DNA from: an uncultured Verrucomicrobiota bacterium
GTDB taxonomy: Bacteria > Verrucomicrobiota > Kiritimatiellia > CAIVKH01
Length of the DNA stretch: 49,755 nucleotides
Direction of reading: 5' to 3'
Assembly: GCA_937872895.1 (NCBI GenBank)
Contig: CALMUP010000032.1
Span: forward strand, 1 to 49,755
Below the pieces are notes generated by a model, which did no database searches, was not told the origin of the DNA, and saw only the letters and a program-made list of their open reading frames with translations. Numbering within the stretch: position 1 is the first letter of the stretch; the number at the start of each line of letters is the position of its first letter. Position numbers and translations under genes: made by a program. Shown here piece by piece: positions 1 to 49,755 of this stretch.

Positions 1-23
1 TGGGGTTATGAGGTGCGTTGTTC

Positions 24-45
24 GTAGTGCGCCCGTCAGGGCGCA
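24..45. repeat. REP-like hairpin with GTAG head
   Basis: A GTAG tetranucleotide is followed by a perfect stem-loop, TGCGCCC-gtca-GGGCGCA (28-45). GTAG plus a short GC-rich hairpin is the classic layout of REP sequences mobilised by RAYT (TnpA-REP) proteins. No RAYT gene is in the window. There is no T-run on either side, so it does not look like an intrinsic terminator. Confidence 0.45.
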
Positions 46-67
46 GGCGTAGCGGTTTGGGGGTTAA

Positions 68-160
68 CCACGGAGGCGGATGTGGGGGAGGAGGAAGGCG
101 ACTACGGAACACGCGGAAGACCCGGAAAGAACGGGAACCACCGAGGACACGGAGGGCACG
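68..160. repeat. Degenerate purine-rich phased repeat remnant
   Basis: This noncoding stretch carries scattered copies of a CACGGAgg / ACGGAac / ACACGGAGG motif. It resembles one arm of the phased CACGGAT-type elements at 9988-10123 and 49190-49755, without a clear opposite arm. Open frames on both strands here are low-complexity and have no recognisable product. No gene is supported between the window start and the stop codon at 224. Confidence 0.35.
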
Positions 161-223
161 TTAAAGACGAACGGCGCGAACAACCTCAAGCCAACCGCGG
201 CTTATCAACGGTTGCTTTCGCGC

Positions 224-1618
224 TTAAAACAGCACCGCGCGCCGGGGATCGAGTTGGCGGATCGCATCGCGGACGGCGTTGCGGATGACCTCCGGGAAGG
301 CCGGATGGATGTAGATCGCGCGGTAGATGTCCGCGACGGTCATGGTGTGGGTCAGGGCGAGGGTGAGCTCCTGGATCATCGTGGAGGCCTCCTCCCCGAC
401 GAGGTGCGCCCCGAGCAGGCGGCCGGTGGCACGATCCACCACCAGCTTCACCAGCCCGTGATCGAGTCCGCGTGCCACCGCCATGGCGACGGAAGGATAT
501 GCCGCCCGGGCGATTACCACGTCCAATCCGCGACGGCGGGCTTCGGGTTCGGTCAGGCCCACCGACGCGACTTCCGGAAACGTGAACACCGCGCCCGGCA
601 TCGGCGGGTACCGAATCGGTTGCGGGGACGGAGAAAGAACATGCGCCTCGATCCAGTATTCCGCCTCGAAATTGACACTGTGCCGGAAAAGGAAACGACC
701 AGCCACATCGCCAAGCGCGTAGATCCCGGGCACGGAGGTTTGCAGGTAGTCATCCACCGGGATAAACCCGTCCGGCCCCACCTTCACCCCGGCAGCCTCC
801 AGCCGGAGCCGGTCGCTGTTGGGAAGGACGCCGGTGGCCACCAGCAACGCATCGGCCTCCACGGTGAATGCCTCTCCGTCGATGGTTCGGCATGCGACGC
901 GAAAGGTGTGGTCACGATACGCCACCCCGGTCACCTGCGTGTTTTCGTGGACGGTTTTGCCGGGACGGAAGGCGCGCTGGAATTCCGCGACCACCTCGGG
1001 ATCCTCGCGCTTCAGGAAGGAGTGCCGGAGCAGGAAGGTGACCTCGGTCCCGAATCCGGCATACGCACCTCCCAGCTCGACGGCGATGTAACCGCCACCG
1101 ATGACGATCAGGCGCTTGGGCAAGGACCGGGCGCGCAGCGCTTCCGTGCTGGTCATGAACGGCGTTCCGGCCAGGCCGGGGAGGTCCGGGACAAACGGCC
1201 GCGAACCGGTGGCGATCACGATCTTGTCGGCGGAGAGCCGGTGTGCGCCCACCTGCACCTCGCGCGGAGCGACGAACTGCGCCTCCCCGCGGTAGTATTC
1301 AACCAAATCGGCGCGTTCGAACCGCTCGGCGATGCCATCGGAGGTGGTGTCGGTGTAGGCGTTGATCGAGGCGACCAGCGCCTCGAAGTCAACCGAAGGT
1401 GTTCCGGCCGAGATCTTGAACGCCCCCAACCGGCGAAGTTTTTGGACCATTCCCGCCGGGTGGATCAGCATCTTGCTGGGTATGCAACCGCGGTTCAGGC
1501 AGGTCCCGCCCGCACGGTCTTTTTCAATCAAGGCGCAGCGGCGGCCAAGCTGCTGGAGCGCGTGGGCGATTTTCGCCCCGCCGCCCGAACCGATCAGGAT
1601 GACGTCGTAATGTGGCAT
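224..1618 (-). CDS. Dihydrolipoyl-dehydrogenase-like FAD/NAD(P) disulfide oxidoreductase
   Basis: Class I pyridine-nucleotide-disulfide oxidoreductase of about 464 aa, normal for the family. The start at 1618 is chosen because the protein then opens directly with the FAD-binding strand (PHYDVILIGSGGG). The redox motif GGTCLNRGCIPSK places the reactive cysteines at about 40 and 45. A second Rossmann motif (VIGGGYIAVELGG) lies near residue 170. The C-terminal dimerisation domain keeps the catalytic His-Glu pair in HPAFPE (about 438/443). The enzyme should move electrons between NAD(P)H, FAD and a disulfide in the cytoplasm. True lipoamide dehydrogenase cannot be separated from mercuric- or mycothione-reductase-type relatives by eye, and no 2-oxoacid dehydrogenase genes are nearby. 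It follows the SLC13 gene by 11 nt and is probably co-transcribed with it. An alternative ATG at 1642 would overlap that gene. Confidence 0.9.
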   Translation of the reverse strand: MPHYDVILIGSGGGAKIAHALQQLGRRCALIEKDRAGGTCLNRGCIPSKMLIHPAGMVQKLRRLGAFKISAGTPSVDFEALVASINAYTDTTSDGIAERFERADLVEYYRGEAQFVAPREVQVGAHRLSADKIVIATGSRPFVPDLPGLAGTPFMTSTEALRARSLPKRLIVIGGGYIAVELGGAYAGFGTEVTFLLRHSFLKREDPEVVAEFQRAFRPGKTVHENTQVTGVAYRDHTFRVACRTIDGEAFTVEADALLVATGVLPNSDRLRLEAAGVKVGPDGFIPVDDYLQTSVPGIYALGDVAGRFLFRHSVNFEAEYWIEAHVLSPSPQPIRYPPMPGAVFTFPEVASVGLTEPEARRRGLDVVIARAAYPSVAMAVARGLDHGLVKLVVDRATGRLLGAHLVGEEASTMIQELTLALTHTMTVADIYRAIYIHPAFPEVIRNAVRDAIRQLDPRRAVLF

Positions 1619-1629
1619 CGATGCAGCGC

Positions 1630-3441
1630 TCAGAAGCCCCATACAAACGGCACCCAGAAGACCGCGACCACGAAGAAGAACAGCATGAAGGGCAGGCCGA
1701 ACTTCCAGTAGTCGCCGAACTTGTAGCTGCCCGGCTCCATCACCATCAAGTTGGTGGGCGTGGCGACCGGGGTCATGAACGCCGCGGCGGCGGCGATACA
1801 GACCGACATCAGCACCGGCGCCGGCGAGATCTCCATCTGTTGCGCGGCCACCACCGCGATCGGGATGATGATCAGCGCCGTGGCCGTGTTGGAAATCACC
1901 TGGCCCAGCACCGCGGTCAGCACGAACAGGCCCGCCAGCATCACCCGCGGCTCCGAATCGCCGACCCAGTTCACCAAGCCCTCGGCCAGCAGTTGCGCCG
2001 CTCCGGTCTGCTGGATCGCCACCGACAACGGCATCATCGCGCCGACGAGGATCACCGTGGTCCAGTTGATCGACCGGTACACCTGCTCGGTGTTCATGAT
2101 CCCGGTGAGCAGGAAGGCGCCGGCGGCGAGCAGGCCCGCGACCGAGGCCGGCACGAACCCGGTGGCGAGCAGCACCACCATCGCCGCGAGGATGACCAGG
2201 GTGGTCTGTGCACCCGGACCCATCGGCAGCGCCTGACGGCGCACCAGTTCGGGTGAGTCGACGACCAGCACCTCGGCCGGTTCCAGCCGGGTTTCCATCG
2301 CCTCCCACGTTCCCTGCAACAGCAGCGTGTCGCCCGCCTCCAGCAACGTGCCCGCGGTCACATCGACCCCGCCACGCTGGATCGCCAGCACCACCAGGTC
2401 GCCGCTCGGCGTCACCATGCCCGGGAAAAACCGCTCGCCGATCAGCGGGGAACGCGGCTTGATCACCACCTCGGCCAGCGCCGACTCGCGGTTGAACAAG
2501 GTGTTGGTGGTCTTGTCGGCATCCGCCTCGTCGACCAGCACCAGCCCCAATTCCTGCGCCATCGCGCCGACCGCACTACGGTCACCGCGCACCACCACGG
2601 TATCGCCCGCCTGCAACTGGTCGCGCCGGCCCGGCCCCGCGCCATCTTTCGCCTCGCGCACCGATACCAGCACCAACCCGGCCCGGTCGGACAGGTCGAA
2701 GGTGCGGCGGTCGGTCCCCACCAGCGGCGAGTCCTCGCGGATGCGCAGGGTCTGCACGTCGGACGATAGACGGTATTGCTCGATCAGGGTGTGGGCGTGG
2801 CGGCTGAGATCGCTGGGCAGGGATTTGCTCACGCGCGCCGGCAACAGCTTTTCACCGAGCAACACGGCCAGCAGCACGCCGCCGATCACGATGGGAATGC
2901 CGGCCAGCGCGAACTCGAAATAACCGAAGCCGCGGCCGGTGGCGTCGAACAACGCATCCGACACCAGGACATTCACCGGCGCACCGGTCAGCAGCAACAT
3001 GGAGCCGCAGTGCGCCCCGAAGGCCAGCGGCATCAGCAGGCGGCCCGGCGCACGGTTCAGCCGCACCGCCAGCACCACCACCACGGGCAGCAACGCCGCC
3101 ACCGCGCCGTTCACGCTGATCAGCGCGCTCAAGGCCGTCACCGCCAGCATCATGAACAGGACCAGCCGCGTGCGGCTGCTGCCGGCCTTGTCGATCAGGA
3201 GCTGCCCCACCCAGGCAGTCACGCCCGAACGTTCCATGCCGGCACTGACCACGAACAGCGACGCGACGAAGATCGTCGCCGGATCGCCGAAGCCGGCCAG
3301 CGCCTGGCCGATGGTCAGGATGCCGGTGGCCCAGAGCGCCATGGCACACCCGATGCACACCGCGATGACCGGCAACCGGTCCCACATGAACAGGCCGACC
3401 ACGGCGGCAATGATGGAAAACACGATCCAGATGTCGTTCAT
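1630..3441 (-). CDS. SLC13-family permease with two RCK_C (TrkA-C) domains
   Basis: Predicted inner-membrane carrier of 603 aa of the divalent anion:Na+ symporter (DASS/SLC13) type. Hydrophobic N- and C-terminal halves (about 1-205 and 405-603) flank a soluble central part. That part holds two RCK_C-like domains, near residues 225-300 (REDSPLVGTDRRTF) and 315-395 (IKPRSPLIGERFF). Members carry di- or tricarboxylates, sulfate or similar anions; the substrate here is unknown. The start at 3441 has a strong Shine-Dalgarno (AAGGAGA) at good spacing. The gene lies between an M20 dipeptidase upstream (137-nt gap) and a flavoprotein 11 nt downstream. A second protein of the same architecture is encoded at 10196-12028, so this genome uses the type repeatedly. 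Confidence 0.92.
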   Translation of the reverse strand: MNDIWIVFSIIAAVVGLFMWDRLPVIAVCIGCAMALWATGILTIGQALAGFGDPATIFVASLFVVSAGMERSGVTAWVGQLLIDKAGSSRTRLVLFMMLAVTALSALISVNGAVAALLPVVVVLAVRLNRAPGRLLMPLAFGAHCGSMLLLTGAPVNVLVSDALFDATGRGFGYFEFALAGIPIVIGGVLLAVLLGEKLLPARVSKSLPSDLSRHAHTLIEQYRLSSDVQTLRIREDSPLVGTDRRTFDLSDRAGLVLVSVREAKDGAGPGRRDQLQAGDTVVVRGDRSAVGAMAQELGLVLVDEADADKTTNTLFNRESALAEVVIKPRSPLIGERFFPGMVTPSGDLVVLAIQRGGVDVTAGTLLEAGDTLLLQGTWEAMETRLEPAEVLVVDSPELVRRQALPMGPGAQTTLVILAAMVVLLATGFVPASVAGLLAAGAFLLTGIMNTEQVYRSINWTTVILVGAMMPLSVAIQQTGAAQLLAEGLVNWVGDSEPRVMLAGLFVLTAVLGQVISNTATALIIIPIAVVAAQQMEISPAPVLMSVCIAAAAAFMTPVATPTNLMVMEPGSYKFGDYWKFGLPFMLFFFVVAVFWVPFVWGF

Positions 3442-3578
3442 ACGAACTCTCCTTGAAAGGGTCTACATGCTACACGAATCCGGAACCGCGCGCTTTACCG
3501 CAAGCGTGCCGTTTCGACAACGTCGGCGATCAAGCTCGCGACCAACGGGACCCGTGGTGGCTGGCGCCATGACAGGAC

Positions 3579-4961
3579 TTATTTCGCCGCGGCGAGTTCC
3601 GGCCACAGGTGGGCCGCCATCTTCATGCCCGCCATGTAGGCATCCAGCGAGAACTTCTCGTCCGGCGAGTGCACGTTGTCGTCCGGCAACGCGAATCCGA
3701 GCATGTAGCTGTCCGCCTTCAGGTACTTTTTGAAGGCCGCGATGATCGGGATGCTTCCACCGCCGCGCACCAGCACGCACTCGTGCCCGAAGCCGCTCTT
3801 CGCCGCTCGCATGCAGGCCTGGGCCAGCGGGCCGGTCGGATCCACCATGTACGGACCGCCGCCCTGCCCCTCGGTCATCGTCAGCTTCACAGTCGGCGGG
3901 CAGATCGCCTTGAGGTGCTTCTTCACCAGCGCGAGGATCTTCTTCGGATCCTGGTCCGGCACCAGGCGCATCGTGAGCTTCGCACTCGCCCACGACGGGA
4001 TGATCGTCTTGCCGCCCTCGCCCTGGTAGCCGCTGGTGAGGCCGTTGATCTCGAACGTCGGACGCGCCGCCCGCTGTTCATCCGGCGTGTAGCCGTGCTC
4101 CCCGAACAACGCGCCGACCCCGATCGACTTCTTGAACTTCGCCTCGTTGAACGGGACCTTCGCCATCTGCTTGCGCTCGTAGGCCGACAGCTTCACGACA
4201 TCGTCGTAGTAGCCGGGGATGGTGAAGCGGCCCTTCTTGTCCCGCAGCGAACCCAGCATCTGGCACAGCACCATCGCCGGGTTGTCCACCGCACCGCCGT
4301 AGAGCCCGGAGTGGAGGTCGCGGTCCGGCCCTTCCAGACGGATTTCCAGCGGCGCCATGCCGCGCAGCGAATAGCACAACGCCGGGTGCTTCATGCTCGG
4401 GATCTCGGTATCGGAGACCACCAGCGCCTTGCACGCCAGTTCCCGCGCGTTTTCCGCGAGGAAGCCGTACAGCGACTTCGAGCCGACCTCCTCCTCGCCC
4501 TCGATCAGGAAATTCACGTTGCAGGGAAGCTCCTGGCCGGTCTTCAGCCACGCTTCCACCGCGTTGATGTGCGCCAGGTGCTGGCCCTTGTTGTCGCTGA
4601 TGCCCCGCGCGTACACGTTGCGGCCGACCCGCCGCGGCTCGAACGGCGGCGAGGTCCACAGCTCCAGCGGATCCGGCGGCTGCACATCGTAGTGGCCGTA
4701 CACGAGAAAGGTCGGCTTGCCGGGGTCCTGGTTCGGCGTCTTGGCAAGCACCACCGGGTAACCGCTGGTGGCGCGCAGCTCGGCGGCCAGGCCCGCCTTC
4801 CGGCAACGCTCGACCAGCCATTCCGCACACTGCTTCATGTCACCGGCGTGGTCCGACTGTGCGCTGATGCTCGGAATACGGGTGAGCGCGAAAAGCTCCT
4901 CGATAAAGCGCTCTTCGTGTTTCTTCAGGTAATCAAGGACAACCGCGGGGGTAGTTTTCAT
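3579..4961 (-). CDS. M20 family dipeptidase (carnosine-dipeptidase-like)
   Basis: Di-zinc metallopeptidase of 460 aa, matching the CNDP/M20 dipeptidase group. Metal and catalytic residues are visible in order: LVYGHYDVQP (His about 90, Asp about 92), the bridging Asp in GISDNKG (about 123), catalytic Glu and metal Glu in IEGEEEVGS (about 156-157), Asp in VVSDTEIPS, and the late His in DNVHSPDEKF. A lid/dimerisation domain lies in the middle. There is no signal peptide, so it should hydrolyse imported di- or tripeptides in the cytoplasm. It is transcribed toward the SLC13 permease; whether they form one operon is uncertain because of the 137-nt gap, in which I see no gene. The Shine-Dalgarno before the 4961 ATG is weak. 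Confidence 0.93.
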   Translation of the reverse strand: MKTTPAVVLDYLKKHEERFIEELFALTRIPSISAQSDHAGDMKQCAEWLVERCRKAGLAAELRATSGYPVVLAKTPNQDPGKPTFLVYGHYDVQPPDPLELWTSPPFEPRRVGRNVYARGISDNKGQHLAHINAVEAWLKTGQELPCNVNFLIEGEEEVGSKSLYGFLAENARELACKALVVSDTEIPSMKHPALCYSLRGMAPLEIRLEGPDRDLHSGLYGGAVDNPAMVLCQMLGSLRDKKGRFTIPGYYDDVVKLSAYERKQMAKVPFNEAKFKKSIGVGALFGEHGYTPDEQRAARPTFEINGLTSGYQGEGGKTIIPSWASAKLTMRLVPDQDPKKILALVKKHLKAICPPTVKLTMTEGQGGGPYMVDPTGPLAQACMRAAKSGFGHECVLVRGGGSIPIIAAFKKYLKADSYMLGFALPDDNVHSPDEKFSLDAYMAGMKMAAHLWPELAAAK

Positions 4962-5055
4962 CGTGAGCTCAATCTAGGTTTCGCCACCCCGGCCCGCAAG
5001 GAGATTCTATCGAACGACCTGCGATGGCGACGCGTATCGCATTCGGATCAATTGT

Positions 5056-5084
5056 TTGATTGCATCCGTGGTTTTCCATGGAAT
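5056..5084 (+). promoter_or_regulatory. Candidate sigma-70 promoter for the yitT-porin-pldA-thrE run
   Basis: TTGATT (5056-5061), a 17-nt spacer and TGGAAT (5079-5084) give an acceptable -35/-10 pair about 60 nt before the chosen YitT start. The position in a divergent intergenic region is right, but the -10 is only a 4/6 match. Confidence 0.35.
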
Positions 5085-5143
5085 ACTGGCGGCCGAATGA
5101 CGGGTGCGGTTCACGGAGCGGAATTGCATCGCGCGCAGCCACT

Positions 5144-6055
5144 ATGAGCAAGAAAACCAGCGAGGCGATGTTCTCCGCGAAATGGTTCAAGGCCTATGCC
5201 CTGATCCTGGCCGGAGCCTTCATCGTCGCCGCCGGCTTCGTCTTCTTCATCAACCCCCACCGGATCGTGCCCGGCGGGGTGTACGGCATCGGCATCGTGG
5301 TGAACTACCTCACCAAGGACCTGTTTTCGTGGGCGCCCGACGGGTTTCCCATCGGACTGACCGGCCTCATCCTCAACATTCCCCTCACTCTGCTCGGGAT
5401 CAAGTTGCTGGGTCCCCGCTTCGGGGTCAAAACCGTGGTGGGCTTCATCCTCACCTCGGTCTTCATCGACGGGCTTCACTTCTTCCTGGGTTACGACCTG
5501 ATGGTGGACGACGCCCTGCTCTCCTCCATCTTCGGCGGCGTGCTGATCGGTTTCGGCCTGGGACTCATCTTCCGGTCCAAGGCCACCAGCGGCGGATCCG
5601 ACATCATCGCAATGATCCTGGCCAAGTACACCCGCCTGCCGGTGGGCCAGTTGATCATGTACGTGGACTCGGCCATCGTGTTGCTGGCCCTGGTGGCCTT
5701 CGGCGACTGGAAGATCCCGCTCTATTCCTGGATCGTCATTTTCATCACCGGCAAGGTGATCGACATCACGCTCGACGGCATCGGCCACGACAAGGCGCTG
5801 ATCATCATCTCGAACCAGTACGAACTGATCCGCACCAAGATCATCACGGATATCCGCCGCACCGGCACCCTGTTCAAGGCCACCGGCATGTACGAGAACA
5901 AGGAACGCGAGGTCGTCTTCGTCACCGTGAACCGGCTGGAGGCCCACATCCTGCGGGAGTACATCTACGAGATCGACCCGCGCGCCTTTATTGTGATCGT
6001 GGACGCGACGGAAATCCTCGGTGAAGGGTTCCGACCGCTCAACCCGGCCGAATGA
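5144..6055 (+). CDS. YitT family membrane protein (DUF161 + DUF2179)
   Basis: Predicted inner-membrane protein of about 303 aa with five or six hydrophobic segments in the first ~200 residues, including the family-typical INPHRIVPGGVYGIGIVV and a glycine-rich SGGSDIIAMIL stretch. A soluble C-terminal DUF2179 domain follows (about 210-300: ALIIISNQYELIR, REVVFVTVNRLEAHIL, DPRAFIVIVDATEILG). YitT proteins are widespread but their biochemical role is not settled. The ATG at 5144 is preferred over an in-frame ATG at 5060 because homologues begin shortly before the first membrane helix; no good Shine-Dalgarno is visible for either. The porin gene follows after 41 nt, so this is the likely first gene of a four-gene run. 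Confidence 0.9.
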   Translation: MSKKTSEAMFSAKWFKAYALILAGAFIVAAGFVFFINPHRIVPGGVYGIGIVVNYLTKDLFSWAPDGFPIGLTGLILNIPLTLLGIKLLGPRFGVKTVVGFILTSVFIDGLHFFLGYDLMVDDALLSSIFGGVLIGFGLGLIFRSKATSGGSDIIAMILAKYTRLPVGQLIMYVDSAIVLLALVAFGDWKIPLYSWIVIFITGKVIDITLDGIGHDKALIIISNQYELIRTKIITDIRRTGTLFKATGMYENKEREVVFVTVNRLEAHILREYIYEIDPRAFIVIVDATEILGEGFRPLNPAE

Positions 6056-6096
6056 CCCACCTGTCCTGTTGATGGTAGGAATGTAAGGAGAACACC

Positions 6097-7350
6097 ATGA
6101 ATGCTGCACCCCGGACCACGCCCGAAGCACATCGCACCGCCTGCACACCTCCCGCATGGCGTCACCTCCGCGTTGCCCTCCTGCTGGCCTTGTGCGGGTC
6201 CCCGGGCTTCGCCGAACCGGCCGGGAATCCGACCGGCTACGAATACGAGATCCCGGTCGACTATGAAACGGACGTCGATGCGGTGATCGAGTCCAAGGTC
6301 CTGACCCCCCGCATGACCTTCAAGAACAGCAGCGGCGGCAGCGTGGTGTTCTACGGCCAGGCCAACCCGGCCTACCAGATGTTCGACGACGGCGAGGAGA
6401 CCACCGAAGGCCTCGTCGACAACGGCAACTGGAATACCCGCCTCGGCTTCCGGACCGTCCAACCGGTCCAGGACAACACCCTCCGCTTCCGCTTTGAGAC
6501 CGCACTCGGGCTGCGCAGCAGCGCGGGTATCTCGCAGGAGTCGCGGCCCGACCGGATGGACTGGCAGCGCACCGCGCTGCGCTGGTTCGAGTCCGCCTAC
6601 GACTCGCCGTACGGCACGGTCTCGGCCGGTCAGGGCAGCCAGGCATCGGACGGCACGGCGGGCATGGACGAATCCTTCACCTTCCACGCCGGCGCGGCCG
6701 ACTCCACCGACGGGTTCGCCGCCTTCCGTTTCCGCGATGGCAACGGCGAGCTGACCGACGTCACCGTCGGCGCGGTGAACAACAGCTTCGACGGCGCCCG
6801 CCGGTTCCGCCTCCGCTACGACTCGCCCCGGGTGGCCGGCCTGATGCTCTCCTCCTCCTACGGCCGCAACATTCTCGTCTCCGGCGACAACCGGAACTAT
6901 TCCGACGTCGCGCTGCGCAGCGTGAACGCGGTCGGCGACTTCTCCGTGCAGACCGCCGTCGGCTACGGCTGGGAAGACAACCCCGACGGCGCCGACCAGG
7001 AACGGGTCGCCGGCTCGACCACGGTCTTCCACAACCCGAGCGGGTTGAACCTGGCCTTCTCCGCCGGCAAACTGATGAGCGGTCCCGACTACACCTACAC
7101 CCGCCTCGGCTGGCGCACGGACCTGATCCAGTGCGGCACCACCTCCTTCTCGGTCGACTACTACTTCGGCCGCGATTTCCTCTCCGAAGGCGCACGCACC
7201 GAGAATTACGGCCTGTACGCGGTGCAGAGCGTCGATGCCTGGTCGATCGACCTCTACACCGGCTGGCGTCGATTCACCTACAGCGACGACCTCGGCGGCA
7301 GCTACCAGGACGCCGACAGCATCCTCGCCGGATCGCGCTGGTTCTTCTAG
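6097..7350 (+). CDS. Outer-membrane porin-like beta-barrel protein
   Basis: Exported protein of 417 aa. A long basic N-region is followed by a hydrophobic stretch ending in AEPAG (cleavage near residue 40). The rest consists of alternating amphipathic strands rich in Tyr, Gly and Asp, such as NTLRFRFETALGL, YDSPYGTVSAGQG and SFSVDYYFGRDF. It ends in WFF, the C-terminal aromatic expected for BAM-dependent insertion. The pattern fits Gram-negative porins of the proteobacterial/PVC type, so the likely role is passive solute uptake. The start has an excellent Shine-Dalgarno (TAAGGAGAA) 6-8 nt upstream. The next gene, also an outer-membrane protein, begins 42 nt downstream. Pore specificity cannot be read from sequence. 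Confidence 0.8.
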   Translation: MNAAPRTTPEAHRTACTPPAWRHLRVALLLALCGSPGFAEPAGNPTGYEYEIPVDYETDVDAVIESKVLTPRMTFKNSSGGSVVFYGQANPAYQMFDDGEETTEGLVDNGNWNTRLGFRTVQPVQDNTLRFRFETALGLRSSAGISQESRPDRMDWQRTALRWFESAYDSPYGTVSAGQGSQASDGTAGMDESFTFHAGAADSTDGFAAFRFRDGNGELTDVTVGAVNNSFDGARRFRLRYDSPRVAGLMLSSSYGRNILVSGDNRNYSDVALRSVNAVGDFSVQTAVGYGWEDNPDGADQERVAGSTTVFHNPSGLNLAFSAGKLMSGPDYTYTRLGWRTDLIQCGTTSFSVDYYFGRDFLSEGARTENYGLYAVQSVDAWSIDLYTGWRRFTYSDDLGGSYQDADSILAGSRWFF

Positions 7351-7392
7351 CCGCGCCCGCCGCGCCGCCGACCTGACCACGGCCCGTCATCC

Positions 7393-8364
7393 ATGACCCC
7401 GCTCCGCCGCCTTCCCCGACTCCCGCTGGTCGCCGCGGGCCTCGTTGGATTGCTCCGGCTCTCCGTCGCCCGGGCCGAGACCTGGGAGGACTGCGCGTCC
7501 ATCGCCAACGAGCGCGCGCGGCTGGCCTGCTTCGACCGGGTGGCCGGGAGGTCCACCGGCGCACCGGCCAGCCTGCTGGAGGAAGCCTGGGGCTTCGGTC
7601 CGCTGGCCCCCCGCTACCAGCTCCGGCACCACCAGATGAATTACTTCCTGCCCGTCACCGTCACCAGCGACCGCAACACCGGGCCGTGGGAGCCGTTCCG
7701 CACCCTCGGCCTCCAGGAGGGCGAGCGGGACCTGGACGACGTGGAGGCCAAGTTCCAGATCAGCTTCAAGCAACGCGTCTGGGCCACCGGCGACCAGCGC
7801 CTGGGGCTGTGGATCGCCTACACGCAGGTGAGCGCCTGGCAGGTGTACAACGCCGACGAATCGCACCCGTTCCGGGATACCAACTACCAGCCCGAGCTAA
7901 TCGCCAGCTACCAGCCCGGTGTGGACCTTGGCGACTTCCGGTGGAACCTGCTCAACGCCGGCATCGTCCATGAATCCAACGGCCGCTCGGAAGTCCTGTC
8001 GCGCAGTTGGGACCGGCTGTATGCCGAGGCCGGTTTCGAACGCGGGAGCCTCGTGCTGATGCCCAAGATCTGGTACCGGTTCCAGGAAGGCGACCAGGAC
8101 GACAACCCGGACATCACCGACTACTACGGCTACGGCCAGCTCACCGCCTATTACCGGTGGGACAACCGCAGCCTGACCCTGATGGGGCGCGGCAACCTGC
8201 ACGAGGGCAAGGGGGCCATCCAGCTCTCCTATGTTTCCCGTCCGTGGATGGGGCCGTTGCGCGCCTACCTGCACCTGTTCAGCGGCTATGGCGAGACCAT
8301 GATCGACTACGACTGGAACCAGACGGTGATCGGTGCCGGGGTGACCATCAACAGCATCCTCTAG
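7393..8364 (+). CDS. pldA: Outer-membrane phospholipase A1 (OMPLA)
   Basis: Calcium-dependent outer-membrane phospholipase of 323 aa. A signal peptide ending near SVARAE is followed by the short cysteine motif seen in many PldA proteins (CASIANERARLACFD), then a 12-strand barrel. The active-site segment HESNGRSEVLSRSWDRLY is nearly that of E. coli OMPLA. It supplies the catalytic His (193) and Ser (195), with Ca-ligand-associated Arg (198) and Ser (203). The position of E. coli Asn156 is Asp207 here. The enzyme hydrolyses phospholipids misplaced in the outer leaflet and is normally controlled by dimerisation. It sits directly after a porin gene and 97 nt before a ThrE exporter gene, suggesting an envelope operon. 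Confidence 0.95.
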   Translation: MTPLRRLPRLPLVAAGLVGLLRLSVARAETWEDCASIANERARLACFDRVAGRSTGAPASLLEEAWGFGPLAPRYQLRHHQMNYFLPVTVTSDRNTGPWEPFRTLGLQEGERDLDDVEAKFQISFKQRVWATGDQRLGLWIAYTQVSAWQVYNADESHPFRDTNYQPELIASYQPGVDLGDFRWNLLNAGIVHESNGRSEVLSRSWDRLYAEAGFERGSLVLMPKIWYRFQEGDQDDNPDITDYYGYGQLTAYYRWDNRSLTLMGRGNLHEGKGAIQLSYVSRPWMGPLRAYLHLFSGYGETMIDYDWNQTVIGAGVTINSIL

Positions 8365-8461
8365 GTCCGCACCCGATCCCGGATTTGACGATCGCCCGCC
8401 GATTTGCCACCTTGTCGGCAAGGAAGGTGAACCAACCGCCCAGCCGCGTCCGCGACCACCG

Positions 8462-9829
8462 ATGCAAACGGAAAGCCACATCAACCCCGACCCGCCGGCT
8501 ACCCCTTCCAGGAACGACGCGGCCTCCCCCGGCGAGAAACAAGTTCCGGCCGTCATCGAAACGGACCTTCTGCTCGAGTTCCTTTACCGCATGGGCCAGG
8601 CCTACCTAGCCTGCGGCGAACAGACCGCGAAGGTGGAGCTGACCCTGCGACGGATCGCCACGGCCTACGGCATGCGCAAGACCCGGGTCGTGGCCTTCCC
8701 CACCGCGGTGTTCATCTCCCTGTTCGACGGCACCAGCGAGAAGGTCACCCTCGCGGAATCCGAGACGCGCCTGCTGCGCCTGGACCAGATGGCCAGCGTC
8801 TATACGCTTGGCGATGCCGCGTTGACCGGCAAACTGGATGTGCGCGAGGGCCTCGACCGGCTGGCCACGATCCGCCGCCAGCAGCCGCGCTACGGCAAGC
8901 TGGGCTTTATCGTCGGCCACACCATCCTCGTCATCGGCCTGGCCTCCGTGCTGATGCCGACGGTGTACAACCTCGCCGCGGCCGCGGCGCTGGGCCTGAT
9001 CGTCGCGCTGCTGAAACTGTTCAACCGGGGCGGCTCCGTCATGTCGGTCCCGCTCCCCGTGCTGGCCGCGACCACCGTCTCCGCCCTGGTCTTCCTGGCG
9101 ACCCGCTACGGCCTCCCCATCGATCCGCTGCACGCGCTGGTGCCCCCGCTGGTCACCTTCCTGCCGGGCGCGATGCTGACCCTGGGCATGGTCGAACTCG
9201 CCTACGGGGACATGGTGAGCGGCTCCAGCCGCCTGATCGCGGGATTCGTCCAGCTGATCCTGCTGGCCTTCGGCCTGGGCATCGGCGCCGCGCTGATCGG
9301 GTACACGCCGGAAGCCCTGGTGTACGCGACGGAGAACGCCGTCACCCTGCCGTGGTCCGGATGGGCGGGTGTGCTGGTGTTCGGCGTCGGGGTCTACCTG
9401 CACTTCTCCGCGCCGCGGAATTCCTTCCACTGGCTGATCCTCGTGCTGCTCTTCGCCTTCGGGGCGCAGCGGCTCGCCACCTTTTTTATCGGCAGTGAAA
9501 TCAGCGGTTTCTTCGGCACCCTGGTGGCAACGCCGATGGGATACCTGATCCAGCTCCGCTTCAAGGGTCCGCCGGCCGCGGTGACCTTCCTGCCCAGTTT
9601 CTGGCTGCTGGTTCCCGGGGCCCTCGGCCTGCTCAGCGTCACCCGGATGATGAGCAACCGGATGGCCGGACTCGACGGCATCGTCACCGTGGTGTTCGTC
9701 ATCGCGTCGATCGCCCTCGGCACGCTGGTCGGCGCATCGCTCTACCGCGGCCTGACCGAAGCCTTCGGGGCCTGGCAACTGCAGCTCGGCCGGGCCGAGA
9801 CCTTCTTCCGCCGCAGCGACAAGCCATGA
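8462..9829 (+). CDS. Threonine/serine exporter ThrE family protein
   Basis: Inner-membrane protein of 455 aa. The N-terminal DUF1212/ThrE domain (about 35-275) starts with a soluble segment (LYRMGQAYLACGEQTAKVE) and continues into about five helices. A second ThrE_2-type membrane domain (about 290-440) contains the GTLVATPMGYLIQLRF and LVPGALGLLSV segments. Corynebacterial ThrE exports Thr/Ser by proton-motive force, while relatives in other phyla are less characterised. Single-chain forms like this one contrast with the split YjjP/YjjB pair of E. coli. No Shine-Dalgarno is evident before the ATG; the start is chosen as the only one that keeps the full N-terminal domain. It is probably the last gene of the run beginning with YitT. 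Confidence 0.87.
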   Translation: MQTESHINPDPPATPSRNDAASPGEKQVPAVIETDLLLEFLYRMGQAYLACGEQTAKVELTLRRIATAYGMRKTRVVAFPTAVFISLFDGTSEKVTLAESETRLLRLDQMASVYTLGDAALTGKLDVREGLDRLATIRRQQPRYGKLGFIVGHTILVIGLASVLMPTVYNLAAAAALGLIVALLKLFNRGGSVMSVPLPVLAATTVSALVFLATRYGLPIDPLHALVPPLVTFLPGAMLTLGMVELAYGDMVSGSSRLIAGFVQLILLAFGLGIGAALIGYTPEALVYATENAVTLPWSGWAGVLVFGVGVYLHFSAPRNSFHWLILVLLFAFGAQRLATFFIGSEISGFFGTLVATPMGYLIQLRFKGPPAAVTFLPSFWLLVPGALGLLSVTRMMSNRMAGLDGIVTVVFVIASIALGTLVGASLYRGLTEAFGAWQLQLGRAETFFRRSDKP

Positions 9830-9914
9830 GGCTCTCAACGGCCTGGACAGGAATGGTCGTGTGGTTACAGGAGAACGCGAATCGTTCGACCGCATGACCT
9901 CCCGGATAGCATGA

Positions 9915-9945
9915 CGCCATGCCGACCTGCTGAGGCAGGATGGCG
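9915..9945. other. Imperfect hairpin downstream of thrE-like gene
   Basis: CGCCAT and CCTGC pair with GCAGG and ATGGCG around a 4-nt loop, with a 5-nt one-sided bulge. It lies about 85 nt after the ThrE stop. It may act in 3'-end formation, but no T-run follows, so I do not call it an intrinsic terminator. Nothing else gene-like is visible in 9830-10195 apart from the repeat element. Confidence 0.3.
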
Positions 9946-9987
9946 GGGAAGCGGGTCGGTTAAGCCCAAAACCCGATCGTGATTTCA

Positions 9988-10123
9988 CCACGGATAGACG
10001 CGGATGCACACGGATGCGGGATTCCGAAGATGATTTCCACCGCGATAAAACCAAGCTTTTCCGTGCACAGGCAAACCCCGCGCGCCCCCTTGCACATCCG
10101 TGTTGATCCGTGTGTATCCGTGG
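9988..10123. repeat. Inverted phased-repeat element (10-bp period arms)
   Basis: The left arm has CGGAT at 9991, 10001 and 10011, exactly 10 bp apart. The right arm has ATCCG at 10096, 10106 and 10116, also exactly 10 bp apart and in inverted orientation. The two arms enclose about 75 bp of non-repeated sequence, so the element is a long interrupted palindrome beginning CCACGGAT and ending ATCCGTGG. The same design recurs at 49190-49755 and, with a different core, at 17992-18110. Confidence 0.75.
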
Positions 10124-10195
10124 TTTCAACGTCCGGATTCGGATGAAGGGTATCCGCTTACCCGACCGCCTTTCGGCGATCCGGAACGACTCGGT

Positions 10196-12028
10196 CTAGT
10201 ACAGCGGCAGCAGCAGCGGAACCAGGAAGACCGAGACCGCCATCACGACCAGGCTGAACGGCACACCGACCTTCACGAAATCCCCGAACTTGTAGTTGCC
10301 CGGACCAACGACCAGCGTGTTCACCGGGGAGGAGATCGGCGTCATGAAGGCGGTCGACGCGGCCAGCGCGACGATCATCGCGAACGGATACGGCGACGCG
10401 TTCATGTCGCTGGCGATGGCCAGCGCCACCGGGGCCATCAGGACCGCGGTGGCCGTGTTGGAGATGAACAGGCCGAGCATCGCGGTGATCAGGAAGATGC
10501 TCCCCAGCACCACGTGGGTCCCCGCGCCGCCGATCACCGAGACCAGCGCCTCCGCGGCCAGGTCAACCCCGCCGGTCCGCTGCAACGCCAGCGAAAACGG
10601 GAGCATGCCGACAATCAGGATCAGGCTCTTCCAGTGGATGGAGCGGTAGGCGCTCTCGAAATCAATGCACCGCAACGCACCCATCAGCAACGCGGCGATC
10701 AGCGCGGCCTGGACGTTCGGCACGACGCCGCTGATCATCAGGCCCACCATCAACAGCAGGCAGGCCACCGCCTGCGGGGCCTTGCTGGAGGCGGGCAACA
10801 CCTCGTCCATCTCGGCGGGCAGGTTCAGCACCACCAGGTTGGAGGCATCGGTCTGCAGGGTGCCGATCTCCTTCCAGGTGCCCACGACAAGCAGGGTATC
10901 GCCGACGCGCAGCTTCTCGTCGATCAGGTTGCCTTCGCGGGCGACCTTGCCGCGGCGCAGGCCGATCACGGTCACGCCGTAGCGGGTGCGGATCTGGGAT
11001 TCGGCGATGGTCAGGTCGGCCAGCTCCGAATTGGCACCCAGCATGACCTCGGCCATGCCGATCTCCTGCGACCGGTCGGTAAAGTACTCGCCGGTGAGCG
11101 GAAGCGGTTCCAGACCGTAGGTTTTCCCGAGGGATCCGACGGGCGTGTCCCCGCGGAAGAAATCCACGAACAGGATGTCATCGGCCAGGATCTCGGTATC
11201 GGGCGTCGGGCTGATCAGCTTGCGGGAGGAGCGGATCACTCGATCAATCGCGATAATGCTCGCGCCTAAACCACTCTCCGCGATGATCGTCCGGATCGAC
11301 TTGCCCACCAGTGGCGAACCCGGCGTCACCCGCACCCGCTGCTCGCGGGCGGCCAGCTTGTATTCCTGGACCCACGAACCCAGCGTGGGGCGTTGGCTGG
11401 TCGCGCTGGCGGCTCCCCCGCCCGCGGAGAGCCAGCGGCGAGCGAACAGCATGTAGAGGATGCCGAGGGCGAGGATCGGGACACCGAACGGGGTCAGGCT
11501 GAAGAAGTGGAATCCGTCGGCGCCCTGGCGGACGAGTTCGCTGTTGACCACGAGGTTGGGGGCGGTTCCCACCAGGGTCATCATGCCGCTGATCAGCGCG
11601 GCGACGCTCATCGGCATCATCAGGCGGCTCGGCGACATGCCCGTGCTCTGGGCGATGCGCAGTGCGACCGGGATGAAGATGGCGATCACGCCGGTGGAGC
11701 TCATGATCGACCCGAGCATGCCCACCGACAACATCAACAGGACCAGCAGGCGGGTTTCGCTGCTGCCCGCCGTCACGGAAAGCCAGTCGCCCAGCTTCTG
11801 GGCCACTCCGGTGCGCACCAAGCCCTCGCCGATCACGAACAGCACGGCGATCAGCACGATGCTGGAATCGCTGAAGCCGGCGATCGCCTCGCCCACGGTG
11901 ATCACGCCGGTAAAGGGAAGCAGCACGATCATGATCAACGCCACCGCATCCATGCGGGGCTTGTTGATCACGAACATGACCACCGAGGCAACGAGCAGGG
12001 CGAGCACGACGAGGAGTTCAGTATTCAT
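10196..12028 (-). CDS. SLC13-family permease with RCK_C (TrkA-C) domains
   Basis: Second DASS-type carrier in the window, 610 aa from the ATG at 12028. Membrane halves (about 1-195 and 405-610) surround two RCK_C-like domains, around VTPGSPLVGKSIRT and the segment after LTIAESQIRTRYGVTVIG. The N-terminus (MNTELLVVLALLVASVVMF) is a membrane helix, which is why 12028 is preferred to the in-frame ATG at 12103. The C-terminal half has the typical MTPISSPVNTLVVGPG motif, in place of MTPVATPTNLMVMEPG in the paralogue at 1630-3441. It should import an anionic solute with Na+ or H+; the substrate is unknown. It is transcribed divergently from the RND genes and has no coding partner on its strand within 370 bp downstream. 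Confidence 0.92.
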   Translation of the reverse strand: MNTELLVVLALLVASVVMFVINKPRMDAVALIMIVLLPFTGVITVGEAIAGFSDSSIVLIAVLFVIGEGLVRTGVAQKLGDWLSVTAGSSETRLLVLLMLSVGMLGSIMSSTGVIAIFIPVALRIAQSTGMSPSRLMMPMSVAALISGMMTLVGTAPNLVVNSELVRQGADGFHFFSLTPFGVPILALGILYMLFARRWLSAGGGAASATSQRPTLGSWVQEYKLAAREQRVRVTPGSPLVGKSIRTIIAESGLGASIIAIDRVIRSSRKLISPTPDTEILADDILFVDFFRGDTPVGSLGKTYGLEPLPLTGEYFTDRSQEIGMAEVMLGANSELADLTIAESQIRTRYGVTVIGLRRGKVAREGNLIDEKLRVGDTLLVVGTWKEIGTLQTDASNLVVLNLPAEMDEVLPASSKAPQAVACLLLMVGLMISGVVPNVQAALIAALLMGALRCIDFESAYRSIHWKSLILIVGMLPFSLALQRTGGVDLAAEALVSVIGGAGTHVVLGSIFLITAMLGLFISNTATAVLMAPVALAIASDMNASPYPFAMIVALAASTAFMTPISSPVNTLVVGPGNYKFGDFVKVGVPFSLVVMAVSVFLVPLLLPLY

Positions 12029-12258
12029 AGGCGGCAAGGCAGGACGCTGGACATACCCGCAAACGGTGCGGCGGCCGGGACCGATTCCTCCGGGAACAGG
12101 CATGGTCCAACAGTGTTTTCACGCACGAGGCACTCCGGCCACGACGGTTGGCTTCATCAACGGTTCGGTGCGCACTGTAAGTTCCGTCGACGGCAGCCAC
12201 AAGGAGATTCTTTGCCCCAAAACAAAGGCAAAACACGGGTTTTTCCCGTCCATTTCTA

Positions 12259-12287
12259 TTGACGGGTAACCCCCCGGTCTATACCGT
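12259..12287 (+). promoter_or_regulatory. Candidate promoter for the RND operon
   Basis: TTGACG (12259-12264), a 17-nt spacer and TACCGT (12282-12287) lie just before the adaptor ATG at 12297. Transcription would begin only a few nt from the start codon, giving an almost leaderless mRNA. A small perfect hairpin, ACGGG-TTTTT-CCCGT (12235-12249), sits immediately upstream and could be an operator. The -10 keeps only the TA...T positions. Confidence 0.38.
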
Positions 12288-12296
12288 CCAGACCTC

Positions 12297-13409
12297 ATGA
12301 ATCCCTTCCGAAACGACTCCCTCGTCTGGCGTCTCGCCACCACCACCCTGGCCTCGATCCTCCTGCTGGGTTGCACCCAGGAAACCGAGCGCCCGGTTGT
12401 CGCGCAACCGGTCCGGCTGTTCCAACTGGAAGGTGCCGGCGAAACCTCCTTCCGCAACTTCCCGGGCGAAGTGGTGGCCAGCGAAACCGCCCGCCTCTCG
12501 TTCGAGGTGCCCGGCCGGCTGATCACCTTCCCGATCCAGAACGGCCAACTCGTCAAGAAGGGCGACCTGATCGGCCAGTTGGACACCGCCGATTTCGTGG
12601 CGGCCCGCGACAGCGCCCAGGCCGCGTACGATGCCGCGCGCAGCAACTTTGACCGGAACGAACTCCTGCAGAAGCAGAATGTGATCCCGATGGCCGTGCT
12701 TGACCGGGCCCGGCAGGAACTGGACACGGCCAACGCCGCCCTGCGCACCGCGGTACGCGCCCTGGAGTCCACCCGGCTGGAGGCCCCGTTCGACGGCCGC
12801 ATCTCGGCCCGCATCGCCCGCGAGCTGCAGAACGTCCGCGCCCAGGAACAGGTGGCCATCCTCGAAGACATCTCCACGATGGAGGTCGAGATCAACATCC
12901 CCGAACGCGACATGATGCTCGGGCAGCAGGGGCTCACCGTGGCCGATGCCCGTGAAATCCTCGAGGCGTATGTGGAGTTCGCCTCCATCCCGGACCGCCG
13001 GATCGACCTCACCCTGAAAAGCTTCAGCACCCGCGCCAATCCGGTCTCCCGCACGTTCCTGGTGTCCTTCGAATTCGCCCCGCCCGCCGACCTGAACATC
13101 CTGCCCGGGATGACCGGCTCGGTGCTGGTGCGGCGCAAGGCCGGCGAGGGCGTCAATGCGGGCCGGAGTTCGCTCCACCTGGTGCCCGTGGAGGCCCTGA
13201 CCACCCACCTCGGCTCCTCCACGGTCTGGAGGCTGGACCCGGCGAACATGACGGTGTCCGCCGTGCCGGTGACCGTCACCGCCATCGAGGGCGGCGCCGC
13301 GCTGGTTCAGTCCGAAACGCTGGCCAAGGGGGATGAAATCGTCGTCTCGGGCGCACGTTTCCTGGCTGAAGGCATGCCCATCCGCCGGATGCAACCCCGC
13401 ACGCCCTGA
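12297..13409 (+). CDS. RND efflux periplasmic adaptor (membrane fusion protein), lipoprotein
   Basis: HlyD/AcrA-type adaptor of 370 aa. The N-terminus carries a lipobox (LLLGC, Cys26), so it is probably lipidated and anchored in the inner membrane. Next come the half-barrel and lipoyl regions (LSFEVPGRLITFPIQNGQLVKKG). A coiled-coil hairpin, about residues 95-160, follows (RDSAQAAYDAARSNFDR). The second lipoyl half is EAPFDGRISARIA, followed by beta-barrel and membrane-proximal domains. It would link the RND pump encoded 13 nt downstream to an outer-membrane channel. No channel gene is adjacent; a TolC-type gene is present at 23767-25074. It is divergent from the SLC13 gene across a 268-nt gap. 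Substrate is unknown. Confidence 0.93.
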   Translation: MNPFRNDSLVWRLATTTLASILLLGCTQETERPVVAQPVRLFQLEGAGETSFRNFPGEVVASETARLSFEVPGRLITFPIQNGQLVKKGDLIGQLDTADFVAARDSAQAAYDAARSNFDRNELLQKQNVIPMAVLDRARQELDTANAALRTAVRALESTRLEAPFDGRISARIARELQNVRAQEQVAILEDISTMEVEINIPERDMMLGQQGLTVADAREILEAYVEFASIPDRRIDLTLKSFSTRANPVSRTFLVSFEFAPPADLNILPGMTGSVLVRRKAGEGVNAGRSSLHLVPVEALTTHLGSSTVWRLDPANMTVSAVPVTVTAIEGGAALVQSETLAKGDEIVVSGARFLAEGMPIRRMQPRTP

Positions 13410-13422
13410 CCCTCCATTCCCC

Positions 13423-16400
13423 ATGAATCCCGCTGAAATCTCGATCCGCAACAAGACCGTCACCCTCGTCTTCACCGCCCTGATGGTGATCGGGGGGATC
13501 CTGTCCTACGTGAACATCTCACGCCTGGAGGACCCGGAATTCACCATCAAGGACGCGCTGGTCGTCACCAGCTACCCGGGCGCCTCGGCCGCCGAAGTCG
13601 CGGACGAAGTGAGCGATGTCATCGAACGGGCCCTCCAGCAGATGGGCCAGCTCGACCGGGTCACGTCCCGCTCCGAGCGGGGTCGCAGCACCGTGACCGC
13701 GACGATCAAGGCCGAATACGACAAGACCACCCTGCCGCAGGTGTGGGATGAACTGCGGCGGCGGATCGGCGATGCCCAGCGGCACCTCCCGCCCGGCGCC
13801 ACCCCCTCGCTGGTGATCGACGACTTCGGCGACGTGTTCGGTATTTTCTACGCCATCACCGGGCCGGACTACACCCAGGCCGAATTGTACGAGATCGCCA
13901 AGATGCTGCGGCAGAACCTCGTGCTGGTGGATGACGTCAACAAGGTGGAGATCTTCGCCGACCAGCAGGAAGTGATCTACGTCGAGATGGCCCGGAACCG
14001 GATGGCCCAGCTCGGCATCCAGCCGCGCGAGATCGCCGCCGCGCTCGGGGAGCAGAACCTGGTCCGCTTTTCCGGCATTGCCGATTCCGGCACGATGCGC
14101 ATGACCATCGACCCCACCGGCTCCTCGCAGAGCGTCGAGTCGCTGGGCGAGATCATCATCCGCCAGGGCCGCAGCGGTCCGGGGGAGGACAGCCCCCTGA
14201 TCTTCCTGCGGGACATCGCCACCATTACCCGCGACTACATCGATCCCCCCCACACGCTGCTGCGGTACGACGGCCAGCCCGCGGTCGGGCTCACGATCTC
14301 CACCGTCAGCGGGGGCAACGTGGTGTGGATGGGTGCGGCCGTGGAACGCCGGCTCGAGGAACTCCGGTCGCAGATCCCGCTCGGCGTCGAACTCCACCAG
14401 GTCTCCTTCCAGGCCGACAACGTCACCGAGGCGATCAACAACTTCGTCCTGAGCCTGGCCCAGGCGGTGGGCATTGTCTTCGTGATCCTGCTGATCTTCA
14501 TGGGCATGCGGAGCGGCATGATCATCGGCGGGGTGCTCTTCATCACCATCTGCGCGACCATGATCGTCATGGAATCCGTGGGCGTTTCCCTCGAGCGCAT
14601 TTCCCTCGGCGCGCTCATCATCGCCCTGGGCATGCTGGTGGACAACGCCATCGTCATCACCGAAGGCATGCTGGTGGCCATTCAGCGCGGCGTGGACCGC
14701 ATGAAGGCCGCCAAGGAGATCGTCAAGCAGACCGCGATGCCGCTGCTCGGGTCCACCGCCATCGCCATTCTCGCCTTCGGGGCGATCGGCCTCTCCCAGG
14801 ACAGCACCGGGGAATACTGCCGCTCGCTCTTCATCGTGCTGCTGGTGGCCCTGGGCATCAGCTGGATCACCGCGGTGACCATCACCCCGCTGCTCTGCTA
14901 CATGTTCATCAAGGGCAAACCCGAAGGGACTGCGGGCGCTTCCCAGGAGCCGGAAAAGGACCCCTACGGCGGCGCCCTGTTCGTCGGCTACAAGTCGTTC
15001 CTCAACTTCTGCCTTCGCCGCCGCCGGTTGACCATCGTCTCGCTGGTGATGTTGCTGGGTCTCTCGGGCTTCGCCTTCCGGTTCGTTGAACAGAGCTTCT
15101 TCCCGGACTCGACCCGGCGGCAGTTCATGATCGATGTCTGGTCGCCCGTCGGCATCCGGCTCGACCAGTCCGTCGAAAACCTGGCCGCGATCGAGGAATT
15201 TGTCCTGTCGCTCGACGGCGTCACCCACGTCGCCACCGTGGCCGGCCGCGGCGCTCCCCGCTTCCTGCTCACCTACGCCCCCGAACAGGCGGACACGGGG
15301 TATGCGCTGTTGATGGTGGACGTGGATGACCACCTCCGCATCAACGAATTGATCGCGCGGGTCCAGGAGGAAGTCACCGCCGCGTTCCCGGACAACCAGA
15401 TCATCACCCGCCGGTTCATGCTGGGTCCGGGCGCGGGCGGACGAATCCAGGCACGTTTTTCCGGCCCGAACCACGACGACTTGCGCAGCGTTGCCGTGGA
15501 GGCGATGAACATCCTCCGGCGGGACGGCGGCGCACAGGGCGTCCGCCTGGACTGCCGCGAGCAGGTCCACGTCCTGCGTCCCCAGTTCATGGAAACCGAG
15601 GCGCGCCGCGCCAGCGTCACCCGCACGGACCTGGCCCACGCACTTGAATCCACGTTCAGCGGCCGCCGCATGGGCATTTTCCGCGAGGGCGACGAGATCA
15701 TCCCGATCGTGCTGCGCAGCCCCTACCGCGAGCGCTACAACCCGGACATGATCCGCGATGTCCAGGTGTTCAGTTCGGCCACGGCCACCTTCGTGCCGAT
15801 CCGGCAGGTGGTCTCGGACTTCACGGTGGAGGTCGAGGACCCCATCATCATGCGCCGGAACCGCCAAAGCACCATCACCATGCATGCCGACCCGATCACG
15901 GGTCTGCCGAGCGCCCTGTTCGAGCGCGTGCGCGAGCAGATCGAGGCGATCCCGCTCCCTCCCGGAGTCGTGCTGGAATGGGGCGGCGAATACGAGGATT
16001 CCGGCAACGCCCAGGCCGCCGTCGCCAGCTCGCTGCCCTTCTTCCTGCTGATGATGGTCCTGATCGTGCTCACCCTGTTCAACTGCATCAAGACGACACT
16101 GATCATCTGGATCACCGTGCCCTTCGCCCTGATCGGCATCGTTGCGGGACTGCTGCTCGCCGGCCAGCCCTTCGGCTTCATGGCCCTGCTCGGCGCGTTG
16201 AGCCTTTCCGGCATGCTCATCAAGAACGGAATCGTGCTCGTCGATGAAATCCGGCTGCAGATCAACACGGGCAAAGCTCCGTGGGCCGCCGTCGTGGACG
16301 CGTCGGTCAGCCGCCTCCGCCCGGTCTCCATGGCCGCCCTGACCACCGTACTCGGCCTGATTCCCCTGCTGGTGGACGCGTTCTTCGCCGCCATGGCGGT

Positions 16401-16527
16401 TACCGTGATGGCCGGCCTGCTGTTTGCCACCGTCCTGACCCTGATCATGGTCCCGGTCCTGTACGTGGCCTTCTTCAAGATCCGGCCGGACAGCACGCCG
16501 ACCAAGGCGGAGCCGGTGGCGGTATAA
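13423..16527 (+). CDS. RND efflux transporter permease subunit (AcrB-like)
   Basis: Inner-membrane pump of 1034 aa with the twelve-helix RND plan and two large periplasmic loops. The first helix starts at about residue 10 (TLVFTALMVIGGILSY). The porter-domain sequence YPGASAAEVADEVSDVIE follows. TM4 contains the proton-relay motif GMLVDNAIVITEG at about 402-414, and the second half has GMLIKNGIVLVDEI near 929. The ATG at 13423 is chosen because MNPAEISIRNKT matches the usual cytosolic N-terminus; an in-frame ATG at 13333 would overlap the adaptor gene. With the adaptor it forms a pump energised by proton-motive force. The last 32 codons and the downstream 90 bp are duplicated at 17279-17466 on the far side of a toxin-antitoxin pair. 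Confidence 0.95.
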   Translation: MNPAEISIRNKTVTLVFTALMVIGGILSYVNISRLEDPEFTIKDALVVTSYPGASAAEVADEVSDVIERALQQMGQLDRVTSRSERGRSTVTATIKAEYDKTTLPQVWDELRRRIGDAQRHLPPGATPSLVIDDFGDVFGIFYAITGPDYTQAELYEIAKMLRQNLVLVDDVNKVEIFADQQEVIYVEMARNRMAQLGIQPREIAAALGEQNLVRFSGIADSGTMRMTIDPTGSSQSVESLGEIIIRQGRSGPGEDSPLIFLRDIATITRDYIDPPHTLLRYDGQPAVGLTISTVSGGNVVWMGAAVERRLEELRSQIPLGVELHQVSFQADNVTEAINNFVLSLAQAVGIVFVILLIFMGMRSGMIIGGVLFITICATMIVMESVGVSLERISLGALIIALGMLVDNAIVITEGMLVAIQRGVDRMKAAKEIVKQTAMPLLGSTAIAILAFGAIGLSQDSTGEYCRSLFIVLLVALGISWITAVTITPLLCYMFIKGKPEGTAGASQEPEKDPYGGALFVGYKSFLNFCLRRRRLTIVSLVMLLGLSGFAFRFVEQSFFPDSTRRQFMIDVWSPVGIRLDQSVENLAAIEEFVLSLDGVTHVATVAGRGAPRFLLTYAPEQADTGYALLMVDVDDHLRINELIARVQEEVTAAFPDNQIITRRFMLGPGAGGRIQARFSGPNHDDLRSVAVEAMNILRRDGGAQGVRLDCREQVHVLRPQFMETEARRASVTRTDLAHALESTFSGRRMGIFREGDEIIPIVLRSPYRERYNPDMIRDVQVFSSATATFVPIRQVVSDFTVEVEDPIIMRRNRQSTITMHADPITGLPSALFERVREQIEAIPLPPGVVLEWGGEYEDSGNAQAAVASSLPFFLLMMVLIVLTLFNCIKTTLIIWITVPFALIGIVAGLLLAGQPFGFMALLGALSLSGMLIKNGIVLVDEIRLQINTGKAPWAAVVDASVSRLRPVSMAALTTVLGLIPLLVDAFFAAMAVTVMAGLLFATVLTLIMVPVLYVAFFKIRPDSTPTKAEPVAV

Positions 16528-16619
16528 CCCGCCCGCAGTGAGCGTTCCATAACGCCCCGGTTCGTGCTCGCCACCGACGCGTACACGCCGATCCCGTCCG
16601 GCATGCCATCCTCCGCGAC
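16432..16619 (+). repeat. 188-bp direct repeat, copy 1 (RND gene 3' end plus flank)
   Basis: This segment covers the last codons and stop of the RND permease plus about 90 bp downstream. It recurs in the same orientation at 17279-17466 with the same length and only about seven substitutions by eye (roughly 96% identity), no indels. The two copies bracket the toxin-antitoxin genes. Confidence 0.9.
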
Positions 16620-16656
16620 GGCGAGATGCCTGAGTCAGCCCTGACGCCCCGGATCA

Positions 16657-16685
16657 TTGACGGCAACGGCCAGCATCGGTATGGT
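16657..16685 (+). promoter_or_regulatory. Sigma-70 promoter of the toxin-antitoxin pair
   Basis: TTGACG (16657-16662), exactly 17 nt, then TATGGT (16680-16685). The expected start of transcription falls at or within a base or two of the antitoxin ATG (16692), so the mRNA would be leaderless. This agrees with the absence of a Shine-Dalgarno there. The same -10 hexamer is used in the promoter at 35378-35406. Confidence 0.55.
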
Positions 16686-16691
16686 TTCTAT

Positions 16692-16919
16692 ATGAGTAGG
16701 CTTGAAAAAGTGCGCAGCGAAGTCATGGCGTTGTCGGCCAGCGAACGCGCCAGCCTGGCACACGATCTGATTCTGAGTCTCGACGATCCCTCCGACTGCG
16801 ATCTGGGTTCGACCGAGGAGATGGAGATACAACGTCGACTCAACATGGTCCGGGAGGGCAAAGCCCCGGGACGCCCGGCGGCAGAGGTGTTCGCGGATAT
16901 CAGGGCCAAGTATTCATGA
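16692..16919 (+). CDS. Addiction-module antitoxin (Unstab_antitox / PF09720-like)
   Basis: Small protein of 75 aa matching the addiction-module component family: an N-terminal helix (SRLEKVRSEVMALSASER), the conserved ASLAHDLILSLD segment, then EEMEIQRRLNMVREGKAPGRPAAEVFADIRAKY, which resembles the toxin-binding tail of these antitoxins. The ATG at 16692 is chosen over the in-frame ATG at 16626 because the family starts with MSRLEKV-like sequences and a promoter ends right before it. Its stop overlaps the toxin start as ATGA, giving translational coupling. It should neutralise the ParE/RelE-like toxin encoded next and probably represses the operon. Confidence 0.88.
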   Translation: MSRLEKVRSEVMALSASERASLAHDLILSLDDPSDCDLGSTEEMEIQRRLNMVREGKAPGRPAAEVFADIRAKYS

Positions 16920-17212
16920 CCAACTTCACGTTCCTGCACGAAGCCGAAGTCGAGCTTTGGGCGGCCGTGACCTACTACGAGGAGAGATCGCCGGGTCTTG
17001 GACTCGATTTTCAAACCGAAATCGAGCAAGTGCTTGCAACCATAGCCGCACACCCGGAACGGTGTCCGTTACGTACCGATGGCACGCGCAGATGTCTTGC
17101 CCACCGTTTCCCTTATCTCGTTGTGTACACCTGCGAAAACGACCACATCTGGCTTCTAGCTGTCGCACACGCTAAACGCCGCCCGGGCTTTTGGCGCATG
17201 AGAGGTGGCTGA
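16916..17212 (+). CDS. ParE/RelE-family toxin
   Basis: Toxin of 98 aa with the RelE/ParE fold signature: an N-terminal strand and helix (FTFLHEAEVELWAAVTYYEERSPGLGLDF), a helix containing IEQVLATIAAHPERCP, then strands RCLAHRFPYLVVYTCENDHIWLLAVAHAKRRPGFW. The final segment is typical of ParE-like toxins (VxVxHxxRxPxFW). PF09720 antitoxins usually partner toxins of this group; whether the target is DNA gyrase or ribosomal mRNA cannot be told from sequence. It overlaps the antitoxin by 4 nt. Both genes are complete, so the module may be active. It lies between two direct repeats of the RND gene end. Confidence 0.88.
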   Translation: MTNFTFLHEAEVELWAAVTYYEERSPGLGLDFQTEIEQVLATIAAHPERCPLRTDGTRRCLAHRFPYLVVYTCENDHIWLLAVAHAKRRPGFWRMRGG

Positions 17213-17278
17213 GCACAATCCGGATGCCCGGGGGACGGAGCCTGGTGAATCGAGGGAACAGGGACAGGCAAGTGATTG

Positions 17279-17466
17279 GTCCTGACCCTGATCATGGTCC
17301 CGGTCCTGTACGTGGCCTTCTTCAAGATCCGGCCGGACAGCACGCCGATCAAGGCGGATCCGGTGGCGGTATAACCCGCCCGCGGTGAGCGTTCCATATC
17401 GCCCCGGTTCGTGCACGCGACCGACGCGTACACGCCGATCCCGTCCGGCATGCCATCCTCCGCGAC
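17279..17466 (+). repeat. 188-bp direct repeat, copy 2 (displaced RND 3' end)
   Basis: A near-identical copy of 16432-16619. It still encodes the final residues of the RND pump in frame, up to the stop, but has no upstream gene attached, so it is a non-functional fragment. Substitutions include Thr to Ile and Glu to Asp near the C-terminus. Confidence 0.9.
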
Positions 17467-17700
17467 CGGGATCTGGGCGATCGTCCCGATCTCGCAGTGC
17501 TCGACCCTCCAGAAAGAGGGGTGACACGGAAACGAGGCGATCAGCCAGGGGCCGGAACGTTCACGCAAAACAATGGCATGCAATATCCTGCCTTCTTCAC
17601 ACACTCTTCGTTCGACCTCGAATTCACCGCGAAGCAGCTACATGGTATCGGCCATGCCGCGATTGATCCCCACATTCTCCGCAGAAAAAGCGGAGGTTCG
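17467..17700. other. Intergenic tract before the fic remnant
   Basis: No convincing gene is seen here, nor in 17213-17278. A plus-strand frame runs through this stretch into the fic fragment, but its first part lacks recognisable protein features. It may be remnant DNA from the insertion events around the toxin-antitoxin pair. Confidence 0.4.
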
Positions 17701-18027
17701 ATGTACATCCACGAGCGAAAAGAATGGCCGCCTTTTATCTGGGGTGAGGCTGGACAGTCAGGACTGCTGGCGGAAGTTCGCCATGAGCAAGGGCGTTTAC
17801 TCGGGCTCATGGGTTCGTTTGGATTTGGAACAAGGGAGGAGGTTTCCCTTCGTGTCCTGACCCAGGATGCCGTCAACACGGCCGAAATTGAAGGTGAGAC
17901 GTACAATCCTCGCTCCGTCCGCTCATCGATCGCCCGTGCGATTGCGGATATTCAAACCGATGTTTGTTTTAACCCGAAACCGAAGTTGGTTAACCGCAGA
18001 TTGCGCAGCGATCGCAGGGGGGAATGA
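17701..18027 (+). pseudogene. Truncated Fic-family protein (DUF4172 N-terminal domain only)
   Basis: The frame from the ATG at 17701 encodes 108 aa. The first ~81 match the DUF4172 domain that opens many Fic proteins: YIHERKEWPPFIW, LLAEVRHEQGRLLGLM, then TAEIEGETYNPRSVRSSIARAI. The TAEIEG segment fits the inhibitory-helix pattern (S/T)xxxE(G/N). Homology stops near 17943, and the remaining codons run into repeat sequence (element at 17992-18110). The catalytic FIC motif (HxFxxGNGR) is absent here and in the following sequence in all frames I read. An intact Fic protein would be about 370 aa and would AMPylate targets using ATP. This fragment keeps only the regulatory end, so I treat it as a broken gene whose 3' part was lost. 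Confidence 0.75.
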
Positions 18028-18110
18028 TCTGCACAATCCTGCCTTCCGTACCACCTGCGTAAACGGAGAGACCACCCATCCGCGAACATCCGCGCGATCC
18101 GCGGTTTAAA
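17992..18110. repeat. Inverted phased-repeat element, CGCAG/CCGCG variant
   Basis: The left arm has AACCGCAG then CGCAG at 18004 and 18013 (9-bp period). The right arm has ATCCGCG at 18078, 18088 and 18097 (9-10-bp period), ending GCGGTTTAAA. The arms face each other across about 60 bp. The design matches the CACGGAT elements, but the repeated core differs. It directly follows the truncated fic frame. Confidence 0.6.
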
Positions 18111-18172
18111 CTTCTACTTCAGGGTTGAAGGGGCCTGTGCGAAAGCGGTGTCCCGGATCCGCTTCGGGGAAT

Positions 18173-19819
18173 TCATCCGCGGTAGGCATGCAGCATCAGG
18201 GCGAGCAGGACCACGAATGCGACAAGGATGGTTGCACTGACCTCCCAGCGCCGCAGGAACCGTTCGCTGGTCTCGATACGCGCGCGCATGCAACGGAGCA
18301 GACCGTCGAGCGCGGGGGCGAGCTGGTAGATATCCCCGGCGGGAAGTCGGGGCAACCGGTCCCCCGCCCCCAGCCAGATCCCGAGCAGAACCCCCAGCCC
18401 GATCGGCCACGCGGCCTTCCACAGCTCGGGAAGGGCGAGCGCCTTGGCCAGCGAAATGGTGCCCGGAAGGGCATGGAACCACCACGGCGCGGCGAGGGCG
18501 GACAGCGCGAGCAGCAGCCAGGCGGTCATCATGGGCATGGTGCCGCCGCCGGGACCGGGGGCGGCTTTTTTCTGGGCCAGGCGGAAGATGAAAAAGGTCA
18601 TCAGGCAGGCCGTGGCGGCGGACGAAACCGTCGCGAGCAACGCGGGTGTACCGGGGCCGAGGATGTCCTTGACCGCGACCTTGGCCAGCATCCCGCCGGT
18701 GAAGGGCAGGCCGGCCAGGCCGGGCCCGATGAGCACCGCGGGCAGGATCCACGGGGCGAACCGGCTGTTCCCGCGCACTTCCGCGATGCCGGCGGCCAGG
18801 AACGAGCCGCCTTTCACCAGGGTGTGGTGCGCGGCATAAAACGCGAGCGGCAGGGTGATCGCCACCGCGTCGGGAATGGCCCCCAGGCTCATGCCCATGC
18901 CGCCAACCGCCGCGATGAACCCCATCTGGCTGACGCTGGAATAGGCCAGCACGCTTTTCGGATTTTTCTGGGTCAGGCCGACCGCGACCCCGAAGAACGC
19001 GGTGGCGAAGCCAAGGACCATCAGCCCGTATCCGCCGGGGAGTTCGGCGTGAAACGGAACAAAGGAAATCAACCCCATCACCCCCGCGTTGAGGATCGCG
19101 CCGCTGAGCACGGCGCTGGCCGGCGCGGGCGCCACCGAGTGGGCCAGCGGCAGCCAGCCATGGCCGGGAATCAAGCCGAGCTTGAGGGCAAAGGAGGAGG
19201 CCAGCAGCACCAGGGTGGCGGTGAACCAGGGCGAATCCGGCAGGGCGGCCACCGCCTCGGCGATCTGGAAACTCCCGCCGACCGGATTGTGCACCAGCAG
19301 GACCAGTCCCATCAGGAGCAAGGCCTCGCCCAGCAGCGCGAAGCCGATGTACACCTTGCCGGCGTGCCGGGCCTCCACGGTTTCCTCGTGAATCACCAGG
19401 CCGTAGGCGGAGAGGCTCGCCATGGCGTAAAACAGGAAGAAGGCTTGGACATCGGCGGCCATGAACACCCCGAGGTTGCCGGTGAGGGTGAGCAACCAGC
19501 AGGTCACGAAACGGAGGCGGTGCGGGTTGTCCGCGAGCCGTCGCGGCAGATCCAACGCGGCCAGCGACCACAGGAACGCGGAGACGCCGAGCAGGACCGC
19601 GCCGGGAGGGGTGATGGTCAGGTTGAAGGGCATCACCGCGGAAGGGGAAAGCGCCTGGAACCGTCCACCGGAAACAAACGCCGCCACCAGCGCGGGCAGC
19701 GGAGCGGTGGCCAGCCACGGCGTGATCCGCGCGACATTGCCCGGAACGGCACACAACGCGAGCAGCACCAGCGGCCACACGACGGCCGTCACGAGCAGGG
19801 ATTGCGCGACGAATTCCAT
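18173..19819 (-). CDS. Second MrpD/NuoL-like antiporter subunit (MbsH'-like), TM5 Glu absent
   Basis: Polytopic protein of 548 aa with about 14 helices, from the proton-conducting antiporter-like family (NuoL/M/N, MrpA/MrpD, HyfB). Diagnostic segments are KLGLIPGHGWLPLAHSVAP with the TM7 lysine (K213), and LTQKNPKSVLAYSSVSQMG. The TM5 position normally Glu (FWELMSLxSY) reads FYAMASLSAY, with Ala132 in its place, and the TM8 Lys/His position is Asn244. The C-terminus adds an amphipathic stretch (ARIETSERFLRRWE) and a last helix, as in MrpA/NuoL-type long subunits. The start overlaps the preceding gene stop as TGATG. It is the last gene of the mrp-like operon. It probably replaces the missing MrpA N-terminal half in the complex, perhaps structurally or with altered proton coupling. 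Confidence 0.9.
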   Translation of the reverse strand: MEFVAQSLLVTAVVWPLVLLALCAVPGNVARITPWLATAPLPALVAAFVSGGRFQALSPSAVMPFNLTITPPGAVLLGVSAFLWSLAALDLPRRLADNPHRLRFVTCWLLTLTGNLGVFMAADVQAFFLFYAMASLSAYGLVIHEETVEARHAGKVYIGFALLGEALLLMGLVLLVHNPVGGSFQIAEAVAALPDSPWFTATLVLLASSFALKLGLIPGHGWLPLAHSVAPAPASAVLSGAILNAGVMGLISFVPFHAELPGGYGLMVLGFATAFFGVAVGLTQKNPKSVLAYSSVSQMGFIAAVGGMGMSLGAIPDAVAITLPLAFYAAHHTLVKGGSFLAAGIAEVRGNSRFAPWILPAVLIGPGLAGLPFTGGMLAKVAVKDILGPGTPALLATVSSAATACLMTFFIFRLAQKKAAPGPGGGTMPMMTAWLLLALSALAAPWWFHALPGTISLAKALALPELWKAAWPIGLGVLLGIWLGAGDRLPRLPAGDIYQLAPALDGLLRCMRARIETSERFLRRWEVSATILVAFVVLLALMLHAYRG

Positions 19820-21345
19820 CACGGCCGGGCCTCCAGGGGGGCAGGCCGTCCGATCTCCAGCGTGCGTGTCGTGACGCCCGGGAACATCCCGATCCACAGC
19901 GCGATGACGGCCAGCGCCAGCACCAGCCATTCGCGGATACGCGAGACCGGCGCGAGGGGCTGGAACGAAAGCGGGGCCGGGCTGATGCAGGACGAGAGGG
20001 CGCGGAACATGTAGGCGCCGGTCAGCAGACCACCCGCCAGGATCACCACGACCCAGGGCCATTGGGCGGACAACACCGCGGAGCTGAGCAGTTGTCCCTT
20101 GGCAATGAAGCCGCCGGTGGGCGGCACACCCACCAGCGAGAGGGCGGCAAGCACGAAGGCGATGGTGGCCACCGGCATCGTTTTCATGACCCCGCGGAGT
20201 TCGGCGAGCCGGTCATGCCCGCACGCGGCGACGATCATGCCGGCGGTCATGAACATCGAGGCCTTGGCAAATCCGTGGGAGAGGATATGGAAGACACCTC
20301 CGGAGAGGGCCCGTTCGAATCCCGCGCCCTTGGCGAGCGGGAAGATGAGAAACAGGTAGCCGATCTGGGCGGCGGTGGAGTACGCGATCAGCAATTTGAG
20401 GCGGGTCTGACGGACGGCGAGCACGCCACAGATGAGCACCGCGCCCGCGCCGAGCACGCCCACCGCCTGCGCGCCGGGGGTGCCGGTGAACGCCGGCGCC
20501 AGGTCGAACCAGATCCGGAGGATGAGGAAAAACGAGCCCTTCACCACCAGCGCGGACAGCAGGGCGCTCGCCGCCGGGGTCGCGCCGGAATGCGCGGGCG
20601 GCAGCCACAGGTGCATGGGAAACAGCGCGGTCTTGGCCATCAGTCCGACCGTCATCAGGGCGACACTCAGGGCCACCACCCAGTCCCGGTTCACCGCGGC
20701 GGCGAGCCGCGTCAGGTCCATCGTGCCGTAGTGGCTGTAGAGCAATGCGGTTCCCAGCAGGTAGAGCATCGACCCCATCAGGGCGAACAGCAGGTAGCGC
20801 AGGCCCGCCATCACGGTGCCCTTCTTGCCTTCCAGGTACACGAGCGGGATGGCCGCGAACGCGATCAGTTCCAGCGCGACGTAGAGGTTGAAGAGATCAT
20901 GGCCGAGGAAGATGGAATTCAGCGAGGCCCAGATCGCCAGCAGCATTACCCAGAACACCAGCGACGTGCGCGTCTCGGGGGCACCGGCGGGAACCCGGAA
21001 GTCCCTCGGTGCATAGAGGGCCACCGCCGCCACCAGCAGGGCGGTCGTGACCAGCATCAGCACGGATAACCCGTCCGCCCGCAGCATCAACCCGAGCGGG
21101 GGTTCCCAGCCGCCGACCCGTTCCACCAGGGCGGTGCGGGTCGTCCAGACCCGGTGGGCGATCGCCCCGGTGATGAACAGGCCGGGCACGAGGGACGCCA
21201 GCGTGATGGCGCGGCCGAAGCGGCCCCCCGTCAGGACGATGAGCAGCAGGGCCACGATGGGCAGCAGGATCGCCAGCACGAGAAGGTCCCCGCCGCCGTG
21301 GGGGCGGGAGGCGGTTTCGAGAAGCGAATGGAGCGTGTGCATCAT
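19819..21345 (-). CDS. mrpD: Mrp-type Na+/H+ antiporter subunit D
   Basis: Polytopic protein of 508 aa of the MrpD/NuoN-like family. It keeps the residues expected for proton movement: TM5 Glu159 in YVALELIAFAAIPLVYLEG, a TM7 Lys in LMAKTALFPMHLWLPPAHS, and a TM8 Lys in LLSALVVKGSFF. Typical segments also include LIAYSTAAQIGYLF and GFAKASMFMTAGMIV. In Mrp complexes MrpD is one of the two large ion-translocating subunits in the inner membrane. The start overlaps the mrpC end by 4 nt (ATGA), and its own stop overlaps the next start by one base. An alternative ATG lies one codon downstream. Confidence 0.94.
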   Translation of the reverse strand: MMHTLHSLLETASRPHGGGDLLVLAILLPIVALLLIVLTGGRFGRAITLASLVPGLFITGAIAHRVWTTRTALVERVGGWEPPLGLMLRADGLSVLMLVTTALLVAAVALYAPRDFRVPAGAPETRTSLVFWVMLLAIWASLNSIFLGHDLFNLYVALELIAFAAIPLVYLEGKKGTVMAGLRYLLFALMGSMLYLLGTALLYSHYGTMDLTRLAAAVNRDWVVALSVALMTVGLMAKTALFPMHLWLPPAHSGATPAASALLSALVVKGSFFLILRIWFDLAPAFTGTPGAQAVGVLGAGAVLICGVLAVRQTRLKLLIAYSTAAQIGYLFLIFPLAKGAGFERALSGGVFHILSHGFAKASMFMTAGMIVAACGHDRLAELRGVMKTMPVATIAFVLAALSLVGVPPTGGFIAKGQLLSSAVLSAQWPWVVVILAGGLLTGAYMFRALSSCISPAPLSFQPLAPVSRIREWLVLALAVIALWIGMFPGVTTRTLEIGRPAPLEARP

Positions 21346-21689
21346 GGGCGTGGAGGGGCGGCCGGGTCGGGCGCATCCGCGGGCGGGTCGTCCGGAAAGG
21401 TGCTTTCGCCGGTGTCGGACTTCAGTTTCAGCGCCATCGTCACCGCCAGGGCCGAGGCGGAAAAGGCGACCACGATGCCGGTGATCACGAAGGCGTGCGG
21501 GACCGGATCGCCGTCAATTCCGGCGGCTGCGCCGCGCCGCGCGATGACCCCGAACAGCAGGAAGACCCCGGTGCCGACGAGGTTGAAGGCGAGGATTTTC
21601 CGCAGCAGCATCGGATGGGTGATCACACCGAACAGACCCAGTCCGATCAGCAGCGCGGCGGCGATTCCAAACCATTCGGTGGTATTCAT
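21342..21689 (-). CDS. mrpC: Mrp-type antiporter subunit C (NuoK-like)
   Basis: Small membrane protein of 115 aa with three hydrophobic helices: TEWFGIAAALLIGLGLFGV, LLRKILAFNLVGTGVFLLFG, and PHAFVITGIVVAFSASALAV. The PHAFVITGIVV motif is typical of MrpC/NuoK proteins (PQALVLTAIVI-type). MrpC packs beside MrpD in the complex and carries part of the lateral proton path. A charged, Pro/Asp-rich tail of about 25 residues follows the last helix. The ATG at 21689 is chosen because it overlaps the upstream stop (ATGA) and begins at the first helix; longer frames upstream have no membrane character. Confidence 0.93.
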   Translation of the reverse strand: MNTTEWFGIAAALLIGLGLFGVITHPMLLRKILAFNLVGTGVFLLFGVIARRGAAAGIDGDPVPHAFVITGIVVAFSASALAVTMALKLKSDTGESTFPDDPPADAPDPAAPPRP

Positions 21690-22630
21690 GGGGTGGCGGG
21701 GCGTTCGGGGGGGCCGAGCACGAGCAGGCACAAGGTCACGCCAATCGACACGGTGGAGGCGGCTTCGATCAGGAGGATGCATGCCTTGACGAAGCCGGGT
21801 GGATAGGCGAAGAGGCCGCTCGACACGACGAGGCCCAGGAGGCCGATGCCGGCAAAGACCAAGGGACCGAGCACGATCGCCAGCCGCAAGCGCAGGCGGG
21901 AGAGGACCGGTGCATCGATCAAGCCCGCCTGCAGGGTCAGCAGCCACATGGCGGCCAGCAGGGTGCCGGCCTGGAACTTGCCGCCAGGTTCGTCCGCACC
22001 CACCCAGAACAGGTAGATGGCGATCAGCACACCGAAGGGGGGAAGCAACCGGGCGAGAAAGGCCAGGTTCCCGTCAGGCTCCGGGATCTGCACCGGCCCC
22101 GGACGTCCGCCCCACATCGCATCGGAGGTCAACCCCCAGATCGCGACCAGCGCGAGGACCAGGACCACGGTTTCCAGGAAGGTGTCCCAGGCCCGGAAGG
22201 CCAGCAGCACGCCGGTGACCGGGTTGCCCACGTGCGTGGCCGGGAGTGCCTCCATGGCCAGGGGCGCGAGCGAGGGTGCGGGATGCGGCAGGGAAAGGAC
22301 GAGGACGATCAGCGCGGCGGTCAGGCCCGCGCAGGCCAGGGCGGCCAGCCCGTGCGAGGCGGGGCCGGTGCGCCGCGTTTCGGCGGCGTGATCGGCATGG
22401 CGCAGGCGGGAGGCGGCCCGCAGGAGCAGGGCCCCGGTGATTCCGCCGCCCAGCGCGGCCTCGGTCAGGGCGACGTCGATCGAACCCAGGGCCACCCAGG
22501 CCAATCCCAGCAGCAGTCCATAGACGATGAACGCGGTGATCGCGCTGAAGGTGTCGCGGGTGAACACGGAGGTTGCAGCCACCGCAAGGAAAAGCAGGAT
22601 TAGTCCGCCATGCAGGATGGCCTCGCTCAT
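21686..22630 (-). CDS. Fusion of MrpA C-terminal (DUF4040) and MrpB domains
   Basis: Membrane protein of 314 aa. Residues ~1-75 match DUF4040, the MbhD/MrpA C-terminal part (TFSAITAFIVYGLLLGLAWVALGSIDVALTEAALG). The middle (about 90-180) resembles the MbhE-like linker with a THVGNPVTGVLLAFRAWDTFLET segment. Residues ~190-310 match MnhB/MrpB (FLARLLPPFGVLIAIYLFWVG, PGGKFQAGTLLAAMWLL, KACILLIEAASTVSIG). In Bacillus Mrp the first part is the end of MrpA and the last is MrpB; in archaeal MBH they are MbhD, MbhE and MbhF. Having all three in one chain is a domain rearrangement worth noting. It overlaps both neighbours by 4 nt. Confidence 0.88.
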   Translation of the reverse strand: MSEAILHGGLILLFLAVAATSVFTRDTFSAITAFIVYGLLLGLAWVALGSIDVALTEAALGGGITGALLLRAASRLRHADHAAETRRTGPASHGLAALACAGLTAALIVLVLSLPHPAPSLAPLAMEALPATHVGNPVTGVLLAFRAWDTFLETVVLVLALVAIWGLTSDAMWGGRPGPVQIPEPDGNLAFLARLLPPFGVLIAIYLFWVGADEPGGKFQAGTLLAAMWLLTLQAGLIDAPVLSRLRLRLAIVLGPLVFAGIGLLGLVVSSGLFAYPPGFVKACILLIEAASTVSIGVTLCLLVLGPPERPATP

Positions 22631-22923
22631 GGCTCCACCTCGCCTTGCTTGCGGACCAGCACCGCGATGAGCTGGGAAACGGTGCCCGCGGAAACCTGGA
22701 CGAGGAACCAGACCAGCACCAGCTTCAACCCGTCCAGGGGTCCGTCCACCCGGGGCAGGATCCCCAGCACGACAAGCCCGAGGCCGAGGTTGTCGGCCTT
22801 GGTGAGGGCGTGCAGGCGGCTCAAGGTGGTGGGAAGCCGGAGCATGCCGATGCTTCCGGCAAAAAAGAAGAAGACCCCGGCGAACACCATCACGACGGTG
22901 AAAAGGTCAAGGAGGGCGTTCAT
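22627..22923 (-). CDS. mrpG: Mrp-type antiporter subunit G
   Basis: Membrane protein of 98 aa with three helices and the MnhG/PhaG signature GSIGMLRLPTTLSRLHALTKADNLG (positions about 24-48). MrpG belongs to the small-subunit bundle (E, F, G) at the edge of the antiporter complex. It overlaps both mrpF (ATGA) and the DUF4040-MrpB gene (ATGA), so the whole set is translationally coupled. Length is typical. Confidence 0.94.
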   Translation of the reverse strand: MNALLDLFTVVMVFAGVFFFFAGSIGMLRLPTTLSRLHALTKADNLGLGLVVLGILPRVDGPLDGLKLVLVWFLVQVSAGTVSQLIAVLVRKQGEVEP

Positions 22924-23195
22924 TCCCTGGACTCCGCAGGCCGGGGGGGTTGGGCGCTTTTGACAAAGGCCACCGAGGCGAAGGCGGCGAGCAGCGCGAG
23001 GGTCAGGGCCACGTCGATGGCGGCGGGACCGGCGCCCGAGACGGCCAGCAGGAGCATCACGGCGATCCCTCCGGTGCCGATCAACTGCACCGCCATCATG
23101 CGATCCGCATCCCGGGAACCGCGGAAGATGCGGATCAGCCCGAGCGCCACGGCGATCACCACCAGTCCGGCCGCACTGCGGAGAACCTCATCCAT
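22920..23195 (-). CDS. mrpF: Mrp-type antiporter subunit F
   Basis: Membrane protein of 91 aa with three hydrophobic helices and the MrpF core RIFRGSRDADRMMAVQLIGT followed by AIDVALTLALLAAFASVAF. MrpF is a small subunit required for assembly of the complex. The ATG at 23195 is chosen because it begins just before the first helix and overlaps the mrpE stop by 8 nt; the longer frame to 23258 adds a basic stretch not seen in the family. Confidence 0.92.
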   Translation of the reverse strand: MDEVLRSAAGLVVIAVALGLIRIFRGSRDADRMMAVQLIGTGGIAVMLLLAVSGAGPAAIDVALTLALLAAFASVAFVKSAQPPRPAESRE

Positions 23196-23742
23196 GCTCA
23201 CCGCCCTGGTCCGTCGTGATGGCGCGCAACAGGACGGCCTCATTCGCCGCCAGGCCATCCGCGACCGGCTGGCGGGTGTCGAGCGCGTGGAAGACCGGCG
23301 ATCCGTCCGGCTCCGGCTCCACGGCGAGGGTTCCCGGGGTCAGGCTGTTGTAACTCCGGTAGAAGGCGCGGAGGGCCTCGCCGGGAATGCGGGTGCGGTG
23401 GGCGACGAATCCCGGTTGTATCCGCAGTTGCGGACGCAGGACCACCCGGGCGATGTCCCCGCCGGCCACCAGCGAATCGCGGATGAAGCAGGCACCCAGC
23501 CGGAGCAGTCCGGCCGGACGCCAGCGCAGGCCGTGTCCGGGCAGCAGCTTCGCGCTCAACCAGCCTGAAACCAGGGCCGCCGGTATTCCGACCCACCGCT
23601 CCGGGGCCTCCGCTCCGGCCACCGCGAGCCACACGACGTAGAACAGGAGGATTCTGGCCAGGAGGGACGGAAGCCGCTCGGGAATGGCGTCAGCGCGGCG
23701 CTCTCCCGTGACACCGGCTTGGGCTGGAGCGTTCTGTTTCAT
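23188..23742 (-). CDS. mrpE: Mrp-type antiporter subunit E
   Basis: Protein of 184 aa in the MnhE/MrpE family. Two helices lie near the N-terminus (LLARILLFYVVWLAVAG and WVGIPAALVSGWLSAKLLP), followed by the family segment FIRDSLVAGGDIARVVLRP. A cytoplasmic C-terminal region contains FYRSYNSLTPGTLAVE, matching the conserved NSITLTPGT-type motif, and an HALD element. MrpE is an assembly subunit. It is the first antiporter gene and starts 24 nt after the TolC-type gene stop. No Shine-Dalgarno is obvious. Confidence 0.92.
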   Translation of the reverse strand: MKQNAPAQAGVTGERRADAIPERLPSLLARILLFYVVWLAVAGAEAPERWVGIPAALVSGWLSAKLLPGHGLRWRPAGLLRLGACFIRDSLVAGGDIARVVLRPQLRIQPGFVAHRTRIPGEALRAFYRSYNSLTPGTLAVEPEPDGSPVFHALDTRQPVADGLAANEAVLLRAITTDQGGEHG

Positions 23743-23766
23743 GAACGGAACGGGATGGATGGTTCC

Positions 23767-25074
23767 TCACTCCGCATCGGGGGGGAGGAGGAGGCCGCGT
23801 GCGCGCTGGAGGTCGATCCAACCCTGTTCGCGGGTCAGCCGGGCCTGCATGGCGAGGGCTTCGGCGTTGGTGAAGTCGCGCTGGGCTTCGTTGAGGCGGA
23901 GGAGGTTTTCCTGTCCGGCGCGGAAGGCTTTCTCGACCAGGTTCCGGTTTTCGAGGCTGAGCGCCAGGGTTTCGCCGGTGATCTGTTCGGCTCTCACGGC
24001 GGCCGCGTAGTCGGTAAGCGCGGTGGCAAGGCGGGAGTAGGCCTGCAGGAGCACGGAGCGAGCACCGGCCTCGGCCTCCCGCAGGGCGGATTCGGCTTCC
24101 TCGACGCGACCGCGGCGATCGCCGCCATCCCACAGGCTCCACGCGATTTGTGCGCCGACCACCGTGCCAAAGTCGTCGCTCTCAAACCCGGGATCATCCT
24201 TGCGGACACCGGCGAGATCGCCAAAGGCGGAGATCGTGGGGCGGTAGTCCCCGCGGGCGATCCCGATCGAGGCCCGGGCGGCTTCGACCTGGGCCTGGGC
24301 CTGACGGAGGACGGGGAGGAACTCGAGGGCTTCGTTCCAGGCGCTTTCCAATTCCGGCGCGGGGAGCGCGGCGGCGTTCAGATCCACCGGCGCGGGAGGA
24401 GGAAGCGTATCCGTGGCCTCCAGCCCCAGCAGGGCGCCGAGGGCGGCCATGGCGGCTTCGAAGTCCGCCTGGGCGCTGACCGCGGCGTTTTCCGCGCCCA
24501 GCCGGCGGATGTCGAAATTCAATCGGTCCGCGCGGGATGCGTCGCCGGCGGCTTCGCGGATGCGGACATCCTCGAGTTGGCGGTTCTGGAACGCGGCATC
24601 CGCGTTCGCGATGCGGAGGTTTTCGCGGGCGAGCTGGGCGGTGGTGAAGGCGCGACCGACATTGGCCAGCAGGTCCAGGCGCGCGTCGCGCTGGCTGAAG
24701 GCGGCGGCCTCGGCGCCGAAGGTCGCGGCGTCGAGGCGGGCCCGGCGGGTGCCGCCGTCCCAGAGCAGGTAGGTGGCGCGGAGCGCGGCCCCGAACTCAT
24801 CGTCCGACCCGTCGAGGGCGGGATTGAGCTCGCGGAGGGCGTCGCTGTAGTTGATCCGTGCGCCGGAACCGGTGGCGTCGAGGCGGGGCTGGTACGCGCT
24901 GCGGGCCTGGCGGGCGCGGGCGAGGGCCTGTTCGGAGCGCGCGGCAACGATGGCTTCGGTGGGGCTCTCGGCCAGGGCGATACGCCAGGCCTGTTCCAGC
25001 GTCAGGACTTCCTGGGCCTGGATACAGGGGACGGCGAGACAACCAAGAACCATCAAGCAGGATAGTGTCTTCAT
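23767..25074 (-). CDS. TolC-family outer-membrane efflux protein
   Basis: Exported protein of 435 aa with a signal peptide (CLMVLGCLAVPCIQAQ) and the two-fold OEP repeat of TolC-like channels: EQAWRIALAESPTEAIVAAR near residue 30, and a second repeat near 250 starting EALEFLPVLRQAQAQVEAAR. Long Ala/Arg/Glu-rich helices form the periplasmic tunnel, with barrel strands such as FGTVVGAQIAWSLWDGGDRR. It would trimerise in the outer membrane and serve an RND or ABC exporter. The adaptor/RND pair at 12297-16527 lacks its own channel and is a candidate partner. It lies immediately before mrpE on the same strand with a 24-nt gap, an unusual association that may simply reflect shared transcription. 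Confidence 0.9.
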   Translation of the reverse strand: MKTLSCLMVLGCLAVPCIQAQEVLTLEQAWRIALAESPTEAIVAARSEQALARARQARSAYQPRLDATGSGARINYSDALRELNPALDGSDDEFGAALRATYLLWDGGTRRARLDAATFGAEAAAFSQRDARLDLLANVGRAFTTAQLARENLRIANADAAFQNRQLEDVRIREAAGDASRADRLNFDIRRLGAENAAVSAQADFEAAMAALGALLGLEATDTLPPPAPVDLNAAALPAPELESAWNEALEFLPVLRQAQAQVEAARASIGIARGDYRPTISAFGDLAGVRKDDPGFESDDFGTVVGAQIAWSLWDGGDRRGRVEEAESALREAEAGARSVLLQAYSRLATALTDYAAAVRAEQITGETLALSLENRNLVEKAFRAGQENLLRLNEAQRDFTNAEALAMQARLTREQGWIDLQRARGLLLPPDAE

Positions 25075-25355
25075 GTGCTAGGTGTTGTTTCCCGGTGTAG
25101 GTGCGTTGTGATGCGGGATCGTTTTCCGTGCACTGTGGTGCAGGATCGCGGAGCAATCAATCAATTTCACGGGGCATGTCCGGGCCGGCGAGACCGTGCC
25201 GCGAGCGGGCTTGTTCGGGCACCATGTTTCGCCACGCAACGGCGGGCGGCAGGGCCGGAAAGAACCAACGGTTACCTAAACAACGCCTCACAAACTTTGA
25301 TTTGATGTCCATACGGGATTTTGCCACTCTGCGCCCGTAACGAAAGGCCTTTACC
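25075..25355. other. Divergent intergenic region, tolC-like / abgT-like
   Basis: A 281-bp region between two divergent start codons. It must contain promoters in both directions, but I could not pick a convincing -35/-10 pair. Short frames inside it lack recognisable features and ribosome-binding sites. A short AT-richer tract lies at 25290-25320, close to the AbgT start. Confidence 0.5.
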
Positions 25356-26978
25356 ATGAGCACCTCTAGCGCCGCCGAAAAAACCGGTATGCAGAAATTC
25401 CTTGATGTCGTCGAACGCGTTGGCAACAAGGTTCCGCATCCCGCGGTGATCTTCCTGATGCTGCTCGGCCTGGTCGTCGTCCTTTCCCATGTGCTGCACC
25501 TGGCGGGCACCACCGTCACGTACGAAGTCATTGTCCCCGGCGCAGCCCAGCCGTCGGAGGCCAAGGCGATGGACGCGATGCATTACGGAACCGCATCGGC
25601 CGTGGGGTACGACGGGATCGACGAGACCAGCGGGACGATTGAGACGCGCACCGCGACCCCCCGCAGCCTGTTGAGCACCGAGGGCGTGCGCTTCATGTAC
25701 ACCTCGCTGATCCCGAACTTCATGGCGTTCACGGCGGTCGGCCTGATCATCGTCGCGATGCTCGGCGTCGGCGTGGCCGAGGAGTCCGGACTGATCAAGG
25801 CCCTGATCCGCAAGCTGGTCGTGGTCGCGCCGCCCAAGCTGCTGGTGTACATCATGGTGTTCGTCGGCATCGTGTCGAGCATCGCCGCCGATGCCGGGTA
25901 CCTGGTGCTGATCCCGCTGGCCGGTGCCGCGTTCCTCAGTGTCGGACGCCACCCGCTGGCCGGCCTCGCCGCCGGTTTCGCCGCCGTCGCCGGCGCGTTC
26001 ACCGTGAACATGCTGATCAAGCCGCTCGACGCGGTGCTGGTGGAATTCACCAACGATGCGATTCACCTGGTGGATCCCGACATTTCCATTGGACTCGCCT
26101 CGAACCTGTGGTTCTCCGCCGCCTCCGTCCTGTTCCTGACCTTGCTGATCGCCTTCATCACGGAGCGCGTGATCGAGCCGCGCCTGGGCAAGTTCGAGGT
26201 CAAGGATGTGGAGAAGGGCAGCGCCTCGCTGACCCCCGAGGAGCAACGCGGCCTGCGGTTTGCCGGTTTCGGACTGCTCGGCGTGCTCGCCTTCTTCGGC
26301 TTGCTGTCGCTGCCCGCCAATGCCCCGCTGCGTGATGCGGCCACCGGAACCCTGATCGGCAATACCCCGTTTATGAACGGCCTGATCGCCTTCATCGCCT
26401 CGACCTTCTTCGTCGCAGGCTTTTCCTACGGCATCGGCGCCGGCACGATGAAAAAGGGCGTCGACGCGATCAAGGCGATGGAGAAGTCCGTCTCCACCCT
26501 GGGCAGCCTCATCTTCCTGCTGTTCATCATCGCGCAGTTCATCGCCTTCTTCAACTACTCGAACATGGCGACCATCCTCGCCGTGTCGCTCTCCAACGCG
26601 CTCACCGGGGCGAGCATCGGCCCGCTCCCGCTGCTCCTGGGCTTCATCGTGGTGGTCATCCTGCTCGACTTCCTGATCACCGGGGCCATCGCGAAGTGGG
26701 CGATTTTCGCACCGATCTTCGTACCCCTGCTGATGCGGCTGGGCGTCGAGCCCGAATCGGTGCTGGCCGCCTACCGGGTGGCCGATTCGCCGATCAACAT
26801 GATCACACCGCTGAATGCCTACTTCGCCCTGGTCGTCACCTTCTGCCAGAAGTACGACAAGAACGCCGGGGTGGGCACCGTCGTGGCACTGATGCTTCCC
26901 TACGTCGCCGTGCTGATGGTGCTCTGGACCCTGCTGTTCGTCGTGTGGCAGGTCCTCGGCCTTCCGTGGGGCATCTGA
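25356..26978 (+). CDS. AbgT family transporter
   Basis: Inner-membrane transporter of 540 aa. The N-terminus KFLDVVERVGNKVPHPAVIF is characteristic of AbgT proteins, as are GVAEESGLIKALIRKLVV, LVVVAPPKLLVYIMVFVGIVSS and the C-terminal VADSPINMITPLNAYFALVV. About 10-12 membrane segments are present. E. coli AbgT imports p-aminobenzoyl-glutamate with proton-motive force; some homologues export sulfonamides. The M20 peptidase encoded 112 nt downstream on the same strand supports a role in uptake of a peptide-like substrate that is then cleaved inside the cell. The start has a modest Shine-Dalgarno (GAAAGG) about 11 nt upstream. Slightly longer than E. coli AbgT, mainly because of the first periplasmic loop (residues ~50-100). 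Confidence 0.94.
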   Translation: MSTSSAAEKTGMQKFLDVVERVGNKVPHPAVIFLMLLGLVVVLSHVLHLAGTTVTYEVIVPGAAQPSEAKAMDAMHYGTASAVGYDGIDETSGTIETRTATPRSLLSTEGVRFMYTSLIPNFMAFTAVGLIIVAMLGVGVAEESGLIKALIRKLVVVAPPKLLVYIMVFVGIVSSIAADAGYLVLIPLAGAAFLSVGRHPLAGLAAGFAAVAGAFTVNMLIKPLDAVLVEFTNDAIHLVDPDISIGLASNLWFSAASVLFLTLLIAFITERVIEPRLGKFEVKDVEKGSASLTPEEQRGLRFAGFGLLGVLAFFGLLSLPANAPLRDAATGTLIGNTPFMNGLIAFIASTFFVAGFSYGIGAGTMKKGVDAIKAMEKSVSTLGSLIFLLFIIAQFIAFFNYSNMATILAVSLSNALTGASIGPLPLLLGFIVVVILLDFLITGAIAKWAIFAPIFVPLLMRLGVEPESVLAAYRVADSPINMITPLNAYFALVVTFCQKYDKNAGVGTVVALMLPYVAVLMVLWTLLFVVWQVLGLPWGI

Positions 26979-26987
26979 CGAATGGCT

Positions 26988-27029
26988 GTAGCCGGGATCA
27001 ACCCGGCTCTACCTTCGGTCGCAGTAGAG
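26988..27029. repeat. REP-like double hairpin with GTAG heads
   Basis: GTAG at 26988 leads into AGCCGGG-atcaa-CCCGGCT (26990-27008). An overlapping second stem follows, CTCTAC...GTAGAG (27007-27012 with 27024-27029). Paired GTAG-headed stems are the layout of REP doublets (BIME-like). It lies between the AbgT and M20 genes and could also stabilise or attenuate the bicistronic mRNA. Confidence 0.5.
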
Positions 27030-27090
27030 CCGACGTGATGCCGGCGATGACAAGACATCCGAACGTTTCACATCAAGGAGTCCGATTCAC

Positions 27091-28293
27091 ATGACCGCCA
27101 TCACCATCCCGCTCGATGTCGCCGCCGCTGAAGAACGCCTCCTGCGCTACCTCGCCATCGAGGGCCAGAGCGGCCAGGAGAAGGCCATCGCCGAGGCGAT
27201 TGCCAAGGACCTTCAGGCCATCGGTGTTCCCGCCTCGGGTATCCGCTACGATGCGGTGCACACGAAAATCACCCTGCCGACCCAGACCGGCAACCTCTAC
27301 GCCGACCTGCCCGGCACGCGCAGCGGACCGCGGATCCTCTTTTCCACGCACATGGACGTCGTTCCGGTCTGCGCGGGCGCCAAACCGAAGCGGGAGGGTG
27401 GCCGCATCGTATCCGACGGGAAGACCGGACTCGGCGGCGACAACCGCACCGGTTGCGCGGTCCTGGTCACGCTGGTGGAAACCCTGCTGAAGAACAAGCT
27501 CCCCCACCCGCCCATCACCCTGCTCTTCACCGTTCGCGAGGAAAGCGGTTTGCAGGGCGCACAGGCCATTGATCCAGCCGACCTCAAGGGAGCCGCCATG
27601 TGCTTCAATGTGGACGCCCAGGTCCCTGCGGACTTCGTGACCGGCGCGGTCGGGGCCGAGACCTTCGAGGCGCACATCCACGGCAAGGCCGCGCATGCCG
27701 GTGTTGCGCCGGAAAAGGGCATCTCCTCCACCCTCGTGGCCGCCCTGGCCATCGCCGAGGTCCGTCGCGAGGGCTGGTTCGGCAAGGTGGTGCGCCCGGA
27801 AGGCCACGGCACGAGCAACATCGGCATCTTCGGCGGCAAGAACAACACCGCCGCCGGTGACGCGACCAATGTGGTGACCGACTACGTGTACCTGAAGGGC
27901 GAAACGCGGAGCCCCGATGCCGCCTTCGCCGCAGCGAATACCGACGCGTACCGGACCGCCCTGCAGCGGGCCGCCGCCGCGGTGACGGATGCCGACGGCG
28001 AGCCGGCGCGCGTCGAATTCAGCGGCAAGGCCCAGTATCCCTCGTTCAACATCCCGGACGACGCGCCGGCGGTCGTCCACGCACGCCGCGCCGCCGAGGC
28101 GCTCGGCATGACCCCGACCACCGTGTTCTCCAACGGGGGGCTGGACGCCAACTGGCTGGTGCAGCACGGCGTGCCGACCATCACCCTCGGCGCAGGCCAG
28201 CATCAGATCCACACCATCAACGAGTTCGTCGACCTGGCCCAGTATGCGGACGGTTGCCGCCTTGCGGTCATGCTGGCTACACTGGAAGCCTGA
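27091..28293 (+). CDS. PepT-like M20 family metallopeptidase
   Basis: Cytoplasmic di-zinc aminopeptidase/tripeptidase-like enzyme of 400 aa. Metal and catalytic residues are visible in order: STHMDVVP (His and Asp), GGDNRTGCAVLV (bridging Asp), TVREESGLQG (catalytic and metal Glu), CFNVDAQVP (Asp), and GAGQHQIHTINEF (late His). The dimerisation domain lies between about residues 190 and 300. An excellent Shine-Dalgarno (AAGGAGT) precedes the ATG. It follows the AbgT transporter gene, and the pair recalls the abgAB-abgT arrangement, where an M20 enzyme splits the imported p-aminobenzoyl-glutamate. However, this protein resembles PepT/PepT2-type peptidases more than AbgA/AbgB, so ordinary peptides are an equally likely substrate. 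Confidence 0.93.
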   Translation: MTAITIPLDVAAAEERLLRYLAIEGQSGQEKAIAEAIAKDLQAIGVPASGIRYDAVHTKITLPTQTGNLYADLPGTRSGPRILFSTHMDVVPVCAGAKPKREGGRIVSDGKTGLGGDNRTGCAVLVTLVETLLKNKLPHPPITLLFTVREESGLQGAQAIDPADLKGAAMCFNVDAQVPADFVTGAVGAETFEAHIHGKAAHAGVAPEKGISSTLVAALAIAEVRREGWFGKVVRPEGHGTSNIGIFGGKNNTAAGDATNVVTDYVYLKGETRSPDAAFAAANTDAYRTALQRAAAAVTDADGEPARVEFSGKAQYPSFNIPDDAPAVVHARRAAEALGMTPTTVFSNGGLDANWLVQHGVPTITLGAGQHQIHTINEFVDLAQYADGCRLAVMLATLEA

Positions 28294-28365
28294 CGTCCAT
28301 CCGGCGGCCGGCACCCATTCCCGCAGCGGAAGGGTTGGCATCTGCCGGGCGGCGGATCCCGGTCG

Positions 28366-29301
28366 TCACGTCCACCGATGCTCCGTCGTGAAGGTAATCG
28401 TCAGCCAGACTTCCTCGAGGGGCTTGCCGATCCCCTTCAGGATCCGCTCCCGTAGCTGATCCTGCTGCACGACGGTCTGGTACTCGAAGTCGGGGCCCAC
28501 CACAATGTCCACCTCGACAAAGTACATCCGCCCGGTTTTAACGACACGCCGCTTGCTGCGGACAACGCCTCGCTCGGACGTCAGTTGATCGAGTGCGGAT
28601 GCGAGCCGGCTACTGACCTTGTCGCTGGCCTCGTTCATCATCAGCACCTCGCGCATGCTCCGCCGCAGGACGGAGAGAGGCACCGGCAAGGCCAGCAGGG
28701 CCATCAGCGACACCATCACGGGGTCCGCGTAGAGCGCCCAGACACCACGCATCGGCTCCTCGATCATGAAAACCGCCGCAAAGGCGACCAGCGTCACCAG
28801 GCTGAAGCCCGCATCGATCAGCCATTCACGGGCGTCGTCCTTGATGATGAGCGAGCCGGTCCGCCGGGCAATACGGCTTTCATACGCCCACATGACGAGA
28901 TTCACGAATCCCGTGACCGCCCCGAAGACCATCACACCCGTCGCGTCGACCTCCTGTCCTCCGGCGAAGATACCCTTGATGCCGTTGACAAAGGCATAGA
29001 TGCAGATCACCAGCACCATAAGCCCGTTGGCGCTCAACACCAACGGTTCGATGTGGGCATACCCGTAGGGAAACCGATGATCCTCCGGTTTCACCACCAA
29101 CTTCGCGGCCAACAGGCTCATGCCGCCACTGATGAGGGACAAAACCGAGAAGATGCCGTTCAGGATCACCGCCTGGGAGTCGATGACCACCCCGTAGCCA
29201 AGGCTGCCGACCACGATGATCAGCACCACGGCGATGGATAGGACCAGCGTCCGCTGTTCGATGCGGCTGGACACTTCACGGCTTGCGATGGAGGGTGTCA
29301 C
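28366..29301 (-). CDS. Cation diffusion facilitator-like transporter with altered metal site
   Basis: Inner-membrane protein of about 311 aa with six helices (20-200) and a soluble C-terminal domain containing GRMYFVEVDIVVGPDF, as in CDF metal exporters. The usual TM2 metal motif (DxxxD) reads NGIFS (N48/S52), and the TM5 HxxxD motif reads EWLID. It therefore belongs to a noncanonical CDF branch, and Zn transport should not be assumed. The GTG at 29301 is preferred because GGAG lies 7 nt upstream and the product then starts 19 residues before TM1. An ATG at 29364 would add 21 residues of mixed composition and cannot be excluded. It is divergent from the FHA gene, with a candidate promoter at 29446-29475. 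Confidence 0.86.
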   Translation of the reverse strand: MTPSIASREVSSRIEQRTLVLSIAVVLIIVVGSLGYGVVIDSQAVILNGIFSVLSLISGGMSLLAAKLVVKPEDHRFPYGYAHIEPLVLSANGLMVLVICIYAFVNGIKGIFAGGQEVDATGVMVFGAVTGFVNLVMWAYESRIARRTGSLIIKDDAREWLIDAGFSLVTLVAFAAVFMIEEPMRGVWALYADPVMVSLMALLALPVPLSVLRRSMREVLMMNEASDKVSSRLASALDQLTSERGVVRSKRRVVKTGRMYFVEVDIVVGPDFEYQTVVQQDQLRERILKGIGKPLEEVWLTITFTTEHRWT

Positions 29302-29445
29302 GATCTGTCTCCGCGTTGACCTTGTTCCGACCACGGGCGACGGCATGCGATGCCCGGGCACCATTCGATGGACCCCGGGTTCCTGTCATGGTTGGCACCG
29401 TGCATGAAGGGAAACCGCCCGCCATCCGGATGAACCGGACCGGCC

Positions 29446-29475
29446 ACTATAGCCAGACCCGTCGATCAGGACCAA
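29446..29475 (-). promoter_or_regulatory. Candidate promoter for the CDF-like gene
   Basis: On the minus strand TTGGTC (29475-29470), an 18-nt spacer and TATAGT (29451-29446, 5/6 match to TATAAT) point toward the CDF-like gene. The leader would be about 75-140 nt depending on the start codon used. Apart from this and the opposite promoter at 29560, I see nothing in the 314-bp gap 29302-29615. Confidence 0.42.
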
Positions 29476-29559
29476 AGCGTAGCGACGGCCCGGACGACAA
29501 GCAAGTTTCCTGCGGGGCAGCGGATCAAACAGCACGCCGGACCCCGCACGTTCCGTGCA

Positions 29560-29588
29560 TTGACGCGACCGGGACCGTATGAGATAGT
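29560..29588 (+). promoter_or_regulatory. Candidate sigma-70 promoter for the FHA-prepilin pair
   Basis: TTGACG (29560-29565), a 17-nt spacer and GATAGT (29583-29588). Transcription would start near 29595, giving a ~20-nt leader that contains the Shine-Dalgarno (GAGGGAGA) of the FHA gene. Confidence 0.5.
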
Positions 29589-29615
29589 GCTCGCCTGAAC
29601 GAGAGGGAGACGCAC

Positions 29616-30119
29616 ATGGCGGTTATCATTGGAATGTCGGCGGACGTGAAGGGCCAGACGCACGAGATCGGCGCAGAGGCGCTGACCATCGGCCGCAGCA
29701 GCGACAACACCATCGCCATCAACAACCCGAGTGTCTCCGGCCACCATTGCTCAATCACCCGCGAAGGCGATACCGTGATCCTGCGCGACCTTGGCTCGAC
29801 CAACGGAACCCGCGTGAACTCGCAGGAGGTGAAGGAGACCACCCTGAAGCCGAAAGACCTCGTCCAGGTCGGCTCGGTGGAGTTTCTGTTCAACTCGCAG
29901 GACATCCCGCTTTCCGAAGCGGAGGCGATCTACAACAAGACCGAGATCGTCGAGGCCGCCGGCCCCGCCATTAAACCGCAGTCGTTCAACAGCATCTCCC
30001 CGTTCGGCGCCCGCCGCCGCGAGAACAAGAACCTGTGGTCGATGCTGATCACCGGGTTCGGTGTACTGGCCGTGCTCGTCGTCGCCTACTACCTCTACGT
30101 GCTGTTCACCGCGCCGTGA
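29616..30119 (+). CDS. FHA-domain protein with C-terminal membrane anchor
   Basis: Protein of 167 aa. The first ~90 residues form a forkhead-associated domain with the phosphothreonine-binding signature: LTIGRSSDNTIAI (Gly-Arg-Ser), SVSGHHCSI (Ser-x-x-His), and LRDLGSTNGTRVN (Asn-Gly). A variable linker leads to one transmembrane helix near the C-terminus (about 142-163, MLITGFGVLAVLVVAYYLYV), so the domain faces the cytoplasm. It would bind a phospho-Thr partner, but no kinase gene is in the window. A strong Shine-Dalgarno precedes it. Its stop overlaps the GTG start of the prepilin-like gene, so the two are co-translated and perhaps act in the same pilus or secretion system. Confidence 0.9.
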   Translation: MAVIIGMSADVKGQTHEIGAEALTIGRSSDNTIAINNPSVSGHHCSITREGDTVILRDLGSTNGTRVNSQEVKETTLKPKDLVQVGSVEFLFNSQDIPLSEAEAIYNKTEIVEAAGPAIKPQSFNSISPFGARRRENKNLWSMLITGFGVLAVLVVAYYLYVLFTAP

Positions 30120-30814
30120 CCCTTCGCCGCCGCGCCCTGTCCGCAGCCCGCTGCGGCGCGACCCTGGTCGAACTGCTCGTCGCCCTCGGCATCGCCTCGC
30201 TGGTCATTGCCGTCATCGTCCTCGCCCACCGCGCCCTGACCCGCCAGATCGAACAGCTCGGTCGCGATCACCGCACCGCGGAACGCATCGACACCACCCT
30301 CGATGAATTGCGCAACGCCCTGCAGTCGCTGTACATTCCCGGCCCTGATCCGGAATGCGGACTGACCCTGGAGCAATCCTCGACCAACCTCGTGCGCCTC
30401 CAGTTCTGCCGCTGGACCGTCGCAACCGCATCCCCGGCCAACCGCTCGCCCGCCGCCTCCCTCGAGCAGGTGACCATCCGCTACGACGAGACCACGCCCG
30501 CCGACTTGTTGATCGTGCGACGCAGACTGACCGGTCCAGCCGCCTTCGACCCTGACACCACCAACCGCCTCCCCCGCGCCTGGCCCGCCCTGCGCATCCA
30601 CCTGCGCGACGGCGAAACCTGGAAAACCGAATGGAACCCGCCCGCCACCGACAACCCGAACGTGCCGAGGCCCGATGCCGCACGCATCCAACTACTGGAG
30701 ACGCCGGCGTACCCCGGCGCGGCTGAACGCGTGGCCAGCGAAACCATCGTGATCATTCCCTCCGGCCTGTCCGTGACCTCGACACTGCTGCGCGCCGGCA
30801 CGAGCCTGCGCTGA
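30116..30814 (+). CDS. Prepilin-type protein (type II secretion / type IV pilus-like)
   Basis: Protein of 232 aa starting at the GTG that overlaps the FHA stop (GTGA). A short basic leader ends in Gly14. The mature start ATLVELLVALGIASLVIAVI carries the conserved Glu at +5 (E19) and a hydrophobic helix, the substrate pattern of prepilin peptidase. The remainder (RQIEQLGRDHRTAERIDTT and following) resembles minor pseudopilins of the GspJ/PilW type in size and in the Arg/Asp-rich helix after the membrane segment. No other pilus gene is in the window, so the system it serves is unknown. An in-frame ATG at 30035 would put 27 extra residues before the leader and is unlikely. Confidence 0.84.
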   Translation: MTLRRRALSAARCGATLVELLVALGIASLVIAVIVLAHRALTRQIEQLGRDHRTAERIDTTLDELRNALQSLYIPGPDPECGLTLEQSSTNLVRLQFCRWTVATASPANRSPAASLEQVTIRYDETTPADLLIVRRRLTGPAAFDPDTTNRLPRAWPALRIHLRDGETWKTEWNPPATDNPNVPRPDAARIQLLETPAYPGAAERVASETIVIIPSGLSVTSTLLRAGTSLR

Positions 30815-30852
30815 TACGAAAAGCCGCCGGACCGCCTTGCGCGACCCGACGG

Positions 30853-31974
30853 TTAGCGTTGGAACGGATCCGGCATCGTGAAGGCCCGTCGGCCTTCGAC
30901 CCGTCCCAACCCGGCACCGAGATCGAACGAACCGGAAACCTCATACCCCGCGCCCATCTCCAACCGTGCCAACGGCCACGCCACGCGCGATGCCACCGCG
31001 ATGCGATCACCCGCCACCCGCGCCCCCAGCGCATCACGCAACTCCAGCGCCACATGATCCCCCATCCCCGCGCCCGGCTCCAGCCGCCAGCGACCCATGG
31101 AAAGCTCCCACGCGATCCCGGCTCCCGCCGTCGGTGACAACACGACCAACAGATCGAGTCGCGGCCGGTCCAGCACCATGGGCGCCATAACCGGCTCGTC
31201 CGCACCACGCCACCCGAACACCAGGCCACGCACCACCCACTCTACCGACTGTCCATCACGCTCGATCCGGTAGGCAATGACCGCCTCCGGAGGCCATGCC
31301 CCGGTCGCACCCAGCCGCCACGACACCGAAGCCGTGCCACTCGCATCGCCCACCGAAACCGGAATCACCTGCGGGTCCGATGCCCAAGCGCCCTGCCCGA
31401 CCCGGTGGACCACCGCCGCGCCGCGTACCGGCATCGCCGTCACCCGAGCCGCCTTGCCGGTTTCCCAGCCCACCACCACGACATCCTCCGGTCCCGTTCC
31501 CAACCGCAAGCCGGCAAAGCGCGCCCCTCCCGCCACCGCAGACGCCAGGCCGCGCACCGACGACGGGATCGGGACACCGCCCGCCCGCCACACCAGATTG
31601 GTCAGCGAAACCGGCGACGACTCCGCAACCGCGGCCTCGGTTTCCGCAGCCACCTCCGCACGAAACGGGTCGTACAAGGCATCCGGCGCATTGGTCAGCG
31701 ACGCCGACGCCGCGCCCTCGAGAAAACCCTCCAGGTTCATGCGGAAGTGGCCGTCGTACCGGTAACGGGTGCCCGGGGCCAACATCGCCCACGGATAGGC
31801 ACGCGAGGAGCTGCCAACCGTCACCACCACACCGGATGCGGAGAGGGAGGACACGGTGCCGGTCAGGGTCACGCCGTTGATCAACGTCAGCGCGACCGGT
31901 CCGGTGGTGGCGGATGAAACCGCGGAACCGGCCAGCAACCAACCGCCCAGGAAAATGAAACGCAGCCAGACCAT
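30853..31974 (-). CDS. Exported protein of unknown function
   Basis: A 373-aa protein I do not recognise. It starts with a clear signal peptide (WLRFIFLGGWLLAGSAVSSA). Near residues 25-70 is a small beta-rich segment (LTLINGVTLTGTVSSLSASG followed by YPWAMLAPGTRYRYD). It resembles short SH3-like domains seen in exported PVC-phylum proteins; that comparison is from memory. The rest is Val/Gly/Ala-rich with many predicted strands and no visible catalytic motif. The ATG at 31974 is chosen for the signal peptide; the longer frame to 32052 runs through the tRNA-Ser gene and is not coding. It converges on the prepilin-like gene with a 38-nt gap and is transcribed in the same direction as the tRNA. 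Confidence 0.68.
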   Translation of the reverse strand: MVWLRFIFLGGWLLAGSAVSSATTGPVALTLINGVTLTGTVSSLSASGVVVTVGSSSRAYPWAMLAPGTRYRYDGHFRMNLEGFLEGAASASLTNAPDALYDPFRAEVAAETEAAVAESSPVSLTNLVWRAGGVPIPSSVRGLASAVAGGARFAGLRLGTGPEDVVVVGWETGKAARVTAMPVRGAAVVHRVGQGAWASDPQVIPVSVGDASGTASVSWRLGATGAWPPEAVIAYRIERDGQSVEWVVRGLVFGWRGADEPVMAPMVLDRPRLDLLVVLSPTAGAGIAWELSMGRWRLEPGAGMGDHVALELRDALGARVAGDRIAVASRVAWPLARLEMGAGYEVSGSFDLGAGLGRVEGRRAFTMPDPFQR

Positions 31975-32002
31975 GTCGGCGATCCCGAATCGGACCGAAA
32001 AA

Positions 32003-32093
32003 TGGCGGAGGGAGTGGGATTTGAACCCACGGTACGGTATTAGCGTACTCACGATTTCGAGTCGAGCGCCTTAAACCACTCAGCCATCCCTCC
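32003..32093 (-). tRNA. tRNA-Ser (anticodon CGA)
   Basis: A complete class II tRNA with encoded CCA (32005-32003). The acceptor stem GGAGGGA pairs with TCCCTCC. The D arm is GCTGAGTGGTTTAAGGC. The anticodon loop CTCGAAA gives CGA, which reads UCG. The variable arm has a GTACG/CGTAC stem, as expected for serine, and the T arm is GTGGG-TTCAAAT-CCCAC. The anticodon stem CTCGA/TCGTG contains one U-U mismatch (positions 28/42), otherwise all stems pair. Confidence 0.97.
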
Positions 32094-32168
32094 GCACGGG
32101 AACCTGCACGAAATCACACCCATGTATAGCGCACCACCCGCACGGTGACAATAGGGAACACGGCACCA

Positions 32169-32228
32169 CCCTTGCCCCCTTGTCACCTTGTTACCCTTGC
32201 CCCCTTGTCACCTTGTTACCCTTGCCCC
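32169..32228. repeat. 25-bp tandem repeat, about 2.4 copies
   Basis: A pyrimidine-rich unit starting CCCTTGCCCCC and ending CTTGTTA repeats at 32169, 32194 and 32219 with exact 25-bp spacing. It ends just before the TRIC/YadS stop codon. A related CCCTTGTCACC string occurs near 33738, upstream of rpoN. The purpose is unknown; replication slippage is the simplest origin. Confidence 0.85.
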
Positions 32229-32238
32229 TCGCTTCCTC

Positions 32239-32856
32239 CTACTCCTTGAATCGGAACACCGGCATGCGCCATTTCCACCAGAGCGAAAAAAAGCGCAACG
32301 CGGCAACCGTGGCCATGCCGGTCAGCGCGGACGGGGTCTCCGGCAGGTCGAGGAGGCGGCGCAGCACCAGGTACACGATGGAGCCGCCGATCGCCGCCGT
32401 GGCGTACAGCTCGCGGTCGCGCAGCAGCATCGGCACCTCCCCGGACAACACATCGCGAAACACGCCACCTGCCACCCCGGTGAGACAACCCATCAACACA
32501 CAGACTCCGGGCGAGACGCCAACACTTTCGGCGATGCGCGTGCCGCTGATCGTGAACAGCGCCAGGCCGAGGCCGTCGGCGTAGAGCAGCAGGCGGAGCG
32601 GCGGACGCCGGTAGCGTACGACCAGCACGGTCAGTAGCGCCGCCGCCGTCGAGGCCCTCAGGTAGTTCGTGTCACCGATCCAGAACACCGGATTGCGATC
32701 GAGCAACAGGTCGCGGATCGTACCCCCGCCGATCGCCGTCACCACCGCGATCACCACCACGCCGAATATGTCGAAGTTCTTCCGCCCCGCCGTCAACGCG
32801 CCGCTGACCGCGAAGACCGAAACCCCGAGCAGGCTCATCGCATACAAAACGCTCAT
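32239..32856 (-). CDS. TRIC/YadS family (UPF0126) membrane protein
   Basis: Inner-membrane protein of 205 aa with seven helices arranged as two UPF0126 repeats. The first contains FAVSGALTAGRKNFDIFGVVV and GGGTIRDLLLDRNPVFWI. The second contains GVCVLMGCLTGVAGGVFRDVL with SGEVPMLL. The GG-GxxRD motif in each repeat is the hallmark of the prokaryotic TRIC cation channels. Members are trimeric cation channels; the E. coli relative YadS has been linked to glycine uptake, so the physiological cargo is open. The ATG at 32856 overlaps the upstream MBL gene stop (ATGA). Confidence 0.92.
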   Translation of the reverse strand: MSVLYAMSLLGVSVFAVSGALTAGRKNFDIFGVVVIAVVTAIGGGTIRDLLLDRNPVFWIGDTNYLRASTAAALLTVLVVRYRRPPLRLLLYADGLGLALFTISGTRIAESVGVSPGVCVLMGCLTGVAGGVFRDVLSGEVPMLLRDRELYATAAIGGSIVYLVLRRLLDLPETPSALTGMATVAALRFFSLWWKWRMPVFRFKE

Positions 32857-33641
32857 GACGCCGGCCTCCATACCTCGCTCGCCCGGTCCGCATAGGTCAG
32901 CAGCACCTGCACATGCCCGTGCCCCGCCTTGTCCAACCCCGTGCGCACCGTATGCCAGGCGAGATCCCCCTTGTTGCACTCCGCGCTCAAATGCGCCAGG
33001 AACACGGCCTCGAGATGCGGACCGGCGATCTCGGCGAGCAACGCCGCCGCCGCCTTGTTGGAGAGATGGCCTTGCCGACCGAGGATCCGCTGCTTGAGGA
33101 ACTCCGGCCGCTTCGCATTGCGCACCAGTTGCTCGTCGTGGTTCGACTCCACCACCACCGCACGGCAGGAACGCAACCGCTCGCGGATCAAGGACGTGGC
33201 CATGCCCATGTCGGTGACCACCCCGACCCGGAGTCCGCCCGCCTCGACCACGAACCCCACCGGCTCGTAGGCATCATGCGGCACCGAAAACGGCTCGACC
33301 CGGAACAACCCCACCTCGAACGCCTGCCCGGTACTGAAGATCCGGCACGGCATCTCCCGCAACGCCTCCTGCCGCGCCATACCCTCGCTCGTGCCGCGGT
33401 TGGCATACACCGGCAACCGGAACTCCTCCACCAGCTTGGCGATGCCCGCCACATGGTCCGCATGCTCGTGGCTCACGCAGATACCCGCGACCATCCCCGG
33501 GGTTACCCCCCACGCTTCCGCCCGCCGGAAAATCTCACGGCCCGGGATCCCGGCATCGATCATCAAGACCGATCCGCCATGCCGCACCATCGTGCAGTTT
33601 CCCGAACTCCCGCTCGCCAATACACAGACTTCCACCGCCAT
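32853..33641 (-). CDS. MBL-fold metallo-hydrolase (YycJ/WalJ-like)
   Basis: Cytoplasmic metallo-beta-lactamase-fold enzyme of 262 aa. The N-terminus VEVCVLASGSSGNCTMVR is characteristic of the YycJ/WalJ group (SGSSGN). The metal motif is SHEHADH (His58, His60, Asp62, His63). Further family motifs are VTDMGMATSLI, VESNHDEQLV and LGRQGHLSNKAAAALL. YycJ homologues act on DNA as a 5'-3' exonuclease connected to mismatch repair in Bacillus; this link is family knowledge, not shown here. The Shine-Dalgarno AAAGGAAA lies before the ATG at 33641. The downstream TRIC gene overlaps by 4 nt. Confidence 0.93.
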   Translation of the reverse strand: MAVEVCVLASGSSGNCTMVRHGGSVLMIDAGIPGREIFRRAEAWGVTPGMVAGICVSHEHADHVAGIAKLVEEFRLPVYANRGTSEGMARQEALREMPCRIFSTGQAFEVGLFRVEPFSVPHDAYEPVGFVVEAGGLRVGVVTDMGMATSLIRERLRSCRAVVVESNHDEQLVRNAKRPEFLKQRILGRQGHLSNKAAAALLAEIAGPHLEAVFLAHLSAECNKGDLAWHTVRTGLDKAGHGHVQVLLTYADRASEVWRPAS

Positions 33642-33768
33642 CGCCGTTTCCTTTCGACCGGCTCATGCCGCACCGGCCCCGTGTCCAAACTTTTTCCGCC
33701 ACGCCAAGGATCGCCCCGGCAAGGTGTTGTGGATTCTCCCTTGTCACCGGTAACCAAGCCCCGTATCG

Positions 33769-33784
33769 TGGCACCGTTTTTGCT
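33769..33784 (+). promoter_or_regulatory. Canonical sigma-54 -24/-12 element at the rpoN start
   Basis: TGGCAC, five nt (CGTTT), then TTGCT: the GG and GC doublets have exactly the 10-nt separation required by sigma-54 holoenzyme. If used, transcription would start about 33795, two bases inside the rpoN ATG (33793). It may therefore act as an autoregulatory blocking site, or drive an mRNA with a downstream start, rather than being the main rpoN promoter. Confidence 0.55.
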
Positions 33785-33792
33785 TACCACTT

Positions 33793-35298
33793 ATGTCGGG
33801 CCCCAGTTTAACACAGTCGCAACAGCAGCGCATGCAAATGACGCTGGCGCCGCAAATGCGCCAGTCCCTGGAGATGCTCCAGGTTCCGATCATGGAACTG
33901 CGCACGCTGGTCCAGCAGGAGATGGAGGTCAACCCGACCCTCGAGGAACTCCAGCCCGGCGACGAGGCCCCGGCCGAACTCGACACCCCGGAAGATCGCG
34001 GGGATGATGCGCCCGAACCCCCATCCGACGCGCCGACCTCCCCGGCCGAGGAAGGCCCCGAACCCGCCGACTCGGGCGGCGACGACGAGCTGACCGAATA
34101 CGACCTGATCGCCCAGATCGACGACGAGTGGAAAGACTACTTCACCCAGAACCAATCCCCGCCCAACCGCGACGACGCCGCGCGCCACCAGTTCATGATG
34201 GATTCCATCACGCAGCCCGTCTCGCTGCAGCAGCACCTGATGGATCAACTGTCCCTTTCCGACCTGACCGACGAGGAGCGGCGCTTCGCCGAACTGATCC
34301 TCGGCAGCCTCGATGACGACGGCTTCCTGACCACCTCCATCGAGGACCTCGCCGCCAGTACCGGCGAAGACCTCGCCAAGCTCCAGGACGTCCTCGCCGA
34401 AGTGCAGGAATTCGACCCCATCGGCATCGCCGCCCGCAACCTCGGCGAATGCCTCTGGCTCCAACTGCGCCGCCTCGGCCGCGGCCACGACCTCGCCGCC
34501 GACCTCGTCCTCCACCACCTCGACCTCGTCGCCGGCCACAAATACGCCGAGATCGCCCGCAAGCTCAAGGTGCCGGTCGAACTGGTGGAAAAGGAAGCCC
34601 GGCTCATCGCCACCCTCGATCCCAAACCCGGACGCCGCTTCGCCCCCGACGCCAACGCCTACGTCGTCCCCGAAGTCTCCGTCATCCGCAACGACGAGGG
34701 CGAATACGTCATCATCATGAACAACGACTACCTGCCGCGCCTGCGCGTCAGCGACCACTACCGTTCACTCATGAAGGACAGCGGCACCACCACCGACGTG
34801 AAACAGTACATCCGCGACAAGGTCCGCTCGAGCATGTTCCTGATCAAGAGCATCAACCAACGACAGCAGACCATCTACAACATCGCCTCGGAAATCGTCC
34901 GCATCCAACGCGAATTCCTCGATCACGGCGTCAGCCACCTCCGCCCCCTCACCATGGCCGAGATCGCCGGCGTCGTCGGCGTCCACGAAACCACGGTCAG
35001 CCGCGCCATCGCCGGGAAATACATGCAGACCCCGCGCGGCACTTTCGAAATGAAGTACTTCTTCACCCCCGGCTATACCAACGCCGACGGACAAACCGTA
35101 TCCAACCAGACCATCAAGGATGCCATCGCGACCATCGTCGCCGAAGAAGACTCCGATGCCCCCCTGTCCGACCAGGCCATCGTCAAGAAACTCGAGGAGG
35201 CCGGCTTCAAGGTCGCCCGCCGCACCATCGCGAAATACCGGGAAGAACTCAAGATCCTCCCCTCCCACCTCCGCAAAGGTTACTCCACCGGCTCCTGA
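33793..35298 (+). CDS. rpoN: RNA polymerase sigma-54 factor
   Basis: Sigma-54 of 501 aa with all regions. Region I is the Gln/Leu-rich activator-response segment (QQQRMQMTLAPQMRQSLEML, then LRTLVQQEMEVNPTLEE). Region II is acidic (about 50-120). Region III has the core-binding domain. The HTH reads TMAEIAGVVGVHETTVSRAI, and the C-terminal RpoN box is ARRTIAKYRE (475-484), which recognises the -24 element. It directs transcription that needs AAA+ enhancer-binding proteins, none of which is encoded here. The start lacks a Shine-Dalgarno. The next internal Met (codon 14) would remove the beginning of region I, so 33793 is kept. A -24/-12 element sits directly before the start codon. Confidence 0.97.
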   Translation: MSGPSLTQSQQQRMQMTLAPQMRQSLEMLQVPIMELRTLVQQEMEVNPTLEELQPGDEAPAELDTPEDRGDDAPEPPSDAPTSPAEEGPEPADSGGDDELTEYDLIAQIDDEWKDYFTQNQSPPNRDDAARHQFMMDSITQPVSLQQHLMDQLSLSDLTDEERRFAELILGSLDDDGFLTTSIEDLAASTGEDLAKLQDVLAEVQEFDPIGIAARNLGECLWLQLRRLGRGHDLAADLVLHHLDLVAGHKYAEIARKLKVPVELVEKEARLIATLDPKPGRRFAPDANAYVVPEVSVIRNDEGEYVIIMNNDYLPRLRVSDHYRSLMKDSGTTTDVKQYIRDKVRSSMFLIKSINQRQQTIYNIASEIVRIQREFLDHGVSHLRPLTMAEIAGVVGVHETTVSRAIAGKYMQTPRGTFEMKYFFTPGYTNADGQTVSNQTIKDAIATIVAEEDSDAPLSDQAIVKKLEEAGFKVARRTIAKYREELKILPSHLRKGYSTGS

Positions 35299-35377
35299 CG
35301 CCGCCGAAACCGAAACACGGCATCCCCCTGCGCAACAGGAGGATGTACAACGATCATGAGATTTTGTTAGCCGCGAT

Positions 35378-35406
35378 TTGACAGCTCATGAGCTCCGGGT
35401 TATGGT
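35378..35406 (+). promoter_or_regulatory. Strong sigma-70 promoter of the 74-aa protein gene
   Basis: A consensus -35 TTGACA (35378-35383), exactly 17 nt, and TATGGT (35401-35406). The spacer holds a perfect 12-bp palindrome, AGCTCATGAGCT (35383-35394). The start of transcription near 35413 lies inside the first of two operator-like repeats. Confidence 0.65.
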
Positions 35407-35407
35407 A

Positions 35408-35437
35408 TGTAAAGCGCTTTATGTAAAACGTTCTATG
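35408..35437 (+). promoter_or_regulatory. Tandem LacI-family-type operator-like sites
   Basis: Two overlapping 16-mers, TGTAAAGCGCTTTATG (35408-35423) and TGTAAAACGTTCTATG (35422-35437), are offset by 14 bp. The first contains the perfect palindrome TAAAGCGCTTTA. Both resemble the TGTAAAnCGnTTTACA operators of LacI/CcpA-type regulators. They cover the expected transcription start, a position suited to repression. No such regulator is encoded in the window. Confidence 0.5.
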
Positions 35438-35449
35438 CGGAGTCTTCCT

Positions 35450-35674
35450 ATGGAAACCATGACCAAACTGTCGCCAGACGCGGAAGCGGATTCGTTGCTG
35501 GAGCGGAGCCTGTTGTTCCAGCGGTGGCAGGTGATGAAGAAGGAGATCCTCCTGCATAAATGGTACCAGAGTGAGCGGGCCGGGTATGACGTGGGCTTTG
35601 AGCGCGCGGCCACGAACTGGATGATCCACCACGCCCCCCGGTGCCACGGCGCGAATCCCTCCCGCCAGGCTTGA
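35450..35674 (+). CDS. Small conserved-looking protein of unknown function (74 aa)
   Basis: The ATG at 35450 is set by a Shine-Dalgarno (CGGAG) eight nt upstream and follows a strong promoter with operator-like repeats. The product is mostly helical and charged: LLERSLLFQRWQVMKKEIL, then HKWYQSERAGYDVGFERA, then NWMIHHAPRCHG. The HKWYxSExAGxDVG string resembles a segment of DUF4032 proteins as I remember them, so it may be a single-domain relative. No catalytic residue, signal peptide or membrane helix is visible. It lies between rpoN and a DUF721 gene. The coding assignment is supported by the regulatory signals rather than by a known function. Confidence 0.7.
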   Translation: METMTKLSPDAEADSLLERSLLFQRWQVMKKEILLHKWYQSERAGYDVGFERAATNWMIHHAPRCHGANPSRQA

Positions 35675-35705
35675 CCCGTCTCCCGCGTCCCGCTTGAATG
35701 GGACC

Positions 35706-36131
35706 ATGACCTTCCGCCCGCGCCGTTCCACCTTCACCCGCGAACAGTGGGCAGTCCACCGCGAGCGGTTCCAGCTCGACGACGACGCCGTCCCCCCGAC
35801 CACCAACGCGACCACCGCGATCAAGAAGCCGGTCGAAGCCGCCCTCGCCTCGTTCGGCATCAAATCCGACTCCGTGCAACGCACGCTGATGGATCACTGG
35901 AATACCATCGCCGGCCACCCGCTCTGCCGCCACATCCGCCCCGGCCCGATCAACCGCGGCGTCCTGACCATCTACGCGACGAACTCGGTCATCATGGCCG
36001 AACTGCGCACCGCCCAGGGCCATATGCTGCTGAGGAAAATCCAGGCCGCGACCGGACCCGACGACGTGAAGAAACTGGTGTTCCAGATCGACCCCGACAC
36101 CCGCAGCATGACCCAACGCCCCACGACCTGA
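35706..36131 (+). CDS. DUF721 / DciA-like protein
   Basis: Protein of 141 aa with the DUF721 domain in its second half (about 45-130): LASFGIKSDSVQRTLMDHW, IAGHPLCRHIRPGPINRGVL, IYATNSVIMAELRTAQGHML. This KH-like fold is found in DciA, the replicative-helicase loader or recruiter of bacteria that lack DnaC/DnaI. A role at DNA replication initiation is thus likely, though some DUF721 proteins remain uncharacterised. The N-terminus is basic and probably disordered (RPRRSTFTREQW). The ATG at 35706 is used; the preceding in-frame TTG at 35694 would add four residues. It converges on the LOG gene with only 16 nt between stops. Confidence 0.85.
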   Translation: MTFRPRRSTFTREQWAVHRERFQLDDDAVPPTTNATTAIKKPVEAALASFGIKSDSVQRTLMDHWNTIAGHPLCRHIRPGPINRGVLTIYATNSVIMAELRTAQGHMLLRKIQAATGPDDVKKLVFQIDPDTRSMTQRPTT

Positions 36132-36147
36132 TCCGCCGACGCGCCGT

Positions 36148-36684
36148 CTACCCGCCCAGCCGCGCCAGCAGCGTGGCCGGGTCGTTTTCGACGATGATCT
36201 TCTCGCGCACCTGCGCGTGGAGGAACCCCTCGTCCTGCATCCGCTCGATCTGGGCAATCAGCGGATCGTAGAACCCGCCCGCATTGAGCAGGCCGACCGG
36301 CTTGGCGTGGTAGCCGAGGGTGAACCAGGTGATCGCCTCCGCCCACTCCTCGAGCGTGCCGATGCCGCCGGGCAAGGCGATGATCAGCTCGGCCGCGTTC
36401 ATCATCGCCGCCTTGCGCTCGTGCATGTCGCGCACCACATGCAGCTCGGTGATGTCGTGGTGCGCGACTTCACGGCTGACCATCGCGCGCGGGATGTAGC
36501 CGATGACCTTGCCGCCCCCGGCGAGTACGCCGTCCGCGATAATCCCCATCAGGCCGGTGCGGCCTCCGCCGTACACCAGGGAATGGCCCCGCGCGACCAG
36601 CAGCGCGGCGAGGGAACGCGCCACCGCACCATGCCGCTCTTCGGCGGCACGGCTGGAGCCGCAGTACACCAGCACCGCGCTCAT
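36148..36684 (-). CDS. LOG-family nucleotide 5'-monophosphate phosphoribohydrolase
   Basis: Rossmann-fold protein of 178 aa, standard for the TIGR00730 LOG family. Family motifs are VYCGSS (6-11), LVYGGGRTGLMG (36-47), and the signature PGGIGTLEE (105-113) with the preceding catalytic-site Arg/Lys in DMHERKAAM. LOG enzymes cleave cytokinin or other nucleoside monophosphates to base and ribose 5-phosphate; in bacteria the physiological substrate is usually not established. The start overlaps the stop of the DJ-1/PfpI-like gene by four nt (ATGA), so they are co-translated. Confidence 0.94.
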   Translation of the reverse strand: MSAVLVYCGSSRAAEERHGAVARSLAALLVARGHSLVYGGGRTGLMGIIADGVLAGGGKVIGYIPRAMVSREVAHHDITELHVVRDMHERKAAMMNAAELIIALPGGIGTLEEWAEAITWFTLGYHAKPVGLLNAGGFYDPLIAQIERMQDEGFLHAQVREKIIVENDPATLLARLGG

Positions 36685-37412
36685 GGAACGGCAGCCAATC
36701 GCTCGAGCAAGGCCCGGGCCGCCGCCGCACTGGATGCCGGATTCTGACCGGTGATGAGGTTGCCGTCCACGACGACGTGCTCGACAAAATTCGCCTCGCC
36801 GACAAAGGTCGCCCCCTGTTCGCCGAGTTTCGTCTCCAGCAGGAACGGCATCCGGTCGGTCAGCTCCACCGCATCCTCTTCGGCATTCGTGAAGCCGGTC
36901 ACCAGGCGTCCCGCCACCGCAGGCGAACCGTCCGGCTTGACCGCCCCGACCAGCGCGGCGGGACCATGGCAGACCAGGGCGAGCGGCGCATCCACCGCGA
37001 TGGCATGGTTGACGGCACGCACCACGGCGGGATCGTCCGGAAAATCGAACATTGTCCCGTGGCCACCGGGAAAGAACACGGCATCGAAGCCGGCCGGATC
37101 GAGCGTGGCCAGCGGCACCGTGTCCTGCAACGCCGCCATCGTGTCGATGGCGAACCGCTCGGCATCACCCGCACTGCGCGGATCGACCGGTGCCGCCCCA
37201 CCCTTTGGCGAGGCGACAGTGACCGCATGCCCGGCTGCGGTAAACATTTCGTAGGGGATCGCGAACTCCTCCAGCCACAGGCCGGTCGGATGCGCCTCGT
37301 CGATCCGGTCGTGGCTGGTCACCACCATCAGGATCTTCCGGGCCTCCTCCGCCGAGGCGGAGGCGGCCGACCACAGCAGGCAACCCGCGACCAGCGCGCG
37401 TAGAAACGTCAT
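36681..37412 (-). CDS. Exported DJ-1/PfpI (class I GATase-like) protein
   Basis: Protein of 243 aa with a signal peptide (MTFLRALVAGCLLWSAASAS) followed by a DJ-1/PfpI domain of the type-1 glutamine-amidotransferase-like group related to Hsp31. Visible elements are LMVVTSHD, the FFPGGHGTMFDFPDD loop, and the nucleophile elbow LALVCHGPAAL with Cys148. Relatives are glyoxalases/deglycases, chaperones or amidases; function here is not predictable. The ATG at 37412 is chosen for a good Shine-Dalgarno (GGAGG) and the signal peptide. It follows the GH13 gene after 19 nt and is co-translated with the LOG gene. A secreted DJ-1 family member is less usual than a cytoplasmic one. Confidence 0.88.
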   Translation of the reverse strand: MTFLRALVAGCLLWSAASASAEEARKILMVVTSHDRIDEAHPTGLWLEEFAIPYEMFTAAGHAVTVASPKGGAAPVDPRSAGDAERFAIDTMAALQDTVPLATLDPAGFDAVFFPGGHGTMFDFPDDPAVVRAVNHAIAVDAPLALVCHGPAALVGAVKPDGSPAVAGRLVTGFTNAEEDAVELTDRMPFLLETKLGEQGATFVGEANFVEHVVVDGNLITGQNPASSAAAARALLERLAAVP

Positions 37413-37431
37413 ATCAAGGCCTCCGGGTGGA

Positions 37432-40400
37432 TCAGGGCAACTCGACGATGAACCGGTAGTTGCGCAGGCCGTCGACCGGCGCGCCGCCGGTGGTGTTCGG
37501 GCCTTCGTCGTCGACAAAGGTGCGCGTGGCGGACACGGTGTTCGTCTCCAGCCAGGTGCCGATGCCGTTGGCGAGGTTCGCGAAGGTCGACCAGTTCAAC
37601 GTGTCGGTCAGCGACCCGTCGGCAAAATAGATCGTGTACTTGCGACCCGGTTCGGTGGCCACGGTCACGCGGCGTTCGGTCTGGCCGACGTCGTTGGCCA
37701 GGACCTCGACGGTGAAGGTCGAGCTGCTGTCGAACAGGTCGGTGCCGGCGAGCACTTCCGCCCAGTTCGGCTGGCCGTCGCTGTCCTCGTCATCCAGCGG
37801 ATTCAACAACTGGACCACCGTGCTGGTCGGGCCGGCCGCGCTGAAACTCCACGCGGCATCCGGGTTCTCGGCCACGATGCGGATGCTCACCGCATCGCCG
37901 TACGCACCGGCATAGGTGAACGAGGTCTGCGTGGTGGTGCTGGTGGTGACCACACCGTTGTTGTCGACGATCACGCGGTACACCGGGATCAGGCCTTCGG
38001 GATCGACCACGGCCGCCCAGGTGAAGGTCGCATTCGTGCCGAGCACGAACGGCGTGCCCAGGATGTGCGCGGGCGTCGAGGTCGGAGCCGGCGGCGCGGT
38101 CACGTCGTACAACTTGAGGAACTGCGCCTCGTAGGGGTTCGAAGTCCAGGCACCGACGGTGTTGGGCACCGGATTGAGCTGAACGAACAGACCATTGCCC
38201 AGGATGTCGCTTCCGGACTTGCTGGGATTCCACAACCAGAGCTGGTCGCGGCCCGGCACGATGCCGGTGAAGGCGGCGATGTTGCGGATGTTGTAGGTGC
38301 GGCCGGACTTGATCCCGAACAGGTTTGATCCGCCCTGCGTGATGTTGACGTTGTAGTTGCCCTGCTGGCCGACATTGCGGTTGAGGTTCACGAAGGCGAA
38401 GACCACATCCTGCACCGCCGGGGAGGCGTTGGGGGTCTCGTACTTCGCGACGGAGAAGATCGACTGCTGCACGCCGCCACCCCCGGTCTGGTCGAGGAAC
38501 CAGCGGAGCGAACTGCGCAGGGCCGGGCTGTTGTTGCGGGCGCGGCCGACTGCGGCGTAGGCCGGGAACAATTGGTCGTTGCCAAAGTCGGTGTCATTCC
38601 ACAACGGCATCATCGAGTTCCAGGTCTTGAAGTGCGGGATGTACTTGCCGAAGTTTTTCTCCATCAGGTCATACCCGAAGAAGGTGGAGATGCCGAGTTC
38701 CTGGCCGGGGAAGATCATCGGCGCGCCGTCGATGCTGCTGCACAGTGCATAACGGATGTAGGCCTGCCACGGATCGGCATAATTGTCCTCGTCGTGCGAC
38801 ACGGTATTGAGCAGCACCAGGCCCTGGCCGAACGCGTTGCGGCGGTCCTCGAAGATGCTGCGGAAGTCGGTGGTCTGGCCCGCCCCCTTCATCGCAAACA
38901 GGATGTTCTCGTTCAGGATGTCGAAGTGGCGGTTCGAGCGGTACGGCGGAGCGCCACCGTCGAGCGTCTCGGCCATGAACACGAAGTTCCACTTCACCGA
39001 GCGGGCGCGGTTGATGATGTATTCCCACGCCTGCGGCGGGAGGCCCTGGCCGAAATCGCAGCGCAGGCCGTCGATGCCGAGGTGGATGTTCGTCGGGTTC
39101 GTGCCGGCCGGATAGCCGGTCTTCTCCAACCAGTACGGCACGTACGCACCGAAGTATTTCCAGACGTTCTGGGTGATCTGGTCGAAGAACCCGGGGCTGT
39201 CCTTGGTGTAGTCGAACCAATCCTCCTCGTTCTGGTAGCGGCTCGACTCACCCGCGGTCGGGACCAGCGCGGCGTACCGGCCGAAGAATACATCCTTCAC
39301 GTCGAGCCACTTGCCGAAATCGAAACGGTCGGGGGCGGGGGCGATGTCGCCGGAGCTGGTGGCGCGCAGCGCATAGTTCCCGTCCCTCGAGAAGAAGCGG
39401 GCCTCGACGTTGCGGATCTCGTTGGTCGGGGTGGCGTTGGTGGCGAAAAGCTGCACGCCGAGCGCGCCGAGCTCGGTGTCCCACGAGGTGTGGTTGAACG
39501 CGGCATCGAGCATGATGGAGACGCCTTCGCCATCGGCGGCCTCGACGAAGTTGGTGAACTCGGTCATCGCGGCCGGCCGGGTGTTGGCCTTGCTCATGCG
39601 CGGTTCAATCTCCCAGAAGTTCTTCACCGCGTAGGGGCTGCCGAGCTGGAAGGGAAAATTCACATCCACGTTGGTCGAGCCCCCGTTCCACAGCCAGGTG
39701 GTCGCCCCGGATCCCGGCGCGCGGGCGTTGATGTCGGCCGCGCTCAGGTGGCGTCCGTCCACGCCGTACGGATGCACCGGCTGGAACCACAGCCAGTTGA
39801 CCCCGAGGTTCTTCACGTAGTCGAGGTTCCAGGCCGGCTTGCCCGGGTCGGAGCCGGGACCGTCCCACAGGTCGACGAAGGTGCTGCGCTGGCTCTCCAG
39901 CGTGCCGGTGGCCTTGATGTTCAGGGTGTTGACCTCGTACATCACGATATCGCGCGAGGTGATCGGACTGACCACGACGGCGTGGTCGCGCCGACCCATT
40001 GCCGTGTCGGTGTACCAGAACCAGTTGGTGTTGCCCGCGACCTGGTAGCGGGCGGAGAGGCGGTAGGCACCCGTCTTGTTGGCCGGCAGGGTCAGGCTGT
40101 ATTCGCGGTTGACCACGTTGGTGTTCATCGGCCAGGCGCGGTAGTAGTAGTTCAGGTCGGTCGCATTGATCGAATTGCCGGGCCGGGGATAGATGCCCTC
40201 CTCGGTGATGATGCCGTCGGCATTGGTCCAGGCCTGGGTCGCGAGATCGCGGCGGTTGAGGTTGCTGAAGACCTCGACCTTGGTGATGTTGGTCACGCCG
40301 TTGGGACGGAACACCACGTTGACCGGGTACGAATCGCCGGCGATTTCATCCACGAAGAACTTGGTGGTGGTGTAGTTGGCATTGATGCCGTTGACGGTCA

Positions 40401-40959
40401 ACTCCGGCACGTTGTAGTTGAAGGTCGCCGTGAAGTTGTTCTCGAAATTGCTGAAGAATTTCGTCTCGTTCGGCGTCGTTCCGTTGGCGCTGTAATATAC
40501 CTGGATTCGGTAGGTACCGGGCTTGGGCAGGCCGGACAGGACGTTGACATTCTGCGTCACGGTCTGCCAGGTCTGGTCGCCGGGCGTGGGCAGGTCGGCG
40601 AAGAACGGCAGGTTGACCGAGGTGAATGCTCCCGGCGCCGTGTCGATCGGGTAGATCCGATAGAACATGTTTCCCCCCGTCACATTGCCGCCGCTGTTCT
40701 TGAAGGTCTTGATCTCGCCACCCTTCAACACCAGCGTGTTGTTGCTGATGGAGAGGAAATTGCCGAGGTAATTCCCGTTGAAGTTCGTGGCATTGACATA
40801 CACCAGGTTGGTGCTGTTGATGTTCAGGAAGACGCCGGCATCCCAGATGCCCCAATTGGCCAACGCGGGTTGCGCCCCTGCCGCACCTACCGCGAACATA
40901 AAGGCGACGATGCGGAAACGGACATGACGGAGAAGGAAGGAAACGCGGCTGTGATCCAT
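37432..40959 (-). CDS. Secreted GH13 alpha-amylase-family protein, 1175 aa
   Basis: Large exported glycoside hydrolase. The signal peptide ends near GAQPALA; residues to ~350 are Asn/Thr-rich beta domains (NINSTNLVYVNATNF). The GH13 barrel follows, with the four conserved regions: DAAFNH (D485-H490), GLRCDFG with nucleophile D635, MAETLDG with acid/base E664, and VSHDE with D723. A beta C-domain and Ig/FN3-like regions come next. Near residue 1055 a Ca-binding repeat (DDEDSDGQPNWAEVLAGTD) of the thrombospondin-3/dockerin-like kind occurs, then a beta tail. It should cut alpha-glucans outside the cytoplasm; the exact specificity is unknown. The ATG at 40959 is chosen for the Shine-Dalgarno (AAGGGTGA) and signal peptide. 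A palindrome lies 64 nt upstream (41023-41040). Confidence 0.93.
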   Translation of the reverse strand: MDHSRVSFLLRHVRFRIVAFMFAVGAAGAQPALANWGIWDAGVFLNINSTNLVYVNATNFNGNYLGNFLSISNNTLVLKGGEIKTFKNSGGNVTGGNMFYRIYPIDTAPGAFTSVNLPFFADLPTPGDQTWQTVTQNVNVLSGLPKPGTYRIQVYYSANGTTPNETKFFSNFENNFTATFNYNVPELTVNGINANYTTTKFFVDEIAGDSYPVNVVFRPNGVTNITKVEVFSNLNRRDLATQAWTNADGIITEEGIYPRPGNSINATDLNYYYRAWPMNTNVVNREYSLTLPANKTGAYRLSARYQVAGNTNWFWYTDTAMGRRDHAVVVSPITSRDIVMYEVNTLNIKATGTLESQRSTFVDLWDGPGSDPGKPAWNLDYVKNLGVNWLWFQPVHPYGVDGRHLSAADINARAPGSGATTWLWNGGSTNVDVNFPFQLGSPYAVKNFWEIEPRMSKANTRPAAMTEFTNFVEAADGEGVSIMLDAAFNHTSWDTELGALGVQLFATNATPTNEIRNVEARFFSRDGNYALRATSSGDIAPAPDRFDFGKWLDVKDVFFGRYAALVPTAGESSRYQNEEDWFDYTKDSPGFFDQITQNVWKYFGAYVPYWLEKTGYPAGTNPTNIHLGIDGLRCDFGQGLPPQAWEYIINRARSVKWNFVFMAETLDGGAPPYRSNRHFDILNENILFAMKGAGQTTDFRSIFEDRRNAFGQGLVLLNTVSHDEDNYADPWQAYIRYALCSSIDGAPMIFPGQELGISTFFGYDLMEKNFGKYIPHFKTWNSMMPLWNDTDFGNDQLFPAYAAVGRARNNSPALRSSLRWFLDQTGGGGVQQSIFSVAKYETPNASPAVQDVVFAFVNLNRNVGQQGNYNVNITQGGSNLFGIKSGRTYNIRNIAAFTGIVPGRDQLWLWNPSKSGSDILGNGLFVQLNPVPNTVGAWTSNPYEAQFLKLYDVTAPPAPTSTPAHILGTPFVLGTNATFTWAAVVDPEGLIPVYRVIVDNNGVVTTSTTTQTSFTYAGAYGDAVSIRIVAENPDAAWSFSAAGPTSTVVQLLNPLDDEDSDGQPNWAEVLAGTDLFDSSSTFTVEVLANDVGQTERRVTVATEPGRKYTIYFADGSLTDTLNWSTFANLANGIGTWLETNTVSATRTFVDDEGPNTTGGAPVDGLRNYRFIVELP

Positions 40960-41022
40960 GATTGTCACCCTTGATGTACGCTCGTTCTGATGGTCGGTGC
41001 ACACAACACCCGGTAGCACACC

Positions 41023-41040
41023 TTACCTGGAACAAGGTAA
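41023..41040. promoter_or_regulatory. Palindromic operator-like site upstream of the amylase gene
   Basis: TTACCT-ggaaca-AGGTAA is a perfect inverted repeat with a 6-nt centre. It lies 64 nt before the GH13 start and about 100 nt before the divergent methyltransferase start. Its location and symmetry suit a dimeric regulator; no -35/-10 pair is clear around it. Confidence 0.35.
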
Positions 41041-41141
41041 CCCCGAACCCGAAGCCTGTCCAAAAATTTCGCCCCATTCCGGTAAAGCGGTTCGAGCGCG
41101 CTCGCTTGACCGGAACCGCGTTTGCGTGAATGCTGCACCGC

Positions 41142-42326
41142 ATGCCGATCACTGCCATCCTGAAGGACGGACGCGACAAACCGGTGCGCACCGGACACCC
41201 GTGGATTTTCTCCGGTGCAATCGCGTCGTGGACCGGAACGCCGGCAACCGGAAGCCCGGTCGACGTGCTCGCCCACGACCGCACCTGGCTGGGTCGCGGC
41301 CTGGCCAGTCCGCAGGGCAACCTCGCGATCCGGGTGTATACCCGCGACGAGGCGCAACCGCTGGACGCCCCGTTCTTCGCCCGGCAACTCGATGCCGCCA
41401 TCGCCTGGCGCGCACAGGTGGTCCAGCCCGCCGAACCGGACACCGACGCGTTCCGCCTGTGTTTCTCGGAATCCGATGGACTCTCCGGCCTCGTTGTCGA
41501 TCGCTACGCCGATCATGCCAACCTGCACCTCAACACCTCGTTGCTGCTGCCCCACCTCCCGGCCCTGCGCGAGGTGCTGTCCGCCCGCGGCCTGAAGACC
41601 TCGGTGCAGTTCGATGCCGACAGCTTCACCAAGGAAGGTGGCGCGCCTCCTCCGGCGACGCTCGACCGCGACCCCGAAACGCCCATCACCATCCGCGAAT
41701 CCGGCTTCGCCTACCAGGTCGATCTCCACGCCGGACAAAAGACCGGCTTCTACCTCGATCAGCGCGTGAACCGCCGCCGCGTCGCCGCCTACGCCCGTGA
41801 TCGCCGTTGCTTGAGCGCCTACTGCTATACCGGCGGATTCGAAACCCACCTCGCCCGCGCCGGCGCCAGCCGCATTACCGGCCTCGACCGCTCCGAGCCG
41901 GCGATCGAACAGGCCCGCGCCAACCTCGCGTTGAATCCCGGCGGGACGCCGGTGGACTACCAGGTCGCCGACGTGCCGGACACCCTGCGGAAGTACCGCG
42001 ACAACCGGACGGATTTCGACCTGATCGTACTCGACCCGCCCAAGTTCGTGCACAACCAGGGGCAACTCGAGAAAGGCCTGCGCGCCTACAAGGACATCAA
42101 CCGCCTCGCCATGAAACTGCTCACCCCCGGCGGCATCCTCGCCACCTTCTCCTGCTCCGGCTGGGTCAAGACCGACGAATTCCTCAAGGCCCTCGGCTGG
42201 GCCGCCACCGATGCCGGCCGCGAGGTCCAGATCCTCGAGCACCTGACCCAACCACCCGACCACCCGGTTTTATTGAGCTTCCCGGAGAGCGACTATCTGT
42301 GCGGCCTGATCTTGCGCGTGGTCTAG
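41142..42326 (+). CDS. Class I SAM-dependent 23S rRNA methyltransferase (RlmI-like)
   Basis: Protein of 394 aa of the RlmI/YccW (COG1092) family. An N-terminal PUA-like domain (about 1-75) contains GRDKPVRTGHPWIFSGAI. A central EEHEE-type region includes FSESDGLSGLVVDRYADH. The Rossmann methyltransferase domain holds AGQKTGFYLDQRVNRR, the SAM site AYCYTGGFETHLARAG, VLDPPKFVHNQ and TFSCSGWV. RlmI makes m5C1962 of 23S rRNA, but related enzymes differ in target, so I give no gene symbol. The ATG at 41142 fits the family N-terminus; ATG 41130 would add four residues. It is divergent from the GH13 gene. Confidence 0.92.
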   Translation: MPITAILKDGRDKPVRTGHPWIFSGAIASWTGTPATGSPVDVLAHDRTWLGRGLASPQGNLAIRVYTRDEAQPLDAPFFARQLDAAIAWRAQVVQPAEPDTDAFRLCFSESDGLSGLVVDRYADHANLHLNTSLLLPHLPALREVLSARGLKTSVQFDADSFTKEGGAPPPATLDRDPETPITIRESGFAYQVDLHAGQKTGFYLDQRVNRRRVAAYARDRRCLSAYCYTGGFETHLARAGASRITGLDRSEPAIEQARANLALNPGGTPVDYQVADVPDTLRKYRDNRTDFDLIVLDPPKFVHNQGQLEKGLRAYKDINRLAMKLLTPGGILATFSCSGWVKTDEFLKALGWAATDAGREVQILEHLTQPPDHPVLLSFPESDYLCGLILRVV

Positions 42327-42342
42327 GCGTGACGTGTTTTAA

Positions 42343-42413
42343 CCACCCGCTTCGCTAGAGGAAGAGGAGTGACTTTTCTCTTCCCCCTCCTCTTCCTCCA
42401 GCGAAGCGGGTGG
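42343..42413. repeat. Long perfect-stem hairpin (27-bp arms) between rlmI-like and DUF4139 genes
   Basis: Arms 42343-42369 (starts CCACCCGCTTCGCT) and 42387-42413 (ends AGCGAAGCGGGTGG) pair with one mismatch around a 17-nt pyrimidine-rich loop. The stem is half GC-rich and half purine/pyrimidine tract (GAGGAAGAGGAG). It is followed by a run of A, not T, on the plus strand, and the minus strand lacks a following T-run of normal strength too. It is therefore not a standard intrinsic terminator; it may be an attenuating or stabilising structure or a small mobile palindrome. Confidence 0.85.
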
Positions 42414-42485
42414 TAAAAAACTTTCCAACAAAACACCGGCTGGATCGTCATGGTTTATGGCATAGTGCCGAAGAAGGAGTATCCG

Positions 42486-43922
42486 ATGAAACCACTTGTC
42501 TCGCTGTTTTCGTTTGCCGTAACCGCAGCCGCCCTGGCCGGACCGCAGATCACCATCTACAACGACGGGTTCGCCACGGTGAAGGAGGAGCGCACCTTGA
42601 AAATTCGCGAGGGCGTCTCCGAGATCCGCGTCTCCGACGTGACGCGCCAGCTCGAACCCGATTCGGTCATGGTGCGCGAACTCGGCGATACGCCACTGGG
42701 GTTCCGCATCCTCGAACAGAGCTTCGTGAACGACCCGCTGACCGAGGGCCTGCTGCTCCACCAGTTCGAAGGCAGGACACTGCGCTTCGAGGAAAAGCGC
42801 GAGGACGGAACGATCCGCGAAACCACCGGCCGCATCATCCGCAGCGGCTACATACCCGGTCAGGGCATGGCCGAACAACCGATCGTGGAATCCGACGGCG
42901 GGGTGCGCTTTTCCCTCCCCGGCCAACCCGTGTTCAGCGGCATCGACTCCACCGCGTTCCTCAAATCCTCCCTGGTCTGGCAACTGGCCTCGGACAAGGC
43001 CGGGGCCACCCCCGTCGAGATCGCCTACATCACCGCCGGCATGTCGTGGGAAGCCACCTACAACCTCGTCACCCCGGCGGAAGGCGGCGACACCTTCGAC
43101 CTGACCGGCTGGATCACCCTGCGCAACGAAACCGGCAAAACCATCCAGGATGCCGAGGTCAAACTGATCGCGGGGGACGTGAAAAAGATCCGCGCTCGCC
43201 CCGACTTTGACGAATTCGCCGGCGCCATCGAAATGCGCATGCTCGCCCCGGCCGCAGCCATGCCCGAACAACGCGCCTTCGACGAGTTCCACCTCTACAC
43301 CCTGCCCCGCCCGGTGGAACTGCGGAACAACGAAATGAAGCAGGTCGAATTCATCCGCGCCACCGGCGTGAAGGGCCTGCGGTATTACGTGTACAACCCG
43401 CTGGTTGGTTTCGGATTCGGCGGCGGCGTGGTCACCGATCCGGATTACGGCACGCAGGCCGGCAAGAAGGTCGGCGTCCGCATCGAGATCTCCAACAGCG
43501 AAACCAACCAGCTCGGTGTCCCGCTCCCCAAGGGCCGGATGCGCCTCTACCGGACCGATGACCGCGACGGCCGCCGCGAATTCACCGGCGAGAATACGAT
43601 GGACCACCTGCCCAAGAACGAGTTGCTGAAACTCGACATGGGCCATGCCTTCGACCTCGTCGGCGAACGCACGCGCACCGACTTCTCCATCGATACCACC
43701 GCCAAACGCATGAGCGAAACCATCGCGATCTCCCTCCGCAACCGCAAGGATGTCCCGGTCGAGATCCGGGTGATCGAACCCATGTACCGCTCCGCCAATT
43801 GGAAACTCACCGCGCAGTCGGCCGACCACACCAAGGTCGACAGCCACACCGCCGAATTCCGCATCCCCGTCCCCGCCGACGGCGAAACCGTCCTGACCTA
43901 CACGGTGGAATACCGCTGGTAA
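42486..43922 (+). CDS. Exported DUF4139 domain-containing protein
   Basis: Protein of 478 aa with a short signal peptide (KPLVSLFSFAVTAAALAGP). It starts its mature part with ITIYNDGFATVKEERTL, the usual N-terminus of DUF4139 proteins, which are beta-rich with repeated YYVYNP, RIEISNSE and ISLRNRK-type strands and end in TYTVEYRW. Their function is not established; they are thought to be periplasmic or outer-membrane-associated. The ATG at 42486 has an excellent Shine-Dalgarno (AAGGAG) 6-7 nt upstream; the in-frame ATG at 42450 would disrupt the signal peptide. The gene sits after a strong hairpin and 245 nt before the subtilase gene. Confidence 0.88.
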   Translation: MKPLVSLFSFAVTAAALAGPQITIYNDGFATVKEERTLKIREGVSEIRVSDVTRQLEPDSVMVRELGDTPLGFRILEQSFVNDPLTEGLLLHQFEGRTLRFEEKREDGTIRETTGRIIRSGYIPGQGMAEQPIVESDGGVRFSLPGQPVFSGIDSTAFLKSSLVWQLASDKAGATPVEIAYITAGMSWEATYNLVTPAEGGDTFDLTGWITLRNETGKTIQDAEVKLIAGDVKKIRARPDFDEFAGAIEMRMLAPAAAMPEQRAFDEFHLYTLPRPVELRNNEMKQVEFIRATGVKGLRYYVYNPLVGFGFGGGVVTDPDYGTQAGKKVGVRIEISNSETNQLGVPLPKGRMRLYRTDDRDGRREFTGENTMDHLPKNELLKLDMGHAFDLVGERTRTDFSIDTTAKRMSETIAISLRNRKDVPVEIRVIEPMYRSANWKLTAQSADHTKVDSHTAEFRIPVPADGETVLTYTVEYRW

Positions 43923-44167
43923 CTCCAAACCCGTCACCCAACCATCACGCATCAGGCCATTCCTTTCGGCACAAGATGTGCTTTAAGGGTATGTTTGTGC
44001 CTGGATGGCAGGCGCGTCGGCAGCCGACCGGCCGCAAACACGTATAAACGCCGATGTCGCAGGGCTTTATGTCGATGTTTGCTCGCCGGACGGGTGTGCC
44101 GTGTCCAAGCATGGGACCGCACGGACGCAAAAGTCGTAGCAGATGTGAGAGCAGGTCAGGTTGACGG
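43923..44167. other. Structured leader region before the subtilase gene
   Basis: No coding potential is evident. Two inverted repeats are visible: GTCGGC-a-GCCGAC (44016-44028), and a bulged stem CCGTG...CACGG with inner TCC...GGA around 44099-44128. A GACGCAAAAGTCG string follows (near 44125-44138). I compared this with c-di-GMP-I riboswitches because of the GACGCAAA-like string, but the rest of that consensus is missing. It may be a 5' untranslated region with regulatory structure. Confidence 0.3.
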
Positions 44168-47100
44168 ATGAAACAACGAAGGATTATCGGGTGGGTGGTG
44201 GCGGCGGCGGGAGCCCTGTTCCTGTTCGCGTGGTCGGTTTGCCAACACGATCCTGCCGCGACACCCGGTGACCCGATCCGCTCGAATCCCGTCGAGGTGT
44301 CCTCGGTCGAACCGGCGCCCTCCGACCCGGCCGAAACCCCGACCGCCCTTGCTCCCGCCGCCGCCCCGGCCGACCGCTCCGCCCGCCGCCGCGCCTTCGC
44401 CGCACCTCCACGCGAACTCGGCACCCCCGGCCGTCCCGACCAGGTGATCGAGCTGGAGGGCGTGCGCATCCACACCGGCGGCGGTCGTCGCCTCGTCATC
44501 GCCGACCAACATCGCCGCGCCACGCCCTACCTGGTCCAATTCACCGGACCGGTTCAACCCGCCTGGCGCACCAGGATTGAAACCGCCGGCGGCGTGATCC
44601 GCGGCTACCTCCCGCACCATACCCTCGCCATCGACCTTACCCCCGCCCAGGCCAAACGCCTGACCCGCGAACCGCATGTCCATTGGGTCCAGCCCTACGA
44701 GCCGTCCTTCAAGATCCAACCGTTCCTTGCCGAACTCGCCGCCACGCCGGACGGCCAGCCGTTGACCGTGACCCTCAGCACCTTCGCCGCGGAAGACCTC
44801 GACGCGGTGACCACCGCCCTCACCGCCGCCGGCCTGCCCGTGCTCGACCAGGCGAACGGACGCCGCTGGTCGTGGGTCCGCACCGCGATCGCCCCGGACG
44901 ACCTGCCCACCCTCGCCGCGCTCGACCGGGTGCAATGGATCGAGGAGTACGTCGAACCCGGCCTGCTCAACGACCGCGCCGTGAACGGCACCCTGATGCG
45001 CGTGACCAACGTGTGGGCACGCGGCCTCTCCGGCGAAGGCCAGATCATCGGCCACGCCGACACCGGCCTCGACCGCGGCGTGATGACGAATCTCCACCAG
45101 GACCTCGCCGGCCGCGTCCTGCTCGCCTTCGCCCGCGGCCGCGGCACGCTCTGGAACGATCCCAACGGCCATGGCACCCACACCGCCGGCTCGATCGTCG
45201 GCAACGGTGCGATGTCCACCGGCACGATCCGCGGCGTGGCCTGGCAGGCCAAACTGATCCACCAGTCGCTGCTCGACAACGGCGGCGGACTCGGCGGCCT
45301 CCCCGCCAACCTGAACGACTTGTACGCCCAGACTTACACCAACGGGGCACGCATCCATGCCGACAGTTGGGGCGCAGATGTGTTTGGTAGCTACACGACC
45401 TCGTCCCGCCAATCCGACGAATTCATGTGGGACCATCCCGACATGCTGCTCGTCTTCGCCGCCGGCAATGCTGGTTTTGACAGCGACGACGGCGTGGTCG
45501 ATCCCGACTCGATCGGCTCCCCGGCCACCGCGAAAAACGTCCTGACCGTCGGCGCCGCGGAAAGCGACCGCCCGCCCGGCAGCGGCGGCCTCTCGTCCTC
45601 GACCTACGGTTCGCTGTGGCCGTTTGATTATCCCTACGACCCGATCCGCAGCGACTACGTCTCGCAACCCGCCGACGGCACGAACCAGGGCCTCTCCGCC
45701 TTTTCCAGCCGCGGGCCGACCGATGACGGTCGCGTGAAGCCGGACCTCGTCGCCCCCGGCAACAACATCGTCTCGGTCCGCTCCCGCGCCGCCGCCGGCT
45801 CGGCGTGGGGTGTTTCCGCAAACACGAACTACACCTTCAACGGCGGCACCAGCATGTCCACCCCGCTGGTCGCCGGCGCCGCCGCGCTGGTACGCGAATA
45901 CTTCCAGAAGTTTCGTGGCGAACCCGCCCCGAGCGCCGCGCTGGTCAAGGCCGTGCTCCAACACGGCGCACGCCCGATGAGCCCCGGCCAGTACGGCACC
46001 GGCGCGGCCCGGGAGATCCCCGCCACCACCCCGAACAACGCCGAGGGCTGGGGGCACCTCGACCTCGCGACGTCGCTGTTCCCGGACCACAGCACCTGGA
46101 TGTACCACGACCACCGCGACGGCCTCGCCGCGCCTGGCGACACCTACGACCTCGTCTTCCACGCCGCCACCGGCATGGTGAAGCTGACCATGACCTACAC
46201 CGATTTCCCGGCGACCGCGGGCGGTGGCATCAAACTCGTCAACGACCTCGACCTGTCCCTGCTCGGCCCCGGCACCAGCAACACCGTCGCCGACCGGATC
46301 AACCCGTCCGAGCAACTGCGCATCGCCATCACCACCCCCGGCATCCACACCGCCCGCGTCACCGCGGTGAACGTGCCGAGCGGACCACAACCCTTCGCCC
46401 TGGTTATCAGCGGCCCGGTGACGGATCCGCCGGTGATCCGTCACACCCCGCTGGCCAACACCAGCGACACCAACGCCTCGCGCTGGGTTGAAGCCGAAAT
46501 CATCAGCGCCGCCCCCCTGCCCACCAACGCCGCCACGCTGTTCTGGAAAAACGCGGCCGAAACCGGGGCCTTCACCGCGGTGACGATGACGCCGTCCACC
46601 GGCCGCTGGTTCGAGGCGGAAATCCCCGCGCACCCGGACCCGTCGGAAAACCTCTACTACCTCGCCGTCACCTCGGGCGTGTTCACCGTGACCGATCCGG
46701 CGGACGCACCCGCGACCACCCACCGCTACCTCGTCACCGCGCCGATCGCCCTGACCGTCGGCGGTTCGCCCGCCGCCGTGTTCTCCGTCTCGCCCCCCTA
46801 CGGCGTGAACCTGATCCCGTCCGGCAACGTGGTCCGCCTCACCGCCCCCGCCGCGACCAACCTCTCGCCCGGCATGCGCGTCGCGGTGACCGGATGGACC
46901 GGCACCGGCGATGTCCCCGCCTCCGGCTCGACCCACGACGTCACCATCATGCTGCGCCAACCGTCGTCGATCACCTGGATCTGGGAAACCCAGTACGCCC
47001 TGACCCAGACTTCGTCGGTGCCGGGCCTGATTACCACCACCACCTGGTGGGCGGTGTGGGCGATGGCCTCAACGGTCACCGCGCCAATGGAACCGACCTA

Positions 47101-49174
47101 CCAGAACACCAATTACGGCTTCACCGGATGGACGGTGGACGGCGTGCGCCAGCCCGACGGCAGCGCGGTCGCCGCCAACCCCGCCCCCGGCATCGCCATG
47201 TTCGGTCCGCGCACCGCCGCCGCGTTGTACCAGCGCGCACTGGTCGACGCCAACGTGGACGGCATCGCCGACTGGTGGGCCGCGTTCCATTTCGGCACGA
47301 ACACGCCGGTCGCCGGCGATGATCCCGACAGCGACGGCTTCACCAACCTCAAGGAGTTTCTCGACCGCACGAATCCGCGCGACGCCGCCAGCGTCCCCCA
47401 GCCCCCGCACATCACCCATACCCCGCTCGCCGACCCGCAAGCCTCGCCCGCACCGTGGACCGTCGCCGCCACCATCACCGACAACCACCGCGTGCAATCC
47501 GCCTCCGTCATCGCCCGCAACGGAAGCGGCCCGTGGGAAACCTTCCCGCTGTTCGCCACCACGAACAACACCTACGAAGGAACCCTCAGCCTCCCCGGCG
47601 TGAACGGCGACACCATCACCTACCGCATTGAAGCCTCCGACCCCGCCAGCCTGACCACCACCAACGGCCTCCATGCCTTCATCATCCACCATCCGATCCT
47701 CGAAGCCAGCCCCGCCGACTTCGGCGAAGTCGACGTCTCCGCCAACACCACCACCCAGGTGTTCCTCCTCGTCTCCAATGCCGGCCTCGCCGACCTGCAC
47801 TGGACCCTCGACTGCGCCCTCTACTACGACAACATGGACCTCGGCACCGGCGCATGGACCCATACCGGGGCCAACGACGTGTGGCACCAGCAGGACGCAC
47901 GCTTCGCCTCGACCCCCACCGCCTGGCACTTCGGCAACGGACCGTTCGGCCAATACCCGGACAACGCCCACGCCTGGCTCGTGTCCGAACCGTTCATCCT
48001 GTCCGCCCCCGCCGAACTCACCTTCGATCACTGGGCCAGCATGGAATACGACACCGACCAGATGGACGACCATTACTGGGACGGCGGCGTGGTCGAGGCC
48101 TCGATCGACGGCGGCATCACCTGGACCATGATCACGCCCAACGGCGGCTACCCGCACCGCATCACCGACAACCCCGCCTCGCCGTTCCCGCCCGACACCC
48201 CGTGCTACGGTGCGACCGACGACTGGGAGCCCGCCACCTTCGACCTCTCCGCCTTCACCCACGAGACCGTGCAGATCCGCTTCCGCTTCGGGTCCGACGG
48301 CTACGTGCGCGACGAAGGCTGGTACATCGACAACGTGCGCATCAGCTACCTTGATGATTCGAGCTGGCAGTGGCTCGCCCTCGCCACCAACGGCCTTGTC
48401 GCCCCCGGCGAAACCTCCGCCGTGCCCGTCACCCTCGACACCGCCACCCTGCCCATGGGCGAACGCAGCGAGGCCATCTTGCTCCTCGACAGCAACGACC
48501 CCACCCGTGACGCCCCGCTGCGCATCCCGATCATCCTCCACAACCGCAGCCGCGCCATCACCGTCACCCGCACCGAGCACGGCACCGTCACGCCACTCGG
48601 CACCGCACTGGTCAACGCCGGCGAGGCCCTCGTCCTCACCCTCGCCGCTGACACCTTCTACGAAGCTGGCGCGGTCCTCACCAACGGCGAGCCCGACACC
48701 GCCTTCGTGCGCGCCGACCACACCACCTACACCTGGCCGGACATCCAGGACTCCGGCACCGTGCACGTCGTCTTCATGGAAAAACTCGCCGCCGGTCTCG
48801 TCCCCGAATGGTGGCTGTTCAGCGAGAACCTCACCAACAGCACCCCCGCCGACGAAGCCGTCACCGACACCGATGCCGACGGCATGCTCGCCTGGCAGGA
48901 ATACCGCACCGGCACCGACCCGCACAACGCCGCCTCCGTCGCCCTCCCGGTGGTCTCGGTCGTCTCCGAACCCGGCCAGGTCCTCGTCACCTGGCTCAGC
49001 TTCACCAACGACACGTTGCGGTACGACGTCCACCGCACCACCAACCTCACCGAAGGCTTCACCGTCATCGCCACCAACCTCGCCGCCACCCCGCCGGTCA
49101 ACACCTTCACCAACCCCGGCGACGGCGCCATCTTCGAAACCTACCGCGTCATCGCCCAGCCCCCCGCCCCGTAA
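44168..49174 (+). CDS. Secreted S8 subtilisin-family serine peptidase, 1668 aa
   Basis: Very large exported protease. A signal/anchor helix (RIIGWVVAAAGALFLFAWSV) is followed by a Pro/Ala-rich spacer, a prodomain-like region (YLVQFTGPVQPAW; about 110-260) and the S8 catalytic domain. The triad is Asp298 (GHADTGLDRG), His335 (NGHGTHTAGS) and Ser562 (GGTSMSTPLVAGAAAL). Beta domains follow, then a Ca-binding repeat near residue 1052 (DDPDSDGFTNLKEFLDRTNP). A jelly-roll/MAM-like segment lies around 1210-1400 (WHFGNGPFGQ, LTFDHWASMEY). Next comes an InlB-B-like repeat (VTRTEHGTVTPLG), a second Ca repeat near 1568 (DTDADGMLAWQEYRTGTDP), and a short tail. It probably degrades extracellular protein. 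There is no PEP-CTERM or LPXTG anchor. It is the last gene in the window. Confidence 0.94.
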   Translation: MKQRRIIGWVVAAAGALFLFAWSVCQHDPAATPGDPIRSNPVEVSSVEPAPSDPAETPTALAPAAAPADRSARRRAFAAPPRELGTPGRPDQVIELEGVRIHTGGGRRLVIADQHRRATPYLVQFTGPVQPAWRTRIETAGGVIRGYLPHHTLAIDLTPAQAKRLTREPHVHWVQPYEPSFKIQPFLAELAATPDGQPLTVTLSTFAAEDLDAVTTALTAAGLPVLDQANGRRWSWVRTAIAPDDLPTLAALDRVQWIEEYVEPGLLNDRAVNGTLMRVTNVWARGLSGEGQIIGHADTGLDRGVMTNLHQDLAGRVLLAFARGRGTLWNDPNGHGTHTAGSIVGNGAMSTGTIRGVAWQAKLIHQSLLDNGGGLGGLPANLNDLYAQTYTNGARIHADSWGADVFGSYTTSSRQSDEFMWDHPDMLLVFAAGNAGFDSDDGVVDPDSIGSPATAKNVLTVGAAESDRPPGSGGLSSSTYGSLWPFDYPYDPIRSDYVSQPADGTNQGLSAFSSRGPTDDGRVKPDLVAPGNNIVSVRSRAAAGSAWGVSANTNYTFNGGTSMSTPLVAGAAALVREYFQKFRGEPAPSAALVKAVLQHGARPMSPGQYGTGAAREIPATTPNNAEGWGHLDLATSLFPDHSTWMYHDHRDGLAAPGDTYDLVFHAATGMVKLTMTYTDFPATAGGGIKLVNDLDLSLLGPGTSNTVADRINPSEQLRIAITTPGIHTARVTAVNVPSGPQPFALVISGPVTDPPVIRHTPLANTSDTNASRWVEAEIISAAPLPTNAATLFWKNAAETGAFTAVTMTPSTGRWFEAEIPAHPDPSENLYYLAVTSGVFTVTDPADAPATTHRYLVTAPIALTVGGSPAAVFSVSPPYGVNLIPSGNVVRLTAPAATNLSPGMRVAVTGWTGTGDVPASGSTHDVTIMLRQPSSITWIWETQYALTQTSSVPGLITTTTWWAVWAMASTVTAPMEPTYQNTNYGFTGWTVDGVRQPDGSAVAANPAPGIAMFGPRTAAALYQRALVDANVDGIADWWAAFHFGTNTPVAGDDPDSDGFTNLKEFLDRTNPRDAASVPQPPHITHTPLADPQASPAPWTVAATITDNHRVQSASVIARNGSGPWETFPLFATTNNTYEGTLSLPGVNGDTITYRIEASDPASLTTTNGLHAFIIHHPILEASPADFGEVDVSANTTTQVFLLVSNAGLADLHWTLDCALYYDNMDLGTGAWTHTGANDVWHQQDARFASTPTAWHFGNGPFGQYPDNAHAWLVSEPFILSAPAELTFDHWASMEYDTDQMDDHYWDGGVVEASIDGGITWTMITPNGGYPHRITDNPASPFPPDTPCYGATDDWEPATFDLSAFTHETVQIRFRFGSDGYVRDEGWYIDNVRISYLDDSSWQWLALATNGLVAPGETSAVPVTLDTATLPMGERSEAILLLDSNDPTRDAPLRIPIILHNRSRAITVTRTEHGTVTPLGTALVNAGEALVLTLAADTFYEAGAVLTNGEPDTAFVRADHTTYTWPDIQDSGTVHVVFMEKLAAGLVPEWWLFSENLTNSTPADEAVTDTDADGMLAWQEYRTGTDPHNAASVALPVVSVVSEPGQVLVTWLSFTNDTLRYDVHRTTNLTEGFTVIATNLAATPPVNTFTNPGDGAIFETYRVIAQPPAP

Positions 49175-49189
49175 CCCGAAGCGGCGGAA

Positions 49190-49755
49190 CCACGGATAAA
49201 CACAGATGGACACGGATAGGATGCGAAGCGATTAGGCCGCTTCGTCTTTTCACAAAACCAGAAGTTCTTCCGGTTTTCCAGTTGCCCTCCATCCGTGTTC
49301 ATCCGTGGTTAAACCTCCGTGTCTGGTCCGAAAACAAACGGAGTTCGAAAACCACGAATCAACACGAATCCCCACGAATAGGGCATGAATACAATGGGGC
49401 TCGGTTGTCTTTTCATCAAAACCACAACCGCACCGGGTTTTCTATTCGAGGCCTTCCATCCGTGTTCATTCGTGTTCATCCGTGGTTACACCTCCGTGTC
49501 TGGTCCGAAAACAAACGGCGTTCAACAACCACGAATCAACACGAATCCCCACGAATAGGGCATGAATACAATGGGGCTCGGTTGTCTTTTCATCAAAACC
49601 ACAACCGCACCGGGTTTTCTATTCGAGGCCCTCCATCCGTGTTCATTCGTGTTCATCCGTGGTTAAACCTCCTTGTCTGGTCCGAAAACAAGCGGCGTTC
49701 AAAACCACGAATCAACACGAATCCCCACGAATAGGGCATGAAACCGATGTGGCCG
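49190..49755. repeat. Tandem phased-repeat palindromic elements (~177-bp units)
   Basis: Four consecutive elements begin at 49190, 49352, 49529 and 49705 (the last cut by the window end). Each has a left arm of ACGAAT or CACGGAT motifs at exact 10-bp steps, a ~75-bp core, and an inverted right arm (ATCCGTG / ATTCGTG, 10-bp steps). A shared linker follows (gtctggtccgaaaacaa). Units 2 and 3 are about 97% identical over 176-177 bp, indicating recent tandem duplication; unit 1 has a different core. Frames crossing the array on the plus strand are translations of the repeat and should not be annotated as proteins. Confidence 0.85.
49224..49248 (+). terminator. Terminator-like hairpin after the subtilase gene
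   Basis: CGAAGCG-attaggc-CGCTTCG (7-bp stem, 7-nt loop) is followed by TCTTTT. It lies 50 nt after the subtilase stop, inside the first repeat unit, and is the best intrinsic-terminator candidate in this stretch. Confidence 0.5.

Follow-up and report, generated by a model that had tools for sequence, protein, structure and literature searches.

The pair formed by a glutamate on TM5 and a lysine on TM7 is taken to be invariant and essential in the coupling models of complex I and Mrp antiporters (PMC7419157). In the window, the whole 49,755-nucleotide stretch of DNA that was analyzed, the minus-strand gene at 18173–19819 encodes an antiporter-like subunit, here called A*, that keeps the lysine and carries an alanine at the glutamate site. 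The question that this locus raises is whether a single copy has lost its acid, and whether such a subunit could still take part in antiport.

The A* gene and its operon

The A* protein is 548 residues long and is assigned to PF00361 by its reading frame, its fold and a profile score of 97.8 bits, against a curated cut-off of 21.5. In the list of open reading frames it starts with an ATG at 19819 and is full length and stop-free; the start overlaps the mrpD stop codon by one base, and a GGAGG-like ribosome site lies upstream. With its frame intact, its start overlapping the mrpD stop and a long-maintained family behind it, the gene is full length, coupled and maintained, as the original prediction described it. 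That prediction left the strand unstated; read on the plus strand, the same coordinates do not encode the A* protein.

A* is the last gene of a minus-strand cluster with the order mrpE-F-G-[MbhD/MbhE/MnhB fusion]-C-D-A*. Upstream of it lie MrpE (23188–23742), MrpF (22920–23258) and MrpG (22627–22923), all assigned by profile; a 314-residue MbhD–MbhE–MnhB fusion (21686–22630), the equivalent of the MrpA C-terminal domain plus MrpB, in which MbhD and MnhB score over the profile cut-off and MbhE below it; MrpC (21342–21794), assigned by profile and shown by alignment to be without the His pair; and MrpD (19819–21345), assigned by its reading frame, profile and residues. Genes for subunits A to G are thus found in one cluster, with the A and B functions divided differently between them. 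The neighboring MrpD was said to keep its TM5 Glu159 and its lysines, and E159, K238, K269 and K416 are indeed read there.

The operon order is nearly constant over 80+ loci, with the general form mrpEFGB(B)CD(D')A*. In essentially all of them A* comes last among the antiporter genes, and it sits in an Mrp operon wherever the flank sufficed. The antiporter genes number three in most operons (C D D' A*), and two in an alphaproteobacterial group and in the window. A second operon of the A* type, with three antiporter genes and the TM8 lysine intact, is located on contig C9 of the same genome (L031, 9330–11087). The group 3 mrp cluster of Microbacterium sp. TS-1 has the order mrpFGBCDDAE (PMC5703873). 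Some loci of the present set share this arrangement (F G B C D D A* E), and actinobacterial ones such as L110 (G F B C D D A* E) also correspond to it; the likeness is one of gene order. The earlier description of the protein as HyfB-like does not fit, as E. coli HyfB keeps the TM5 glutamate and the genes around A* are those of an mrp operon.

A residue pattern shared across a subfamily

Re-reading and alignment bear out the residues first assigned to A*: the TM5 Glu site is Ala132 (codon at 19424–19426, minus strand, as are all codons given here), the TM8 Lys site is Asn244 (19088–19090), and the TM7 lysine is kept as Lys213 (19181–19183). Ala132 falls on the glutamate site in a pairwise alignment to MbhH, in multiple alignments and against E. 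coli NuoL (E144 to A132). The NuoL alignment also places D178 on Glu165 of TM6 (19325–19327), K229 on Lys213, H338 and K342 on His332 and Lys336 of TM11 (18812–18826), K399 on Lys380 of TM12, and R175 on Leu162. The codons from Lys380 to an extra, subfamily-specific lysine, Lys384, span 18668–18682.

A first search returned seven relatives, one of them a paralogue that the same genome carries on a different contig. In all eight sequences the TM5 Glu site is alanine or glycine, the TM7 lysine is kept, and a TM6 glutamate is present within a G-E motif that reads, for example, G-S or G-G in other antiporter subunits. When about 85,000 species genomes were scanned, at least 583 related stretches came up; 80 of these were retained, and more were added from 193 genomes of the class. 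The patterns used to fetch the loci cover residues 222–240, outside the TM5 and TM6 sites, and therefore did not select for either. A subfamily profile gives members scores of at least 286 bits and other antiporter subunits at most 186, with one apparently split member at 237 bits.

Counted per domain over readable members, the TM5 site of the subfamily is alanine in 74, threonine in nine, serine in five, glycine in four and valine in three, and it is acidic in 0/95; the TM6 glutamate is present in 96/96. The other antiporter subunits encoded at these loci, a comparison set made up mostly of MrpD and D' from the same operons, have the opposite arrangement, with a TM5 glutamate in 178/178 readable sequences and a TM6 acid in 0/181. 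About 35 further subunits from relatives follow the same rule as this comparison set, as do E. coli NuoM, NuoN, HyfB, HyfD and HyfF; NuoL alone carries both acids. Two apparent subfamily members with a TM5 glutamate proved to be two-domain reading frames in which D' is fused to A*, and the rule holds once these are split by domain.

Frames that join D' and A* are found in Pseudoalteromonas and Salinimonas (L073, 6414–9644; L116, 6306–9587), the Salinimonas A* being apparently split, and this sharing of a frame suggests that D' and A* are adjacent in the complex. Two tandem A* genes occur in a Thiobacillus MAG (L075, 6144–9581).

The remaining charged residues of the subfamily are strongly conserved, including the TM7 lysine (97/97), the TM11 histidine (96/96) and the TM12 lysine equivalent to K380 (96/96). 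Over 93 members only 13 columns are invariant, and E165, K213, H332, K336 and K380 are among them. The second TM12 lysine, K384, is present in 91/96 members as compared with 4% elsewhere. The subfamily extends over Pseudomonadota, Myxococcota, Actinomycetota, Verrucomicrobiota and other groups, and in the tree it is set apart by a branch that has 100% SH-aLRT, so that a single origin of the pattern suffices.

The claim that this particular copy has lost its TM5 glutamate is contradicted by these counts, as the residue is missing from the whole subfamily (95/95), a kind of evidence that the original prediction itself listed as refuting it. There has been no individual loss; the residue pattern is a trait of a broad, well-supported subfamily. 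The acid appears to have moved from TM5 to TM6 rather than to have been lost, where "moved" describes the outcome and not a reconstructed evolutionary path. The original prediction also named another acidic residue at the TM5 site as evidence against itself, and what is found comes near to this: Glu165 lies on the adjacent TM6, at the position of NuoL Asp178. A TM5-to-TM6 swap in Mrp is not reported in the literature covered, which did not include subscription papers, so it may have been described before.

The TM8 asparagine is a separate, sporadic change and not a subfamily trait, as judged from the alignment, in which 93/97 members have the TM8 lysine and 4/97 are without it. The same column holds threonine in E. 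coli NuoL and asparagine in HyfF and DabB, so Asn244 is compatible with function.

The TM6 glutamate and its precedents

An AF2 model of A* built from 93 sequences, which replaced a poor earlier model built from eight, has a mean pLDDT of 92.5 and retains the broken TM7 and TM12. Its best Foldseek matches are MrpA and NuoL/ND5 chains, and VIA-align superimposes it on NuoL with a Z of 41.0 and an rmsd of 3.0 over 477 aligned residues. An inverted-repeat alignment of TM4–8 with TM9–13, meant to set E165 opposite His332, gave no sequence signal.

In NuoL, K229 and D178 have been described as an ion pair (PMC9271201), and Asp178, a residue of the central hydrophilic axis, has a pKa inversely correlated with the pKa of Glu144 (PMC13358369). 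As this published partner of the TM7 lysine aligns with Glu165, the TM7 lysine of A* most likely keeps an acid partner, predicted here to come from TM6. NuoL of complex I further resembles the window A* in having a TM6 acid, a TM7 lysine, the TM11 His/Lys and the TM12 lysine, and in having no TM8 lysine. However, NuoL also has Glu144 on TM5 and Arg175, where the window A* has leucine, and the analogy is therefore incomplete.

A functional precedent for an antiporter subunit without the TM5 glutamate and with a TM6 acid is provided by DabB2, which conducts protons in the DAB2 inorganic-carbon system. Like A*, DabB2 has a neutral TM5 residue, in this case isoleucine, and keeps the TM6 acid and TM7 lysine (Asp185 and Lys235); alanine variants of the ion pair lower growth yield by 30–60%, and a glutamate placed at the TM5 site halves it (PMC13144422). 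Among the DabB-like neighbors of the DabA genes that we fetched, 5/7 combine isoleucine, methionine or valine on TM5 with a TM6 aspartate, and the DabB sequences examined share the TM8 asparagine of the window A*. DabB2 differs from A* in having a DabA partner, in its TM6 acid being aspartate, and in the arginine three residues before that acid. DabB and the A* subfamily form separate 100% groups in a quick tree, but a clade that unites the subfamily with both NuoL and DabB is not rejected (AU p 0.67).

The N-terminal domain of MrpA from Bacillus and Anoxybacillus is like A* in being the distal subunit of an Mrp complex, with a NuoL-like fold and a helix HL-like C-terminus. Canonical MrpA keeps Glu140 on TM5, which is essential for antiport, and carries the MbhD and MbhE domains in the same chain, whereas A* has no TM5 glutamate to pair with the TM7 lysine, and MbhD and MbhE are found on the separate gene at 21686–22630. 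In Bacillus Mrp, MrpA-E140A assembles and antiport is absent (PMC5703873), so the TM6 glutamate would have to truly substitute in the A* subfamily.

A proposed relocation of the acid and its alternatives

From the observed residues, their family-wide exclusivity, the alignment with NuoL Asp178, the fold of the protein and its operon, our preferred reading is that the acidic partner in the central Lys/Glu pair has been relocated from TM5 to TM6 in the distal subunit of an Mrp-type complex, to which we give a probability of about 0.7. A* would be the distal antiporter-like subunit of an mrpEFGBCD-A* complex, corresponding to the N-terminal domain of MrpA, with Lys213 pairing with Glu165 in place of a TM5 glutamate. 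We infer the proximity of these two residues from the NuoL alignment, and the ion pair, proton conduction and altered coupling in like manner. Protons would still use the Lys/His axis at the center of the subunit (Lys213, His332/Lys336, Lys380), and the Lys213–Glu165 pair would still gate it, with weaker or different coupling to MrpD. In Mrp, the MrpA GluTM5 lies about 7 Å from the MrpD LysTM12, a proposed coupling point (PMC7419157). With the acid off the helix reported to face MrpD LysTM12, the cross-talk between A* and MrpD should be rewired, and this plausibly favors the "open" state of the complex I and DabB work.

The operon may depart from Mrp on its cation side as well. In Anoxybacillus Mrp, a His pair of MrpC coordinates cations (PMC7419157). 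The window MrpC has threonine and phenylalanine at the His37 and His40 sites, and the first site, whose column was confirmed on a canonical MrpC, is histidine in 1/64 relatives and not in the other 63/64. In the canonical mrp cluster of a same-genus genome, MrpC reads S-H-G-A-N. The missing His pair suggests that the cation side of the A*-type machine is altered too, and that its coupling axis is unlike that of textbook Mrp. A wider version of our reading can be put forward tentatively, at rather less than even odds: that the whole axis is rewired in a widespread, uncharacterized class of Mrp-type systems, with the TM6 glutamate, the extra TM12 lysine, a His-less MrpC, in most cases three antiporter subunits, the number found in complex I, and an ion specificity or stoichiometry other than that of textbook Mrp.

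A non-conducting role as a structural cap is unlikely for the distal subunit; under this reading its proton path went with the TM5 glutamate and its TM6 glutamate only stabilizes the fold. The essential role of the TM5 glutamate in antiport by Bacillus MrpA (PMC5703873) would be in keeping with such a cap, as would the missing TM8 lysine of the window copy; however, the TM7 lysine, TM11 histidine and lysine, and TM12 lysine are invariant in 93 members, the second TM12 lysine is family-specific, and DabB2 is functional with the same TM5/TM6 pattern (PMC13144422). The original prediction of a structural or differently coupled subunit, rather than a decaying one, survives best in its "differently coupled" form: a purely structural role is improbable because E165, K213, H332, K336 and K380 are invariant, and there are no signs of decay beyond a few substitutions.

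We consider it quite improbable that A* works in another complex or on another cargo, in the way that DabB works with DabA, in place of cation/proton antiport. The TM5/TM6/TM8 pattern shared with DabB and the MrpC of A*-type operons, without its conserved His site, are compatible with that possibility, but A* lies within Mrp operons wherever the flank sufficed, and no DabA (PF10070) was found in this genome, which is 95% complete. Least probable of all is that the window copy, redundant with the paralogous three-antiporter operon on contig C9, is starting to decay through residues such as the TM8 lysine, since its 5/59 departures from columns conserved in at least 93% of the family (N244 and four others, against a family median of one) are equaled in other members, Asn or Thr at the TM8 site also occurs in DabB, HyfF and NuoL, and the frame is full length and stop-free with a coupled start and every other axis residue intact.

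The residue pattern of A* is best regarded as real and not as decay, with antiport activity as a prediction from sequence, and the use of the TM5 glutamate as a criterion for pumping could misclassify the subfamily as dead. Nature here supplies, in a large family that keeps the TM7, TM11 and TM12 charges while its acid is on a different helix, a test of whether the position of the charge matters or its mere presence.

Both A* and MrpD of the window group mainly with Pseudomonadota in the tree. A misbinned contig was considered and rejected: a further protein encoded on the contig shares 74% identity with one in a same-genus genome, and the tetranucleotide correlation with contig C9 is 0.97. 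With the contig genuine, the mrp operon was probably acquired.

The operon is flanked by genes for a membrane-fusion protein and an RND permease (12297–16527, plus strand) and by a TolC-like gene (23767–25074, minus strand), the latter directly upstream of mrpE. RND genes (31–37% identical) are likewise neighbors of the operon in eight loci of the two-antiporter alphaproteobacterial group, which suggests a recurrent RND–Mrp neighborhood. Two small overlapping genes at 16626–17212 on the plus strand are, by eye, a candidate ParE/RelE-type toxin–antitoxin pair.
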